Below, piece by piece: positions 1 to 64,000 of a stretch of DNA of 64,000 nucleotides (the first letter of the stretch is position 1; every line of letters starts with the position of its first letter). Position numbers and translations under genes: made by a program. The stretch is from NCBI GenBank assembly GCA_003105035.1, contig PQAL01000027.1, positions 1 to 64,000 of the forward strand, in the 5' to 3' direction. Below the pieces are notes generated by a model. The model was not told the DNA's origin, did no database searches, and saw only the letters and a list, made by a program, of their open reading frames with translations. Origin of the DNA: Anaerolineales bacterium. Its GTDB lineage: Bacteria > Chloroflexota > Anaerolineae > Anaerolineales > UBA4823.

Positions 1-1
1 T

Positions 2-30
2 TTGACAGAGCGATGACCGTTCGCTAACAT
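2..30 (+). promoter_or_regulatory. Candidate sigma70-type promoter at window edge
   Basis: A TTGACA hexamer at 2-7 and TAACAT at 25-30 are separated by 17 bases, which is the standard vegetative spacing. It points toward the membrane protein gene about 180 bases downstream. Nothing recognisable lies in 31-209. The match rests on spacing and hexamers only. Confidence 0.35.
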
Positions 31-209
31 TATCTTTTGAATTGACTAGGGGTATTGGTTGCCGTATCAATCCTGATTGGAAGAGCTTTCCACGACGCAG
101 GAATTTAATCAATTGAGTCGCTTCTTGTGAAGCAATCATCTAGAAGCTTAATGCGTGTTGGTGCTTTGGCCAGCTAAACCAATCCAGGCTCACATTCCGA
201 TATGGTAAA

Positions 210-3169
<2,960 letters not shown>

Positions 3170-3238
3170 CCTCCCGGACCGAATATGGTCATTGCCCGAA
3201 ATCAGGTGTTTTACTGCTGAATAATTATATTTGTGCCT

Positions 3239-3267
3239 ATTCCAGAATACCTGTGCTAACGTATAAT
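3239..3267 (+). promoter_or_regulatory. Candidate -10 element giving a leaderless kinase mRNA
   Basis: A perfect TATAAT lies at 3262-3267. The hexamer 17 bases upstream (ATTCCA, 3239-3244) is a weak -35. Only seven bases separate TATAAT from the ATG at 3275, so transcription would begin at or next to the start codon, and there is no Shine-Dalgarno there. Both observations fit a leaderless transcript; this is inference from spacing. Confidence 0.4.
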
Positions 3268-3274
3268 TAGCTAA

Positions 3275-5443
3275 ATGGCTTTGGAACCTGGCTCACTGCT
3301 TAATAATCGCTACCGCATTGTTGAAGTGCTTGGACAAGGGGGAATGGCGGCAGTTTATAAAGCCATCGATGAAAACCTGGGAGTTGAGGTAGCAGTAAAG
3401 GAAAACCTCTTCACTACAGAGGAATTCGCCCGACAGTTCCGTTTAGAAGCGACAATCTTAGCCAGCCTGCGTCAATCCAACCTGCCCCGAGTGTCTGATC
3501 ACTTTGTGATTGAGCCACAGGGGCAGTATCTAGTCATGGATTTTATTGAAGGTGAAGACCTGCGCCAACGGGTTGACAGGTTAGGTTGTTTACCAGAACA
3601 AGAGGTGATCGTCCTCGGGGTCGCGATCTGTGATGCGACATCCTATATGCATACACGCCAACCAATGATCCTGCATCGCGACATCAAACCTGGGAATGTT
3701 CGCATCACGCCGCATGGACATATTTATCTGGTGGATTTCGGACTGGCAAAGGTTGTAGAAGGGCGCGAAGCAACCCACACAGGGGCGCGAGCGATGACAC
3801 CAGGTTATTCACCACCGGAACAGTATGGTACGGCGCGGACAGATCCACGTTCAGATATCTATTCCTTAGGAGCTACCCTCTACTGTGCGCTGACCAATGC
3901 CCTACCTGAAGATGGCCTTGACCGGGCGATGAAGCGAGTGGGCCTGACACCTATTCAGAAACATAACCCGAAGATATCCGATACACTTGCCAGGATCATT
4001 GAAAAATGCCTGGAAATCCAGCCTCAGGACAGGTACCAAACGGCAGATGAACTTCGTTATGACCTGATGGAAGCCAGGAGCATCTCACGTAGGAAATTGC
4101 CCCTTGAATTAGTACTGCAACCCCCACCAATCACCTTGCACGATCGGCTGCCTGAAGGAAAGCGCGGCAATCAACCTGCCCAAGCCTCCGGAAAGCCTGG
4201 GGAGGTTGGTGGAAAAAAAGTTTCCACCCAGCCGCTTGAATTGGAACGAGGAGACTCACGTTCAGCAAATATCGGATCGAAAAAAGGCCGGCGCTCGAGG
4301 TGGCTGCTCTTAATGTTTTTCCCACTAATCTTGTTAGGTGGGATAGCAACCTATATCATTAATCCGGGAATGGTAACGCAAGCAATCGGACAGTTTTTTC
4401 CTCAGAACAGTCCCACTTACACACCACTAAGTATTACACCAACTGGCACTTCAATTCCCCTGGTGGTTATTGAATCAAAAACTCCTACGCCTACTTTTAC
4501 ACCGACAAGTACAATTACCATCGTTCCAACAGCTACATATTCAGCTACCCCGAGTCCATCTCCGACAATAACGAATACACCCCTTCCAACCCCAATTGGA
4601 GGCTCAGACCAAATTGCCTTTACGACTAACCGAAGTGGTGCAGTTGAGATATGGCTGATGAACAATGATGGTAGTGAGATAAAGCAAGTAACCAATATCC
4701 CTGAAGGGGCCTGTCAGCCTCGCTGGTCTCCTGATGGGTTGAGGTTAGTATTCATCTCCCCTTGCATAAGGCAACAAAGCTATTACCCTGGCGCAAGCTT
4801 ATTCTTGATCAATGCAGATGGATCAGGCCTGACGCCTCTGCCCAACGTCCCCGGAGGGGATTATGATCCAAGCTGGTCACCGGACGGTAAGCATATTGCT
4901 TTTACATCGCTACGCAACAATGGTGTTCCGGGAATTTATGTTATTAATTTAGAGACAAATTCTGTGACTTCACTCTTCGATGATGAAACCAGGGCCATCT
5001 ACCAACCGGCCTGGTCCCCCAACGGGCAGGAAATCGCTTATGTCAATAGCGATAACCGGATTGGTGTCATGGATGTGAATGGTGAGAACAGGCATGGTCT
5101 TACGGTAGGCGGTGGTGATTACAGAGTGAGTAGTCCCTCATGGTCACCAGATGGTTCGGTTGTTATCTTCTCGACCTCGGTTCTATCGGATACGACAGGA
5201 GCAACCACGTTGATAGCGGTGCCGTATACCCTGACCGGAGCAATGCCGGTAAGTGTGCCAAATTCTCTGCTGATCACCGACGCAAGTTACTCTATCGATG
5301 GATACTGGTTGTTATTTACCAGCTGGTATTCGGGGAATCATGAGATCTCAGTGATGCGGCCCAACGGTGTTGATCGACATGCCATCCTGATAGATCCAGC
5401 ATATGATTTTGACCCAGCTTGGAGACCGAATCCAGTTAAATGA
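3275..5443 (+). CDS. Membrane Ser/Thr protein kinase with C-terminal TolB/PD40-type beta-propeller
   Basis: A Hanks-type kinase occupies residues about 10-275: glycine loop GQGGMAAV (20-27), catalytic Lys42 in VAVK, HRD at 134-136 with HRDIKPGN, and DFG at 154-156. A basic juxtamembrane linker leads to one membrane span at about 346-365, then a Thr/Pro/Ser-rich stalk of some 80 residues. The outer part (about 455-722) carries repeated W-SPDG motifs typical of PD40/TolB propeller blades. The architecture is of a receptor kinase with a cytoplasmic catalytic domain and an extracytoplasmic propeller that would sense a wall component or ligand. No PASTA repeats are present. Neighbouring genes do not reveal the substrate. 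Confidence 0.9.
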   Translation: MALEPGSLLNNRYRIVEVLGQGGMAAVYKAIDENLGVEVAVKENLFTTEEFARQFRLEATILASLRQSNLPRVSDHFVIEPQGQYLVMDFIEGEDLRQRVDRLGCLPEQEVIVLGVAICDATSYMHTRQPMILHRDIKPGNVRITPHGHIYLVDFGLAKVVEGREATHTGARAMTPGYSPPEQYGTARTDPRSDIYSLGATLYCALTNALPEDGLDRAMKRVGLTPIQKHNPKISDTLARIIEKCLEIQPQDRYQTADELRYDLMEARSISRRKLPLELVLQPPPITLHDRLPEGKRGNQPAQASGKPGEVGGKKVSTQPLELERGDSRSANIGSKKGRRSRWLLLMFFPLILLGGIATYIINPGMVTQAIGQFFPQNSPTYTPLSITPTGTSIPLVVIESKTPTPTFTPTSTITIVPTATYSATPSPSPTITNTPLPTPIGGSDQIAFTTNRSGAVEIWLMNNDGSEIKQVTNIPEGACQPRWSPDGLRLVFISPCIRQQSYYPGASLFLINADGSGLTPLPNVPGGDYDPSWSPDGKHIAFTSLRNNGVPGIYVINLETNSVTSLFDDETRAIYQPAWSPNGQEIAYVNSDNRIGVMDVNGENRHGLTVGGGDYRVSSPSWSPDGSVVIFSTSVLSDTTGATTLIAVPYTLTGAMPVSVPNSLLITDASYSIDGYWLLFTSWYSGNHEISVMRPNGVDRHAILIDPAYDFDPAWRPNPVK

Positions 5444-5673
5444 CCATTCACCTCCATTGTATTAAGGGGAAATCTTTTGGGGAGCGTAAGCTCCTGATTC
5501 TCACCAGGTTTATATACTACAGAAAACAATAAGATCGGCTTTATTCCTTGAATTTAGGACTAATGATACTTGTAAATTTCCCTGTTTTCATGGATAATGA
5601 ACTACGTATTCCATCAGAACAATTTCATTCCAATTAAATACAACGGCCACTATATCTAGTAGAAGGAGTGATT

Positions 5674-6558
5674 ATGACAGCGCAAATCATTGATGGGAAG
5701 GCAATTTCAGAAAAGTTACTCACTGAAATTGCTGCAGATGTACAGGCTATGGTCAAGAATGGACTACCCTGCCCCGGCCTCGCAGCAGTATTAGTGGGTG
5801 AAAATCCGGCATCACAGCAATATGTAAGCATGAAGCGGAAAACCTGTGCAAAATATGGGCTTGAGTCCTATGGATATGTCCTACCAAAGACAGCCACCCA
5901 GGCTGAAGTGGAGGGGTTGGTCAAGGAGCTGAATGCAGATCCAAAAGTGAATGGGATCTTAGTTCAACTTCCCTTGCCCGATCATCTGGATGATGAAAAA
6001 ATCCTTAATTCCATCAGCGTTGAAAAAGATGTAGACGGATTCCATCCAATCAACATTGGCCGGTTAGCCCAAAAAGGTCGCGAGCCATTATTTGTACCCT
6101 GCACACCTGATGGATGTATATATCTGATCGACCAAACCGGTTTTAATCTCAAAGGAGCAAATGCGGTCGTTTTAGGGCGATCAAACATCGTGGGGATGCC
6201 TGTCGCACTCTTACTGGTGAAGCGTGATGCAACTGTCACGATTTGCCATTCACGATCAAAAGACCTCCCCAGCATCTGCCGCAGTGCTGACGTATTGATC
6301 GCTGCGGTCGGTAGACCAGAAATGGTGAAAGCCGATTGGATCAAGCCTGGTGCAGTGGTGATTGACGTTGGAACCAACCGGGTGGATGATCCCACCACAG
6401 AAAAAGGTTACCGCCTGGCAGGCGACGTAGCATTCAACGAAGCCAAGGAAGTCGCAGGTTGGATCTCACCGTATCCCGGTGGCGTGGGGCCGATGACGAT
6501 CACCATGCTGCTGCGTAACACCGTCAGGGCAGCCAAGATCCAGGCAAAAACTCTTTAA
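5674..6558 (+). CDS. folD: Bifunctional methylenetetrahydrofolate dehydrogenase/cyclohydrolase
   Basis: FolD interconverts 5,10-methylene-THF and 10-formyl-THF in two steps (NAD(P)-dependent oxidation, then cyclohydrolysis). The 294 residues cover the full family length. Visible signatures are the substrate-site YVSMKRKTC around residue 50 with its catalytic Lys, GILVQLPLP near 95, DVDGFHP, CTPDGC, the Rossmann segment VVLGRSNIVGMP, and the C-terminal PGGVGPMTI. The ATG at 5674 is chosen because AAGGAG (5663-5668) lies five bases upstream; a GTG two codons earlier overlaps that site. A strong terminator follows, so it appears monocistronic. Confidence 0.96.
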   Translation: MTAQIIDGKAISEKLLTEIAADVQAMVKNGLPCPGLAAVLVGENPASQQYVSMKRKTCAKYGLESYGYVLPKTATQAEVEGLVKELNADPKVNGILVQLPLPDHLDDEKILNSISVEKDVDGFHPINIGRLAQKGREPLFVPCTPDGCIYLIDQTGFNLKGANAVVLGRSNIVGMPVALLLVKRDATVTICHSRSKDLPSICRSADVLIAAVGRPEMVKADWIKPGAVVIDVGTNRVDDPTTEKGYRLAGDVAFNEAKEVAGWISPYPGGVGPMTITMLLRNTVRAAKIQAKTL

Positions 6559-6568
6559 AAATTAATTA

Positions 6569-6600
6569 ACGACTGCAGATCATTCCTGCAGTCGTTTTTT
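6569..6600 (+). terminator. Intrinsic terminator after folD
   Basis: A perfect 10-bp stem (6569-6578 with 6586-6595) encloses a 7-base loop and runs into a T tract ending at 6600. It separates folD from the regulated purine-catabolism promoter just downstream. Confidence 0.85.
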
Positions 6601-6611
6601 CTTGGAAAAAG

Positions 6612-6665
6612 TTGTCTGACAATTGACAAGTAGATAAATATTTGCTAAACTTATTTGTCTGACAA
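6612..6665 (+). promoter_or_regulatory. Promoter flanked by two identical GntR-type operators
   Basis: The palindrome TTGTCTGACAA occurs at 6612-6622 and again, identically, at 6655-6665. Between them lies a near-consensus promoter: TTGACA at 6623-6628, 17-base spacer, TAAACT at 6646-6651. The first operator abuts the -35 and the second starts three bases after the -10. Operator centres are 43 bp apart, about four helical turns, so they lie on one face of the DNA. The sequence fits the TNGTNNNACNA pattern known for GntR-superfamily sites. The likely binder is the GntR/UTRA protein encoded at 9874-10605, giving autoregulated repression of 6697-10605 (inference). Confidence 0.7.
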
Positions 6666-6696
6666 CTTACGTCCAAAGAGCATAATTAGGTAGATC

Positions 6697-8088
6697 ATGG
6701 GCACATTATTAGTTCGTAATGCTGAAATTTTGGTAACGATGGATGAGCAGAGGAGGGAAATCCGCCAAGGGGGACTGTTCATAAGGGATGGTTTCATTGA
6801 GCAAGTTGACGCAACCGAGCACCTCCCACAAACTGCCGACGAAATCCTGGATCTGCGAGACCATATTATCCTGCCTGGTTTAATTAACACTCACCACCAT
6901 TTTTATCAAACTCTTACCCGGGTAGTCCCTGCTGCTCAAAATGCGAATTTATTCAACTGGCTAAAAACACTTTATCCGATTTGGGGCAGGATGACACCTC
7001 AAGATATTTTCATATCCACGCAGGCTGCTCTGGCAGAGTTAGCGTTATCCGGCTGTACGACAGCCTCTGACCACCTGTATATCTTCCCAAACGGATCAAA
7101 ACTGGATGATGAAATTGAAGCAGCAAAAGAAATCGGACTGCGTTTGCATGCATCGCGCGGGTCCATGAGCCTGGGAGAAAGTAAAGGTGGTTTACCGCCA
7201 GATCGTGTTGTGGAAGATGAAGGATTTATCTTAAAAGACTCACAGCGACTAATTGAACGCTATCACGACCCGAAACCCGGTGCGATGATCCAGATCGTGA
7301 TCGCCCCATGCTCGCCATTCAGCGTGACAGGTGATTTAATGCGATCAAGTGCAGCTTTGGCACGCCAGTATCGGGTGCAGCTGCATACCCACCTTGCTGA
7401 AACCCAAGATGAAGAAGTATTTTGTTTGCAAAAATTTGGTGAACGTCCGGTTGAGCTAATGGATAGGTATGAATGGATCAACCGTGACGTCTGGTTTGCA
7501 CACTCCGTACATGTTAATGAAGGTGAGATCAAAGTTTATGCCGATCACGGGTGCGGAGTGGCGCACTGCCCAACCTCAAACATGCGCCTGGCATCGGGCA
7601 TTGCACCAGTTATGGCCATGTTGCAGGCTGGGGTAAAACTCGGTCTAGGTGTAGATGGCTCGGCAAGCAATGACGGCTCTAACTTACTTGAGGAAACTCG
7701 GCAGGCATTACTGGCTGCCAGGGTAAAAGCAGGGCTGGCTGGCGCTTCAAAGTCCAGCGAGACAAGCTCACCCTTAATGACCGCCCGGCAGGCGCTTGAG
7801 ATAGCTACCCTCGGGGGGGCGAGTGTATTGGGGCGCCCTGATCTGGGGTCCCTCGAAGTGGGAAAGTGTGGAGACTTCTTCGCCATCAACCTGAAGAGAC
7901 TGGAATATGCTGGTGCATTGCATGATCCGATCTCTGCTATTGTTTTTTGTGCGCCAGTAAAAGTGGATTATACGATTGTTCATGGAAGAGTGGTTGTGAA
8001 TCAAGGTGAGCTGGCAGGATTGGACTCTCATAAACTAATCGAAAAGCACAATCAAGCTGCCTGGAGGCTGGTAAATGGGAATAATTAG
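6697..8088 (+). CDS. Amidohydrolase, 8-oxoguanine deaminase / SsnA-like
   Basis: A 463-residue cytosolic metallohydrolase of the COG0402 (TrzN/SsnA) subgroup. It has the metal-binding NTHHHFYQTL (the HxH pair near residue 66), HTHLAETQDEE (near 230), a downstream His in WFAHSVHVN, and the catalytic Asp in GLGVDGSASNDGS (near 320). The GSASNDGSN signature and overall length best match the family annotated as 8-oxoguanine deaminase or hydroxydechloroatrazine ethylaminohydrolase. Its gene overlaps adenine deaminase by 14 bases, which supports a purine aminohydrolase role. Guanine or another aminopurine remains possible as substrate. It is the first gene after the operator-flanked promoter. Confidence 0.82.
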   Translation: MGTLLVRNAEILVTMDEQRREIRQGGLFIRDGFIEQVDATEHLPQTADEILDLRDHIILPGLINTHHHFYQTLTRVVPAAQNANLFNWLKTLYPIWGRMTPQDIFISTQAALAELALSGCTTASDHLYIFPNGSKLDDEIEAAKEIGLRLHASRGSMSLGESKGGLPPDRVVEDEGFILKDSQRLIERYHDPKPGAMIQIVIAPCSPFSVTGDLMRSSAALARQYRVQLHTHLAETQDEEVFCLQKFGERPVELMDRYEWINRDVWFAHSVHVNEGEIKVYADHGCGVAHCPTSNMRLASGIAPVMAMLQAGVKLGLGVDGSASNDGSNLLEETRQALLAARVKAGLAGASKSSETSSPLMTARQALEIATLGGASVLGRPDLGSLEVGKCGDFFAINLKRLEYAGALHDPISAIVFCAPVKVDYTIVHGRVVVNQGELAGLDSHKLIEKHNQAAWRLVNGNN

Positions 8089-9862
8089 CTCAACAATCAG
8101 CAAGTCATTGGTCGATGTTGCCATGGGTAAGGTTCCTGCAGATTTGGTTATCCGTAATGGCTGTTGGGTATGCGTCCAATCTGCGGAAGTTCTCCCAAAT
8201 ACAGATATTGCGATAAAAGATGAACGTATCGCGTATGTCGGTGAAAATGCCGGGCACACAATTGGTGAACATACCCAGGTGATTGATGCGAAGGACAGGT
8301 TCCTGGTGCCAGGGTTGCTCGATGGCCATATGCATGTCGAATCTGGAATGCTAACGGTCACTGAATTTGTGCGCGCAGTAATCCCGCATGGTACGACTGG
8401 TATGTTCATAGATCCCCATGAGATCGCCAATGTCTTTGGATTGGAAGGTGTACGATTGATGGTGGAGGAAGCAGCCTGCCAACCAATCCATGTATGGGTG
8501 CAGATGCCATCTTGTGTGCCGTCAGCGCCAGGTTTGGAGACGCCTGGAGCAACTCTTGGCCCGCGTGAAGTTGCCGAAGCGATGAGCTGGGAGGGGGTTG
8601 TCGGTCTGGGGGAGGTGATGAATTTCCCTGGAGTGTTTTTAAACGATGACAAGATGCATGCTGAAATGGCAGAAGCCCGAAAAGCCGGCAAGGTGATTGG
8701 CGGTCATTACGCCAGCCCCGATTTAGGCCTGCCTTTCCATGGTTATGTGGCTGGGGGGCCGCAGGATGATCATGAAGGGACACGCCTGGAAGATGCCCTG
8801 GAAAGGGTCCGTCAGGGGATGAAACCCATGTTGCGTTTTGGCTCTGCCTGGCACGATGTTGAGGCACAGATCAAAGCTGTTACTGAGCATAAAGTAGATC
8901 CAAGGCACTTCATTTTGTGCACGGATGACTCTCACTGTGAAACACTGGTTGATGAAGGGCATGTAAACCGTGCTGTAAAAGAAGCAATTGCACATGGCCT
9001 CGACCCACTGACTGCCATCCAGATGGTCACGCTTAACCCTGCGGAACATTTCGGTGTAACACAAGATGTGGGTTTGATTGCCCCAGGTCGATACGGCGAT
9101 GTGCTGATTGTAGATAAACTTGAAACCCTGGATGTAAAAGCGGTAGTAGCCAAGGGTAAACTTATTTGCACAGATGGTGATGTACTGGTCGATTTGCCCC
9201 AATATCAATACCCCGCCTGGGCTATTGCATCGGTGCATCTGGGACATGAACTACAGGCAAAAGATTTCAGCTTACCTGCGGCAAAGGATGGAACCCATCA
9301 AGCCCAAGTGATCGGAGTAATCGAGAACCAGGCACCCACCAGGCATCTCCGAATGCAGGTTGAGGTAACATCAGGTGAAGTGCAGATTGATCCACAAATG
9401 GATATTGCTAAATTGGCAGTGGTCGAACGCCATCAAGGCACAGGGCGAGTACAGGTTGGCCTGGTGCATGGTTTTGGATTTACCACCTCTTGTGCCATCG
9501 CTACAACAGTTGCCCACGACTGCCATCAGATGATTGTAGTTGGGACGAGCGATGTTGAAATGGCGGTCGCTGCCAACCAGCTTCGGGCAATCGGTGGTGG
9601 CCAGGTGGTGATCCGAGATGGTCAGGTGATCGGGCAAGTGGAGCTTCCGATTGCCGGGCTGATGTCTGGCGAACGCGCTGATATTGTCGCGAAGAAAGCA
9701 AGGACAGTGTTGGAGGGTTTTAAGACTTGTGGATGCCAGCTCAATAATCCTAATATGCAATTGAGCCTGTTAGCGCTGGTGGTCATCCCAGAGTTACGAC
9801 TTTCGGATCTGGGTCTGCTGGATGTCACTAAGTTCCAGTTTATTCCCGTCATCGATGGATGA
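8075..9862 (+). CDS. ade: Adenine deaminase
   Basis: Converts adenine to hypoxanthine and ammonia. The 595-residue protein follows the bacterial Ade layout: N-terminal beta-sandwich piece, amidohydrolase barrel with LDGHMHVES near residue 86, IDPHEIANV near 110, the GLGEVMNFPGV segment, GGHYASP, and the catalytic HFILCTDDSHCE near 275-286. A C-terminal domain contains the HGFGFTTSCAIATTVAHDCH stretch characteristic of this family. It overlaps the preceding amidohydrolase gene and its stop overlaps or abuts the regulator start, indicating one transcript. Its product hypoxanthine would feed a molybdenum hydroxylase such as the one at 60830. Confidence 0.93.
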   Translation: MGIISSTISKSLVDVAMGKVPADLVIRNGCWVCVQSAEVLPNTDIAIKDERIAYVGENAGHTIGEHTQVIDAKDRFLVPGLLDGHMHVESGMLTVTEFVRAVIPHGTTGMFIDPHEIANVFGLEGVRLMVEEAACQPIHVWVQMPSCVPSAPGLETPGATLGPREVAEAMSWEGVVGLGEVMNFPGVFLNDDKMHAEMAEARKAGKVIGGHYASPDLGLPFHGYVAGGPQDDHEGTRLEDALERVRQGMKPMLRFGSAWHDVEAQIKAVTEHKVDPRHFILCTDDSHCETLVDEGHVNRAVKEAIAHGLDPLTAIQMVTLNPAEHFGVTQDVGLIAPGRYGDVLIVDKLETLDVKAVVAKGKLICTDGDVLVDLPQYQYPAWAIASVHLGHELQAKDFSLPAAKDGTHQAQVIGVIENQAPTRHLRMQVEVTSGEVQIDPQMDIAKLAVVERHQGTGRVQVGLVHGFGFTTSCAIATTVAHDCHQMIVVGTSDVEMAVAANQLRAIGGGQVVIRDGQVIGQVELPIAGLMSGERADIVAKKARTVLEGFKTCGCQLNNPNMQLSLLALVVIPELRLSDLGLLDVTKFQFIPVIDG

Positions 9863-9873
9863 GGATATTTGAG

Positions 9874-10605
9874 ATGGCAAAAAATGGTGTCTCCACTTCA
9901 CAACGCCTGCATGAAGCGCTTGGACGGATCATCGCCGATACCCCGCCGGGTGACAGGTTACTGACGGAGCCGCAATTAGCCCGCCAATTGAACGTATCAA
10001 GGGCAACGTTGCGAGAGGCCATGCGGACATTTGAGACTCAAGGTTTGATCTATCGTCATCAAGGCTCGGGCACCTATGTGATCCATCCTTCCCAGGTGAT
10101 CGACACTGGATTGGAAGTATTGGAAAGCATTGAAACGCTATCAAATCGGATAGGATTGCAGGTTTCGATGGGAGAGTTGGTCATTGAGCATTGCCCTGCA
10201 AATGAAGAATGTGCTCAAGCTTTGTCAGCAGATATAAACGAACCAATCCTCCGTGTGTCACGCATCATCAAAGCTGAAGGTCGGCCTGTTGCCTATCTCA
10301 TTGATGTCATCCCCGATGATATCCTGACACCCGAAGAGCTGGAGCATGGATTTACGGGCTCGATGTTGGATCTGTTGCTTCGTCGGGGAGCTCCGCCGTT
10401 GGGATCGTCGCGATGTGAAATCAACGCCGATACGGCCAAATCAGAGGTAGCCAAAGCACTGCGAATTCAACGAGGGGATGTGTTGCTGCGATTTATTGCA
10501 TATTTGTACAGTACAAACGGAAGGGTGGTGGATTACTCATATAGTTATTTCCTGCCTGGGTATTTCAACTTTCATATCATCAGACGGGTAGGCCTGAGTC
10601 TTTAA
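9874..10605 (+). CDS. GntR-family regulator with UTRA (HutC-type) effector domain
   Basis: Residues about 10-75 form a GntR winged helix (LTEPQLARQLNVSRATLREA, then a wing with HQGSGTYV). Residues about 90-240 match a UTRA small-molecule domain as found in HutC/FarR regulators. It is the third gene of the purine operon and probably represses the promoter at 6623-6651 through the paired palindromes, with a purine or degradation intermediate as inducer (inference). The ATG at 9874 has GAGG nine bases upstream; an ATG at 9859 that overlaps the ade stop would add five residues. Confidence 0.88.
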   Translation: MAKNGVSTSQRLHEALGRIIADTPPGDRLLTEPQLARQLNVSRATLREAMRTFETQGLIYRHQGSGTYVIHPSQVIDTGLEVLESIETLSNRIGLQVSMGELVIEHCPANEECAQALSADINEPILRVSRIIKAEGRPVAYLIDVIPDDILTPEELEHGFTGSMLDLLLRRGAPPLGSSRCEINADTAKSEVAKALRIQRGDVLLRFIAYLYSTNGRVVDYSYSYFLPGYFNFHIIRRVGLSL

Positions 10606-10666
10606 TGAATTGCGTATAGACATTAATCAAATAAATATATTTTCAAACAAAAAAGGAGAGATAAAA

Positions 10667-11617
10667 ATGCGTAGTTTTTTAGGTAGAGACATCCTGTCAC
10701 TGAAAAATTTTGGCAGGGAAGAGTATTTCAGGGTATTCGAAGCGGCTGACGAGCTGCTACCATTTGCCAGAGATCGTCGAAACTCCGACATGCTCAAAGA
10801 TAAAACCCTGGTGACTGCTTTTTACCAACCGAGCACCCGAACCAGGTTAGCCCATGAGGCTGCAATGCACCGCCTCGGTGGGCACGTGTTGGGTTTTTCA
10901 GATGTCAAAAACACCCGCGCAGGAGATTTTTACCAGGAATCGATCAAGGACACCGTGCGCATGCTTGAGTTCTATGGCGATGTCATGGTAATGCGACACT
11001 TCCAGCAAGGTGCTCCACATGAAGCCGCGAAATGGGCAAGCATCCCCGTGATCAATGCGGGGGATGGCTGGGGCGAGCATCCTACCCAGGTACTCACCGA
11101 CTTGTATACCATTATGACTGAAAAAGGTACATTGGACGGCTTAAACTTCCTGTTGATTGGCGATATGCGCATGCGAACAATGCACAGTATTTCTTATGCC
11201 ATGTCACAATTTGATATCAACGCATTTTATGTATCGCCACCTGAGATGAGTCTGACTGAAGATTTCAAAAAGGAATTGAATGATTTGAATCTCAGCTATA
11301 CGGAGATTGAGCATGTCGAACAGGCCATCGCTGAAGCGGATGTAATCTACATGGAACCTGTAGTTCAACCAGATTATACGAAGGCACGTGATGAGCGTGG
11401 CGCAACGATTGGACTTACACCAGATAATTACAAAGTGACCAGAGAACTTATGCGAAAAGCCCGGCAAGATTCGATTATCCTGCATTCGTTACCGCGCATG
11501 GATGAGTTATCCGTAGAAGTCGATGACACCCGCCACCAGCGATATTGGGTTGAGGCATTCAATGGTGTGGTGATTCGCATGGCGCTGTTGGCTTTAGTCC
11601 TGGGTGCAATGGAGTAA
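10667..11617 (+). CDS. Aspartate-carbamoyltransferase-like protein with altered acceptor site
   Basis: This 316-residue protein has the carbamoyl-phosphate site of the ATCase/OTCase superfamily: STRTR near residue 51, HPTQVLTDLYTI near 133 and RTMHS near 167. Motifs that define aspartate use differ. The 80s loop reads RAGD where ATCases have a catalytic Lys-Gly-Glu. The RVQKER region that holds the aspartate-binding Arg is replaced by EPVVQPDY. HPLPR is HSLPR. It may therefore use another amino acceptor, or run in the phosphorolysis direction. ATG 10667 has AAGGAG eight bases upstream and replaces a longer in-frame start at 10610. Context (purine deaminases, YgeW-like enzyme, carbamate kinase) argues for catabolism; biosynthetic PyrB is the alternative. 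Confidence 0.75.
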   Translation: MRSFLGRDILSLKNFGREEYFRVFEAADELLPFARDRRNSDMLKDKTLVTAFYQPSTRTRLAHEAAMHRLGGHVLGFSDVKNTRAGDFYQESIKDTVRMLEFYGDVMVMRHFQQGAPHEAAKWASIPVINAGDGWGEHPTQVLTDLYTIMTEKGTLDGLNFLLIGDMRMRTMHSISYAMSQFDINAFYVSPPEMSLTEDFKKELNDLNLSYTEIEHVEQAIAEADVIYMEPVVQPDYTKARDERGATIGLTPDNYKVTRELMRKARQDSIILHSLPRMDELSVEVDDTRHQRYWVEAFNGVVIRMALLALVLGAME

Positions 11618-11623
11618 ATACAG

Positions 11624-11659
11624 ATGGGTGCTTCGTCCAATATGAAGCACCCATTTTAT
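11624..11659 (+). terminator. Intrinsic terminator
   Basis: A perfect 11-bp stem (11624-11634 with 11644-11654), nine-base loop and a T-rich tail. It ends the transcript that includes the ATCase-like gene, so the next carbamoyltransferase gene probably has its own promoter. Confidence 0.8.
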
Positions 11660-11710
11660 TATTACTCCTCATAATCCGCATCATTTGAGTACTATCGTTC
11701 ATCATTTTTT

Positions 11711-11737
11711 ATAATGTAGGTTACGTTGACTGACACA
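11711..11737 (+). promoter_or_regulatory. -10 element and degenerate operator upstream of the YgeW-like gene
   Basis: A perfect TATAAT lies at 11711-11716, without a convincing -35 at 17 bases. Eleven bases downstream, TTGACTGACAC at 11727-11737 matches the paired upstream operator at 9 of 11 positions. It could be a weaker site for the same GntR regulator, but a chance match is possible. Confidence 0.35.
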
Positions 11738-11753
11738 GTATGGAGAGTGATAT

Positions 11754-12734
11754 ATGCAAACAGATTTACGAAATCGTGACTTGATTGGCGACCTGGATTT
11801 CTCGAAGGAAGAAGTTGAGACCGTTCTTGAGGTTGCCTTTGACCTCAAACGGAAACGTGCATTAGGAGAACCTCATGCATATTTACGGGATAAAGTCCTG
11901 GCGATGTTATTCTTCTTTTCGTCCACCCGTACGCGTGGTTCTTTCGAAGCTGGAATGGCTCAATTAGGTGGTCATGCAGCATTTATCGAGAGCAAAACGA
12001 CCCAAATTGCCCATGGCGATACTCCTAAGGAAATTGGCGAGATCTTTGGGCGCTACTTTGATGGCATTGCAATCCGGCATGTTGACTGGCAGATCGGGAA
12101 CGGTTACCTGAATGCTGTAGCCAAAGCTTCCAGGGTACCCATCCTAAATATGCAATGCGACATTTACCATCCTTTCCAGTGCCTGGCCGACCTGATGACG
12201 ATCATAGAGAAGAAAGGTCGTGATTTACGCCGGAAGAAAATGGTGGTTAGCTGGGCATACGCAGCCTCTTACCAAAAGCCCATGTCGGTTCCACAGTCGC
12301 TTGTGCTCCAGATGCCTCGCTTCGGATTGGATGTTGTGCTCGCCCATCCGCCTGAATTCAGGCTGATGCCTGAAATTATAGATCAGGCTCAGGAGCAAGC
12401 TAAAAAATTTGGCACTGGGTTTGAGGTGATAGAGGATATGGAAGCTGCATTTACGGATGCAGACATCATCTATGCCAAATCATGGGGTGCGATGGTACAT
12501 ACGCCCGATGCGAACGAGGGTGCTAAAATTATCGAGAAGTATAAGCACTGGATCACGGACGAGCGGAAAATGGCACTGGCTAAACGTGATGCAATTTACA
12601 TGCATCCACTTCCCGCGGATCGGAACATTGAAGTCACCGATGAGGTAATCGATGGCACCCAGTCAGTTGTCTATGATGAAGCTGAGAATCGGATGCATGC
12701 ACAAAAAGCTGTCATGGCTTTGACCATGAAATGA
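11754..12734 (+). CDS. YgeW-like carbamoyltransferase, substrate unknown
   Basis: A 326-residue member of the ornithine/aspartate carbamoyltransferase superfamily. The carbamoyl-phosphate motifs are SSTRTR (residues about 60-65) and HPFQCLADLMTI (about 141). The central segment SWAYAASYQKPMSVPQS, then DVVLAHPPEF and ADIIYAKSWG, resembles the knotted E. coli YgeW and acetylornithine-type enzymes, which have a K/R-S-W motif where true OTCases have an SMG loop. Near the C-terminus HPLPAD replaces the OTCase HCLP, losing the catalytic Cys, while the tail (EVIDG, YDEAENR, HAQKA) is OTCase-like. GGAGAG lies a few bases upstream of the start. It is followed within 12 bases by carbamate kinase, which suggests carbamoyl-phosphate is formed for ATP recovery. 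Confidence 0.75.
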   Translation: MQTDLRNRDLIGDLDFSKEEVETVLEVAFDLKRKRALGEPHAYLRDKVLAMLFFFSSTRTRGSFEAGMAQLGGHAAFIESKTTQIAHGDTPKEIGEIFGRYFDGIAIRHVDWQIGNGYLNAVAKASRVPILNMQCDIYHPFQCLADLMTIIEKKGRDLRRKKMVVSWAYAASYQKPMSVPQSLVLQMPRFGLDVVLAHPPEFRLMPEIIDQAQEQAKKFGTGFEVIEDMEAAFTDADIIYAKSWGAMVHTPDANEGAKIIEKYKHWITDERKMALAKRDAIYMHPLPADRNIEVTDEVIDGTQSVVYDEAENRMHAQKAVMALTMK

Positions 12735-12745
12735 TGAGGGTAAAA

Positions 12746-13708
12746 ATGAGCGAGAATCAACGGAAAATCGCAGTCGTTGCCATCGGTGGTAATTCACTGA
12801 TCAAGGATGAGAAGCATAAGTCGGTTGAAGACCAGTACCTGGCAGCCAAGGAATCCACCTTCCATATCGCAGACATGATCGAAGCGGGATGGGATGTGGC
12901 AATCGGGCATGGTAATGGACCGCAAGTCGGGTTTATCCTGCGAAGGTCAGAAATTGCTGCCCGTGTGGAAGGGATGCACGAGATTCCCCTGGATGTATGC
13001 GGCGCCGACAGCCAGGGAGCAATAGGGTATGCCCTGCAACAAACCCTGCAAAATGAGCTATACAAGCGGGGCATTCAAAAGAACGTTGCCACGGTGATTA
13101 CACAGGTGCTGGTCGATCGGAATGACAAAGCCTTCCAGAATCCATCAAAACCCATTGGCGGTTTCATGGACGAGCCTGAAGCAAAACGCAGGGCAAGGGA
13201 TATGGATTGGTCTGTCGTGGAAGATGCCGGCCGAGGCTGGCGCCGGGTGGTCGCTTCACCTCTTCCTAAAGAAGTCGTCGAGCTTGAGACGGTCAAGGTG
13301 CTGGTAAATGCAGGTGTGGTGGTAATCACGGTTGGTGGTGGTGGTATACCAGTAATCGATACGGACGATGGGGAATATCACGGCGTAGCCGCGGTGATCG
13401 ATAAGGATTATGCAAGCAGCCTGCTTGCCAGGGCGATCCATGCAGATTTATTCTTGATTTCAACTGCAGTCGAAAAAGTGGCTATAAATTTTGGAAAACC
13501 CGATCAAAAATGGCTGGACCGCATGACCTTAGCTGAAGCAAAACAGTACCTTGCTGAAGGAACTCACTTTGCGAAGGGTTCAATGGCACCCAAAATCCAG
13601 GCCATTCTCTGGTATCTGGAAGCTGGTGGCAAGCAAGCATTGATCACCAATCCTGAAAATATTGGCCGGGCATTACGTGGTGAAACGGGTACCTGGATTG
13701 TGCCTTAA
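12746..13708 (+). CDS. arcC: Carbamate kinase
   Basis: Catalyses carbamoyl phosphate + ADP to carbamate + ATP, the energy-yielding end of arginine, agmatine, allantoin or purine catabolism. The 320-residue protein has the amino-acid-kinase fold signatures: VVAIGGNSLI at the N-terminus, GHGNGPQVG near residue 52, TQVLVDRNDKAF, PLP near 165, VGGGGIPVI near 205, AVIDKDYAS near 221 and GSMAPKIQA near 272. I choose ATG 12746, five bases after GAGGG; upstream in-frame ATGs at 12731 and 12734 overlap the previous gene's stop. It is apparently cotranscribed with the YgeW-like gene. Confidence 0.95.
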   Translation: MSENQRKIAVVAIGGNSLIKDEKHKSVEDQYLAAKESTFHIADMIEAGWDVAIGHGNGPQVGFILRRSEIAARVEGMHEIPLDVCGADSQGAIGYALQQTLQNELYKRGIQKNVATVITQVLVDRNDKAFQNPSKPIGGFMDEPEAKRRARDMDWSVVEDAGRGWRRVVASPLPKEVVELETVKVLVNAGVVVITVGGGGIPVIDTDDGEYHGVAAVIDKDYASSLLARAIHADLFLISTAVEKVAINFGKPDQKWLDRMTLAEAKQYLAEGTHFAKGSMAPKIQAILWYLEAGGKQALITNPENIGRALRGETGTWIVP

Positions 13709-13865
13709 GATACAATTGTAGTGTAAAATTGTCGATGAGCAATCAACAATTCGATGGTCTTACTTGAATCTTATCTAAGGAGGTAGTGGATTGCGATATT
13801 AATCTCCAGTGTATCCCATATCCAACATATTTATCTTATTAGCTTCATATTAAGGAGGAGTGTGT

Positions 13866-15092
13866 ATGTCTAAAAATAAAACAATGATATTGATTTCTGC
13901 AATGATCGTTTTTGTAATGATCTTCACTGCCTGCCAAACCGCCACGACGGCTCCAGTGGAGACTGCTGCCCCTACGACTGCCCAGACATTTACCTTTGGC
14001 ATACTCATGGTTGGCCCATACAATGACCATGGTTGGAGTGAAGCTCACTACGCTGCTGGGAAGTACGTCGAAGAAAAACTACCCGGCGCGAAAATGATCT
14101 ATGTGGACAAGGTGAACACAGCTGATCGGCCTGGGACAACCCCTGCCCAGCTGGCTGAGGACTTGCTAAATCAAGGCGCACAACTCGTCATCTTCAACTC
14201 AGATGATATGAAGGATAGTGCCACTGAGTTTGCCAAGAACCATCCAGACATCCCGGTCATCATGGCGTCGGGAGATCAGTCCTGGAAGGAAGGCGAAGCG
14301 TATGTTGATCTGCCTAAGATGGTCAACATCATGGGTCGCATGGAATATGGCAAGATGATGGCTGGATGCGTAGCTGCATTGACGACCAAAACTGGAAAGA
14401 TTGGTTACCTCGGTCCATTAATCAATGATGAAACCCGCCGCCTTGCCTCCTCCGCATATCTTGGGGCTAAGTACTGCTGGACGGACTACATGGGCAAAGA
14501 TGCGGCTGAGCTAAGCTTCAAGGTTACCTGGATCGGGTTCTGGTTCAACATCCCAGGTGTGACCTCAGACCCAACACAGGTGGCGGATGACTTTTTCAAC
14601 AGTGGATATGATGTAGTCATCTCCGGAATCGACACTACAGAAGCTGTCGCAGAAGCTAAAAAGCTAACCACTGCGGATAAACCTGCTTGGGCGATCCCGT
14701 ACGATTATAAAGGCTCCTGTGAAGAAGGCGCTGAGATTTGTCTCGGGGTACCGTACTTTAACTGGGGTCCCTCTTATTTGAAGTATATCAAACTGGCTGT
14801 TGAGGGTAATTTTGCCTCTGCATTTGAGTGGAATGGACCTGATTGGAGTAACATCAATAATCCTGATACATCAGCCGTTGGTTTTGAGAAGGGTGCGGCA
14901 TTGAGCGCGGAAGCTGGCACGCAGCTGGATAAATTTATCGGCGAGCTTGCCGGAGGCCTCAATTTATGGAAAGGTCCTTTGAACCTGCAGGATGGTACTG
15001 CTTATCTCAATGATGGTGAAGTGGCCACTGACCAGCAGGTTTGGTATCTGCCACAATTGCTGGAAGGTATGGAAGGACAAAGCGTTCCATAG
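13866..15092 (+). CDS. BMP-family substrate-binding lipoprotein (nucleoside-type ABC importer)
   Basis: A 408-residue secreted lipoprotein: short basic N-terminus, hydrophobic core and lipobox ending FTAC near residue 22, followed by a Thr/Ala linker. The mature part begins FTFGILMVGPYNDHGWSEAH, the typical BMP (PnrA/Med) opening with the ligand-binding DHGW. Characterised BMP proteins bind purine nucleosides, and the adjacent purine genes fit that role. The ATG at 13866 is six bases after AAGGAGG; GTG 13860 is an alternative. A 14-bp hairpin separates it from the ATPase gene, which would favour more binding protein than transporter. Confidence 0.92.
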   Translation: MSKNKTMILISAMIVFVMIFTACQTATTAPVETAAPTTAQTFTFGILMVGPYNDHGWSEAHYAAGKYVEEKLPGAKMIYVDKVNTADRPGTTPAQLAEDLLNQGAQLVIFNSDDMKDSATEFAKNHPDIPVIMASGDQSWKEGEAYVDLPKMVNIMGRMEYGKMMAGCVAALTTKTGKIGYLGPLINDETRRLASSAYLGAKYCWTDYMGKDAAELSFKVTWIGFWFNIPGVTSDPTQVADDFFNSGYDVVISGIDTTEAVAEAKKLTTADKPAWAIPYDYKGSCEEGAEICLGVPYFNWGPSYLKYIKLAVEGNFASAFEWNGPDWSNINNPDTSAVGFEKGAALSAEAGTQLDKFIGELAGGLNLWKGPLNLQDGTAYLNDGEVATDQQVWYLPQLLEGMEGQSVP

Positions 15093-15111
15093 AAAGACAT
15101 AGCATTTGACC

Positions 15112-15144
15112 AGGAAGGCAGGATTATGAGAATCCTGCCTTCCT
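15112..15144 (+). terminator. Strong hairpin between binding-protein and ATPase genes
   Basis: A perfect 14-bp stem (15112-15125 with 15131-15144) closes a 5-base loop. The following bases (TGCCTATTT) make a poor T tract. It is therefore more likely a partial terminator or a 3' mRNA stabiliser for the binding-protein message than a full stop. Confidence 0.65.
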
Positions 15145-15162
15145 TGCCTATTTGGACAGGAT

Positions 15163-16671
15163 ATGATCGTCGAAACCAAAGCAATTAACAAGACTTTTGG
15201 GGTAGGACCTGGTGCTGTTCATGCCAACCGGGATATTACGCTTACCATTCCTGCTGGAACGATCTATGGCATTTTAGGGGAAAATGGGGCAGGGAAAAGC
15301 ACGTTAATGAAAATTTTGTCTGGATTTATCCAGGCAGACAGCGGGCAAATCCTATTGGATGGGCAAGCTGCTCCAATACACTCTCCCACAGATGCAATTA
15401 AATTCGGGATTGGGATGCTGCACCAAGATCCTTTGGATTTTCCACCAATGCGGGTGATCGATAATTTTATTCTTGGGCATCCAGGAAAATTTGTCCCTGA
15501 GCAGGGGAAAATTAAAGCCGAGCTGCTGGGTATGGAAGAACGCTTCGGATTTGACATTGCTCCAGATGCCTTTGTGGATGCGCTTACCGTGGGAGAACGG
15601 CAGCAGCTAGAGATCATGCGCCTGCTATGGATGGGCGTCCAGGTGCTCATCCTGGATGAACCTACGACGGGGATCAGCGCACCCCAAAAAGAGGTTTTAT
15701 TTGCCACTCTCCGCCGCTTGGCCGAAGATGGCAAAACGATCATCTTCGTTTCTCACAAACTTGAAGATGTTGAGATATTGTGCCATAAAGTATCCGTTTT
15801 CAGGCAGGGTATTTTTATTGGTGAGATGGCACCACCCTTTGTGACCTCAAAATTAGTGTCGATGATGTTTAACAAAGAAATAACCCTGGGAGAGCGGCAA
15901 TCTTGCATCTCAGGTGATGTTGCTCTCACAATCAAGTCATTAAAAATGGAAGATTATCGCTTGAATATTAATTTGGGGGACCTTGATCTCCGCTCTGGAG
16001 AAGTGATTGGCTTGGCTGGCATGGAAGGCAGTGGACAGGCTTTGTTCCTGCGGACATGTGCAGGCCTGGTCAGGCCAGTGGGTGGAAAGCTGATGCTTGG
16101 AGCGAAAGATCTCACCGGTAAACCTTACCGTGCCTTTCTGGATAATAATATTGCATTTCTGCCTGCATCACGTCTCGAAGAAGGGCTCGTCCCCGGGATG
16201 ACACTGACCGAGCATTTCCTCCTGGCTGAAGGGCAAAGGGGTTACTTCCTTGATCTGGAATATGGACGGACTCTCGCCGATGAGCGGATAAAGGAGTTTA
16301 ACATCAAAGGAGCACCGTCTACTCCGGTTGAGTCATTATCTGGAGGAAACCAGCAACGTGCATTGCTTGCCTTGCTAAAAACGCCATTATCATTATTGCT
16401 TTTAGAGCATCCAACCCGGGGTCTGGATATTGAATCGTCTATCTATATTTGGGGCAAGCTTAAAGAACGTTGCGCACAAGGTACAGCAATTATCTTCATC
16501 TCAGCTGACCTCGAGGAAATCCTACAATACAGCGATCGCATCCTGGTTTTCTTTAGTGGTAAAGTATCGCCTGCCCTGGATGCAGCACTCACAGACGTGA
16601 ACCAGCTTGGGCAGATCATTGGTGGGAAAGGCTGGGAATCGATCCCTCAAATGGTGGGAAATTATGAGTAA
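15163..16671 (+). CDS. ABC transporter ATP-binding protein, two nucleotide-binding domains (NupO/BMP type)
   Basis: A 502-residue cytoplasmic ATPase with tandem cassettes. Domain 1 has Walker A GENGAGKST (about residues 40-48), signature LTVGERQQ and Walker B VLILDEPT. Domain 2 has the degenerate Walker A GMEGSGQAL, the signature SLSGGNQQRALL near 390 and LLLLEHPTRGLD. A Lys-less second Walker A with a GNGQ/GSGQ motif is normal for nucleoside and ribose importers of this type. It energises uptake with the two permeases that follow; its stop overlaps the first permease start. Substrate is inferred as nucleosides from the partner lipoprotein. Confidence 0.93.
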   Translation: MIVETKAINKTFGVGPGAVHANRDITLTIPAGTIYGILGENGAGKSTLMKILSGFIQADSGQILLDGQAAPIHSPTDAIKFGIGMLHQDPLDFPPMRVIDNFILGHPGKFVPEQGKIKAELLGMEERFGFDIAPDAFVDALTVGERQQLEIMRLLWMGVQVLILDEPTTGISAPQKEVLFATLRRLAEDGKTIIFVSHKLEDVEILCHKVSVFRQGIFIGEMAPPFVTSKLVSMMFNKEITLGERQSCISGDVALTIKSLKMEDYRLNINLGDLDLRSGEVIGLAGMEGSGQALFLRTCAGLVRPVGGKLMLGAKDLTGKPYRAFLDNNIAFLPASRLEEGLVPGMTLTEHFLLAEGQRGYFLDLEYGRTLADERIKEFNIKGAPSTPVESLSGGNQQRALLALLKTPLSLLLLEHPTRGLDIESSIYIWGKLKERCAQGTAIIFISADLEEILQYSDRILVFFSGKVSPALDAALTDVNQLGQIIGGKGWESIPQMVGNYE

Positions 16672-17710
16672 GAGCCGCAAGATTTTGCTGGATATCGGTT
16701 TTCAGCTTTTGGGAGTATTACTGGCTGTACTCTTTACTACATTGATCCTATTATTCACCGGGGCACCACCTTTGCAGACTTACAAGCTGATCATCACTGG
16801 TGCTTTTAGCTCGTTGAACAGTATTTCCAATGATTTTGTGGTGTGGGTTCCGCTAATTCTGGCAACCGTGGGCCTACTGGTCACATTTTCCGCGGGACTT
16901 TGGAATATCGGCATTGAGGGGCAGATCACACTGGGTGCGATCTTTACCACCGGGTTAATCCGCATGCTTCTAGACACATCTGTGCCCCCGCTGTTGATCA
17001 TCTTCTTGAGCATCCTGGCTGGAATGCTTGGTGGGGCGATATGGGCTACTCTCGCTGGCGCATTAAAGACATTTGGTGGTGTGAACGAAATATTTGGAGG
17101 TCTGGGTTTAAACTTCGTCGCCACAGCATTCACTCTCTGGCTTATCTTTGGCCCCTGGCAACGGCCAGGTGTGGGTTCAATGAGTGGTACTGAGCCATTC
17201 CCGGAATCATTATGGCTGCCTCAATTACCGGGCCTGCGTATGAGCCTGTGGTCTCTCCTGTTGGGAATCCTGGCTGTTGTAATAATATACATGATGCTGC
17301 GTAGTACTTATTTTGGGTTGAAACTCAAAGCAGTCGGTAAAAATATCCGCGCTGCCTTCCTGCTTGGAGTGCCAACCTGGCAGTACATGATGCTGTCTTT
17401 CATCGTTTGTGGATTGTTCGCCGGCTTAGCTGGTGCGATTCAAGTGGTAGCGGTTTATCACCGGCTGATACCATCCATATCAAGTGGCTATGGTTTTCTT
17501 GGTCTCCTGGTGGCAATGCTGGTCAATTACCAGGCTATTTGGGCAGCTTTCATCGCCTTCTTTTACGCTGCCTTGAATATCGGGGCAATCCAGCTGCCAA
17601 TTGTGCTTAAATTGGATTCCACATTGTCGGGCATTCTCCAGGGGATGTTGGTGTTGTTCGTCTTAATCGTCGATGGTGTCAGACAACGGTTATTAAAGAA
17701 GCGAGTTTGA
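16664..17710 (+). CDS. ABC transporter permease, BMP/nucleoside type (first)
   Basis: A 348-residue membrane protein with about eight to nine hydrophobic spans. It matches the BPD_transp_2 family through the WNIGIEGQITLGAI motif near residue 87 and the LKAVGKNIRAAFLLGV coupling segment near 225 that contacts the ATPase. It pairs with the next gene as a heterodimer. ATG 16664 overlaps the ATPase stop by eight bases, consistent with translational coupling; an upstream in-frame start at 16607 lies deep within the ATPase gene and is rejected. Confidence 0.92.
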   Translation: MSKSRKILLDIGFQLLGVLLAVLFTTLILLFTGAPPLQTYKLIITGAFSSLNSISNDFVVWVPLILATVGLLVTFSAGLWNIGIEGQITLGAIFTTGLIRMLLDTSVPPLLIIFLSILAGMLGGAIWATLAGALKTFGGVNEIFGGLGLNFVATAFTLWLIFGPWQRPGVGSMSGTEPFPESLWLPQLPGLRMSLWSLLLGILAVVIIYMMLRSTYFGLKLKAVGKNIRAAFLLGVPTWQYMMLSFIVCGLFAGLAGAIQVVAVYHRLIPSISSGYGFLGLLVAMLVNYQAIWAAFIAFFYAALNIGAIQLPIVLKLDSTLSGILQGMLVLFVLIVDGVRQRLLKKRV

Positions 17711-17713
17711 TAC

Positions 17714-18712
17714 ATGGCAGATAATATCATCTTGATTGGTTTAGCTGGAGTTTTGACTGCCGCAGCACCGATATTGTTTGCAGTGATCGGTGAGACGATT
17801 TCCGAACGCGCTGGGGTAATCAATCTATCGGTTAATGGACTAATCCTTCTGGCAGCCATGGCGGGTTTTGCCGTCGCAGTAAACACCACCAACCTGATTC
17901 TAGGATTTTTAGCCGGGATGGTGGTGGGAGGGCTGGTGGCACTTGTTGTTGCCTTTTGCAGCATTACCCTGCACCAGTCGCAAGTAGCCGTTGGATTCGT
18001 GTTGGCGTTACTGTGCAGAGATCTGGCGTACTTCCTTGGTAATCCGTATATGGGGCTACCAGGACCACGTCTGTCTTCCTTGCATATACCGGTATTGGAA
18101 AACATTCCGATTCTTGGGCCTTTTTTATTCCGGCAAGATATAATTACCTATCTCAGCATCTTGTTGGTCATAGCCGCATATATTTTCATATATAAAACGC
18201 GTCCAGGGTTGATCCTACGTGGGATCGGTGAACGACCCAGTGCGGCGTTTGCCCGCGGTGCGAATGTGAATCGCTTGCGGTATGTCTATACCGTAATCGG
18301 TGGTATGCTCGTCGGCATGGCTGGGCCGGTTTATTCATTGAGTGTAAAGGCCGGTTGGAAGGGCACCATTTCGGGATTGGATGGTTTAGGTTGGATTGCC
18401 CTATCGATAACTATTTTCGGTGGTTGGAACCCAATCCGGGCTGCCTTTGGTGCATACTTGTTCGCATTTTTACAATGGTTTGGTCTTTACCTTCAACCTC
18501 AGATGCCCAATATCCCATCGCAGGTACTTCAAGTGGCTCCTTTCCCGCTCATGATCCTGACGTTGCTATTTGTGAATATCGGCAACACCGAATGGGTTAA
18601 TCGCATGCTGGCAGGTTTGAACGAACCTACCAGGCGGTTTATATCGCGCATATTACGTTCTCTTAGCGCAAAACCACCTGCCTCACTCGGAGTGCCATTT
18701 GACCAGGAATAA
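17714..18712 (+). CDS. ABC transporter permease, BMP/nucleoside type (second)
   Basis: A 332-residue permease with about eight spans. Signatures are ISERAGVINLSVNGLILLAA near residue 30 and LRGIGERPSAAFARGANV near 170, the coupling helix toward the ATPase. It starts three bases after the first permease and completes the importer. No dedicated export or regulatory domain is present. Confidence 0.92.
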   Translation: MADNIILIGLAGVLTAAAPILFAVIGETISERAGVINLSVNGLILLAAMAGFAVAVNTTNLILGFLAGMVVGGLVALVVAFCSITLHQSQVAVGFVLALLCRDLAYFLGNPYMGLPGPRLSSLHIPVLENIPILGPFLFRQDIITYLSILLVIAAYIFIYKTRPGLILRGIGERPSAAFARGANVNRLRYVYTVIGGMLVGMAGPVYSLSVKAGWKGTISGLDGLGWIALSITIFGGWNPIRAAFGAYLFAFLQWFGLYLQPQMPNIPSQVLQVAPFPLMILTLLFVNIGNTEWVNRMLAGLNEPTRRFISRILRSLSAKPPASLGVPFDQE

Positions 18713-18760
18713 GACACCTCGAAAATCTCGTTGCTATTGAAAAACCCAGGTAACCATCTT

Positions 18761-20008
18761 ATGCAATCCAAATTTACTGGATATCGATGCTCTCTGTGTG
18801 GAAGAAGTTATTCTCCTGAAGAAGTCATATATACCTGCCCTGCCGATGGTGGAAACCTGGATGTAATCCTGGATTTCCAATATATTAACCAGCATTACAC
18901 CCCGCAAGATATTTTTCTATCCCGTGAAGCATCCATCTGGAGATATCTACCTCTGCTAGCAGTCGATGATCCTGGCGGGAGGGATACGCCATTCCATGAT
19001 GCAGGGTGGACACCTGTGTTTCAACTACCCAGCCTGGCTAGTAAATATAATTTAAAAAACCTGTGGGTGAAGGACGAATCACGCAACCCGACTGCTTCCT
19101 TTAAAGATCGGGCGAGTGCGGTGGTGATTGCCAGGGGAAAAGAGATCAACGCAGAGGTGATTGTCACGGCATCCACCGGTAATGCTGGTGCCGCCCTGGC
19201 AGGCATGGCCGCGGCGATCGACCAGAAAGCGGTGATTTTTGCTCCACGCACAGCTCCTCCCGCAAAAATCGCCCAATTACTCATCTTCGGGGCGACTGTC
19301 TACCTGGTGGACGGGACGTACGATAATGCTTTTGACCTGACGATTGAAGCTTCCAATGAATTTGGCTGGTATTGCCGGAATACAGGCTACAATCCCTTCA
19401 CAGCAGAAGGGAAGAAGACGGGCGCGCTTGAAATATGGGAGTGGCTGATGCATCAAGCGTTGCCTATCACGAAACCATTGGTCATCTTTGTGTCAGTTGG
19501 AGATGGGAATATCATATCTGGTTTACATAAGGGGTTCAAAGACCTCCACCAGCTGGGATGGCTGGAAGTGATGCCACGCATTTTTGGTGTGCAGGCAGAC
19601 GGTTCAGCCGCGATATCCAAAGCTTTCCATACAGGAACCGAACGGATCACTCCAGTAAGTGCAAAAACCATCGCAGACAGCATATCGGTCGACTTGCCAC
19701 GCGATGGGGTGAGGGCTGTCAGAGCGGCGCGTGATACTGGTGGCGGGTATATTACCGTCAAGGATGAAGAGATTATCGCAGCCATAGCCGAGCTCGGCAA
19801 AGTTGGGATCTTTGCCGAACCAGCAGGGGCTACTTCGCTGGCTGGAGTGGTTAAAGCGGTTCATGCAGGAATCATTAAACCTGAAGATCAAGTGCTGGCC
19901 ATCAACACCGGGAGTGGCCTTAAGGACGTTAGAGCAGCCATGCAGGCAATTCAAGAACCCATCATTATTGAGCCGAGTTTATCTGCTCTACAGAAAGTCA
20001 TCGGTTAA
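18761..20008 (+). CDS. thrC: Threonine-synthase-like PLP enzyme
   Basis: Fold-type II PLP enzyme of 415 residues. The N-terminus carries a zinc-ribbon-like CSLC and a CPADGG segment; only three of the four expected cysteines are present. The Schiff-base lysine is in NPTASFKDRA (Lys115). The phosphate-binding TASTGNAGAALAG and C-terminal AINTGSGLKD match threonine synthase (O-phosphohomoserine to threonine). No homoserine pathway genes are adjacent. Instead it follows the nucleoside importer and purine genes, so a catabolic ammonia-lyase role cannot be excluded. ATG 18761 is preferred over a TTG at 18731 because it starts directly at the zinc ribbon. Confidence 0.8.
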   Translation: MQSKFTGYRCSLCGRSYSPEEVIYTCPADGGNLDVILDFQYINQHYTPQDIFLSREASIWRYLPLLAVDDPGGRDTPFHDAGWTPVFQLPSLASKYNLKNLWVKDESRNPTASFKDRASAVVIARGKEINAEVIVTASTGNAGAALAGMAAAIDQKAVIFAPRTAPPAKIAQLLIFGATVYLVDGTYDNAFDLTIEASNEFGWYCRNTGYNPFTAEGKKTGALEIWEWLMHQALPITKPLVIFVSVGDGNIISGLHKGFKDLHQLGWLEVMPRIFGVQADGSAAISKAFHTGTERITPVSAKTIADSISVDLPRDGVRAVRAARDTGGGYITVKDEEIIAAIAELGKVGIFAEPAGATSLAGVVKAVHAGIIKPEDQVLAINTGSGLKDVRAAMQAIQEPIIIEPSLSALQKVIG

Positions 20009-20009
20009 G

Positions 20010-20029
20010 TTGGTCCATGACCAATTTTT
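20010..20029 (+). terminator. Short intrinsic terminator
   Basis: A 6-bp stem (TTGGTC, 20010-20015, with GACCAA, 20019-20024) and three-base loop are followed by five Ts. It would end the transporter/threonine-synthase transcript before the glycosyltransferase gene. Confidence 0.5.
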
Positions 20030-20071
20030 GGGAAGTATTAAAATGAGTAATACCATTTTTGGATGGTAAAC

Positions 20072-21010
20072 ATGGAAGACAAAGTTCAATATTCGATAAT
20101 TGCGCCGATATTCAACGAAATCGGTAATATCCATGAGCTGTACCGTAGGATAAAAGAAGCCCTAGAGAAAACCGGTGAAACCTGGGAGCTGCTCATGGTG
20201 GATGATGGCTCAACGGATGGCTCGACAGATGAAATTCGCAAACTGGCCAAGACAGATGAGCATATCCAACCGGTAATCTTTGCGCGTAATTTCGGCCACC
20301 AGATTGCGGTGACAGCGGGGTTGGATTATTCACGCGGTCAGGCTGTGGTGATCATTGATTCCGATCTGCAGGATCCTCCGGAAGTAATCCTGGATATGAT
20401 CGCCAAGTGGAAAGAAGGATACGAAGTGGTCTATGCCCAGCGGACTGAGCGTGAAGGAGAGACCTGGTTCAAATTATTCACAGCTTCACTGTTCTACCGA
20501 TTGATTTACCGTATTACAGATGTCGACATACCCATGGATACGGGTGATTTCAGACTGCTGGATCGAAAAGTGGTGGACGTGATGACTCAGATGAGAGAAC
20601 GCCATCGCTTCTTACGCGGCATGTCCGTATGGGTAGGCTTTAAACAGACTGGGGTTTCCTATAAGCGGGCATCACGATATTCTGGTTCGACGAAGTACCC
20701 CTTTCGAAAGATGCTCAAGTTTGCCAGTGATGCCATCACCAGTTTTTCCTACTTCCCTCTGCAAGTAGCCATGTATTTGGGTTTCATTTCTGCGGGAATA
20801 AGCATTATTACCATCCCGATTGTCGTCATCATGCGCATCATCGGCAACCACGCTTTCCTTGGACAGGCCACAACCCTGATCGCCGTCCTTTTCCTGGGTG
20901 GGGTACAGCTGATCTCACTTGGTATCCTGGGGGAGTATATAGGCAGGTTGTACGATGAGGCAAAGGGACGACCGCTTTATATCGTACGAGAAGCCCCGAC
21001 AAAACATTAA
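20072..21010 (+). CDS. GT2 glycosyltransferase, polyprenyl-phosphate sugar transferase type
   Basis: A 312-residue enzyme of the DPM/GtrB class that transfers a sugar from a nucleotide donor to a lipid phosphate. The GT-A domain (residues about 8-225) has IIAPIFNE, VDDGSTDGS and the metal-binding DSDLQDPPE, then MDTGDFRLLDRKV. Two C-terminal membrane helices (about 235-260 and 270-295) and the tail GEYIGRLYDEAKGRPLY are typical of GtrB/YfdH proteins. I start at ATG 20072, five bases after GGATGG; an ATG at 20063 would add three residues. Its target glycan is not evident from context. Confidence 0.88.
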   Translation: MEDKVQYSIIAPIFNEIGNIHELYRRIKEALEKTGETWELLMVDDGSTDGSTDEIRKLAKTDEHIQPVIFARNFGHQIAVTAGLDYSRGQAVVIIDSDLQDPPEVILDMIAKWKEGYEVVYAQRTEREGETWFKLFTASLFYRLIYRITDVDIPMDTGDFRLLDRKVVDVMTQMRERHRFLRGMSVWVGFKQTGVSYKRASRYSGSTKYPFRKMLKFASDAITSFSYFPLQVAMYLGFISAGISIITIPIVVIMRIIGNHAFLGQATTLIAVLFLGGVQLISLGILGEYIGRLYDEAKGRPLYIVREAPTKH

Positions 21011-21024
21011 TAAGGAGAATTTCC

Positions 21025-22488
21025 ATGAAAATCGATCTAACCATTGATAAAGACCGCCGTAAGCGTGCAATCCAGCGAGTGAGAGAGCAGAACATCATCA
21101 TCCCGACCTATGCCATGATGAAAGATCCGAGCCTCGTCCCTGATAGGGTGAAGGCTGAGCTTGGTAAGATTGGATTATGGGATGTCAATGCAAGAAACCT
21201 TTTTCGCATCACCTGGCATAATGATCCGGTTGCCAAAGGTGGCGGGTTTGGTGGAGTGAATTACCTTGAGCTGCCCAGTACATTGACCGGAACGAGTGCA
21301 AGGATTATCGTCCTGGTCGGCAAATGGTTTCCGACGGGAGCGCATAAAGTTGGCGCAGCTTTTGGCTGTTTGGTACCACGCCTGGTGACTGGACAATTCG
21401 ATCCATCGCGCCAGAAGGCAGTCTGGCCGTCAACAGGTAATTATTGCCGGGGTGGCGCGTATGATTCGGCGTTATTGGGCTGCGAATCCATCGCAATTCT
21501 GCCAGAAGGCATGAGTAAGGAACGGTTTGAATGGTTATCCAAGATCGCCGGTGAGACCATCAAGACACCGGGTAGCGAATCGAACGTCAAGGAGATTTTT
21601 GATAAATGCTGGGAGCTGCGGAAATCGGGGCAGGACTTGATGATATTTAACCAGTTCGATGAATTTGGTAATTACCTTTGGCACTACGAGATTACCGGAC
21701 ATGCCATGGAGGAAGTGCTGAATCAGGTCTTGGGTCCCAAAGACGAATTTCGCGGGATGGCGTCAGCCACAGGATCAGCGGGGACAATTGGGAGTGGAGA
21801 TTACCTTAAGCAACGTTACCCGGGAAGCAAGATAGCGGCCAGCGAAGCCCTCCAGTGCCCCACCCTGCTCCAGAATGGGTTCGGTTCACATCGCATCGAG
21901 GGAATTGGGGATAAGCATGTGCCCTGGATCCACAACGTAAAGAATACCGATATCATAGTAGCAATCGATGATAATGCCATTGTCAATCTCTCAAGATTGT
22001 TCAACGAACCAGTCGGGCAATCATATTTGGCGAAGGTTGGCGTTCCTGAGAAGCTGGTGAACAGCCTGGACCTGCTCGGTTTTTCAGGGATATCCAATGT
22101 CCTTTCAGCAATAAAGATGGCCAAGTATTATGAAATGGGCGAGCATGATGTAGTCCTGACCATCTTAACCGATTCAATGGAGTTATATGGAAGCCGCATT
22201 GTGGAAATGCAGCAGGAGTATGGTGAATACACCGAAAACCAGGCTGCTGCCGATTTCGCCAGGTACCTGCAAGGCGTATCTACCGACAACATGATCGAGC
22301 TGACATACGCAGATCGGAAGCGTGTCCACAACCTGAAATACTTTACCTGGGTGGAACAGCAAGGTAAAACCTACCATGAGATCCAGGATCAGTGGTATGA
22401 ACCGGATTATTGGACAGATATCCAGACCCAGGTACCGGAAATCGACGCTGTGATCGAAGAATTCAACGCAGAAGCCGCCGTCAGCTAG
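21025..22488 (+). CDS. Uncharacterised fold-type II PLP-dependent enzyme
   Basis: A 487-residue protein with a cysteine-synthase/TrpB-like core. The probable Schiff-base Lys108 sits in TGAHKVGAAFG. A phosphate-binding loop is likely in PSTGNYCRGGAYDSALLG, and the glycine-rich SATGSAGTIGSGDYLKQRYPG fits the cofactor pocket. It is about 100-150 residues longer than cysteine synthase, with an extra N-terminal segment and a long C-terminal tail rich in acidic and aromatic residues. I cannot assign a substrate. AAGGAG lies nine bases upstream of the ATG. Position after the purine/nucleoside genes makes an ammonia-lyase acting on a small amino acid one possibility. Confidence 0.75.
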   Translation: MKIDLTIDKDRRKRAIQRVREQNIIIPTYAMMKDPSLVPDRVKAELGKIGLWDVNARNLFRITWHNDPVAKGGGFGGVNYLELPSTLTGTSARIIVLVGKWFPTGAHKVGAAFGCLVPRLVTGQFDPSRQKAVWPSTGNYCRGGAYDSALLGCESIAILPEGMSKERFEWLSKIAGETIKTPGSESNVKEIFDKCWELRKSGQDLMIFNQFDEFGNYLWHYEITGHAMEEVLNQVLGPKDEFRGMASATGSAGTIGSGDYLKQRYPGSKIAASEALQCPTLLQNGFGSHRIEGIGDKHVPWIHNVKNTDIIVAIDDNAIVNLSRLFNEPVGQSYLAKVGVPEKLVNSLDLLGFSGISNVLSAIKMAKYYEMGEHDVVLTILTDSMELYGSRIVEMQQEYGEYTENQAAADFARYLQGVSTDNMIELTYADRKRVHNLKYFTWVEQQGKTYHEIQDQWYEPDYWTDIQTQVPEIDAVIEEFNAEAAVS

Positions 22489-22557
22489 CTACCTTTCATT
22501 TTTTAGATATCAGGTCTTCATCACAACTCATTCACTTCTACTTTTTTGGATTGATTG

Positions 22558-23118
22558 ATGATTGGTTCAACTGATCTTGTACTAGTCGGTGTGGTAAATA
22601 ATCCCCGGGATCTTGAAATTGCCCGGTTACTGGGTTGGTATCGAATTCCGTTGCGTAGTGCGCCTAAAGTGATCGCAGTCGATTACATGGCGTTCTATCA
22701 AACCGGGGCGTTCGGGGATGATAAATGGCAGATCGAATATATCGCCCCAGTGCGCGGCCATGAATTGACCACCAGGGCGGAATTATTGCGGACTGAGCCA
22801 GAGCATCCACGGGCGAAAGAAGAGTATTACAAGATCCAAATTGGACCTCTAGAACGCCTGCCTCAACCAATTCTGGCGGGTAATTGGCGAAGAATCACCT
22901 TCCTGTATACCACCGGAGAGTATTTATCAAAAGCATCTACGATTAATGACCTTGTGGTCCAATCCGAGGAGCGCCAGATATTGTGGCAGGCGCTACGTGA
23001 ACGGGCTGAGCAAGGGTATGCCACACTGGATCTACCTGAAGCTGAGATCCCGGAAGAAGTATTGGCAATCCTGCTAGGAATAAAGGAGGCTGATGAGCCA
23101 TATGGCGATCTCGATTAA
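22558..23118 (+). CDS. Uncharacterised protein of a Chloroflexi-type family
   Basis: A 186-residue soluble protein. It opens with a short hydrophobic strand (DLVLVGVVNN), then IARLLGWYRIPLRSAPKVI, an aromatic-rich middle (YMAFYQTGAF, QIEYIAPVRG) and a PLERLPQPI motif near residue 102. I recognise the general pattern as a recurring hypothetical family in Chloroflexota but know no function. It overlaps the next gene by 26 bases, so the two are probably translated from one message. ATG 22558 is preceded by a TTG that could also serve. Confidence 0.6.
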   Translation: MIGSTDLVLVGVVNNPRDLEIARLLGWYRIPLRSAPKVIAVDYMAFYQTGAFGDDKWQIEYIAPVRGHELTTRAELLRTEPEHPRAKEEYYKIQIGPLERLPQPILAGNWRRITFLYTTGEYLSKASTINDLVVQSEERQILWQALRERAEQGYATLDLPEAEIPEEVLAILLGIKEADEPYGDLD

Positions 23119-24079
23119 AGCCCTGGCAGATGCCCTGAATGGACACCAAGATCCCCTGGTGCGTTGGAAACTGGCTAACCAGGCATTAGCGACTAAACCA
23201 CCGATTCCACAGGATAAAAGCACGAAACAACTGCTCGGTGAATCGGAGATCGTTCGGCAATTATTATTGGATCAAAACAGCGAGGGACAGATCGCTTTCC
23301 ACCCCTATAATAAGTGGTTTGGCGCGCATTGGATCTTATCAATTCTGGCCGATATGCACTATCCGGCAGGTGATCCGGCTTTGGAACCGCTCCTGGAACA
23401 GTGTTATGCATGGTTATTATCAAAGGAGCATGCCAGGCAAATCCTGACGATCAACAGCAGGGTGCGAAGGTGTGCTTCACAGGAAGGGAATTGCATTTAT
23501 TATTCACTAGCCCTGCAGCTGGCAGATGGTCGCACGGAAGAGCTGGCCGCAAGGCTCATCCGCTGGCAATGGGACGACGGCGGATGGAATTGCGACAAGC
23601 GACCAGAAGCCAATAAATCCTCTTTCCACGAGTCTCTCATTCCATTACGTGGGTTAGCATGGTATGCGAGTATTTCAGGCGACCCGAAAGCCAGGCAAGC
23701 AGTCGAGCGAGCTGCAGAAGTATTCCTTAAGCGTCACCTATTTAAAAAAGTGTCAGACGGAAAGATCATCGACCAGAACTTTATTGCAATGCACTATCCA
23801 AGTTACTGGCATTATGATATCCTGTCTGGCTTAAAAGCAATGGCTGAAGCCGGTTTCATCGACGATCCACGCTGCTCGGAAGCCCTGGATTTGCTTGAGA
23901 GTAAGCGGCTTCCGGATGGTGGGTACCCTGCTGAAGCGAGATACTATCGTGTGGATGACAAGAAGCTATCCGGACATTCCCGCGTGAATTGGGGAGGCAC
24001 GAGCAAGGTGCGGATGAATCCATTCGTGAGCCTGGATGTGCTGGCAGTCTTGAAGGCAGCAGGCAGGACAGAAGCATAG
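23093..24079 (+). CDS. Alpha/alpha-toroid protein resembling terpenoid-cyclase/prenyltransferase folds
   Basis: A 328-residue, mostly helical soluble protein. Repeated W-x-DGG-style elements (RWQWDDGGWNCDKR near residue 160 and KRLPDGGYPAE near 275) recall the QW-like repeats of squalene-cyclase and prenyltransferase barrels. No DXDD catalytic motif is visible, so an enzymatic role is unproven. Several His/Cys residues could bind a metal. AGGAGG lies just three bases before ATG 23093; ATG 23102 is an alternative start. It follows the uncharacterised protein with overlapping frames. Confidence 0.6.
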   Translation: MSHMAISIKALADALNGHQDPLVRWKLANQALATKPPIPQDKSTKQLLGESEIVRQLLLDQNSEGQIAFHPYNKWFGAHWILSILADMHYPAGDPALEPLLEQCYAWLLSKEHARQILTINSRVRRCASQEGNCIYYSLALQLADGRTEELAARLIRWQWDDGGWNCDKRPEANKSSFHESLIPLRGLAWYASISGDPKARQAVERAAEVFLKRHLFKKVSDGKIIDQNFIAMHYPSYWHYDILSGLKAMAEAGFIDDPRCSEALDLLESKRLPDGGYPAEARYYRVDDKKLSGHSRVNWGGTSKVRMNPFVSLDVLAVLKAAGRTEA

Positions 24080-24148
24080 ATATTCGATTTTACGATGAGC
24101 AATATTCACAGCAACAACATGAACCGATACGGGTAAAGTGCTCAATCA

Positions 24149-25063
24149 ATGAATTCTTCACTTAAGATCAATGGTCACGAACTGGTGTGGGGATCCCGAA
24201 CATACATTATGGGTATCCTCAATTTAACACCAGATAGCTTTTCTGGTGATGGATTAATCCAAAGGGGCTCATCAACAGGTTTTGAGCTTGATCTGGAGGG
24301 CATCCTGGAAAAGGCGCGTGGTTTTGTTGAGGATGGTGCAGACATCATCGATGTGGGAGGGGAAAGCACACGGCCGGGAGCAGAGCTCGTCAGCGAAGAA
24401 GAAGAAATGCACCGGGTGATACCCGTGGTGGAAAAATTAGCGACAAATCTGAATACAATCATTTCCATTGACACTTACAAAGCCAAGGTTGCAGAGGCTG
24501 CCATTCGAAGTGGTGCACATTTCATCAATGACGTATGGGGCTTCCATGCAGACCCCAGCCTCGCCGAAATAGCCGCCAGGTATGACACGCCTGTCATCCT
24601 GATGCACAACCGCAGCTCCTGGGCTCATGCAGAAATTAAGGAAAAGCTGGGAGGCAGGTACGTTGGTATTCCATATGTCAATTTACTGGAAGATGTAAAA
24701 CGCGAGCTCCTTGAAAGCGTGAAAATTGCTCGTAATGCAGGCATCACGGATGACAAAATCATCCTTGACCCTGGGATTGGGTTTGGAAAATCGGTGGAGC
24801 AAAACCTGGAGCTGGTCAACCGGTTGGGCGAGATCCGAGCTCTAGGATATCCCATTCTATTGGGGCTTTCGCGCAAGTCATTCATCGGATACACATTGAA
24901 CCTGCCGCCAGACCAGCGCCTGGAAGGCACAGCTGCGGCGGTGTCGATTGGGATTGACCGTGGTGCTGACATCATCAGGATCCATGATGTAAATTTCATG
25001 ACACGGGTGATCAGGATGACGGATGCTATTGTCCGTCGTAATCAATTTGAGCTGCATTTATAA
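24149..25063 (+). CDS. folP: Dihydropteroate synthase
   Basis: Condenses dihydropterin pyrophosphate with p-aminobenzoate in folate synthesis. The 304-residue TIM barrel shows MGILNLTPDSFSGDG near residue 20, DIIDVGGESTRPGA near 65, SIDTYKA near 107, FINDVWG, VILMHN, DPGIGFGKS near 206, LGLSRKSFIG and the closing RIHDV. No other folate genes adjoin, although folD is in the window. There is no obvious Shine-Dalgarno before ATG 24149. Confidence 0.95.
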   Translation: MNSSLKINGHELVWGSRTYIMGILNLTPDSFSGDGLIQRGSSTGFELDLEGILEKARGFVEDGADIIDVGGESTRPGAELVSEEEEMHRVIPVVEKLATNLNTIISIDTYKAKVAEAAIRSGAHFINDVWGFHADPSLAEIAARYDTPVILMHNRSSWAHAEIKEKLGGRYVGIPYVNLLEDVKRELLESVKIARNAGITDDKIILDPGIGFGKSVEQNLELVNRLGEIRALGYPILLGLSRKSFIGYTLNLPPDQRLEGTAAAVSIGIDRGADIIRIHDVNFMTRVIRMTDAIVRRNQFELHL

Positions 25064-25194
25064 CAACTCACCTGTATCCGATAAGGCATAAGCGCTGTAT
25101 TCTAAAAAAACATTAACTAACGATTAATAAATGCCATACCATGTTCAACTATAATACCTCCCCGCTGCCAATTTGTGATGATTGAGGAGTAAAG

Positions 25195-27894
25195 ATGGAT
25201 CAGGATTTATTTGCGACCAAAAAAACACTAAGCACTTCAGCAGGGAAATATATCATTTTCAGCCTGCCCAAGCTGGAGCAGGATGGGATAACTCAATTAT
25301 CACGGCTGCCATACTCCATTCGTATCCTGCTCGAGTCACTAGTCCGGCACTGCAATAGTCGAGAAATTCAACGCGAAGATGTCATTAATCTCGCGAACTG
25401 GACACCCAACCCTGACAGCAGACCTGCCATGCCATATAGCCCGGCGCGGGTGATCATGCAGGATTTTACAGGCGTCCCAGCAATTGTCGAATTGGCCGCG
25501 ATGCGTGAAGCCATGAAGCGCATCGGCGGGGATCCCAAAAAGATAAATCCTTTGGTACCGGTTGACCTGGTCATCGACCATTCGGTGCAGGTTGATTTTT
25601 TCGCCAGTGCAGACGCACTTGTGAGAAATGCCGAGCTTGAATTTCAACGAAATCATGAACGATACGAATTCCTGCGCTGGGGGCAGAATGCGTTCACAAA
25701 TTTCAGAGTGGTACCACCTGCGACCGGCATTGTCCACCAGGTGAACCTGGAGTACCTTGCCCGGGTGGTGATGACACAAAAAGCAGGTGGTGAATATTTG
25801 GCCTTCCCAGACACATTGGTGGGGACCGATTCCCACACTACCATGATCAATGGCTTAGGAGTTGTCGGGTGGGGAGTAGGTGGCATCGAAGCAGAGGCAG
25901 CCATGCTTGGCCAGCCCATTGATATGCTGATACCGGATGTGATCGGTGTGAAGTTATTTGGCCAGCTTTCTGAAGGGGTAACAGCAACCGACCTGACCTT
26001 GACAATCACCCAGCTGCTCAGGAAAAAAGGGGTGGTGGATAAGTTCGTCGAGTTCTTTGGATCAGGATTATCCAGTCTTTCGCTACCCGACCGGGCAACA
26101 ATCGCTAATATGGCACCGGAATATGGGGCTACCATCGGGTATTTTCCTATTGACAATGAGACATTACGATACTTAAAACTGACCGGCCGCTCAACAGATA
26201 CGATTGAGTTGGTAGAAAGTTACTGCAAGGAACAAGGATTATTCCGGACTGATGACACATCAGAACCCAAATATACTTCGATCCTGGAGGTGGATTTAGG
26301 GAGCATTGAATCCAGCCTGGCAGGACCAAAACGGCCGCAAGACAAGGTATCGATCTTCGATATCCACAGGTCGTTTCAATATTACTTGTCGGCGCCGGTA
26401 AAAGATGGCGGGTTCGAGCTGAAGGATGTGGAATTATCAAAAGAAGTCAGTGTGGGTACAAACGGCCACACATCAATGATGAGCCATGGCGCGGTGGTAT
26501 TGGCAGCGATCACATCATGCACCAACACATCAAATCCATCCGTCATGATCGCAGCAGGGTTATTGGCTAAGAAAGCAGTTGAGCGAGGGCTTAAAGTCAG
26601 ATCTTATGTCAAGACGAGTCTGGCACCTGGCTCGAGAGTAGTGACCGAATACCTGACAAAAGCAGGATTGCTTGAGCCCCTGGGAAAATTGGGTTTTAAC
26701 GTGGTTGGATATGGTTGTACCACGTGTATTGGAAATTCGGGGCCGCTTCCAGGGGAAGTGGTCAAAGCTATCACCAGCGCGAACCTGGTGGCAGTCAGTG
26801 TCCTATCGGGTAATCGGAATTTCGAAGGACGGATCCATCCATACGTCAGGGCCAATTACCTGGCGTCGCCTCCATTGGTGGTCGCGTTTGCGCTGGCTGG
26901 AACGATCAACATCGATCTGAAAAATGAGCCAATTGGTGAAGATGCGAATGGGCAGCCTGTTTTTCTGCGTGATCTGTGGCCAACCAACCAGGAAGTGGCG
27001 CAAGTCGTTGAGCAGAATGTCTCGGCCGAGATGTTTATCCAAAAGTATCAGAGCGTGTTCACTGGGAATGAAACCTGGAATGCGATAAGATCGAGTGAGA
27101 GTGAGCTGTATTCCTGGGATAACTCGTCAACCTACATTCAAGAACCACCATTCTTCATTAAATCAGAACAAGGAGCACAGGCAATCCGGAACATCAAAGG
27201 TGCAAGGGTCTTGGCATTCTTAGGTGATTCAATCACCACTGACCATATTTCTCCTGCAGGAACAATTCCTGCCGATAGCCCGGCTGGAAAATACCTGATA
27301 GCAAATGGCGTTCAGCCACGTGAGTTTAACTCGTATGGTGCCAGGCGAGGGAATGATCGGGTGATGACACGCGGTACGTTCGCAAATATTCGCTTGAAAA
27401 ATCGGTTGGTACCTGGTATCGAGGGTGGTGTCACCCTTCATTTGCCGGATGGTGAGCAGGTGAGCATTTATGATGCAGCTATGAAGTACGCTCAAGAGGG
27501 TGTCCCTTTGGTCGTCGTGGCGGGAAAAGATTACGGATCTGGATCCAGCCGTGATTGGGCTGCGAAAGGAACCAAATTATTGGGGATCAAAGCGGTCATC
27601 GCAGAATCTTATGAAAGAATCCACCGCTCGAACCTGGTAGGGATGGGTGTGTTGCCGTTGCAGTTTCTGCCTGGCGACAACGCAGGAAAATTTAATATAA
27701 CGGGTAGGGAAGTATTTAACATTGAAGGTCTGGATGACCAAATTACTCCAAATTACCAGGTTACTGTGAGGATGGTTCGGGAAGACCAGAGCGTGATGTA
27801 CTTTAAAGCCATCGCAAGGCTCAATACGATAATCGAAGTTGACTACTACCGCAATGGTGGCGTATTAAACACTGTCTTAAAAAAGCTGAGATAA
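25195..27894 (+). CDS. acnA: Aconitate hydratase, AcnA/IRP type
   Basis: Isomerises citrate and isocitrate through cis-aconitate using a [4Fe-4S] cluster. The 899-residue protein has the cluster cysteines in [12 protein letters not shown] (about residue 443) and [12 protein letters not shown] (about 509 and 512). The C-terminal swivel domain carries [14 protein letters not shown] and [16 protein letters not shown]. It is in full length with no lesions. GAGGAG lies upstream, and TATAAT at 25150-25155 is a possible -10. A terminator follows directly. Confidence 0.96.
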
Positions 27895-27925
27895 CCGAAT
27901 AAAAATCAATACTAACTTATTCAAA

Positions 27926-27968
27926 AGAGCAGCCTGATCCGATAGGAAAAGGCTGCTCTCTCGTATTT
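27926..27968. terminator. Terminator between convergent acnA and a membrane-protein gene
   Basis: A perfect 10-bp stem (27926-27935 with 27950-27959) encloses a 14-base loop, with T-rich sequence on the acnA side. It sits between convergent genes and could act in both directions. Confidence 0.75.
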
Positions 27969-27976
27969 TTTGGCAA

Positions 27977-28687
27977 TTACTGGTGATTGGTTGATTTATA
28001 GGAATTCATCCCTGCGGGATGATAGGTAGGCTCCGGGCGGATTTGGGATTGACGAGCAGAATCCGGTGAGGGCTTTGCGACGGGGCGGATGGCAACCGTT
28101 TGGGCAGGAGCAGTCCTGCCGGGGGCGTTGGTGCGATGCATGACGGGAATAGATTGTGAACGGTGATGTGCCTCAGCCTGGCTGAAGAGTCGTGTTCCAG
28201 CAACCGAGAATGTGCCGATGATTAAAACCCGGATCAACCACACAAGAATGGCAACGAAGATAGGAACAATGGTGAGTAACTTATCATGGGAGATCACGCT
28301 GCTACCCAGGGATTGATGGTTGACAATAGCCAGGGCAACACCCCACCAGGTGAGCATGGCGTTCATGCAGGCGGCTAACAACCAGGCGCCGAAGAGATAC
28401 CAGACTTCCTTGAGACCGTTCTCACTCTGCTGAGGAGTGAACAGGCGGGCAATACCCGCGAAGTCTATGGCACAAAAGGCGATTGCCAGGATCGTAGCCC
28501 AACGGAGACTGGCAAATTGCAGACCTCCGAGAAGATCATTAAGGGCATACTCGGTAGTGCTGTAATTGAATAATTCGAAAGCGAGTAGAGCGCCAATGAT
28601 CAAAAAACCAAATAGCTTGCCACGCGAATAACTAAGTTTCCGTGAGATACGGGTGATGCTGAGTGACTGACTGGCTGCGGGATTCAT
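27977..28687 (-). CDS. Small polytopic membrane protein with a Pro/Ser-rich tail, unknown function
   Basis: A 236-residue protein with four predicted spans (about residues 27-43, 60-80, 97-120 and 140-165) and a cytoplasmic or external tail of some 65 residues rich in Pro, Ser, His and Arg. I know no family. The ATG at 28687 is six bases after AAGGAGG; the TTG immediately upstream is too close. A consensus-grade promoter with palindromes precedes it, so expression is probably regulated. Confidence 0.65.
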   Translation of the reverse strand: MNPAASQSLSITRISRKLSYSRGKLFGFLIIGALLAFELFNYSTTEYALNDLLGGLQFASLRWATILAIAFCAIDFAGIARLFTPQQSENGLKEVWYLFGAWLLAACMNAMLTWWGVALAIVNHQSLGSSVISHDKLLTIVPIFVAILVWLIRVLIIGTFSVAGTRLFSQAEAHHRSQSIPVMHRTNAPGRTAPAQTVAIRPVAKPSPDSARQSQIRPEPTYHPAGMNSYKSTNHQ

Positions 28688-28723
28688 CAAATGCCTCCTT
28701 GACTATGCAATTATTGGGAAACC

Positions 28724-28773
28724 GAACAATTGTTCTATTATGGTAATTATAGAACAAATGCTCTAGTTGTCAA
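28724..28773 (-). promoter_or_regulatory. Consensus promoter overlapped by two GAAC-N4-GTTC-type palindromes
   Basis: Reading on the minus strand, TTGACA (28773-28768), a 16-base spacer and TATAAT (28751-28746) form a near-ideal promoter. The perfect palindrome GAACAATTGTTC lies at 28724-28735, just downstream of the start region, and a related imperfect copy AGAACAAATGCTCT at 28751-28764 fills the spacer. The layout is that of steric repression. GAAC-N4-GTTC resembles Gram-positive LexA (SOS) boxes but also many TetR-family sites; no regulator gene adjoins. Confidence 0.6.
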
Positions 28774-28783
28774 GGGTGAATTT

Positions 28784-29815
28784 CTACGAATCGAACTTTT
28801 TGATGAATTCTTCGGCTTTTTTCACCAGGTGGCTATCGCCGATAAACAAAGCAGTGCGTTGGTGAAGCGACGTAGGGGTGATATCGAGAATATCCTGGCA
28901 ACCATCTGAAGCATAGCCACCTGCTTGACATGCGATAAAGGCTAAGGGTGCTGCTTCGTATGTTAATCGCAGCTTCCCATGAGGTATTTCAGGATCGTGT
29001 GAATCAGCAGGGTAATAAAATAACCCGCCTGAAAGAAGTGTACGATGGAAATCACCAACCAGCGAGCCAATATATCGTGATGAAAGGGCCTTTTGGCCAG
29101 GTTCATAACCTTGTAGCCAGCGGGTAAACTTCACGACACCCTCAGACCAGTGGATCTCGTTCCCATGATTAACCGAATAGTATTTCGGTTTTTCTGGGAT
29201 ACGGATATTCGGGTGAGTAAGCAGAAATTCTCCAATGGAAGGATCCAGGGTAAAACCATGGACTCCCGAACCGCTGGTGTAAACCAGCATGGTACTGGAG
29301 CCATAGATCAGGTATCCGGCAACGACCAGATTTCTACCAGACTGGAGGCAATCTGCTAACGTTCCGGGTCCATCTGAGGACAGACGCCGGTAAATGGCGA
29401 AGATCGTCCCAATGCTAGCATTGTAATCAATGTTGGATGAACCATCCAATGGGTCATAGAGCAAGATATACTTTCCAACCGGGAACCCTTCAGGAATTGG
29501 CATGAGGTGCTCATGCTCTTCTGAAGCCATAACTGCGATACGCCCGGTGTGATCATTTAAGCGAAAGATGGTCTGATCTGCAAGCTGGTCAAGCTTCATG
29601 ACGGTCTCACCCTGGATGTTGATATCTTCCGTCGCACCAAGGATCTCGGATAGACCTGCCCGGGTGGTCTGGCTGGCGATGAACTTTCCTGCCAACGCCA
29701 GGTCGTACAGTATATTAGTGAGCACGCCAGTGGCTCCAGGATGAATTTGCTGTTCATCGAGGATGTGCCGTTCGATGGTAATAATCTTGGATTGGTTGAA
29801 GGTGATGTTCGCCAT
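28784..29815 (-). CDS. fbp: Fructose-1,6-bisphosphatase, class I
   Basis: Gluconeogenic phosphatase producing fructose 6-phosphate. The 343-residue protein shows the class I metal/substrate motif [12 protein letters not shown] near residue 120, AVMASEE upstream, the [10 protein letters not shown] loop and the C-terminal GGYASDG. The start at 29815 is chosen because a GGAG lies six bases upstream; an in-frame ATG four codons earlier has no ribosome site. It is followed downstream on the minus strand by the regulated promoter of the small membrane protein. Confidence 0.95.
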
Positions 29816-29838
29816 GTCAAGCTCCATTTTTCTGTGAA

Positions 29839-30639
29839 CTATAAAGCTTTTGGTTTATTAATAATCAAACCTGCTATATATTTTATTATCCCAGCTGAGA
29901 AACTGTTGCGAGCGAAGGCGCCGCCGATCTTGTAAACTGTTCCAGGTATACAGACTAGTTTACCGGTTGGTAGGGAAGTTAATGATTCAGCCACGACCTG
30001 CTTGGAGGTGAGCCATAAAAAGCGCGGGATCGAGCGGCGGGTAAACCGGGTATATTCCGGAGTGTCGTGAAATTCGGTGATCGTGAAGCCTGGACAGAGA
30101 GCCTGTACACATACCCCGGTGCCGCGTAATTCGTTGCTTAAGACTTCGGAGAAGCTGATGAGAAAGGCTTTGGTGGAATGGTATAAGACATTCCGTATGG
30201 GAACGAGGCCAGCCATGGAAGATACGTTGATGATGCCACCTTGATTGCAGGAGAGCATGCCGGGAAGAGCCGCACGGGATAGCATCACGCTGGCAGTTAT
30301 ATGGACATTCAACATGGCCAACTCCTTGGCGGGATCTACGCGGTAGAACCTTCCGACAGTGCCAAAGCCAGCATTATTGACCAATAAGTCCAATTGAGGC
30401 AGGTTGGAAATTGTTGACGCAAGCTGCTCGATGTCGGTGAGGTTCGAAAGGTCTGCTGGAAAAATGGTCAGACTAATCGGATAACGAGTCTGCAGAGATT
30501 CTGCTAGCTGCTGCAGGCGGTCTTCACGCCTGGCTGTCAAGACCAGGTCATAACCGTTGGCAGCCAGCTGGCAGGCAAATTCAGCTCCCAGGCCACTAGA
30601 AGCACCGGTGATTAGTGCTGTCCTTTTTGATGATGCCAT
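29839..30639 (-). CDS. Short-chain dehydrogenase/reductase
   Basis: A 266-residue classical SDR: cofactor motif [10 protein letters not shown] at residues about 12-21, NNAGFG near 90, the catalytic Ser in NVSSMAG near 142 and YHSTKAF (Tyr/Lys) near 155-159. An Arg-rich segment after the second strand (ARREDR) suggests NADPH preference. The C-terminal [15 protein letters not shown] resembles DltE/YqjQ-like reductases. Substrate unknown. It lies upstream of fbp on the same strand with a 24-base gap. Confidence 0.85.
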
Positions 30640-30649
30640 GTTGTGTCAG

Positions 30650-31615
30650 TTACCTGTGATGCCCTTCCTGGCCAAATATCCAGCCCTCGATTTTCGAAAG
30701 GTAGGGTGCCAGTGGCTCACCTGTTGGATGGTGACCCTGGACGACGTTTATCATACCATACAGACCCACCAAGGCATCAAAACGATCTTCACCTTCTGGG
30801 CAATCGCCGAAGCCATCCAGGATATCCGACCTGACCCCTGGCTTGAGATGGATATTATGGGACTGTGCCCAACTAAGCAAAGGTTCAGCGAAGGAAAGCC
30901 GATCTTGATGGCAGCGCTTACTTTTTAAAATGGGTGAAGTAAAGGATAAGCCGAGATGGTGATAAAATTCCGCAGGATAGGTTTCGAGCGCAACCAGATT
31001 GCCTGGCAGGCAACAATTTTCAAGGGAGCCTGAAAATGGCCAGATGGTTAAGTTCTGAGATTTGTCGGTAAGGGCGGGAGTGAGCAGATCTCGCCAGCCG
31101 GAAATGGCCGCTTTCCCGACCTGTTGACTGCCCAAGGTCCAGAAAAGGGGGCATGCGGAGCGGCGAGAATCATGGGCTATTTCGCATAGCCTGTATAGCT
31201 GGGCGAATGATAAATCCAGGCTATGTTCGAGAAATGCGCGTTTTGCACCTCCCGGCCTGGCAGGGTAGAAAGGACGGTGTAGAGATATTTCTTCTGCGAA
31301 ATCACAGGGAGAGTAAAAAGACTCCCAATCCGGGTACCCAAAGTTGACTAGTGCTGATAAATAATCGGTGATGTGCACTTTCTGGGCGTAGGCAATTGGC
31401 AGACCAATGGGAAAATCAAAACCGGCCAGGACACAACCATGTACCTGCAGGGAGGAAACCAGATGACGAAATATTCCGCCTGGAGCACTTACGTTATTGA
31501 GTTCAGTAATTATCCAGTGGCGGTCAGGTTGTTTGGCAGCAACTGCTACCCAACATTTTGTTGGATTGACGCTCCAATCCACGTGAGCAATCAGGCTGAC
31601 ATCACGAAAGGCCAT
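30650..31615 (-). CDS. DUF429-type RNase H-like protein
   Basis: A 321-residue protein that begins with a strand ending in Asp (IAHVDWSV) and has GFDFPIGLP near residue 66, ETYPAEFYHHLG near 215 and EDRFDALVGLYG near 278. These acidic positions match the DUF429 family, predicted to have an RNase H-like fold. The function is not established. It forms an 8- to 12-base-spaced pair with the AlkZ-related gene upstream and the SDR downstream, all on the minus strand. Confidence 0.7.
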   Translation of the reverse strand: MAFRDVSLIAHVDWSVNPTKCWVAVAAKQPDRHWIITELNNVSAPGGIFRHLVSSLQVHGCVLAGFDFPIGLPIAYAQKVHITDYLSALVNFGYPDWESFYSPCDFAEEISLHRPFYPARPGGAKRAFLEHSLDLSFAQLYRLCEIAHDSRRSACPLFWTLGSQQVGKAAISGWRDLLTPALTDKSQNLTIWPFSGSLENCCLPGNLVALETYPAEFYHHLGLSFTSPILKSKRCHQDRLSFAEPLLSWAQSHNIHLKPGVRSDILDGFGDCPEGEDRFDALVGLYGMINVVQGHHPTGEPLAPYLSKIEGWIFGQEGHHR

Positions 31616-31622
31616 AGTTGGA

Positions 31623-32477
31623 TCAGGTTAATTCCGCCAGAATCATCCATTCCCCCGCTTGCCCTTCCAGTGCCTGATGGTTTCTAATCAGCTGTTTGTG
31701 TTCCAAACGGCTCACTGCTTGGTCAATTTCCGCTGGTTTCCAAGTGAACAATTTGAGTAGATCACGGTGTTGGGCACAGCCTACAGAAAGAAAATATAGC
31801 GTCAGGATTTTACAGCGGGCGTCAATCTCACCCAGGTATCGAGATTGTTCAAGCAGGGACGGCTCGTGGTGAGCAACAATATCATAGGCGAACGAATAAT
31901 GCCAGGAGCCAGCATCCACCACTCCCACTGGCATCACCTTGAAATCGGCTTGCAGGTCAGCCAGAGCGCGGTTGAAACGGCTTTCGCTCTCATGGCTGGT
32001 CAGATGGGCAGCTTTCCGCAGTGAGATTGTATCTAGTGGACTCTGATCAAGTAAAGCTTCATATACTGCCTTGGCTTCCTGTGTCATGCGGCCTTGCTCG
32101 TATTGGGTAAGATAATCTTCTTCGGGGGAACCATAATTTTCGGTCAGGGCATAGAAGTAAGGGGTAACAGCCATCGATAAGATGGTGGCTTTTTTACGCA
32201 GAATTTTTGCGTAATACCAGACGTGCTGGCCCAGTAATGAATCCTTCCAATCCCAGGTGACGTGACCCGGATCATCGTGCTCATTCGGAACCGGGCGATC
32301 TCCAGATACTGCACCCCACAAACTGGGCAGGGTAATTCCATTGATCGGCCAGAAATAAATAAAACCGCGCTGATTTACATACTGGATGGCTTCGGCTTTC
32401 GTTTTGAGTTGAATACCAGGGCGAAATCCAAAAGTGGATGCGCGGTATTCCTTTATTCGATCTACGATGCTCGCCAA
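31623..32477 (-). CDS. AlkZ-related winged-helix protein
   Basis: A 284-residue protein with FIYFWPINGITLPSLWGAV near residue 40, a DDPGHVTWDWKDSLLG block near 68, ENYGSPEEDYL near 113 and LDTISLRKAAHLTSHES near 148. These match proteins annotated as AlkZ-related. AlkZ and YcaQ are HTH_42-fold DNA glycosylases that repair alkylated or crosslinked DNA. The catalytic Q-x-Q motif of those enzymes is not visible, so glycosylase activity is not assured. Pairing with a DUF429 nuclease-like gene suggests a nucleic-acid role (inference). Confidence 0.65.
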   Translation of the reverse strand: MASIVDRIKEYRASTFGFRPGIQLKTKAEAIQYVNQRGFIYFWPINGITLPSLWGAVSGDRPVPNEHDDPGHVTWDWKDSLLGQHVWYYAKILRKKATILSMAVTPYFYALTENYGSPEEDYLTQYEQGRMTQEAKAVYEALLDQSPLDTISLRKAAHLTSHESESRFNRALADLQADFKVMPVGVVDAGSWHYSFAYDIVAHHEPSLLEQSRYLGEIDARCKILTLYFLSVGCAQHRDLLKLFTWKPAEIDQAVSRLEHKQLIRNHQALEGQAGEWMILAELT

Positions 32478-32578
32478 TGTTTTTTCCTGGCCACAAAAAA
32501 ATTTGATCTTGCCGTTTAATCGAAATTAACCTTGTGCGGTTTGACTCCCAAAATCATCACTCAGTAGATAGGAAGAAA

Positions 32579-32773
32579 TTAACCGCCGGAGATCACCGGG
32601 ACAAGCTTGATCTCGTCATTTTCCATGACAATCTCATCATCAGTGATGAGCTGGCCATCACGGGTAGCAAGAACACTATCTGGCTCGAAACCCAATTTTT
32701 GCAATGCTTTACGTACGGTGCTCCCGTGCTTAATTTCAAAAACATGTTTTCGAAAAATCATTTTTGCAGTCAT
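32579..32773 (-). CDS. ThiS/MoaD-like ubiquitin-fold sulfur carrier
   Basis: A 64-residue protein with a beta-grasp pattern (FEIKHGSTVRKAL, then DDEIVMENDEIKLVPVISGG) and the C-terminal Gly-Gly that is adenylated and thiocarboxylated in ThiS, MoaD and TtuB. No E1-like adenylyltransferase, TtuA or thiazole synthase is in the window, so its pathway (thiamine, molybdopterin or tRNA 2-thiolation) cannot be told. A Mo hydroxylase is encoded in the window, which shows the cell needs molybdopterin. Confidence 0.75.
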   Translation of the reverse strand: MTAKMIFRKHVFEIKHGSTVRKALQKLGFEPDSVLATRDGQLITDDEIVMENDEIKLVPVISGG

Positions 32774-33119
32774 GTTTGTAATTTAACCACAAAGCTATCG
32801 GATTTACACTCGAATCTTCCGGCAAATCTCTGGAATTCTACACAAAAATGACACAAATTTACCTTTTATTATCCAATTATTAATATTTGAAGCATAACTT
32901 TCGGGGATAATTCTCGACTATTCAAAAAAGAGAGTTCAATATTAAACCAGACGAACGTTACATCCCTTCAGAAAAGGAGAATATTTATTAGCCCTACCAT
33001 GCAGATGCTTAGGGCAGTAATTGATTGCTGTTCAGAGTCAACGCAGATCGAGTGGCACGAGCGTAGAATTTGAGAAACAGCTATGCTTAGAACCATGTCT
33101 ACCTTTGGTGAGGAGGTGC
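32774..33119. other. AT-rich intergenic region before the cytochrome operon
   Basis: 346 bases without a supported gene. It separates the minus-strand ThiS-like gene from the plus-strand cytochrome operon and must hold both promoters. I see no consensus promoter. A 24-codon frame from ATG 33000 exists, but its nearest AAGGAG is 19 bases away, so I do not call it. An in-frame ATG at 33021 upstream of the cytochrome lacks a ribosome site. Confidence 0.5.
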
Positions 33120-35315
33120 ATGTTGCTTCGTGGTTTTTTAATTAAATCTGGCCTTATTACTATATTTGTCATTTTTGGTCTGGTGACAAACCTGATCGCG
33201 CTGGCTTACCTCGAGCCATTCAGCCCGGGCAACCTGCTTTTTCCACTGCAGGATTTTGCTGAACAACAAGGCTTCCACCTGTATTCAAATCCATTGGATC
33301 GAGCAAATTACGCGCTAAACCTGCTCGAGCAACGTATCGATGACCTAAGAATCCGAACCGGAACAAACTATGAGCTGGCTGCCCTTCGTTCACTGGACAA
33401 GGCAATCGATCGAGCGACTGCTGTTATCAGTCTTGTTCAACAAGGGCAAGGCGAGGAGATACGAACCCGGCTACTCTCGTTGGCACAAGCTGCCAGGGAA
33501 AAAATCCTGCTGCTCAAGATTGTCCCTGACGAAAATCGAGATCTTTTCGGAGCTTTTCAAACCAAGCTGGATACCTTGATTATGATGGTTGAAAAACCGG
33601 GCGTGGAAAATACTGAGCTGAGCCGGGTGATGAGCATCAGGCTGGAAGATCCAGGTAAAACCGGGGATCCGATCGCTATTGCCATGGTGGCAGGAGGGTT
33701 GATCCCATTCCCACCGGGAAGCGCTGGCGCAGTTCATGCTTTTTATCCTTTGGATGGACAACATGTGCTGTTGAGTTGCAGCACGTGCCATAATGCTGGA
33801 AAATACATCGGAACCCCTAATAAATGTGCCCCGTGCCATATTGAGAAACGTCCCAACCCACATTACGAAGGCGATTGTGAAGCCTGCCATACTGCCCTGG
33901 CTTGGGACGATATCCATTTTGATCATGCAGGCATAGGGAATGTCGACTGCCTTTCATGCCACAAGGATGACACCCCATCAGACCATTATGCGGGGCAATG
34001 TTCCATATGCCATGATACTCTGGACTGGACAGATGTAACCTTTAATCATGAAGTTGCCGGTGCAGTTGATTGTGTCACCTGTCACTTAAAAAATTCGCCC
34101 AGTGGTCATTTTGCGGGGCAATGCTCGAACTGCCATAGCTATTCGAGCTGGCGAAATGCCCAATTTAAGCATCAAGGAAATGAAAATTGCGTTTCCTGTC
34201 ACACTAAGGATACACCAGCTAACCATTATGGAGGGCAATGCTCAACGTGCCATTCCACCAGCAGCTGGAGCGGGGCAAGATCGCATGATGGACTGACCGA
34301 TTGTATCTCATGTCATTCTAAGGATGCACCCGCAGCGCATTACCCGGGCCAGTGCTCAACCTGCCATAACTTCTCTGGTGGTTGGGCTAGTTACCGCGTA
34401 AACCACTCTGGTTTGACGGATTGCAGGGCGTGCCATGCAAAAGATTCACCTGCGAATCATTATGGAGGCCAGTGCTCACAATGCCATGATCCAAATAGCT
34501 GGAGTGGTGCACAATTTAGCCACAGCGGCTTAAGCGATTGTAATTCGTGCCATTCTGGCGATGCACCGGGTAACCATTATCCTGGGCAATGCTCAAGCTG
34601 CCATAACACCAGTGGCTGGAGCGGTGCGGTATTCAGCCATAGCGGTTTCAACGATTGTCGCTCCTGCCATACGAACAATGCACCCCCCAACCATTACCCA
34701 GGCCAATGCTCTAATTGCCACGGCACGAACAGCTGGCAAGGCGTGGTTTTTAACCACAACGGCTTCACCGATTGCACCTCCTGTCATGCGAACAACGCTC
34801 CTCCAAATCATTACCCGGGCCAATGTTCCGGCTGCCACAATACCAGTAGCTGGCAGGGAGCAGGATTCAACCACAATAATTTCACTGACTGCCAGTCGTG
34901 TCACTCCGGAGATGCCCCTCAAGGACACTATCCAGGGCAGTGTTCCAACTGCCACAACACAAATAGCTGGTCGGGAGCAAACTTTAACCATAACGGCTAC
35001 ACCGATTGCACATCCTGCCATGCGGGAAACGCACCAGGCAACCATTATTCCTACCAGTGTTCTACCTGCCATAATACGAATAGTTGGTCGGGAGGCTATT
35101 TCAACCACCAGGGTATCACTGACTGTATCTCATGTCACCTGAAAGACCGACCGGATCACCATGACCAGGGCCAGTGCTCGGATTGCCACGGTACGGACCA
35201 TTGGGGTGATGGAGGTGATGGTATTAACCCTGGTGTATTGTTAGCTGGAATCAGCTGTTCGGCGTGCCATAACGATATCGTACTTGCCTTACCACTTCAG
35301 GAGAGAAAGCAATAA
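33120..35315 (+). CDS. 26-haem cytochrome c with DUF5667-like N-terminal region
   Basis: A 731-residue exported protein with one N-terminal span (about residues 10-30). Residues about 33-150 are helical and open with PFSPGNLLFPL, resembling the DUF5667 segment of the protein at 39987. From residue about 220 to 717 there are 26 CXXCH motifs, which I counted. They fall in units of about 39 residues, each with two motifs, in the pattern HxG-x-TDCxSCH then HYPGQCSxCH and SWxG. Extra His in HNG and NHY could be distal ligands. It would be a long linear electron carrier outside the membrane. ATG 33120 has AGGAGG three bases upstream; TTG 33123 is equally possible. A ferredoxin gene follows at once. 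Confidence 0.88.
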   Translation: MLLRGFLIKSGLITIFVIFGLVTNLIALAYLEPFSPGNLLFPLQDFAEQQGFHLYSNPLDRANYALNLLEQRIDDLRIRTGTNYELAALRSLDKAIDRATAVISLVQQGQGEEIRTRLLSLAQAAREKILLLKIVPDENRDLFGAFQTKLDTLIMMVEKPGVENTELSRVMSIRLEDPGKTGDPIAIAMVAGGLIPFPPGSAGAVHAFYPLDGQHVLLSCSTCHNAGKYIGTPNKCAPCHIEKRPNPHYEGDCEACHTALAWDDIHFDHAGIGNVDCLSCHKDDTPSDHYAGQCSICHDTLDWTDVTFNHEVAGAVDCVTCHLKNSPSGHFAGQCSNCHSYSSWRNAQFKHQGNENCVSCHTKDTPANHYGGQCSTCHSTSSWSGARSHDGLTDCISCHSKDAPAAHYPGQCSTCHNFSGGWASYRVNHSGLTDCRACHAKDSPANHYGGQCSQCHDPNSWSGAQFSHSGLSDCNSCHSGDAPGNHYPGQCSSCHNTSGWSGAVFSHSGFNDCRSCHTNNAPPNHYPGQCSNCHGTNSWQGVVFNHNGFTDCTSCHANNAPPNHYPGQCSGCHNTSSWQGAGFNHNNFTDCQSCHSGDAPQGHYPGQCSNCHNTNSWSGANFNHNGYTDCTSCHAGNAPGNHYSYQCSTCHNTNSWSGGYFNHQGITDCISCHLKDRPDHHDQGQCSDCHGTDHWGDGGDGINPGVLLAGISCSACHNDIVLALPLQERKQ
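34419..35200 (+). repeat. 117-bp in-frame tandem repeat in the multihaem gene
   Basis: The element encoding DCxSCH recurs at 34419, 34536, 34653, 34770, 34887, 35004 and 35121, exactly 117 bp apart each time. The preceding interval is 120 bp. Each unit encodes 39 residues and two CXXCH motifs. Constant length with divergent codons points to duplication of one dihaem module followed by drift. Confidence 0.85.
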
Positions 35316-35316
35316 C

Positions 35317-35592
35317 ATGAGTTTAAAAAACTGGCTGGAAGCAGCCGAAACCAAGAGACAGGTGCTGGTCCAGGGGCAGGTGGTGCCAGACCCATCCCGT
35401 TGTGTACAGTGCGGGGTATGCACCTTCCATTGCCCGATCGGTATTGATATCAGGCGCCATGCGTGGATTGGTGCACCAGTCACGGATAGTCGATGCCTGA
35501 CGTGTGGTGAGTGCGTTCGGCGTTGCCCACGTGGGGTATTAAGTTTCGAACGAACCAATCTGTTTAGCAATTCACGGTTTACGACAGGATGA
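35317..35592 (+). CDS. 2[4Fe-4S] ferredoxin-like protein
   Basis: A 91-residue soluble protein with two cluster motifs, CVQCGVCTFHCP and CLTCGECVRRCP, separated by GIDIRRHAWIGAPVTDSR. The long spacer and the motif style resemble the iron-sulfur parts of HdrC-like and NosR-like proteins more than the compact clostridial ferredoxin. No signal peptide is present, so it is cytoplasmic and could pass electrons to the membrane part of the conduit. CAGGAGAG lies about 11 bases before ATG 35317. The stop overlaps the next ATG (ATGA), giving tight coupling to the 18-haem cytochrome gene. Confidence 0.85.
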   Translation: MSLKNWLEAAETKRQVLVQGQVVPDPSRCVQCGVCTFHCPIGIDIRRHAWIGAPVTDSRCLTCGECVRRCPRGVLSFERTNLFSNSRFTTG

Positions 35593-37067
35593 AACAACCA
35601 AAACCGCTCGGCTCTTTAGCAGGGTTTTTTATGACGACTATGCTGTTAGTGGGGTTGGCGCTACTTTTGTGGTCAAAACAGGGCGTGGCGTTCAGCCCTG
35701 GCCAGATCAGCGCCAAGAGCAGTCCGGGCGTCAGCCTTAAAGGTTACCAATCACACGCCGAATTTGAGAAGAAGTGCGGCGCCTGCCACGCGCCATTGAG
35801 CACAAACCTGGGGGCAAAATGCCTGGCATGCCACGAAGCCGTCAACCAGCAGATCCAGACTGGACAAGGCATCCACAGCCAGATCGCAAATGTTGCTATG
35901 TGTGCAGCTTGCCACCCTGACCATCGTGGCCGAGATTTTGACCCGACAAAGGCATCCTTCCTTCACTTCGATCACTCCACCACAGGTTTCAGGTTGAATT
36001 TCCACCAGTTTAATTATGATGCTTCTTCGTTGGGTTGCACCGAATGCCATCAGAATGGTTCCTATAACAGTGTAGACAACCAAATCTGCCTGAATTGCCA
36101 CGGCGAGCATGACAACCAGTTTGCTGCGATACACCCCAGCAATTATGGTGAAGACTGTCTGGCCTGCCATGATGGAGCAGACCGAATGATAAATTTCGCC
36201 CATTCTGAAACAGGCTATCCGTTGGAGGGAAAGCATGAACAGGTCGCATGTAGTGAATGCCATCGTGACAGCAATTTTACCGATACACCGCGTAATTGCC
36301 AGGAGTGCCATGCAGAACCGGCGGAGCATAAAGGTGTATTCGATCAAACATGCGAGACCTGCCACTCTCCCAAAGGCTGGTTGCCGGCTAATTTAAATGG
36401 GCAGACTTTCACCCACCAGGATACAGTGAAATTCAGTTTGGCATTGCACAAAAAGGATTATGCTGGTCAGGTGATCACTTGCGTGACCTGCCACCCATCT
36501 GACTTAAAGTCTTTTGACTTGCAGGTCTGCATCACCTGCCATAAACAGGAAGATCAAACTTTTATGACCGACCATCAGGTGCAATTCAGCAGCAGCTGCC
36601 TGGATTGTCACGATGGTATGGACCGGCTCAGCAATTTCGACCACAATACTTTCTTTCCCCTTGATGGAAAGCATACCTCAGTCGATTGTGAAACTTGCCA
36701 TGCAAATAAGGTTTTCAAAAACACACCGACCGAATGTTACCAATGCCATGAAGAACCAGATATCCACAAAGGTGTGTTCGGACAACGTTGCGCATATTGC
36801 CACACGACCGATACATGGAGCCCAGCCACCCTTAAATTACACACCTTCCCGATCAACCATGGATTGGATGATCCAGCATTACAGCTAAATTGTGATACCT
36901 GCCATGGGCAGAATTATTATGAATATACCTGCTATAGCTGCCATGACCACCAGGAAAACGAGATCATCCAACAGCATTCGGAGGCAGGTATAACAGAACA
37001 AGACATCCCAGCGTGCGTAAAGTGTCACCCAGACGGGATTGTGAATGCGGCAGAGCGCGTGCCGTGA
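35589..37067 (+). CDS. 18-haem cytochrome c (c3/c7-like)
   Basis: A 492-residue protein with an N-terminal signal or anchor span at about residues 9-29 and 18 CXXCH motifs by my count. The motifs occur in irregular clusters with intervening segments such as HSETGYPLEGKHEQV and HNTFFPLDGKHTSV, in which a His after FPLxGKH is a likely distal ligand, as in cytochrome c3/c7 families. Internal symmetry (two EPxxHKGVF blocks near residues 245 and 400) suggests an ancient duplication. It would sit outside the membrane and accept electrons from the dihaem b protein or hand them to the 26-haem protein. ATGA overlap with the ferredoxin gene. Confidence 0.88.
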   Translation: MKQPKPLGSLAGFFMTTMLLVGLALLLWSKQGVAFSPGQISAKSSPGVSLKGYQSHAEFEKKCGACHAPLSTNLGAKCLACHEAVNQQIQTGQGIHSQIANVAMCAACHPDHRGRDFDPTKASFLHFDHSTTGFRLNFHQFNYDASSLGCTECHQNGSYNSVDNQICLNCHGEHDNQFAAIHPSNYGEDCLACHDGADRMINFAHSETGYPLEGKHEQVACSECHRDSNFTDTPRNCQECHAEPAEHKGVFDQTCETCHSPKGWLPANLNGQTFTHQDTVKFSLALHKKDYAGQVITCVTCHPSDLKSFDLQVCITCHKQEDQTFMTDHQVQFSSSCLDCHDGMDRLSNFDHNTFFPLDGKHTSVDCETCHANKVFKNTPTECYQCHEEPDIHKGVFGQRCAYCHTTDTWSPATLKLHTFPINHGLDDPALQLNCDTCHGQNYYEYTCYSCHDHQENEIIQQHSEAGITEQDIPACVKCHPDGIVNAAERVP

Positions 37068-37085
37068 AGGGAAAACGGGAAACTC

Positions 37086-38426
37086 ATGACTAAGTATCTG
37101 ATCATAGGCGCAGGCGCAGCGGGGGTATCGGCAGCCGAAGCGATCCGCAGCCAGGATCCTGATGGTGAAATCACGCAAATTTGCGAAGAAAACGCTGGTT
37201 ATTATTCCAGGCCAGGCCTGGCATATTATCTGACGGGAGAAATCTCAGAAGACACGCTTTTCCCTGTCGGCCAATCTTATTTTGAAAGGCTTCGTGTGCA
37301 CCTGTTTCATAGCCAGGCGAGGAAGATTATCCCTGCTGAACATTCAGTTATACTGCACAATGGGAATACTTTAGCCTATCACAAACTCTTGATTGCAACC
37401 GGAGCAAGGGCGTCCCTGGCGAAAGTGCCCGGATTGGAGCTGGAGGGTGTGGTGAAAATGGATAGCATCGAAGATGTGAAACGGATTATGAAACATGCCC
37501 ACCGCAGGCGTACAGCAGTCGTCGTTGGAGGTGGGATCACGGCGCTTGAGCTGGTGGAAGGGTTCCGGGCGCGTGGGCTTAAAGTTTTTTACTTCCTGCG
37601 TGGCGATCGCTACTGGTCAAATGTGCTGGATGAAACTGAGTCACATATCGTTGAACACCGCCTGAAGGAGGAGGGAATTGAGCTGCAATACCAAACTGAG
37701 CTGGCGGAGATCCTGGGAAACAAAGGGAAAGTTATCGGTGTGAAAACCACAGATGGCAAGCAGATAAAGTGCGACATTGTAGGGATCGCAATCGGTATCC
37801 AACCCAAGAAAGCACTGGCTGATGAGGCCGGTTTGAAAACTGAGCGGGGGATCTCGGTAAACGAATATCTCAATACTACAGACACCGATATCTTTGCTGC
37901 CGGTGATGTCGCTGAGGTGTATGACCCGACCATCGGCAAGCCGATCCTGGATTCGCTGTGGGCACCAGCTCGCAGACAGGGCTATACCGCCGGGCTTAAT
38001 ATGAGCGGAAGAAGGAACATCTATATCAAAGGAGTGCCATTCAACGTCACTCGCCTCGCTGGATTGACCACAACAATCATTGGAGCCCTTGGGGGACGGG
38101 AGGTTGATGCCGATGTTGTGGGAATCGTAAGGGGGGATAGTGAAGGCTGGCGCCAGATGCCAGAAGCAATCGTCACGCAATCCCGGTTCGATGTAAACCG
38201 TTTACGCATACTAGTTGGCGAAGACAAACTGGTTGGCGCTTTGTTGATGGGTGACCAAACCCTGTCTAGAGCGCTCCATCATTTTATCGTTGATCAGGTA
38301 GATATCAGCCCAATCCGACAAAAACTGGTAGGCCAAGCTGATCACATTTCAAACGTCCTCGCTGATTATTGGTCGAAAATTGTTGCCAGTCCAATGAGAG
38401 AAAACTATGCAACAATCCAGCCGTGA
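37086..38426 (+). CDS. FAD/NAD(P)-dependent oxidoreductase, rubredoxin-reductase-like
   Basis: A 446-residue cytoplasmic flavoprotein. FAD-binding GAGAAGVSAAE is at residues 8-18, the second FAD motif DTDIFAAGDVAE near 270, and the NAD(P) motif VVGGGITALE near 143. The position after the first strand pair where CoA-disulfide reductases have a redox Cys reads SRPGLAYY, so it is a non-disulfide enzyme of the rubredoxin-reductase/NirB type. Within this operon it is the likely entry point for NAD(P)H electrons, perhaps to the ferredoxin at 35317. It overlaps the membrane protein gene by 20 bases. Confidence 0.87.
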   Translation: MTKYLIIGAGAAGVSAAEAIRSQDPDGEITQICEENAGYYSRPGLAYYLTGEISEDTLFPVGQSYFERLRVHLFHSQARKIIPAEHSVILHNGNTLAYHKLLIATGARASLAKVPGLELEGVVKMDSIEDVKRIMKHAHRRRTAVVVGGGITALELVEGFRARGLKVFYFLRGDRYWSNVLDETESHIVEHRLKEEGIELQYQTELAEILGNKGKVIGVKTTDGKQIKCDIVGIAIGIQPKKALADEAGLKTERGISVNEYLNTTDTDIFAAGDVAEVYDPTIGKPILDSLWAPARRQGYTAGLNMSGRRNIYIKGVPFNVTRLAGLTTTIIGALGGREVDADVVGIVRGDSEGWRQMPEAIVTQSRFDVNRLRILVGEDKLVGALLMGDQTLSRALHHFIVDQVDISPIRQKLVGQADHISNVLADYWSKIVASPMRENYATIQP

Positions 38427-39219
38427 ATTGTGGCTATCATTTTTCGCCATCATCCTGATCACGCTCATTTATGTGTTTGTGACGATCATGATTGGGGGAA
38501 TACCCGGTGCAAGTGATTTATTCGGTCATAGTATTGGGATTATCGGTTTCATCCTGATGATATTAACCGAAACACTTTACACACTCCGTAAACGTAGCAA
38601 GAGTGCCCGCTGGGGTAGGATGTCTTCCTGGCTGCAATTGCACATATTCACTGGCCTTGTAGGCCCATATATGGTGCTGTTACACAGTTCGTGGAAATTC
38701 AATGGATTGGCTGGATTGGTGATGCTGCTAACGATCGTTATCGTGGTGAGTGGATTCCTAGGTCGTTACATATATACTTCTGTGCCTCGCAATGCGGATG
38801 GGATCGAAATTGAAGCGGCTGAGCTGGCATATCAAATCAGGCTAATCGATGGAGAGCTACAAGGATGGCTGGCTTCGCAACCTGACCTGTACCAGAAGCT
38901 ATCCAAACAGGTATCGCCTGCATCAGTGGGCAGAAGCAGTACGGTCGTATTCACCAGGGCATTTGACGATTGGAATGCACGGGTAGGCTGGTGGCTAGTT
39001 AGTAGCAAGATGGATAAGGATGCCCGCAGCCAGGCAAAGCAGCTGAATGAATTGTTGAAAAAAAGCCGTAGCCTTAGACGACAGCTGGGATCAATCGCCA
39101 TGACCAGGCGGCTTCTAGGTTTATGGCACGCAATCCACGTGCCAGTGGGGATTGTGTTATTCATCGCCGCGTTTATCCATACTCTAGCCGCGATTTATTA
39201 TGCTACTTTATTACGGTAA
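38407..39219 (+). CDS. Putative dihaem b-type membrane cytochrome
   Basis: A 270-residue membrane protein with about five spans (residues 9-31, 43-60, 75-96, 100-122 and 240-266) and a charged cytoplasmic or external domain of about 115 residues between the last two. Two spans carry paired histidines: His79 and His93 in one, His244 and His258 in the other, both with 13 residues between. That is the classical pattern for two stacked b haems across a membrane, as in ferric reductases. Family assignment by name is not possible. In context it would move electrons from the flavoprotein/ferredoxin to the extracytoplasmic multihaem cytochromes. Confidence 0.7.
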   Translation: MQQSSRELWLSFFAIILITLIYVFVTIMIGGIPGASDLFGHSIGIIGFILMILTETLYTLRKRSKSARWGRMSSWLQLHIFTGLVGPYMVLLHSSWKFNGLAGLVMLLTIVIVVSGFLGRYIYTSVPRNADGIEIEAAELAYQIRLIDGELQGWLASQPDLYQKLSKQVSPASVGRSSTVVFTRAFDDWNARVGWWLVSSKMDKDARSQAKQLNELLKKSRSLRRQLGSIAMTRRLLGLWHAIHVPVGIVLFIAAFIHTLAAIYYATLLR

Positions 39220-39324
39220 CAATTCCAGAAGAAGAATAGCCTTGCAATTCTAAATTTAATTGTTGGTACAGCTAGGTTAAAAAGAAAAAAAACTGAAGCA
39301 AAATTAATAATGATGCATAACTTT

Positions 39325-39353
39325 TTGTAGTATTTGGCGACTTTTATTATAGG
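39325..39353 (+). promoter_or_regulatory. Weak promoter candidate before the sigma-factor gene
   Basis: TTGTAG (39325-39330) and TATAGG (39348-39353) are 17 bases apart. Transcription would start at or next to ATG 39361. The hexamers deviate from consensus, so this is tentative. Confidence 0.3.
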
Positions 39354-39360
39354 TAGGAAG

Positions 39361-39990
39361 ATGGTTTACTGGCGAACACCTGGATTCTATAATAGAATTG
39401 GGGCTTATCCTATTGGAGTAAGCACCAAGCGAATGCCTGCTAAAGTATCGGAAATTGATCGACTAAATAAACTCGAGCCCCAGGTAATCACAGAAATCCA
39501 TGACCAGTATTACCCTGAGATTTTCCGTTTCGCGCGTTTCCGGGTCAGTGATGAAACCATCGCAGAAGATATCGCTAGCGAAGTATTTATGCGCTTTCTG
39601 GAGGCCGTCAGGAAGGGTCAAGGACCGAAGACCAATTTAAAAATGTGGCTGATCCGTACCGCATCCAATACTATAAATGACCACTACCGGAAAGTATACC
39701 GTCACCCGCTAGAGGAATCATCCGACTTTATGGAGAATCGCAAGGATCTGTATTTGATGCACATGGATCCTGTGATATTGACAGAACAAGAAGAGACGAA
39801 TCGGTCAGTCCGGATGGCGATTAACCAGCTGACCGATATGCAGAAGATGGTCGTTACACTGCGTTTCGGGAATCAATATTCACTGGAAGAGACTGCGCAA
39901 ATCATGGATAAGGAAATTAATACCATCAAAGCTTTGCAATTCCGAGCGTTAGAATCTTTACGCCGAATCCTTGGTAGTGAGCTGCCATGA
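39361..39990 (+). CDS. ECF-type sigma-70 family factor
   Basis: A 209-residue sigma factor with region 2 (YYPEIFRFARFRVSDETIAEDIASEVF split by a short variable part, about residues 45-85) and region 4 (LTDMQKMVVTLRF, then YSLEETAQIMDKEINTIKALQFRALESLRR, about 155-205). There is no region 1 or 3. An unusual N-terminal extension of about 24 residues precedes the fold; ATG 39433 would remove it. An upstream in-frame TTG at 39334 is rejected. The stop overlaps the next gene (ATGA), so it is cotranscribed with the DUF5667-like membrane protein, its probable regulator. Confidence 0.87.
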   Translation: MVYWRTPGFYNRIGAYPIGVSTKRMPAKVSEIDRLNKLEPQVITEIHDQYYPEIFRFARFRVSDETIAEDIASEVFMRFLEAVRKGQGPKTNLKMWLIRTASNTINDHYRKVYRHPLEESSDFMENRKDLYLMHMDPVILTEQEETNRSVRMAINQLTDMQKMVVTLRFGNQYSLEETAQIMDKEINTIKALQFRALESLRRILGSELP

Positions 39991-41234
39991 GCCGCAAAGA
40001 ATTTGACACTCTTGAGAGCTGCATTTCGGCACTGGAACATGGGCATCCCTTAGATGAATGCATTAAAACACAACCAAACATTTCGCCAGAAACAACTGAG
40101 CTAATAGAACTAGCGGATCGGGTGAGGGTTCTCGGGCAAAACCAAGTAAGTGCGGAGGCCATCATCCGAAGCCGGGAGAAGCTACTAGCCCGGGCAGCAG
40201 CTTTAGGTCGCTTAGAGAGTATCGGTGGAGCAGAACCTCAAGAGGATAATTTCTTCCAGAGATTTGGAAAATCTATCAGCGGCTTTCGTTCTATGCACCC
40301 AGCGGCAGGACGGTTGTTCATTGTGCTGGCAGGCACACTATTATTACTCATTTTTTCAAGTGGTCTGGTAGTTACTTCGGCGAAATCCCTGCCTGGCGAA
40401 CCTTTATATCATGTAAAACGAGCAGTCGAAGAGTTGGAGATCTACCTCATTCCTGGGAGTGAGAACCGGCATGAATTCGAGGATGGCTTTAACCAGGTAC
40501 GCGTGGTTGAAGTCCTCCAGCTTCTTAAACTGCGTCAGGTTCAGCAGATCAGCTTTGAAGGGATGCTCGAAGAAACAAGTGGAGATCAGTGGAGGATCAG
40601 CGGTATCCCGGTACTTATCCAGGATGGCACGATGTTTGGTGAAGGCATGGCGGGTGGCAATACTTTTATTCCGGGTTCATACGTAGAAGTGGAAGGATTT
40701 ACTCGCTCGGACGGAGTGGTGATCGCTAATGAAATCCATCTCCGCGAGTATTCGTTTCATGGTACGGTGGACCAAATAGGTACCAACCATTGGACAATAG
40801 CAGGCATTGGATTGGCTACAACCGAAAAAACAATGATCGGAGAAGGCATTGTGGTGGGTGATCGTGTAACAGCCTGGGTGCATTCGTGGGATAGCGGATT
40901 ATATGCGTTATCGATTACCAAAGATGATACACCTGGCTCAACTCCATCGAAGATATCACCTGAGCAGCCGGACGAATGGTCTGGTGATGATGTTCCAGAA
41001 GAGCAATCAATGGAAGGTACGACGGACACCTATCCCATAGTAACAGAGACTACGATAAGTAGTGAACAAGAAGACCTGGATGAAGCGTCTGCGACTCCTG
41101 AACCACATGAAAGAGAAGATCAACCATCGCAGACAGTTGAACCGATGCCCACCGAAGAAGAAGAAAATGGGACAGCCTCCCCGGAAAATTATCAGACTCC
41201 CGAACCCACCGATGGGCATAGCGTTGACCCATAA
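39987..41234 (+). CDS. Membrane protein with DUF5667-like and beta-repeat regions, putative anti-sigma partner
   Basis: A 415-residue protein. Residues 1-105 are a soluble helical domain that could hold the sigma factor. One span is at 109-131. Just outside it SLPGEPLYHVKRAVEEL (134-150) begins a DUF5667-like helical segment to about 185. Residues 187-305 form two beta-rich repeats, each with F-x-G-x(V/L)-then GIPV/GIGL, resembling DUF5666. The tail from about 310 is low-complexity and rich in Pro, Glu, Ser and Thr. This order is common in Chloroflexota next to ECF sigma genes. The anti-sigma role is inferred from position and topology, not from a ZAS zinc motif, which is absent. Confidence 0.75.
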   Translation: MSRKEFDTLESCISALEHGHPLDECIKTQPNISPETTELIELADRVRVLGQNQVSAEAIIRSREKLLARAAALGRLESIGGAEPQEDNFFQRFGKSISGFRSMHPAAGRLFIVLAGTLLLLIFSSGLVVTSAKSLPGEPLYHVKRAVEELEIYLIPGSENRHEFEDGFNQVRVVEVLQLLKLRQVQQISFEGMLEETSGDQWRISGIPVLIQDGTMFGEGMAGGNTFIPGSYVEVEGFTRSDGVVIANEIHLREYSFHGTVDQIGTNHWTIAGIGLATTEKTMIGEGIVVGDRVTAWVHSWDSGLYALSITKDDTPGSTPSKISPEQPDEWSGDDVPEEQSMEGTTDTYPIVTETTISSEQEDLDEASATPEPHEREDQPSQTVEPMPTEEEENGTASPENYQTPEPTDGHSVDP

Positions 41235-41288
41235 ATAGATTCTCTCGTAATTTTGCCATTTCCCGCTAATAAACCGGGGAAAACCAAA

Positions 41289-41326
41289 AACGACCTTGTC
41301 GGGTAACCGATAAGGCCGTTGTTTTT
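41289..41326 (+). terminator. Terminator after the sigma/DUF5667 pair
   Basis: A 14-base stem (41289-41302 with 41307-41320) with two mismatches and a GTAA tetraloop is followed by GTTTTT. It closes the sigma-factor transcript and abuts a transposase remnant. Confidence 0.75.
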
Positions 41327-41754
41327 ATTACGGGTGAGGAAGGGCGGGAAATCACTGAGCTTACCCCAGCCCTAAAACCTTATGCCAAAGCCAGACGGTT
41401 TGTTATGCCCCGCTTGGTAAAGTATAAAAAAGACAGAGAAAAAATGTTTTTCCAAATAAGAGAAGAATTCGACTATTCCTTTTTCGTAACTAGTAAATCG
41501 GACTTATCCTCAGAAGAACTCGTTTTGGTCTACAAAAAGCCTGGGAATAGTGAGTAATCTATCAAACAATCCAAATACGAAATGGCCGTTGGAGACCTGC
41601 TACTCCAATACTTTTGGTCAAATGAAGCGATCTTTCTGTTAATAATGTTGGCGATAATTTGTTGATGCTATTCAAGATGGACTTCGCAAAGGGAACGGAA
41701 TACCTGAATAGCCCCAAGGCAGTGGTTAACCAAACAAGCCTGGTGTTTGGGTGA
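41321..41754 (+). pseudogene. Decayed transposase remnant (IS1380-like C-terminal part)
   Basis: Reading from 41321 in one frame gives a stretch ending at TAA 41555-41557 with FVMPRLVKYKK, DYSFFVTSKSDLSSEELVL and YKKPGNSE. The next codons in the same frame give SIKQSKYEMAVGDLLLQYFWSNE, and a shift near 41655 restores LMLFKMDFAKGTEYL. This order resembles the C-terminal half of IS1380-type DDE transposases, where a VTN-W-EE-x-Y-R-GNAE segment precedes an IKE-KY-DMAVG-LLLQSFWANE helix. One in-frame stop and one frameshift make it inactive, and the N-terminal catalytic part is missing. No terminal repeats could be defined. Confidence 0.6.
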
Positions 41755-42450
41755 TGACTCAAGGAAACACAAATCCTGAGCGCGCGGTTCTAAGCGATGT
41801 CTAATGATTGGGGGGAAGTGCACTTAGCGTTGATAAGCAACCAATATTCCGTTTAAATCATATGTAAGGAAGGTTTACTGCAATATTCTCACATGCTAGT
41901 TGGCCAGATGGTGGCAGATGAACGAGACATTGCCAAAGGCCCGGACCCTGACCACCTGGTAGACCCGGATGCAGTCGTCAAATCATCAGACTTGTAAAAG
42001 CAAAGGAGAATGAACAAGATGGCCTTTCTAGTTCCCGTAATTATGTCTAATGAAAAAAGAGAATTGTAGAGAGATGTAGTAAGGTGTGTAAGTAATTCAG
42101 ATAGATATTTGCAATTTCTTTTTCCATATAGTGAGTCATTTTATTGTTTCGTTATATAATTTCTGTAACCAGTCTACACTCCCGCGTTTGATCAAAAAAC
42201 TAATTTCTGCTGGTGTGATTTTCGATGTATATCACATGATCAAGCAATTTCCATCGGGGAGGAGGAAGCCCATGCTTTTTACGGGTTCATCACCAAAAAC
42301 TTGGCTTTGATGATAGATGAGCTTAGCGTCGGATTTGTAAATATCTCTCTAGAGTTGGCTAACAATTCTGTCAAGGTACTTTGCAAAAAGTTCATGTTAG
42401 CCCATATGATTTATGATATTATCTGACCGTCAATAACAGAGGACATAGCA
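41755..42450. other. Gene-poor AT-rich stretch downstream of the transposase remnant
   Basis: About 700 bases with no convincing gene. A short open frame from ATG 41900 or so to TAA near 41998 reads MLVGQMVADERDI then a PDPDH-VDPD stretch. It looks like a coding fragment, perhaps the end of a lost gene, but has no ribosome site. From 42060 onward the sequence is AT-rich and holds the upstream region of the GGDEF gene. No promoter of consensus quality was found. Confidence 0.4.
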
Positions 42451-45315
42451 TTGACCTGGCAGTTTACATCTGAGGTATTGGTTGTTTTACTTACTGCTGC
42501 CACTGCATTAATTTTCGGAATTATCAGCTTGCGGTGGTGGAAAACCCCCGGGATCATCTTCTTTTCAGCGATGATGATTGCGATAGGGGGTTGGGCGCTA
42601 TTTGCCGGTTTAGAAGCTGCAGCCATACCCATCACCCTAAAAATATTCTCGGCAAAAGTGCAATTTGTGAAGGTTGCATTTATTGCTGCATTTTGGTTCC
42701 TGCTTATTGTGCAGTATACCCACCAGGAAAAAAAGCTCTCCAACTGGTGGGTTTTTGTATTAATGGTCATCCCATTCTTGTCGATCTATATGGCAGCCAG
42801 CGAAGGATCACATCACTGGTTATGGGGTACGATTACCCCGCTATCCAATACACCAGGTGCACCCCTGGAATATACCCAAGCATGGTGGTCTTCAATTTCT
42901 ACAGCCTACTTTACCTTGCTTTTCTTCGTAGGCGTGTTTATCCTGATCCGCAGGATACTCACTACACCAAAATCGATGTCGTGGAAATCATTATTGTTTT
43001 TACTGGGAATCATCCCACCGCTATTAAGTAATTTAGTCTATCAAACTGGCTTGCTTCCAATCAATAATATCCAAATACTCGTGATGGCTGGAGTATGTAC
43101 CAGTGGTGTGATTTATTTCTGGGGGATATATTACTTCCAGACCCTGGAATATGCCTCATTGTCGCGGGATGTGATCATCGACAATATGAATGAAGGCGTG
43201 ATCGTCCTTGATTGCCAGGATCGCATCTATAACATAAATGCTACTGCCTTGCATATGTTAGGGTTGGAGCAGCGGGCCGTAAAAAAGAAAACCTTGAGTG
43301 ACATCATCGCCATCTGGCCAGGTATTGCGGATACCTTCCGCGTACCACATGATTTTGAAACCGAAGTCAGAATCAACGGTGATGCGCCTAAAACATTGAA
43401 TATTCGAACAACTAACCTGAAAGATAAAGATGGGCGCCCGACTGGCAGGATGGTCGTGTGGCGTGATATCACCCAATATCGCCAGGTTGAAGCAACCTTA
43501 AGGGATTCGGAAGCACGATTTAAAGCATTATTTCAAAGTGCTCCGGATGCGATCATTATCACAGATAGAAACAGCCGAATCGTATTAGTGAACAACCAGA
43601 CCATCACCTTGTTTGGGTACAGCATGCAAGAGCTGCTGGGTAATTCGATTGAGGTCGTCATACCAGAACGCTTCAGAGAGGCATATTACAAGTACCAACG
43701 AGCCTTCGTAGATGAAATTGACACACGACCGGGGATCAGCCTGCCTCTGGCAGGTGTCAGGAAGAATAACCGCGAAATCCCCATCGAAATCGCATTAAGT
43801 CCGATAAAGATCCCCTCAGGGTTAATTTTTACCAACATTATTCGAGATCTGACCATTCGCAAAGAAGCTGAAGAACAACTCCGATTACAAAGTGTTGCCC
43901 TTGAATCAGCTGCAAACGGTATTATGATCACCGACCGCAACGGGAATATCCAATGGGCAAATCCAGCATATACCCGGATCAGCGGATACACAGTTGAAGA
44001 GGTGATTGGCAAAAACCCGCGCATCCAAAGGTCGGGAATGGTGGCCCAGGATGTGTATAGTAACTTGTGGCGTACGATCCTCAGTGGAAATGTATGGCAT
44101 GGAGAGCTGATCAATCGAAAGAAAGACGGAAGTATCATCATAGAAGAGCAAACAATCGCTCCTGTGAAGGATACCTCCGGGCAAATCAACCATTTTATCG
44201 CGATCAAGCAAGATATCACTGAACGTAAACACGCCGAAGAGGTGTTAAGCAAGCGCTCGGAGCAAATTGGTACTTTGAACCGGGTCATGCGGCTATTGAG
44301 CTCCACGCTCGACTTGTCTAAAGTGCTGGATATGATCCTGCATGAAATCCAGCAAGTTATACCCTATGACAGTGCTTCAGTCTGGCTGTGTAAAGATGAT
44401 AGCATGGAGATCATTGCCGCCCATGGTTTCTCAAATCCCGATTCGGTCATTGGGACTTCTTACAGCCTGTCTTCGAAAGATAATCCAAACGCGCAGGTGA
44501 TCCGGTTGCGGATGCCAATCATTGAAGGAGACCTGTTATCTACCTACACGGGATCAAAAGAAATGCAATCCCGCATTAAGAACCGGGGATGGATGGGTGT
44601 ACCAATGATTATTGGTGATCGGGTGACTGGTATGCTAGCATTTGATAAGAACGTCCCCAACTTCTATACACAGGAGCAGTCTCAGTTTGCGCTGGCATTT
44701 GCCTCACAGGCTGCAATCGCGATTGAAAATGCCCGGTTGTATTCCGACGCTCAAAAAGAGCTTGCGGAACGCGTGGAGGCAGAAAAGAAATTGCTCCAGC
44801 TTCAGAAAGAGCTAGAAGAGCAAGCGATCCGTGATTCTCTGACCGGGCTGTATAACCGCCGCTTCCTGGATGAAACGCTGGCACGCGAGCTATCGCGGGC
44901 TGAGCGCGATAAATATTCGGTCAGCGTGGTCATGCTCGACCTGGACCATTTCAAGACGTTCAACGATACTTATGGGCATGATGTGGGTGACATGATGTTG
45001 AAACAGCTGGGCAAGTTGCTGAGCTCACACGTCAGAGCAGGTGATATTGCCTGCAGGTTCGGAGGTGAGGAATTTGTTGTTGTCATGCCGAAAGCATCGT
45101 TAACGGTAGCAAGACAGCGTGCTAATGATTGGCGAAGCAAATTTGAAACCCAGGTATTAATCCATGAAGGAGAGGTGTTATCGGCAACACTGTCTGCTGG
45201 GGTAGCCGTTTACCCGCTACATGGTACATCCAGCGATGAGATCGTCCGCAAGGCCGACCAGGCGATGTATGCTGCCAAAGCAGCTGGTAGAAACCAAGTA
45301 CACACTGCGCAATAA
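42451..45315 (+). CDS. Membrane sensor diguanylate cyclase (7TM-PAS-PAS-PAS-GAF-GGDEF)
   Basis: A 954-residue protein. The N-terminal 230 residues form seven spans like the N-terminal 7TM region of some histidine kinases. PAS domains follow at about 240-347 (NEGVIVLDCQDRIY), 350-475 (APDAIIITDRNSRIV) and 480-600 (AANGIMITDRNGNIQWAN). A GAF domain covers about 615-765, then a short coiled coil and a GGDEF domain (about 790-954). The active site reads GGEEF at 871-875 with an intact RxxD inhibitory site (RAGD) five residues upstream, so it should make c-di-GMP and be feedback-inhibited. The start is a TTG with AGAGGA nine bases upstream. It is followed by yjbQ. Confidence 0.9.
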   Translation: MTWQFTSEVLVVLLTAATALIFGIISLRWWKTPGIIFFSAMMIAIGGWALFAGLEAAAIPITLKIFSAKVQFVKVAFIAAFWFLLIVQYTHQEKKLSNWWVFVLMVIPFLSIYMAASEGSHHWLWGTITPLSNTPGAPLEYTQAWWSSISTAYFTLLFFVGVFILIRRILTTPKSMSWKSLLFLLGIIPPLLSNLVYQTGLLPINNIQILVMAGVCTSGVIYFWGIYYFQTLEYASLSRDVIIDNMNEGVIVLDCQDRIYNINATALHMLGLEQRAVKKKTLSDIIAIWPGIADTFRVPHDFETEVRINGDAPKTLNIRTTNLKDKDGRPTGRMVVWRDITQYRQVEATLRDSEARFKALFQSAPDAIIITDRNSRIVLVNNQTITLFGYSMQELLGNSIEVVIPERFREAYYKYQRAFVDEIDTRPGISLPLAGVRKNNREIPIEIALSPIKIPSGLIFTNIIRDLTIRKEAEEQLRLQSVALESAANGIMITDRNGNIQWANPAYTRISGYTVEEVIGKNPRIQRSGMVAQDVYSNLWRTILSGNVWHGELINRKKDGSIIIEEQTIAPVKDTSGQINHFIAIKQDITERKHAEEVLSKRSEQIGTLNRVMRLLSSTLDLSKVLDMILHEIQQVIPYDSASVWLCKDDSMEIIAAHGFSNPDSVIGTSYSLSSKDNPNAQVIRLRMPIIEGDLLSTYTGSKEMQSRIKNRGWMGVPMIIGDRVTGMLAFDKNVPNFYTQEQSQFALAFASQAAIAIENARLYSDAQKELAERVEAEKKLLQLQKELEEQAIRDSLTGLYNRRFLDETLARELSRAERDKYSVSVVMLDLDHFKTFNDTYGHDVGDMMLKQLGKLLSSHVRAGDIACRFGGEEFVVVMPKASLTVARQRANDWRSKFETQVLIHEGEVLSATLSAGVAVYPLHGTSSDEIVRKADQAMYAAKAAGRNQVHTAQ

Positions 45316-45330
45316 GGCAAAAGAGAGAAT

Positions 45331-45750
45331 ATGCAAGTAAAGCTAAACCATTTATTTTTATCCACTACAGGTAATACGGAAATCGTCGATATCACTCAAA
45401 AGGTAAGTGAATGCATCAGCTCGAGTGAGCTAAGGAACGGCCTCGTCACAGTTTTCTGCCCTTCGGCTACGAGCGGCATTACTACCCTGGAATATGAACC
45501 TGGTGTGCTACAGGATTTTAAGCGGATATTTGATGAAATCGTACCCAAGCAGAACACCTACCTGCATAATGAAGCCTGGCATGACGGTAATGGTTACAGC
45601 CACATCAGGTCAGCGCTATTAAAAACTTCACTCACTGTTCCGATGGTGGATGGGCGGATGACGCTGGGTACCTGGCAACAACTTGTGTATGTTGATTTCG
45701 ATACCCGGCCGAGGAAACGAGAGATCATCGTCCAAATTATGGGCGAGTGA
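45331..45750 (+). CDS. yjbQ: YjbQ/UPF0047 family protein
   Basis: A 139-residue protein with the family motifs FCPSATSGITTLEYEPG, the NEAWHDGNGYSHIRSALL block with conserved His residues, and GTWQQLVYVDFDTRPRKR. Some members have weak thiamine-phosphate synthase activity, but the physiological role is unsettled. It begins 15 bases after the GGDEF gene, with GAGAG as ribosome site. Confidence 0.9.
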   Translation: MQVKLNHLFLSTTGNTEIVDITQKVSECISSSELRNGLVTVFCPSATSGITTLEYEPGVLQDFKRIFDEIVPKQNTYLHNEAWHDGNGYSHIRSALLKTSLTVPMVDGRMTLGTWQQLVYVDFDTRPRKREIIVQIMGE

Positions 45751-45817
45751 GTTAAGTTTAGTTTATGAATGGGGAGTGGAGCTAGAGCATCAAATCTTCT
45801 TTTTGAATTAAATTTGC

Positions 45818-46135
45818 TTATTCCCAGCACTGGTTGATGATCTCTGCAGCATTTTCTGCACCACGCTCCCGGCGGATCTTTTCTCCTAGTTTGCTTGCCG
45901 CCGCCAGGATCTGCGGTTTCAATGCTGGGCAAATTGTGCTGGCCAGGGCTTCGGTGGTTCGGCGTTTTTGTAGTATGGGTTGCGGACCTACACCAAGCTT
46001 AAAAGCGCGCACACCCCAGACAATTTGATCAATGCTATAAGTGAGATTAATACTCGGCACACCGGCACGAAAACCTGCAGCGGACGTCCCAGCGCCGCTG
46101 TGGTGAATGTCTACCGCCATTTGATGGAATAACAT
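45818..46135 (-). pseudogene. C-terminal fragment of a UGT/MGT-type glycosyltransferase
   Basis: The 105-residue frame contains HHSGAGTSAAGFRAGVPS and WGVRAFKLGVGPQPI, the nucleotide-sugar site of GT1 sterol/macrolide glucosyltransferases, where HHGGAGTTAAGLRAGVPS is usual. Family members are about 400 residues; only the last quarter is present. No matching N-terminal domain is found upstream on the minus strand, so this is a truncated gene. Confidence 0.65.
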
Positions 46136-46539
46136 TTGCTTTGTTAATGGTCCTCGTATTGGCTGGGAAGTGGTCGGTTAGAGATCCGTGTCTGGAAGCA
46201 GTAATTGAGGCCAGTAGATGTCCTTCAGATATGGGCAAGGTGGTAATACAGCGGCGATGGATAAATTGTTTGCCTGACTGATAGTAATATCGAGATATTA
46301 AGTTAAGTTTCGGCCCCATGATATATTTGTTATCTTTGATGCTCCGAGAGCGTTGGTATAAAGGTTTATAATGAGTTAACAACCACAAAATGCAAACCAT
46401 CCGATTATTTGGTTGTCAGACTCTGGCGAGTTCCCAACAAATTGCGTTAGGTTCTATTTAATTACTGATTGGCATAAGTAATGACGGTATATACCATTGT
46501 TCACAAAATCTTTATTGTTAACAGAATGGACGAGAATTA
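46136..46539. other. Degenerate region, probable remains of the glycosyltransferase
   Basis: No intact gene. A minus-strand frame through about 46310 includes MGPKLNL-ISRYYYQSGKQF, which loosely recalls the middle of GT1 enzymes but in a frame shifted from the fragment at 45818-46135. I read it as eroded sequence. The last 100 bases hold the upstream region of the DUF7000-like gene. Confidence 0.35.
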
Positions 46540-47037
46540 ATGACATCAATTTCCGAATCTATTGAAATTTACAAGAGGCAATTGGAGCAAGGCGATATTC
46601 AGAAAGCTTACCGGGGCATTATGGATTTTATCCTGGCTCTCCGTACTTATTTTCAAAACAGGTATCCGGATTATTACGTTTCGGGGGGCATATATTATGG
46701 GTACATGGATATGACATACTTTTCCTTCTCACCAAGGCCCATTAGAGATAAGAACCTGAGAATCGCAATCGTGTTTCTACACGAAAATTTCCGGTTCGAA
46801 GCCTGGTTGGCTGGCGTCAACAAAAAAGTGCAAAGTGAGTATTGGAAGTTAATTAAGGGGAGTGGCTGGGATAAGTATTCTCTCGTACCGACAATTAAAG
46901 GTGCCGATGCCATCGTTGAGCATATTCTGGTGAAAGAACCGGATTTCAGCAAGCCCGAAGAGTTGACGAAAATAATTGAGCGTGAAACGTTACAGTTTAT
47001 TCACGATATCGAAGTCTTTTTAGATAGTAAAGAGTGA
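46540..47037 (+). CDS. DUF7000-like protein
   Basis: A 165-residue soluble protein: helical start (EIYKRQLEQGDIQKAYRGIMDFILAL), a beta-rich middle (YYVSGGIYYGYMDMTYFSFSP), LHENFRFEAWLAG near 90 and a helical C-terminus. The pattern matches proteins annotated DUF7000, for which I know no function. It stands between decayed sequences, so it may be an accessory gene. Confidence 0.65.
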   Translation: MTSISESIEIYKRQLEQGDIQKAYRGIMDFILALRTYFQNRYPDYYVSGGIYYGYMDMTYFSFSPRPIRDKNLRIAIVFLHENFRFEAWLAGVNKKVQSEYWKLIKGSGWDKYSLVPTIKGADAIVEHILVKEPDFSKPEELTKIIERETLQFIHDIEVFLDSKE

Positions 47038-47183
47038 AAAACCATCTATTAAAAAAGCCATCTCAAGATTACCTGGATTACTTCCGACAAAATGCAATCA
47101 TTAATAGACCTTATAATCATCATGGGCATTTTAACTTCCATGTCGGAAAGGAAAATGAACCTGCACCTGTTCGTACTAGCTGA
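47034..47183 (+). pseudogene. Short frame, possible integrase-core remnant
   Basis: A 49-residue frame starting at a GTG that overlaps the preceding stop. It contains SQDYLDYFRQN and NRPYNHHGH, which resembles the YxxYFN-xRPHQG end of IS481/IS3-type transposases. No ribosome site or further domain is present. It could be a relic or chance. Confidence 0.3.
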
Positions 47184-47213
47184 TGATCCTTATAAAGAAA
47201 AATGGTTAAATCG

Positions 47214-48098
47214 CTAGACTGGGATGTTTTCTGCCTGGCGCATGCTGTTGAAAGCTGCGATTGACACTTCGAGCATATCCATGCCAGGCTCCCGTGTGGT
47301 CAGATGCTGCAAGGCGAGGCTGGGTTTGATCAACAAGCGTACAATTTTAGAATCGAGGTGATTGGCTGTCCAGCGGATGTATTCATAAGCGATGCACGCC
47401 AGCAAGGGAAGAAATAAAACCCTGCTGACCAATCTCCAGGCGAAAGGTAATGGTCCAAGCAACGAGAAGAAAAGGATCGAGAGTAAGATTAAAGTGAGTA
47501 AGAAAGCTGTTCCGCAGCGGGGATGTTCCACAGAGAATTTTGAAACATTTTCAGGAGTTAGTTCAACGCCGGCTTCATATGCATTGATGGTCTTATGCTC
47601 TGCGCCATGGTAAGCAAATACCCGGCGGATCTCCGACATTTGACCCACCGCCCAAATATAACCAATCAGCAACATTAATCGCACCAGTCCTTCGAGCAAA
47701 TTCCCCCACCAGGATCCGATGTTGAACAAACGCTCAGAAAGCTGGCCAAGGGCAGCTGGGGCCAGGAAAAATAAACCCACACCAATCACCAATGAAATCC
47801 CTAAGGTGAGATAGAGGATTGGGCCTTCGATTTTTTGTTCTTCACCTGTCTGGGTATTGGCGGAGATGGTGATTGCCCGGATTCCAAGAAGCAGGGCATC
47901 CACCAGCATGACTACGCCTCGTAAAAATGGTATTTTAATCAGCCTGCTTTGGTACATGGAACCCAGGGGTTCCTTATGAAGGACAATGCCTTTATCGGGG
48001 GCTCGCATAGCGATGGCGACATTGTGTGTGCCCCGCATCATTACCCCTTCAATAACTGCCTGGCCCCCGTATAAGGGAAAGCGCGATTTTTCTGACAT
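47214..48098 (-). CDS. YqhQ-like DUF1385 membrane protein
   Basis: A 294-residue protein of the DUF1385 family: GGQAVIEGVMMRG at residues 11-23, FLRGVVML, the conserved YHGAEHKTINAYE near 164 and HPRCGTAFLL near 188, embedded in about five membrane spans. The conserved His/Glu/Cys residues suggest a metal site. Function is not established. AGAGG lies just before the start. It shares the minus strand with the peptidase upstream. Confidence 0.88.
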   Translation of the reverse strand: MSEKSRFPLYGGQAVIEGVMMRGTHNVAIAMRAPDKGIVLHKEPLGSMYQSRLIKIPFLRGVVMLVDALLLGIRAITISANTQTGEEQKIEGPILYLTLGISLVIGVGLFFLAPAALGQLSERLFNIGSWWGNLLEGLVRLMLLIGYIWAVGQMSEIRRVFAYHGAEHKTINAYEAGVELTPENVSKFSVEHPRCGTAFLLTLILLSILFFSLLGPLPFAWRLVSRVLFLPLLACIAYEYIRWTANHLDSKIVRLLIKPSLALQHLTTREPGMDMLEVSIAAFNSMRQAENIPV

Positions 48099-48141
48099 CC
48101 TCTACCTTTAGATGTATACCTGTAAAAATATCTATCTCTTA

Positions 48142-49518
48142 TTATTCAGCAAGATTGAAATAGAAATGGATAAAGGTATCGATCCCTCGATACCAGGTGG
48201 GCAGGTGAAGCTTCTCATTGGGGGAATGCATGTTGTCATCGAGCATGGAAAAACCGGTATTAACGGTTTGAATACCCAGGATGCGCTGGAAATCAAGGAC
48301 AACTGGCACACTGCCACCCTCGCGTTTGAATACAGGCTGCTTTTGCCATACTTCAGCCAGGGCTTTCGATAAAGCCTGGATATAGACTGAGTTGCGGTCA
48401 GAGATCGAAGCAGGACCGCCATGCATCGGGGTGAGCTGCCAGCGGATTGTATTTGGAGCATGAGCTTCCAGATAGAGGCGCATTTGCTGATAGACATCTT
48501 CAGGTTCCTGATTGGGAACCAGACGGCATGATATTTTCGCCATCGCCCAGGCTGGCAGGACCGTCTTCGCTCCTTCGCCAGTGAAGCCTGACAACATCCC
48601 ATTCACTTCCAGGGTAGGCCTGGCACCCAAACGCTCGATGGTGGTATATCCGGCTTCACCAAATAAAGCTGGAGAACCTGTAGCATCAAGGTAAAACTGG
48701 TCACCAATCGGGAGCCTGGCAAGCTCGGCCCGTTCTTCGGCATCGACTGTAAGGACCTTATCATAAAAACCTGGAAGGGTGATGCGACCCTGCTCATCAT
48801 GCATCCCGGCGATCAATTCACATAATGCCTGGGCAGGGTTGAGAATTGCACCACCAAAGACCCCCGAATGCAGGTCATGATCTGGCCCATCGATGCAGAG
48901 TTCCATATAAGCCAAGCCGCGCAAGGCATAGGTGATGCAAGGGATATCAGGCGAGATGGCTCCAGTATCAGGATTTATCGCAAAATCAGCGCGAAGTACT
49001 TGTTTATGCGTTTCAAGAAATGTAACAAGATGAGGAGAACCTATCTCTTCCTCACCCTCAAAGAGGAACTTAAAATTTATCGGTAGGGTCGATGTCTTTA
49101 AGATCGCTTCAATCGCATCCAGAGAGAGCATCAGCTGCCCTTTCATGTCTGTGACCCCACGCCCATAGATATTCTCACCGCGCACATCCGGACTAAATGG
49201 CTCGGATACCCATAGATTGAGCGGATCGGCAGGTTGGACATCATAATGCCCATAGAGCAAAGCGGTGGGTGCATCTGGCCCAGCTTGAAACAACTCGCCA
49301 TAAACAACAGGGTGCCCAGCGGTGGGAAATACCTGAACATTAGTTACCCCTAGAGAGAGTAAATGAGATGCGATCCATCTGGCCGCTCGCATAACATCAT
49401 CCTTGGCGGATTCGTCCGTGGAAATTGATGGTATCGATGTTAGTTGCTTCAATTCATCCAGGAACCGGTCAGCATTCCGATGGGCATACTCAAGCGCTAG
49501 TGAACGGGGGTTAGTCAT
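48142..49518 (-). CDS. M20-family metallopeptidase (dipeptidase)
   Basis: A 458-residue cytosolic peptidase. First metal ligand region LLYGHYDVQPADPLNLW near residue 90, GVTDMKG near 122, catalytic EGEEEIGSPH near 156 and NPDTGAI near 183. A lid/dimerisation domain (about 205-360) contains the DHDLHSGVFGG motif, and the final metal ligand region is near DNMHSPNEKL at 430. This matches CNDP-type dipeptidases. In purine-degrading bacteria an M20 protein (YgeY) is part of the pathway, but this gene is far from the purine block and reads as a general dipeptidase. AAGGAG precedes the start. Confidence 0.9.
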   Translation of the reverse strand: MTNPRSLALEYAHRNADRFLDELKQLTSIPSISTDESAKDDVMRAARWIASHLLSLGVTNVQVFPTAGHPVVYGELFQAGPDAPTALLYGHYDVQPADPLNLWVSEPFSPDVRGENIYGRGVTDMKGQLMLSLDAIEAILKTSTLPINFKFLFEGEEEIGSPHLVTFLETHKQVLRADFAINPDTGAISPDIPCITYALRGLAYMELCIDGPDHDLHSGVFGGAILNPAQALCELIAGMHDEQGRITLPGFYDKVLTVDAEERAELARLPIGDQFYLDATGSPALFGEAGYTTIERLGARPTLEVNGMLSGFTGEGAKTVLPAWAMAKISCRLVPNQEPEDVYQQMRLYLEAHAPNTIRWQLTPMHGGPASISDRNSVYIQALSKALAEVWQKQPVFKREGGSVPVVLDFQRILGIQTVNTGFSMLDDNMHSPNEKLHLPTWYRGIDTFIHFYFNLAE

Positions 49519-49529
49519 AAATCTCCTTC

Positions 49530-49997
49530 TTAGTCAGCAATTGTAATAATGTCATTAATGGATATCGTCCCATCAGATAATATTTCGGCGCGTAAACCTC
49601 CACGATCAGCCATGGAAGTGATGATTTGCGGGTGGGTGCGGCTGGCTAAATAATTGCATGGTTCGCATAGTCTAATTCCGTGTACGCGGATCTTTCCAAT
49701 AAAAAAATCGCAGCCTACCAGGTCATTGAGCCTGATGCCCCTAGTGATGATATTGCGCCGGGTGTCGGCGGGGAAAATTGGGATGCTATCCTCCTGGCGA
49801 ATCGCATCAATTGCTTCACTTTCGATCAACGTTAGCTGGCGATCAGGGCGATAACCTTCGCCATCCTTTCCTTGTTCTGAAAAATAACGGTCGCCTTGAA
49901 TACCCTTCCCCGGGATCACATGGACCTGATCAACACCGACCGTTGGCTCTCCCCGTGCGGGAGAAATATAGATTAGTACAACAGTTCCCTCAGGCAT
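49530..49997 (-). CDS. MOSC-domain protein
   Basis: A 155-residue protein with a MOSC fold: an N-terminal VHVIPGKGIQGDRYF, then RQLTLIESEAIDAI, RRNIITRGIRLNDLVG and the conserved LCEPCNYL with the sulfur-binding Cys. MOSC proteins handle molybdenum-cofactor sulfur or N-hydroxylated substrates. It may mature the Mo hydroxylase encoded at 60830 (inference). Start chosen at 49997 with GAGG seven bases upstream; an in-frame ATG 11 codons earlier has none. Confidence 0.82.
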   Translation of the reverse strand: MPEGTVVLIYISPARGEPTVGVDQVHVIPGKGIQGDRYFSEQGKDGEGYRPDRQLTLIESEAIDAIRQEDSIPIFPADTRRNIITRGIRLNDLVGCDFFIGKIRVHGIRLCEPCNYLASRTHPQIITSMADRGGLRAEILSDGTISINDIITIAD

Positions 49998-50055
49998 GTC
50001 CACACCTCGGCTGCTCGTGATAGGCATCATATTCCATATTGAATAACGATGATCC

Positions 50056-50937
50056 TCAGTGCTTTATTTGTGCAGCGATCTGAGCCAGGTGGTCTGGGGT
50101 AGTTCCACAGCAACCCCCAACGATGCTGGCGCCTTCCTTCAACCAGGCTAACACCATCGAACCCATGAGCTGTGGAGATACATCATAAGTCGTGTTTCCC
50201 TGGCTATCCAGATGGGGCAAGCCGGCATTTGGCTTGAACCAGATAGGTTTCGTGGTGTTTTGGCGAAGCTCAACCAGGTTTTGCAGGTTCTCATCAAGGC
50301 TGCGCCCACAATTAATACCAATGATATCCACTGGCAGTACACTGAGCTGCTTCCCCTCCTGAGCAGGGCTAACACCCATCATCGTGCGTTTCCCACGATC
50401 GTAACTGAGGGAAACGATAAGGGGCAAGTCACTTACTTCACGCACACCATCCACGGCAGCAGTAACTTCACCCAGGTCATATTGAGTCTCGATCACCAAC
50501 AAATCTGCACCAGCGGTCGTGAGTGCCTTTGCCTGTTGGGCGTAGGCTGCCTTAGCCTCATCAACGGATAGCGGGCCAAGCGGTTTTAATAACTGTCCTA
50601 AAGGTCCCATTGAGCCAGCATTATAGATATTGGCATCACCGATCGCTTGTGCAGTGAGGCGAACCGCTGTGCAGTTGATCTCATCCAGCTTTGATTCCAG
50701 CGAAGTGCCTTTAAAATGGACACGATTGGCATTGAAGGTAGCCGTCAGAATGATATCTGCTCCTGCGTTGATAAAATCGCTATGGAGCTGGATGATCTTT
50801 TCGGGCTGTTCCAGCACCCAATTCTCGGCAGTTAACCCACCTGGTAGCCCCCTGGAGATCAGATTCGTGCCCGTTGCTCCATCTGCAACCAGGATCACAC
50901 CGGTTTCTATTCGAGATAAAAATGGCTGTTTTTGCAT
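50056..50937 (-). CDS. Homocysteine S-methyltransferase domain protein
   Basis: A 293-residue barrel like the N-terminal module of MetH: ADGATGTNLISRG near residue 18, TATFNANR near 64, GSMGPLG near 108, ETQYDLGE near 150, and the zinc ligands in INCGRS near 208 and GGCCGTTP near 275. It lacks the folate, cobalamin and reactivation domains. It may act alone with a methyl donor such as S-methylmethionine, or with separate MetH parts outside the window. Confidence 0.9.
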   Translation of the reverse strand: MQKQPFLSRIETGVILVADGATGTNLISRGLPGGLTAENWVLEQPEKIIQLHSDFINAGADIILTATFNANRVHFKGTSLESKLDEINCTAVRLTAQAIGDANIYNAGSMGPLGQLLKPLGPLSVDEAKAAYAQQAKALTTAGADLLVIETQYDLGEVTAAVDGVREVSDLPLIVSLSYDRGKRTMMGVSPAQEGKQLSVLPVDIIGINCGRSLDENLQNLVELRQNTTKPIWFKPNAGLPHLDSQGNTTYDVSPQLMGSMVLAWLKEGASIVGGCCGTTPDHLAQIAAQIKH

Positions 50938-50991
50938 AAGGCACTATTGTATCCTTAATTCATGGTTTGAGCATAGGCTGGAGGTTTGAAT

Positions 50992-51678
50992 TTATTGTGA
51001 GCTATCGCGCAAGGAGGGAGCAGTCACAAACATCAGATAAAAAACCAATAAAATTGACGTGAACATAATCGTAAATCCAAGGAAGCCCAGGTTATCCAGT
51101 GGATTTAGCAGATTTGTGGCAATCTCTTTGATCAATGACCTCGGCTCGATAAGGATGTCCCAACTATTAAACCTGCCAAAACGGCCGAGATATACGCCAA
51201 GACTGGCGAGGCTGAGTGCAAGCAAGGCAAAGAACCAGCCAACCAGCTTGCCGAAGGATTTGTCGATCATGAGATGTATCGTGCGTAATGAAGCGATAGC
51301 CAGGAAACAACCGGTGAAGGCAAAGAGTGCGATCAGGCTGATATCATACCAAAGCGGGACAGGAGGCCGGGGCTCGAGATAATAAAAATCGGTCACAATA
51401 TAGGGGGCATTTGGAAAGAATACCAACCATAAGACACTAAACAACAGCACTATCCACCAACGGCTAGGTGTTTGTGCATAAAATGATGAGGCGATTACAC
51501 AGAATATATAGGGTAACCAGGCAAGAAACAAATTCCATAACAAATTTGAATAATTGTATGAGCCGCTGTAAACTACCCGGAAAGCAAGAAAAGCACACGC
51601 CATCAAGGAGGATAAAAACAGTGGATAGAAAGAATATCTCAGGAAGAAGTGGTGCCAGGTTGTCAATGATCTTTGCAT
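50992..51678 (-). CDS. DUF1361 membrane protein
   Basis: A 228-residue protein with about six spans. The DUF1361 signature FFPNAPYIVTDFYYLEPRPPVP split around residue 90 is clear, as is WDILIEP near 175. The function is unknown. TATAAT read on the minus strand at 51698-51693 lies about 14 bases before the start and could be its -10. Confidence 0.85.
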   Translation of the reverse strand: MQRSLTTWHHFFLRYSFYPLFLSSLMACAFLAFRVVYSGSYNYSNLLWNLFLAWLPYIFCVIASSFYAQTPSRWWIVLLFSVLWLVFFPNAPYIVTDFYYLEPRPPVPLWYDISLIALFAFTGCFLAIASLRTIHLMIDKSFGKLVGWFFALLALSLASLGVYLGRFGRFNSWDILIEPRSLIKEIATNLLNPLDNLGFLGFTIMFTSILLVFYLMFVTAPSLRDSSQ

Positions 51679-52024
51679 GGCTTAGTCTGTCCATTATAAG
51701 TGATTTTCACTGCTTTATTTGTGTTAAAATAAACTTGTTACAAGTCGGTGGCTGAGATTGGCGAGCCCGATATTATAGCTTGATTGATCCGATTACGAGC
51801 TTGAAGATATTACACTATCTCCGCCGATACGATGATTAACCGACGAAGCAATTTCTCGAATCCAAAAATATTCAGCCTGGTGAGTTTCATAAAGAACCGA
51901 GTAGTTTCCAATATGCATCACCGAATGCATACTGGGTTTATATACCTCGGTTCTTTCACTATAGCCGCCTTGAAGCTTACCTCCGATAATATCGCGTATA
52001 TTCATCGCGGTGGCGAGGAAGGAT
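51679..52024. other. Divergent intergenic region between DUF1361 and NUDIX genes
   Basis: 346 bases. It holds the candidate -10 of the DUF1361 gene and the hairpin described separately at 51891-51956. Opposing short open frames of about 70 codons cross it on both strands, but neither has a ribosome site or recognisable motif. Confidence 0.4.
51891..51956 (+). repeat. 66-base imperfect inverted repeat upstream of the NUDIX gene
   Basis: Outer arms AAAGAACCGAG (51891-51901) and CTCGGTTCTTT (51946-51956) are perfectly complementary over 11 bp. Inner arms ATGCAT (51913-51918) and ATGCAT (51925-51930) close a 6-base loop. The middle pairs only partly. It lacks a T tract and ends about 70 bases before the NUDIX start, so it may be an RNA leader structure or a protein-binding site. 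Confidence 0.5.
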
Positions 52025-52684
52025 ATGTCAGATATTGATCAACACAACCAAGATGACGACCATTCCAGCGTCCCCCAATGGCTGGATTGGGCACGCGAGA
52101 TCCAGGCGATTGCCCAAACAGGTTATCATTATGCGAACGACGAGTATCACCGCCAAAGATTTGGGCGCCTCATAGAGATAGCAGCTGAGATCGCCAGTGA
52201 ATACTCCGACCTGGAATATCCGTACGTGCTGTTGTCTTATCAAGAGCAAATTGGTTACGCCACGCCGCGCATCGATGTTAGAGGTGCGGTTTTTATAGAC
52301 GGACAATTATTAATGGTGCGAGAACGCGTGGATGGGGGATGGACTTTACCAGGAGGCTGGGCTGATGTGGGTGAGATTCCGTCCAAAGCAGCTGAAAGGG
52401 AAGTCTGGGAGGAAGCGGGATATCGGGTAAAAGCCAGGAAGCTGATTGGGGTATATGACGCCAACCGGATGGGACGTCTTGAGCTTTACCATGCTTATAA
52501 AATCGTGTTTTTATGTGATTTAATAAGCGGAGAAGCCAAACCGAGCATTGAGACCTCGGAAGTAGGTTTCTTTGAAAAAAATGCACTTCCACCGGTCTTA
52601 TCAGGTGAGCGAACAAAGCTCAGGCACATCCAGGATGCATTCGATTGTCTGAATGACCCACTCCATCCATCCGTATTTGATTGA
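52025..52684 (+). CDS. NUDIX hydrolase with N-terminal helical domain
   Basis: A 219-residue protein. Residues about 12-75 form the helical NUDIX_N domain (PQWLDWAREIQAIAQTGYHYA). The catalytic box runs GWADVGE then the REVWEEAGY core near residues 112-134, fully conserved. Proteins with this N-terminal domain include ADP-ribose and coenzyme pyrophosphatases. ATG 52025 is five bases after AGGAAGG; the GTG at 52010 is less likely. Confidence 0.9.
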   Translation: MSDIDQHNQDDDHSSVPQWLDWAREIQAIAQTGYHYANDEYHRQRFGRLIEIAAEIASEYSDLEYPYVLLSYQEQIGYATPRIDVRGAVFIDGQLLMVRERVDGGWTLPGGWADVGEIPSKAAEREVWEEAGYRVKARKLIGVYDANRMGRLELYHAYKIVFLCDLISGEAKPSIETSEVGFFEKNALPPVLSGERTKLRHIQDAFDCLNDPLHPSVFD

Positions 52685-52788
52685 GATTTTCCGACATAGA
52701 AATTCGGTGGATAACAAAGACAAAACGTGTAGGTTATGAGGAAATAACGAGTAGATAATTCACACGGATGTGAACCAGAGGTGAAAAC

Positions 52789-53451
52789 ATGACAATCGGG
52801 AAACCGACCATTTCAGTGATTGGCGGTACTGGCAAAGAAGGCACTGGCCTGGCCTTGCGCTGGGCTCGGGCGGGTTATCAAGTGATCATCGGTTCGAGAC
52901 AGGCAGAGAAAGCAGTCCTGGCTGCGCAAGCAATAAATCACCAATTAGGGGTCAACTCGACGCTAGGTCTGGAGAACGCACAGGCTGCTGAGCTAGCAGA
53001 AATCTGTGTTCTAACCATTATCCCTGCCGCCCACGATCAGACGGTCGAGTATCTAAAACCAAAATTGATGGGAAAAATTGTAGTGGATGCCACTTCAAGA
53101 GTAGATTACCTTGACCCTCAACCTCCAGAACCTCCAAGTGCTGCCCAACGAGCACAAGATATCTTAGGCTCAGGAGCTAAGGTGGTGGCTGCCTTCCAAA
53201 ATGTGCCTGCCAAACTGCTAAAGCAAACGATCGATGAACCGTTGGAAGCGGATGTACTGGTTTGTTCAGACGATCATGAGGCGGCGGAGAAAGTAGTGGA
53301 ATTAGCACACGCAGCTGGTCTATCGGGATATTACGCGGGCAGGCTGGCGAATGCGATCGTGGTAGAAGGGCTAACCTCGATCCTGATCAGTATGAACAAG
53401 TATTACAAACAAAAAAATGCCAGCATAAAAGTCACCGGGATAGCTCAATAA
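52789..53451 (+). CDS. npdG: NADPH-dependent F420 reductase
   Basis: A 220-residue enzyme that exchanges hydride between NADP(H) and coenzyme F420. The Rossmann motif VIGGTGKEGTGLALRWA (residues about 7-23) and the following GSRQAEKA, whose Ser/Arg fits NADP phosphate, match the F420:NADP oxidoreductase family. PAAHDQTVEYLKP, VVDATSR and FQNVPAKLL are further family segments. It heads a cluster of F420 genes, with AGAGGTG as ribosome site. Confidence 0.92.
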   Translation: MTIGKPTISVIGGTGKEGTGLALRWARAGYQVIIGSRQAEKAVLAAQAINHQLGVNSTLGLENAQAAELAEICVLTIIPAAHDQTVEYLKPKLMGKIVVDATSRVDYLDPQPPEPPSAAQRAQDILGSGAKVVAAFQNVPAKLLKQTIDEPLEADVLVCSDDHEAAEKVVELAHAAGLSGYYAGRLANAIVVEGLTSILISMNKYYKQKNASIKVTGIAQ

Positions 53452-53464
53452 GGAAAGCAAATTC

Positions 53465-54235
53465 ATGAAATCCCTGGTACTCAGCGCGCTGCCTGATATC
53501 CCGATGGTCCACACCGGTGATGACCTGGCGAATATCATTCTTGATGGACTTTCACTGGCCAGAATTCATATTGAAGATGAGGATGTCGTCGTTATCGCAC
53601 AGAAAATCGTTTCCAAGGCGGAAGGCCGTTGGGTTAACCTGGCGGCGGTTAAGCCATCACCGAAAGCGATAGAGCTGGGGAGAGTAGTCGAAAAGGATGC
53701 ACGTCTGGTCGAATTGATCTTGCGAGAAAGCAACCAGGTTTTACGTACCCGGATTGGGACGATTATTGTTGAACACCGCCTCGGTTTTATATGTGCCAAT
53801 GCCGGTATTGACCATTCCAATGTAGCCGGTGAGGGCAGCATGGGAGATGAATGGGTATTATTATTACCCGAAGATCCGGATAGCTCAGCAGCTTCTATCC
53901 GCCAACAATTGGAAACGAGGATTGGGAAGAGATTGGGCGTGCTCATCATTGATTCACACGGAAGGGCCTGGCGGCAAGGTGTGGTTGGGGTGGCAATTGG
54001 AATTGCAGGCTTGCCGGGATTGGTGGATATGCGGGGAAGAAGCGACCTGTTTGGTTATAGCCTGCGGATCACCACAATTGGGGCGGCAGACGAATTAGCT
54101 GCCGCAGCATCGCTTATTATGGGGCAGGCGGATGAAGCAACGCCGATCATACACGTGAGGGGATTTCCATATACGCTTAGAGAAGGGGCGTTAGGTGAGT
54201 TATTACGTCCAAAAGACCAGGATTTGTTCAGATGA
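53465..54235 (+). CDS. cofE: Coenzyme F420-0:L-glutamate ligase
   Basis: Adds glutamate residues to F420-0 with GTP. At 256 residues it is the single-domain archaeal-like form and lacks the nitroreductase-like domain fused in actinobacterial FbiB. Motifs include VVIAQKIVSKAEGR near residue 40, ANAGIDHSNV near 112, GSMGDEWVLLLPEDPD near 124 and DSHGRAWRQGVVGVAIG near 164. It starts 13 bases after npdG and its stop overlaps the next ATG. Confidence 0.94.
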   Translation: MKSLVLSALPDIPMVHTGDDLANIILDGLSLARIHIEDEDVVVIAQKIVSKAEGRWVNLAAVKPSPKAIELGRVVEKDARLVELILRESNQVLRTRIGTIIVEHRLGFICANAGIDHSNVAGEGSMGDEWVLLLPEDPDSSAASIRQQLETRIGKRLGVLIIDSHGRAWRQGVVGVAIGIAGLPGLVDMRGRSDLFGYSLRITTIGAADELAAAASLIMGQADEATPIIHVRGFPYTLREGALGELLRPKDQDLFR

Positions 54236-54594
54236 AGGATGAATTTTGGGTTTATTTACAACAACTGGTGGACACGAGTGAGATTATTGTGGACCGGCCT
54301 AAAGGCAGCATACATCATCGTTACCCAACTAGCCCATACCCATTTGACTATGGCTATCTGAAGGGGACCACTTCCGCAGATGGAGCAGAAATCGATATAT
54401 GGATTGGAACGCTAGGCAAGAAAGAGGTGGTTGGCGTGTTATGCACCGTGGATCTGTTGAAGCGAGATACAGAGCTAAAAGTCCTTTGTGATTGCACAAG
54501 CAAGCAGGTAGAAGCTATCCTAGATTTTATTAATCAAGGGCAGATGAGGGGAATCATGATCCCAAAAGATCAACAAGAAGGAGCAGAACAATGA
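54232..54594 (+). CDS. Inorganic-pyrophosphatase-like protein, short form
   Basis: A 120-residue protein resembling a family I pyrophosphatase core: RPKGSIHHRYP, YPFDYGYLKGT near residue 42 and DGAEIDIWIG near 53. The usual D-x-D-x-x-D metal site appears as D-x-x-E-x-D with one Asp replaced by Glu, and the C-terminal half of the canonical enzyme is missing. It resembles short clostridial proteins with a DGEEQDAY motif. ATGA overlaps tie it to cofE and to the next gene. CofC releases pyrophosphate, so removal of PPi in F420 synthesis is a plausible role. Confidence 0.75.
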   Translation: MKDEFWVYLQQLVDTSEIIVDRPKGSIHHRYPTSPYPFDYGYLKGTTSADGAEIDIWIGTLGKKEVVGVLCTVDLLKRDTELKVLCDCTSKQVEAILDFINQGQMRGIMIPKDQQEGAEQ

Positions 54595-54989
54595 CCTGGA
54601 TGCCTGAAGAGTACCTGGATTTACTCAAAGACGAAACCAAAGCGTTTGGATTTTTAGCAACTTTGATGAAAGACGGCAGCCCCCAGCTGACACCCGTGTG
54701 GTTCAATGCAGACGAGAAATTTATTTATATCAATACAGCGAAAGGCCGGATAAAAGACCGGAATCTACGGCGCGACCCACGCCTGGCATTTGTCATCATT
54801 GATCCAAAGAACCCTTACCGATATTTCCAAATCCGGGGTAAAGTCGTCACAATAACGACCGAAGGAGCCAGAGAACATATCGATGCGCTTGCCAAGAAAT
54901 ACACCGGGGCAGAAAAGTTTTCGAGCCAGAATCCAGATGAAGTGCGGGTAAAGTATACGGTCTTGCCAGAAAAGATCCAACTTGGATGA
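54591..54989 (+). CDS. PPOX-class F420-dependent oxidoreductase
   Basis: A 132-residue split-barrel flavin/deazaflavin protein. FGFLATLMKDGSPQLTPVWF (residues about 16-35), INTAKGRIKDRNLRRDPR near 46 and RYFQIRGKV near 77 match the PPOX class F420-dependent enzymes. It sits within the F420 gene cluster, supporting F420 as cofactor. Substrate unknown. ATGA overlap with the preceding gene. Confidence 0.88.
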   Translation: MTWMPEEYLDLLKDETKAFGFLATLMKDGSPQLTPVWFNADEKFIYINTAKGRIKDRNLRRDPRLAFVIIDPKNPYRYFQIRGKVVTITTEGAREHIDALAKKYTGAEKFSSQNPDEVRVKYTVLPEKIQLG

Positions 54990-55010
54990 TTTTATTTACT
55001 GTCTGAATAT

Positions 55011-55970
55011 ATGATCAATAATGAATTAACAATCGTGGCACTGGCTGGCGGAGTTGGTGGGGCCAAACTTGCCGATGGTCTGGCGCAGGTGTTGCAACCT
55101 GATAATTTAACCATCATCGTGAACACCGCAGACGATTTTACCCACATTGGCCTTCGAATATCACCGGACCTGGACACGGTGTGTTATACCCTGGCTGATA
55201 TGGCCAATCCTGCCACAGGTTGGGGGCGAAAGGATGAAACCTGGAACGCTTTCAGAGCCTTGTCTGCCATAGGTATGCCAGACTGGTTTCGTCTGGGTGA
55301 TACCGACCTGGCCACACACCTGGTGAGAGACATGCATTTGACGGACGGGTGGAGCTTGAGCCAGGTAACTGAAGAGTTCTGCCGGATGTGGAAAATCAAA
55401 GTCAAGGTGCTGCCGATGACGGATGATATTGTCAGGACCTGGGTATATACAGATGAAGGCGATCTTGAGTTCCAGGAGTATTTCGTACGCAGAAAATGCG
55501 AGCCAGTCGTGGGGGGTTTTAAGTTCGTAGGGGTAGAGAAAGCCCATCCTGCTCCAGGTGTGTTGGAAGCCATCCAAGCTTGTGAAGCGGTGGTGATCTG
55601 CCCATCCAACCCATGGGTCAGCATCAATCCCATCCTATCCATCCCCGGAATAAGAGGTGCATTATCAAAAAAAACGGTCGTAGCTGTTTCTCCCATCATT
55701 GGGGATCAAACTGTGAGAGGGCCGGCGGCGAAGATGTTCAGCGAGCTGGGTATCAAGCCATCAGCATTAGCGGTGGCTTTACACTACCAGGAAATCATTG
55801 ACGCTATCTTCCTTGACCAGGTTGACCACCAGCAGGCAAAAGATATCGAAGCGCTCGGGATATCTTCTGTTTTGACGGATGCACTGATGATTGATAAAGC
55901 AGATCGGGGTAGATTAGCCAGTGAAGTCATTGAATATATTCGTGTTAAACTTAAGGGGACTGAAACATGA
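55011..55970 (+). CDS. cofD: 2-phospho-L-lactate transferase (CofD)
   Basis: Transfers the phospholactyl (or related) unit to FO to form F420-0 or its dehydro form. The 319-residue protein opens with VALAGGVGGAKLADGLAQ (residues about 8-25), followed by NTADDFTHIGLRISPDLDT near 43, GWGRKDETW and WFRLGDTDLATH near 90, and CPSNPWVSINPIL near 200. All match CofD. ATG 55011 has no strong ribosome site; an ATG four codons later is possible. CofC follows with an ATGA-type overlap. Confidence 0.95.
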   Translation: MINNELTIVALAGGVGGAKLADGLAQVLQPDNLTIIVNTADDFTHIGLRISPDLDTVCYTLADMANPATGWGRKDETWNAFRALSAIGMPDWFRLGDTDLATHLVRDMHLTDGWSLSQVTEEFCRMWKIKVKVLPMTDDIVRTWVYTDEGDLEFQEYFVRRKCEPVVGGFKFVGVEKAHPAPGVLEAIQACEAVVICPSNPWVSINPILSIPGIRGALSKKTVVAVSPIIGDQTVRGPAAKMFSELGIKPSALAVALHYQEIIDAIFLDQVDHQQAKDIEALGISSVLTDALMIDKADRGRLASEVIEYIRVKLKGTET

Positions 55971-56614
55971 CATTATGGGCGATCGTTCCAGTGAAACCTT
56001 TACGGCGGGGAAAATCCCGGCTGTCGAGTGTATTAAGCTCAGAAGCTCGAACTGCCCTTAACCATTATCTCCTTTCGAACACATTAGAAATTCTGGGGTC
56101 AATCCCAGATATTGAATACTCGTTGGTCGTCAGCCGAGACCCAGAAGCCTTAACTGTCGCCAGGGATTATGGGGCGCGCACGGTCCAGGAACAAGGTTCA
56201 CCCCAGCTAAACGTGGCCCTGACCAGGGCAACGATGGTCGCGGTGAGCCATTCAGTCCAAGCGGTGCTCATCGTGCCGGCCGACTTACCTCTGCTCACCG
56301 CGGATGATATCCAGGAAGTAATCAAGCGCGCAAATGACCCACCGGTTGTGGTAATCACACCTGATAGACACCAGAACGGCACAAATGCCTTATTAATCTC
56401 ACCACCTGGCCTTATCCATTACGAATATGGTCCCGGTTCCTTTGAGAAACATTGCAAACAAGCTGTAAAAGCCGGCGCGAGGCTCGAGATCTGCGAAAGG
56501 AAAACAGTGGCACTGGATATTGATTTCCCAGAAGACCTGGAGCTGGCTGGATATGAGCTTATGGACACGAACCGGTCACCTCAACTTATCCCATATGCAG
56601 AAAAACCTGGATAA
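55967..56614 (+). CDS. cofC: 2-phospho-L-lactate guanylyltransferase (CofC)
   Basis: Activates phospholactate or phosphoenolpyruvate with GTP for CofD, releasing PPi. The 215-residue nucleotidyltransferase shows IVPVKPLRRGKSRLSSVL at residues 4-21, a product-binding VPADLPLLTADDI near 103 and PDRHQNGTNALL near 128, ending in ALDIDFPEDLELA. AGGGGAC precedes the start, which overlaps the cofD stop. Confidence 0.94.
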   Translation: MTLWAIVPVKPLRRGKSRLSSVLSSEARTALNHYLLSNTLEILGSIPDIEYSLVVSRDPEALTVARDYGARTVQEQGSPQLNVALTRATMVAVSHSVQAVLIVPADLPLLTADDIQEVIKRANDPPVVVITPDRHQNGTNALLISPPGLIHYEYGPGSFEKHCKQAVKAGARLEICERKTVALDIDFPEDLELAGYELMDTNRSPQLIPYAEKPG

Positions 56615-56702
56615 AATTGGAAGACGTTGTAATGATAAAAAACAATCTAGCTATAGATGCCCATATTTCGTGATCGATGTACCTGTAACTAAGGGATAAA
56701 CC

Positions 56703-57182
56703 ATGAAGCAACCAAATTCCAAGTTATGTTTTGTGTGCGGACGGGAAAATAATCATGGATTGAAGCTTGAGTTTATTGAAATCTCTCCTGGTGAGGTGGA
56801 AGTGAACACGATTATCCCCGAGCAATTCCAGGGCTACCCGGGTGTTGTGCATGGGGGAATTGTGGCTGCAATGCTTGATGAAGTCACCGGACGGACGCAG
56901 ATGGGTGGAAATCCGCCCAGGTTTATGTTCACTGCCAGGCTTGATGTGCGATACCGAAAAAACGTCCCGGTCGGACAACCATTACGAATTTTGGGGCATG
57001 CAGGCAAGAGCAGGGAGCGCACAGCATTTGCTACCGGGCAGATCATCGGACCAAATGGCGAGATCCTAGCCGAGGCTGAAACAGTGTTGGTTAATGTGCC
57101 TGAAGAGATGACCAAAGAGGTCGATTTAGAAGCACTTGGCTGGAAAGTATATGAAGATCCGACCATTAATGATGGAGAGTAG
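56703..57182 (+). CDS. PaaI-type hotdog thioesterase
   Basis: A 159-residue hotdog-fold protein. HGGIVAAMLDEVTGR near residue 50 has the typical HGG and the catalytic Asp/Glu of PaaI-like enzymes, with LDVRYRKNVPVGQPL and AEAETVLVNV further on. An N-terminal CFVCGRENNHGL resembles a cysteine pair seen in some relatives. Acyl-CoA substrate unknown. It lies nine bases before the Mo-hydroxylase FAD subunit, so both may share a transcript. Confidence 0.88.
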   Translation: MKQPNSKLCFVCGRENNHGLKLEFIEISPGEVEVNTIIPEQFQGYPGVVHGGIVAAMLDEVTGRTQMGGNPPRFMFTARLDVRYRKNVPVGQPLRILGHAGKSRERTAFATGQIIGPNGEILAEAETVLVNVPEEMTKEVDLEALGWKVYEDPTINDGE

Positions 57183-57190
57183 AGGTAACC

Positions 57191-57958
57191 ATGATCATTG
57201 AATATCACCGCCCGAAGACTATAACTGAAGCACTGGCACTACTGGCAAGAAATGAACCAGTTACATATGCGTTGGGAGGTGGTACCGAATTAAACCAGAA
57301 CAGCGACGAGAAATATGCTGTCGTCGATCTGCAGGATCTTGGATTAGGTGGTATCGCCATTAAAGGGAACAACTGCGTGGTTGGGGCTACAGCCACCCTG
57401 CAGGAAGTGCTGGAATATAAAGGTTTAGCTGATGACTTATACTGCAGCATCGAGCATGAAGCCAGTTACAATCTACGCCAGATGGCGACAATTGCCGGGA
57501 CGCTAGTTTCAACAGATGGAAGGTCTCCATTAACCACCGCTTTGTTAGCGCTTGATGCAAGCCTGGGGATTTTGAGCGCAGTTGACAAAACCAGGCAGGT
57601 TCACCTGGGAGAGTGGCTGCTTCAAAGGCATGCTGCGCAAAGGGGAGAAATTATCGGTCAGGTGAGCTGGCCGGTAAATATACAACTGGGATACGAGTAC
57701 GTGGCGCGCACACCAGCGGATAAGCCCATCGTGTGCGCCGCAGTGGCGATCTGGCCATCCGGGCGGACACGCCTAGCCTTGGGAGGTTGGGGAGCAGCCC
57801 CGACATTTGCGTTGGACGGGCCTGAAGCGGGAGGCATTGAGAATGCCGCCCGCAATGCGTATAGCCAGGCTGGCGATCAATGGGCCAGCGCAGATTACCG
57901 GGAAGAGATCGCTGGTATCCTAGCACTTCGGTGCCTGGAAAAGCTCAAAAATAACTAG
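57191..57958 (+). CDS. FAD-binding subunit of a molybdenum hydroxylase (YgfM/CoxM-like)
   Basis: A 255-residue flavoprotein: YHRPKTITEALALL at the N-terminus, FAD-phosphate motif ALGGGTELN near residue 27, VGATATLQEV near 70 and QMATIAGTLVSTDGRS near 97. Family members are usually nearer 290 residues, so the C-terminal domain is short. It is the natural electron partner for the fused Fe-S/Mo protein at 60830, which lacks an FAD domain; the same split occurs in E. coli YgfM/XdhD. AGAGGT precedes the start. Confidence 0.87.
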   Translation: MIIEYHRPKTITEALALLARNEPVTYALGGGTELNQNSDEKYAVVDLQDLGLGGIAIKGNNCVVGATATLQEVLEYKGLADDLYCSIEHEASYNLRQMATIAGTLVSTDGRSPLTTALLALDASLGILSAVDKTRQVHLGEWLLQRHAAQRGEIIGQVSWPVNIQLGYEYVARTPADKPIVCAAVAIWPSGRTRLALGGWGAAPTFALDGPEAGGIENAARNAYSQAGDQWASADYREEIAGILALRCLEKLKNN

Positions 57959-58026
57959 CCTCCTGAAAAGATGTCTTGCATGAAGATGGATCGAAAAAAA
58001 TATTGTGTTTATTGTAGCGAAGCTGA

Positions 58027-59166
<1,140 letters not shown>

Positions 59167-59175
59167 TGAGGAGTT

Positions 59176-60816
59176 ATGAAGAAGTATATTGGCTTAATCA
59201 TCGGGATCTTAATCTGCCTGGCTGTGATCGGTGCTTCCTATTATTGGGCTACCAGTCTGATGGATTCTGTATATGCCTACCGATCACCACTGCGCTACAC
59301 ACCCCCTCAACCGGGTGAGAACCTTGGAAAACCAATCCCGCGCAGCCTGGTCATCGTTTTGATTGATGCTTTACGGTATGACACATCGATGAATGCAGAT
59401 GTGATGCCGTTCCTCAATCAACTAAGAAGCGAAGGAGCGTCGGCGTTGATGCACAGCCGACCCCCTTCATACTCTGAACCTGGATACTCGGTCTTATTAA
59501 CTGGTGCATGGCCTGATCTCAGTGATGGACCAGCCATCAACCTGGATTACGCCGATATCCCCACTTTTACCCAGGATAATATTTACTCAGCCGCACACAG
59601 AGCTGGCCTGAGCACAGCCATCTCAGCGTTCAATTGGTTTGAAAAGCTTGTCCCCCAACAAGCTGTAACTGCAAGTTTTTATACCGCGGGAGAAGACCAG
59701 GTTGCAGATCAACAGGTTGTTGAGGCTGCCTTGCCCTGGCTGCGAAATGGCAATTACCAGCTGGTGCTTATCCATATCGACCAGGTTGATTACGCGGGTC
59801 ATCACGAAGGCGGCCCGATTGACCTACGTTGGGATGAAGCTGCATCCAGAGCGGATGCTTTACTCAAAGAGATTGCCACTACGATGGACCTGACGCAGGA
59901 TACCCTGCTGGTTCTGAGTGATCACGGACAAATTGATATTGGTGGTCATGGAGGTCAGGATCCCATTGTCTTACGGGAGCCATTTGTCCTGGCAGGCAAG
60001 GGTGTTATCCAGGGAGAGTATAGTGATGTGCAGATGGTGGATGTTGCCCCCACACTGGCGGCAATCCTGGGAACCAATATCCCGGCTACAAGCCAGGGGC
60101 ACGTGCTCATCTCTATGTTTGACTTTTCACTAGACAAGGTCGGCGCGATCAACGCTGCTTTAGCTGCCCAACAAGCCCAGCTAGCATTGGCATACCAGGA
60201 TGCGATTGGTCAGCCAGTCAAAGTCGCTGCGAGTGAAGACGTCGTCACTGCTACCCAAAAGGCGATGGCTGCAGCCGAGAGCACAAAGCTCACCAACGAA
60301 AGAATCCCGCGTGGGATTGTTGCGTTTGTTGTAATTTTAGGGTTGCTGGTCCTAGCTGGCTGGTATGCCGGACCAAATTATTGCTGGATGGTGCTTGGCG
60401 TGGTTAGTTACCTGGTGATCTTTAATATAAAATATCTGTTCATTGATCAAAAAACGTATTCACTTAGCTCAGTCATTGATGCTACCAACCTGATCACTTC
60501 AACAGCATTAACCACTTTGTTGGCACTATTTTTGGGCTGGTTATTGGTGATCCTGGGTACTAGAATTTATCACCTTAAACCTCGCAAGGCGGCAGAGCTG
60601 ACCATGAAATTTGTTCTGGTAGCCCTGTCCTTCCTGGCAGTGCCGATATTTTTCAACTACTTTATTGACGGAGCTGTTGTGACCTGGGTGTTACCCAATT
60701 TCTTATTTAGCTTCTTAGGGTTGATATTTTTGATCCAAGCGCTAGTTGTGGCCTTGATCGGCCTTTTCCTGACAGGAATATCACCCTTGCTGGGGTATTT
60801 TTCACAGGGAAAATAA
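59176..60816 (+). CDS. Membrane-anchored alkaline-phosphatase-superfamily phosphodiesterase
   Basis: A 546-residue protein with an N-terminal anchor (about 5-25), an extracytoplasmic catalytic domain to about 345 and four C-terminal spans. Metal and nucleophile motifs are VIVLIDALRYD near residue 60, PSYSEPGYSVLLTG near 96 (Ser/Thr nucleophile), IHIDQVDYAGHHEGG near 195 and LSDHGQIDIGGHGG near 248. It belongs with nucleotide pyrophosphatases and GPI-anchor-type phosphoethanolamine enzymes. GAGGAG lies before the ATG. It sits between the methylase and the Mo hydroxylase without obvious functional link. Confidence 0.87.
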   Translation: MKKYIGLIIGILICLAVIGASYYWATSLMDSVYAYRSPLRYTPPQPGENLGKPIPRSLVIVLIDALRYDTSMNADVMPFLNQLRSEGASALMHSRPPSYSEPGYSVLLTGAWPDLSDGPAINLDYADIPTFTQDNIYSAAHRAGLSTAISAFNWFEKLVPQQAVTASFYTAGEDQVADQQVVEAALPWLRNGNYQLVLIHIDQVDYAGHHEGGPIDLRWDEAASRADALLKEIATTMDLTQDTLLVLSDHGQIDIGGHGGQDPIVLREPFVLAGKGVIQGEYSDVQMVDVAPTLAAILGTNIPATSQGHVLISMFDFSLDKVGAINAALAAQQAQLALAYQDAIGQPVKVAASEDVVTATQKAMAAAESTKLTNERIPRGIVAFVVILGLLVLAGWYAGPNYCWMVLGVVSYLVIFNIKYLFIDQKTYSLSSVIDATNLITSTALTTLLALFLGWLLVILGTRIYHLKPRKAAELTMKFVLVALSFLAVPIFFNYFIDGAVVTWVLPNFLFSFLGLIFLIQALVVALIGLFLTGISPLLGYFSQGK

Positions 60817-60829
60817 ATTTGGAGATATG

Positions 60830-63800
60830 ATGGATATCACGCTTAATATAAATGGTATACCTCGACAATTAATTATTCAGCCCGGTGATACCCTGCTAAA
60901 GTCTTTACGGGATCTCGGGTTGCATGGGGCGAAACATGGTTGTGAAAGTGGTGATTGTGGAGCATGTACCGTGTTGCTGGATGGAAAACCCGTCAATTCA
61001 TGCCTGGTCCTGGCTGCCCAGGCAGTGGGGCATAAGATCCAAACCATCGAAGCTTTGGGAGAGCATCCTGAACAAGGATGGAAAGCCAGCCCGGGTTTAC
61101 ATCCGATCCAAATGGCGTTTGCGGTAAACGGGGCGATCCAATGTGGTTACTGTACTCCAGGTCAGATCCTGGCAGCCAAGCATTTGTTGGACAATAACCC
61201 CGACCCAACCGAGGCAGAGGTCCGGCAGGCAATCTCAGGGGTGTTGTGCCGTTGTACGGGGTATGACAAGCCTGTGCGAGCCATACTCTATGCAGCCAAA
61301 GTCTTGCGAGACAGAAAGACCGAAACGGGTACTGATGACAAAAAATCGACTGTATTGAATGCGGGTGAATACGATCAGCTGGTCAAAGAATGCCTGCCGA
61401 AGCTCATTCCGATCAAAGAAGCAGCAGCTTTCCAACGGGTTGGTAAACCGGAGATCAAGATTGATGCGTTCAAGCTAACCCAAGGAAAACCATCGTTTAC
61501 GGCTGATATCGATTTAAAGGATTTGTTGGTTGCCAGGGTGCTGCATAGCCCATACGTCCACGCACGCATTACAAACATTGATACCACACAGGCGCAGGCG
61601 CTTCCAGGAGTTGCAGCGGTGTTGACGTGGAAGGACATCCCACGCGTGGCTTACTCAACTGCCGGGCAATCCGATCCCATCCCTGGACCGTTGGATTCAT
61701 TTTCGCTGGATAACAAGGTGCGTTTTGTGGGTGACCGGGTAGCATTCGTGGCAGCAGAAACCGAAGCCATCGCTGATGAGGCCATAAAGCTGATCAAGGT
61801 TGAGTATGAAAAGCTCCCTGCATTGCTGGATCCTGGGGAGGCGATGAATCCTGGTGCACCGATTTTGCATGACGAAGTGGATTATGTTAATTTCGCCGGA
61901 TCTGACCCGAACAAGAACCTGGCCGCAGAAATAAGAATCGATATCGGCGATGTTGAGCAAGGCTTCAAAGAAGCCGATCATGTGATCGAAGCGGATTACG
62001 AAGTTCCAAAAGTACAGCAGGCTGCCATCGAACCACATGTCGTTGTCACTTACTGGGATGAAGATGACCGCCTGGTCATCCGCACGAGCACGCAAGTACC
62101 CTTCCATGCTCGGAGAATGCTGGCACCAGTCTTGGGTTTGCCAGCCAAGCGTATCAGGGTGATCAAACCCCGCATCGGTGGGGGATTCGGCGGGAAACAG
62201 GAAGTGCTGATTGAGGATGTAGCTGCCCACCTCACCATCGCCACACGAAGGCCAGTAATATTCGAATACACACGCGTAGAAGAATTCACGGCCTCGCGTT
62301 CCCGCCATCCAATGCGCATCCATATGAAGACAGGGGTGAAGCATGACGGTACGATCACTGCTAATGCCATGCATGTCTTGACCGACACGGGTGCTTATGG
62401 CTGTCATGCGCTTACCGTCACCGGCAACACTGGGCACAAGGCCATGGCGCTCTATGTGGGTGATGGAAAATATCGCCAGACGCCCAATATTCGCTTTTAT
62501 GCTGATATCGTCTATACCAACCACCCACCTGCGGGTGCTTATCGCGGTTACGGTGTACCGCAAGGCTTTTGGGCTGTTGACCGCCACATGGAAAAAATCG
62601 CCCAGATGCTCGGGCTTGACCCGATCGATTTCCGATTGAAAAATGCCCTGCATGCCGGTGAGATGCAGCCGTTCAGTACGGCCTGGAGCGAAGGACGAGC
62701 GCCGCGACCGGAGATGATCCGGAGCTGCGGGCTAGTTGAGTGCGCCAGGCAGGGCCAACAGGCTATCGAATGGGAAAAGAAATATAACGTGAAGGATTGG
62801 CACCAGGTGCCTGGAAAACCTCACCTGCGAAAGGGGATTGGCGCTGCCCTGGTCATGCAAGGTACGGCGATCCCTTACCTCGATATGGGGGGAGCTAGCA
62901 TCAAGATCAATGATGACGGCTCGTTTAATTTACTGGTCGGCGCAACCGACCTTGGGACAGGCTCCGATACTGTGCTGGGGCAGCTGGCTGCAGAAGTATT
63001 GGGTGTTCCCTTGGAAGATGTGATCGTCTATTCGTCAGACACCGATTTTACTCCCTTTGATAAAGGTGCCTACGCATCCAGCACCACCTATATATCGGGG
63101 ATGGCGGTGGTGAAGGCGGCCAGGCAGGTAGCTGAGAGGATCAAAGCCAGGGCAACCTTGCTGCTTAATAACGATCAACCGGCTGTGAAGGTGGAACCAG
63201 AAGCGATCAAGCTACTGGATCGATACGCAATCGCACCGGACGGGCGCAAGATATCATTGGCAGAAATCGCACTGGATAGCCTGCATCATGCCGAGCAAGA
63301 GCAAATCATGGCTGTGGCATCGTATTACTCACCCAACGCACCGACTCCTTTTGAAGCCCAATTTGCAGAGATCACCCTGGATATCGAGACTGGCATGGTC
63401 ACTGCCGATAAACTTGTTTCGGCGGTCGATTCGGGGATCATTGTGAACCCGCTGACTGCCTCCGGACAAATCGAAGGTGGCATGACCCAGGCGCTGGGGT
63501 ATGCTCTGTGCGAAGAAATGGTTTATGATGAGAACGGAAAACCTCGGGAATGCGATTTTTCCGATTACCACATCTACCAGGCGCATGAGGTGCCTGATTT
63601 ACAGACAATTTTTGTGGAAACATTTGAAACGAGCCATCCTTACGGAGTAAAAGCCGTCGCAGAAATCCCGATGGATGGGATTGCCCCGGCAGTTGCCAAC
63701 GCCGTAATGGATGCCAGCCGTGCCATAGCTGGGGGAAGTGGTGTAAATATCGATCAAAATCCACTCACGCCCGAAAAGGTATGGAAAGCGATTAAAACGA

Positions 63801-63832
63801 GCAATTTAAACCACAATCCTGGCGAACCGTAG
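60830..63832 (+). CDS. Fused Fe-S/molybdopterin hydroxylase, XdhD-like
   Basis: A 1000-residue protein joining the small and large subunits of the xanthine-dehydrogenase family. The [2Fe-2S] domain has Cys38, 43, 46 and 58 (CESGDCGAC), and the second cluster uses CGYC near 105 and CRC near 140. The Mo part begins near 200 with KPSFTADIDL, then GGGFGGKQE near 450, GAYRGYGVPQ near 570, LVGATDLGTGSDT near 700 and GVKAVAEIP near 940, whose Glu is the likely base. The XDH GxGE is AVAE here. No FAD domain is present; the gene at 57191 probably supplies it. Substrate is probably a purine, given the window. ATG 60830 is five bases after GGAG. Confidence 0.88.
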   Translation: MDITLNINGIPRQLIIQPGDTLLKSLRDLGLHGAKHGCESGDCGACTVLLDGKPVNSCLVLAAQAVGHKIQTIEALGEHPEQGWKASPGLHPIQMAFAVNGAIQCGYCTPGQILAAKHLLDNNPDPTEAEVRQAISGVLCRCTGYDKPVRAILYAAKVLRDRKTETGTDDKKSTVLNAGEYDQLVKECLPKLIPIKEAAAFQRVGKPEIKIDAFKLTQGKPSFTADIDLKDLLVARVLHSPYVHARITNIDTTQAQALPGVAAVLTWKDIPRVAYSTAGQSDPIPGPLDSFSLDNKVRFVGDRVAFVAAETEAIADEAIKLIKVEYEKLPALLDPGEAMNPGAPILHDEVDYVNFAGSDPNKNLAAEIRIDIGDVEQGFKEADHVIEADYEVPKVQQAAIEPHVVVTYWDEDDRLVIRTSTQVPFHARRMLAPVLGLPAKRIRVIKPRIGGGFGGKQEVLIEDVAAHLTIATRRPVIFEYTRVEEFTASRSRHPMRIHMKTGVKHDGTITANAMHVLTDTGAYGCHALTVTGNTGHKAMALYVGDGKYRQTPNIRFYADIVYTNHPPAGAYRGYGVPQGFWAVDRHMEKIAQMLGLDPIDFRLKNALHAGEMQPFSTAWSEGRAPRPEMIRSCGLVECARQGQQAIEWEKKYNVKDWHQVPGKPHLRKGIGAALVMQGTAIPYLDMGGASIKINDDGSFNLLVGATDLGTGSDTVLGQLAAEVLGVPLEDVIVYSSDTDFTPFDKGAYASSTTYISGMAVVKAARQVAERIKARATLLLNNDQPAVKVEPEAIKLLDRYAIAPDGRKISLAEIALDSLHHAEQEQIMAVASYYSPNAPTPFEAQFAEITLDIETGMVTADKLVSAVDSGIIVNPLTASGQIEGGMTQALGYALCEEMVYDENGKPRECDFSDYHIYQAHEVPDLQTIFVETFETSHPYGVKAVAEIPMDGIAPAVANAVMDASRAIAGGSGVNIDQNPLTPEKVWKAIKTSNLNHNPGEP

Positions 63833-63889
63833 GCATTATATACCAGGCAGGGAATTGGAAAACTACCGTGGAAGAGAATGGATGAGGTT

Positions 63890-64000
63890 ATGGCAGATCG
63901 AGTATACGTCATCGGTCACGTAAACCCAGATACAGATTCAATCGCGGCAGCCATGGGATATGCCTGGCTGCTGCGTGAACGTGATGGCATGGATACAATC
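63890..64000 (+). CDS. DHH-family phosphoesterase / Mn-dependent pyrophosphatase, 5' part only
   Basis: Only the first 37 codons lie within the window. They read VYVIGHVNPDTDSIAAAMGYAWLL split across the motif, the manganese-binding GHxNPDTDS hallmark of family II inorganic pyrophosphatases. The gene continues past the edge, so CBS or DRTGG insertions cannot be seen. A GAGG lies only two bases upstream of the ATG. Confidence 0.8.
   Translation, partial: MADRVYVIGHVNPDTDSIAAAMGYAWLLRERDGMDTI

Follow-up and report, generated by a model that had tools for sequence, protein, structure and literature searches.

Does a run of five genes that encodes two multihaem c-type cytochromes, a ferredoxin, a flavoprotein and a membrane protein form one route for electrons across the cytoplasmic membrane, and which way would the electrons flow? 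The genes are found in a stretch of 64,000 nucleotides, which we refer to as the window, from the 4.45 Mb genome of an Anaerolineales bacterium, and were originally predicted to form a five-gene electron conduit. Our analysis shows a real and conserved cluster that probably serves as an electron conduit.

Cluster layout and the multihaem cytochromes

The five open reading frames, termed C26, FD, C18, FAD and CYB, lie head to tail on the + strand at 33120-39219 (Table 1). C26 and FD are separated by 1 bp and C18 and FAD by 18 bp, whereas FD and C18 overlap by 4 bp and FAD and CYB by 20 bp, in agreement with the predicted overlapping or near-adjacent arrangement. For C26, an upstream TTG at 33021 is a possible start besides the ATG listed in Table 1, and the reading frame of FD extends from TTG 35284, with the ATG at 35317 as the better start. 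The sigma-factor gene downstream is on the same strand as the conduit genes and follows CYB after a 114-bp gap. Its homologues are also found near some other CYB copies, and it is possible that the sigma factor is tied to the conduit.

Table 1 Features of the probable conduit cluster and its downstream region in the window.
Feature	Position	Strand	Evidence
C26, membrane-anchored 26-haem c-type cytochrome, 731 aa	33120..35315	+	26 CXXCH
FD, small 2[4Fe-4S] ferredoxin-like protein, 91 aa	35317..35592	+	Fer4_7 1e-10
C18, membrane-anchored 18-haem c-type cytochrome, 492 aa	35589..37067	+	18 CXXCH; Cytochrome_C7 4e-21
FAD, one-FAD pyridine-nucleotide oxidoreductase, 446 aa	37086..38426	+	Pyr_redox_2 5e-53
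CYB, five-helix membrane protein, putative dihaem cytochrome b, 270 aa	38407..39219	+	invariant His, AlphaFold, charge topology
ECF sigma factor (BldN-like), possible regulator	39334..39990	+	TIGR02952 2e-39, under its own cut-off
DUF5667/DUF5666 membrane protein, possible anti-sigma partner	39987..41234	+	DUF5666 1e-15, DUF5667 9e-6
Terminator-like hairpin after the DUF5667/DUF5666 gene	41294-41315		consensus match only

The CXXCH motifs of the cluster, 44 in total, are divided between C26 and C18 exactly as predicted. Composition shuffles of the two proteins contain a mean of 0.28 and 0.20 motifs, respectively, and a maximum of 3 in either case, far below the observed counts, which rules out a chance origin of the haem motifs. 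Each cytochrome has a single N-terminal membrane helix (residues 9-27 in C18). In C26, the helix is followed by a DUF5667-like domain and then by 2-haem repeats of ~39 residues, with a haem density of 19 residues per haem, and the gene contains 117-bp tandem repeats, each corresponding to two haems. We note that the C26 of the window is under the DUF5667 cut-off, and that the N-terminus of its homologue at locus L033 is over it (30.3 vs 27 bits). Haem number varies widely among the relatives of C26.

The haem region of C26 contains 28 further histidine residues for its 26 haems and no cysteine outside the motifs, and C18 contains 21 further histidine residues for its 18 haems and no free cysteine. 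Because the further histidines are at least as many as the haems and no cysteine is spare, both proteins fit all-bis-His wires. Judging from these sequence features, C18 and C26 look like wires with bis-His haems throughout, and they may be situated outside the cell wall. NrfA (PF02335) has no match in the cluster proteins or in the genome, and this identity, or that of another catalytic haem enzyme, was rejected. C18 is under the cut-offs of the NCBIfam decahaem profiles for OmcA/MtrC or DmsE cytochromes (40.7 vs 209.3 bits for TIGR03507 and 35 vs 192.2 bits for TIGR03508). AlphaFold with 24 homologues gave a low-confidence model of C18 (pTM 0.32, pLDDT 68), and a Foldseek search with this model returned a single row and no meaningful relative.

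Conservation of the gene set in Chloroflexota

A pattern-based scan for CYB in 84,980 genomes found 36 loci, all in Chloroflexota, including the isolate Levilinea saccharolytica KIBI-1 (L066, with FD, FAD, CYB and an 18-haem gene); more distant relatives of CYB outside Chloroflexota may still exist, given that the scan relied on a pattern. A CYB profile (E 1e-20) matches 89 of 301 Anaerolineales genomes, and 63 of the 174 that are of good quality. The flanks of CYB were collected from 78 distinct loci, of which 44 are well flanked, i.e., with at least 6 kb upstream and at least 5 kb downstream. FD is present at 41 of these 44 loci, FAD at 42, a multihaem cytochrome of at least 8 haems at 42, and all three at 40. 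The co-occurrence across Chloroflexota that a genuine conduit would entail is thus observed, and a one-off gene neighbourhood is ruled out.

The usual gene order is FD, FAD, CYB and multihaem cytochrome. It differs at L034, L056, L074 and in the window, with the gene set unchanged. As the order varies while the set stays, these observations argue for a joint function rather than mere inheritance of the stretch. From the 40 of 44 loci that contain FD, FAD, CYB and a multihaem cytochrome together, the constant unit is a four-gene core, and C26 is an extra component in a subset of loci. The original prediction of a five-gene conduit therefore stands as far as a real functional unit is concerned, but its constant part is four genes, and the 26-haem cytochrome belongs to the subset only.

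Some part of the unit is missing at 4 of the 44 well-flanked loci. At L206, CYB is accompanied by an 18-haem gene with FD and FAD not nearby, and at L223 CYB stands alone. In another Chloroflexota family, distant sets of FAD, FD and CYB occur with no multihaem cytochrome (L081, L083 and L085). At the other extreme, the largest multihaem neighbour of CYB contains 42 motifs (L193). CYB itself is found in a long form of ~270 aa and a short form of ~184 aa (e.g., L047:7887-8438), and C26-type cytochromes, most of which have a DUF5667-type head when next to CYB, are located beside long- or mid-form CYB at L032, L033, L034, L036, L041 and L074. Cytochromes of the C18 type are general across CYB loci. 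Among the 38 genomes of the window's family, CYB is present in 13, C26 in 12, and both in 10 (p 3e-5); in most of the genomes with both, the genes are within a few kilobases of each other. The window genome also contains a second, short-form cluster with FD, FAD, CYB and a 23-haem cytochrome (L068).

Ferredoxin, flavoprotein and membrane protein

FD resembles segments of polyferredoxins and scores with a PadF-type ferredoxin in NCBIfam (1e-6). The two [4Fe-4S] motifs expected in this protein are seen as two CX2CX2CX3CP sequences, both of which are invariant across 22 homologues and present in all 44 FD hits. The FAD and NAD(P) motifs read in the flavoprotein are likewise borne out by its Pyr_redox_2 membership, with scores well over the cut-offs of PF07992 (180.9 vs 26.1 bits) and PF00070 (55.8 vs 22 bits). 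Its closest solved structures are 6pfz, NoxA-3, and 8c0z_E, an AOR-associated subunit (4e-38). The best NCBIfam model is PadH (1.5e-52), the equivalog cut-off of which (NF045765) is not reached (178.9 vs 475 bits). In a tree of FAD sequences, the loci bearing C26 do not cluster into a single clade, and the sequence from the window cannot be placed firmly next to any group; the label "long" on rows L046 and L076 of this tree is wrong, the ORF being extended upstream. FD and FAD are assigned to the cytoplasm because they contain no membrane helix and, on visual inspection, no obvious signal peptide.

The second nucleotide site of FAD reads GGGITALE...LR172GDR175YW, in which A153, R172 and R175 are invariant in 20 rows. 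A strict NADP(H)-type pattern is found in 37 of 52 wider FAD hits, and the others retain the arginine at the R172 site wherever the motif is readable. In 8c0z_E, the corresponding region is VEMGDR, with glutamate where FAD has arginine, and an acidic residue at such a position is usual for NAD. In glutathione reductase, NADPH use is classically marked by an arginine that follows strand beta-2. By this analogy, the Arg172/Arg175 fingerprint suggests that FAD favours NADP(H), and the site looks like an NADP(H) type. The originally proposed NAD(P)H reading is thus refined by the invariant fingerprint to what looks like an NADP(H)-type site.

CYB contains histidine residues at positions 41, 79, 93, 241, 244 and 258. 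All except H241, which varies, are invariant in 33 homologues. The pairs 79/93 and 244/258 each have 13 residues between their members, as noted originally. Two such Hx13H pairs recur in 53 of 56 CYB hits; in the remaining three, the ORF is truncated by a contig end or seems to be frameshifted. In the AlphaFold model (pLDDT 84, pTM 0.60, modelled without haem), membrane helices are predicted at residues 6-29, 38-63, 72-94 and 101-125 and at the end of 204-267. The insert of ~80 residues (about 138-217) that short forms lack is modelled as an extra-membrane helical hairpin, which we read as cytoplasmic. The loop between TM2 and TM3 contains 6 K/R and no D/E, and that between TM4 and TM5 contains 18 K/R; the TM1-TM2 and TM3-TM4 loops contain 0 and 1 K/R. 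According to the positive-inside rule, these charges would place H79 and H244 on the cytoplasmic side and H93 and H258 on the outer side. As 79 and 93 lie within one helix and 244 and 258 within another, the pairs that ligate haem would be 79-244 and 93-258. CYB is therefore a putative dihaem cytochrome b, with histidines arranged as for stacked b haems, and the four invariant paired histidines, the five-helix model and the suitable charge topology strengthen the original reading of this protein.

CYB is over no Pfam or NCBIfam cut-off. The window protein scores 20.2 bits against 30.1 for PF01292 (cytochrome b561), and the second copy in the genome 26.1 bits, also under 30.1, over positions 11-166 and most of the profile. 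Weak matches to PF01292 are found for 28 of the 33 members (best 2e-6), and this weak signal suggests a distant kinship to cytochrome b561. For PF01794 (ferric reductase/NOX), the window CYB has no match and one of the 33 members is at E 0.2. Alignment of CYB to local, shallow profiles of PF01292 and PF01794 with hhalign produced no alignment, and Foldseek and VIA-align searches with the long-form model were dominated by the insert, so that all hits were coiled coils or helical proteins of other unrelated kinds. Since profile alignments and fold searches gave nothing usable, haem binding by CYB is argued from histidine invariance and topology, and the haem geometry given above is the one that these would imply.

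Candidate electron route and known systems

Based on gene content, co-conservation, invariant ligands, a topology-compatible sequence and wire-like haem proteins, we lean towards the reading that the cluster is a quinone-independent transmembrane conduit, which carries electrons from NADPH or ferredoxin to the outside. On the inside of the cell, FAD and the 2[4Fe-4S] protein FD would be reduced by NADPH (or NADH), by reduced ferredoxin or by both, and may dock on the cytoplasmic face of CYB. Two stacked b haems would then take the electrons through the membrane, from an inner haem held by H79/H244 to an outer one held by H93/H258, and on to the membrane-anchored C18, with C26 as an extension. 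C18 and C26 would carry them past the envelope to an acceptor, e.g., an oxidised mineral, humic material or a partner cell. No quinone enzyme is found in the conserved gene set. As the membrane potential helps electrons to leave the cell, such a conduit would serve for disposal of reductant rather than as a pump. We note that FAD need not act on CYB, as its relatives include soluble oxidases and reductases.

Three other readings need to be weighed against this one. The conduit may feed a periplasmic or cell-wall reductase of nitrite, sulfite, peroxide or oxygen, with the multihaem proteins as storage or delivery modules. The sets at L081, L083 and L085 suggest that the core is able to deliver to a different acceptor, much as NADPH oxidases do to oxygen, but the window cluster contains no reductase gene, none recurs in the core gene order, NrfA is absent from the genome as noted above, and each haem appears to have a histidine for its sixth site. 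We regard this reading as unlikely. Flow in the inward direction, by which electrons taken up by the cytochromes from minerals or cathode-like partners would pass through the conduit to NADP+ or ferredoxin for use in biosynthesis, is more doubtful still. All components are reversible in principle, and 8c0z_E, one of the nearest solved relatives of FAD, belongs to a complex in which an aldehyde oxidoreductase passes electrons to NAD+. Electrons would nevertheless need to move into a cytoplasm of negative charge and arrive at a very low potential, and the core is also present in Levilinea, a known fermenter, which needs an electron sink instead of a source. On the other side, both anodic and cathodic transfer are reported for Ardenticatena, an iron-reducing Chloroflexota isolate with at most seven haems per protein (PMC5808234).

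The presence of a flavoprotein, a 2[4Fe-4S] protein and a putative dihaem cytochrome b in one unit, together with the NADP(H)-type fingerprint, would also suit flavin-based bifurcation, in which FAD splits the electron pair of NADPH, sending one electron downhill and outward through CYB and the other uphill to ferredoxin. The folds typical of known bifurcating flavoproteins (Nfn/GltD, ETF and HdrA) are absent from the 60 best solved relatives of FAD, and a second flavin site is not seen in FAD, which makes this mechanism highly improbable. A Chloroflexota-specific bifurcating system for extracellular transfer, in which an outside acceptor is used to make low-potential ferredoxin, seems to us just as remote. 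If true, it would conserve energy through extracellular respiration, for which we know of no bifurcation-type energy conservation. Apart from the conduit, a separate contig of the genome contains, at ~16-27 kb, multihaem genes interspersed with those for PF01292 cytochromes b and for a membrane protein resembling NrfD. This is a more conventional and probably quinone-linked set, and it could be these genes, and not the conduit, that serve extracellular transfer.

If the reading of an outward, quinone-independent conduit is true, electrons would exit straight from NADPH or ferredoxin without a quinone. Digesters, sludge and sediments harbour abundant Anaerolineae. A study of digester Anaerolineae in 2016 neither confirmed nor excluded direct electron exchange with partners, because the genomes lacked c-type cytochromes, a class defined there by the MtrC/OmcA family (PMC4877987). 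The cluster offers a concrete candidate for the machinery of such exchange, and it recurs in roughly one in three of the genomes sampled from the order. It could explain electron disposal by common Anaerolineales of sludge and sediment, and its core in the cultured Levilinea saccharolytica makes the route testable in an isolate. The gene set is recurrent and so far undescribed within the literature searched, in which no description of the FD-FAD-CYB-multihaem unit was found; most subscription journals and preprints were outside this coverage.

The lack of fit to Mtr, Omc, NrfA or Hdr systems stated in the original prediction holds in our profile searches, as the set is assigned to none of these families by a Pfam or NCBIfam cut-off, and none of the five cluster proteins has a Pfam match to HdrB-type CCG domains. 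Multihaem c-type wires outside the cytoplasmic membrane are common to the proposed conduit and to MtrCAB, Omc and porin-cytochrome complexes, and C18 has partial similarity to the decahaem profiles. Unlike the Gram-negative systems for extracellular transfer, the conduit unit contains no porin and no CymA-type quinol dehydrogenase, and the CymA/ImcH/CbcL systems take a route that differs from the quinone-free one proposed here. Closer in lineage are the large cytochromes of Anaerolineales, which share with the conduit large size, variable haem number, the lack of porins and the same order. In the part of the report available, no porin-cytochrome complex is recorded for the Anaerolineales that carry these cytochromes, which its authors attribute to the lack of a Gram-negative envelope, and that part describes cytochromes, not a ferredoxin-flavoprotein-cytochrome b unit (PMC7399161).

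FAD is most similar to PadH of phenylglyoxylate dehydrogenase and to 8c0z_E, and FD also scores with PadF, but FAD is far under the PadH cut-off and differs from 8c0z_E at the NAD(P)-selecting site. In contrast to both of these systems, the conduit has no dehydrogenase core and is linked to membrane cytochromes. CYB differs from cytochrome b561 and Ni-hydrogenase cytochrome b (PF01292) in that it has an x13 pair of histidines in each of two helices. In NADPH oxidases, paired histidines in two helices hold two b haems stacked across the membrane, which together with cytoplasmic FAD and NADPH provide quinone-free outward delivery. By the profile tests made here, CYB is not a member of PF01794, and the flavoprotein of the conduit is of the Pyr_redox_2 type and not of the FNR-type fold, whereas the principle of the proposed conduit would be that of the NADPH oxidase and ferric reductase family: its outer acceptor would be a multihaem cytochrome, with a multihaem wire replacing oxygen.

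Cytochromes of the cluster and its relatives

C18-type cytochromes from loci L032-L079 share a conserved N-terminal leader before the first haem, in which LGC precedes a membrane helix and GGxxFSPGxLNA comes after it. The N-terminus of the 26-haem protein C26 (window 33120-33770) appears from its sequence to be a DUF5667-like domain joined to the multihaem cytochrome, and the C26 homologue at L033 exceeds the Pfam profile cut-off for DUF5667. This domain is common to the C26 head and the product of 39987-41234, the gene adjoining the downstream ECF sigma factor.

Coordinates of related and neighbouring features
Feature	Location	Strand	Remark
Cytochrome, 1069 aa, 42 CXXCH	L193 10359-13565	-	cluster of same kind as the window's
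BldN-like ECF sigma factor, then DUF5667/DUF5666 protein	window 39334-41315	same as cluster	after cluster
7TM-PAS-PAS-GAF-GGDEF protein, 954 aa	window 42451-45315		1.2 kb downstream of sigma pair
Multihaem cytochromes, PF01292 cytochromes b, NrfD-like protein	L103 6856-18372; L104 1161-7106		contig C18, window's genome

Downstream genes

By consensus match only, no terminator-like site was found on the + strand between 39219 and 39334, and one was found at 41294. Regulation of the cluster and of the sigma factor/DUF5667-DUF5666 pair may possibly be linked.

Partial sets and a separate multihaem run

The putative dihaem cytochrome b, CYB, is accompanied among partner genes by the 18-haem gene only at locus L206, and by none nearby at L223. 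Loci L081, L083 and L085, from another Chloroflexota family (f31), hold distant sets of a flavoprotein (about 610-650 aa), a ferredoxin and a CYB-like protein with two Hx13H pairs, and multihaem cytochromes are absent from these sets. They are perhaps an older core with a different acceptor. The multihaem run at L103/L104, whose NrfD-like protein has ten helices, is separate from the window cluster and probably represents a quinone-linked route.
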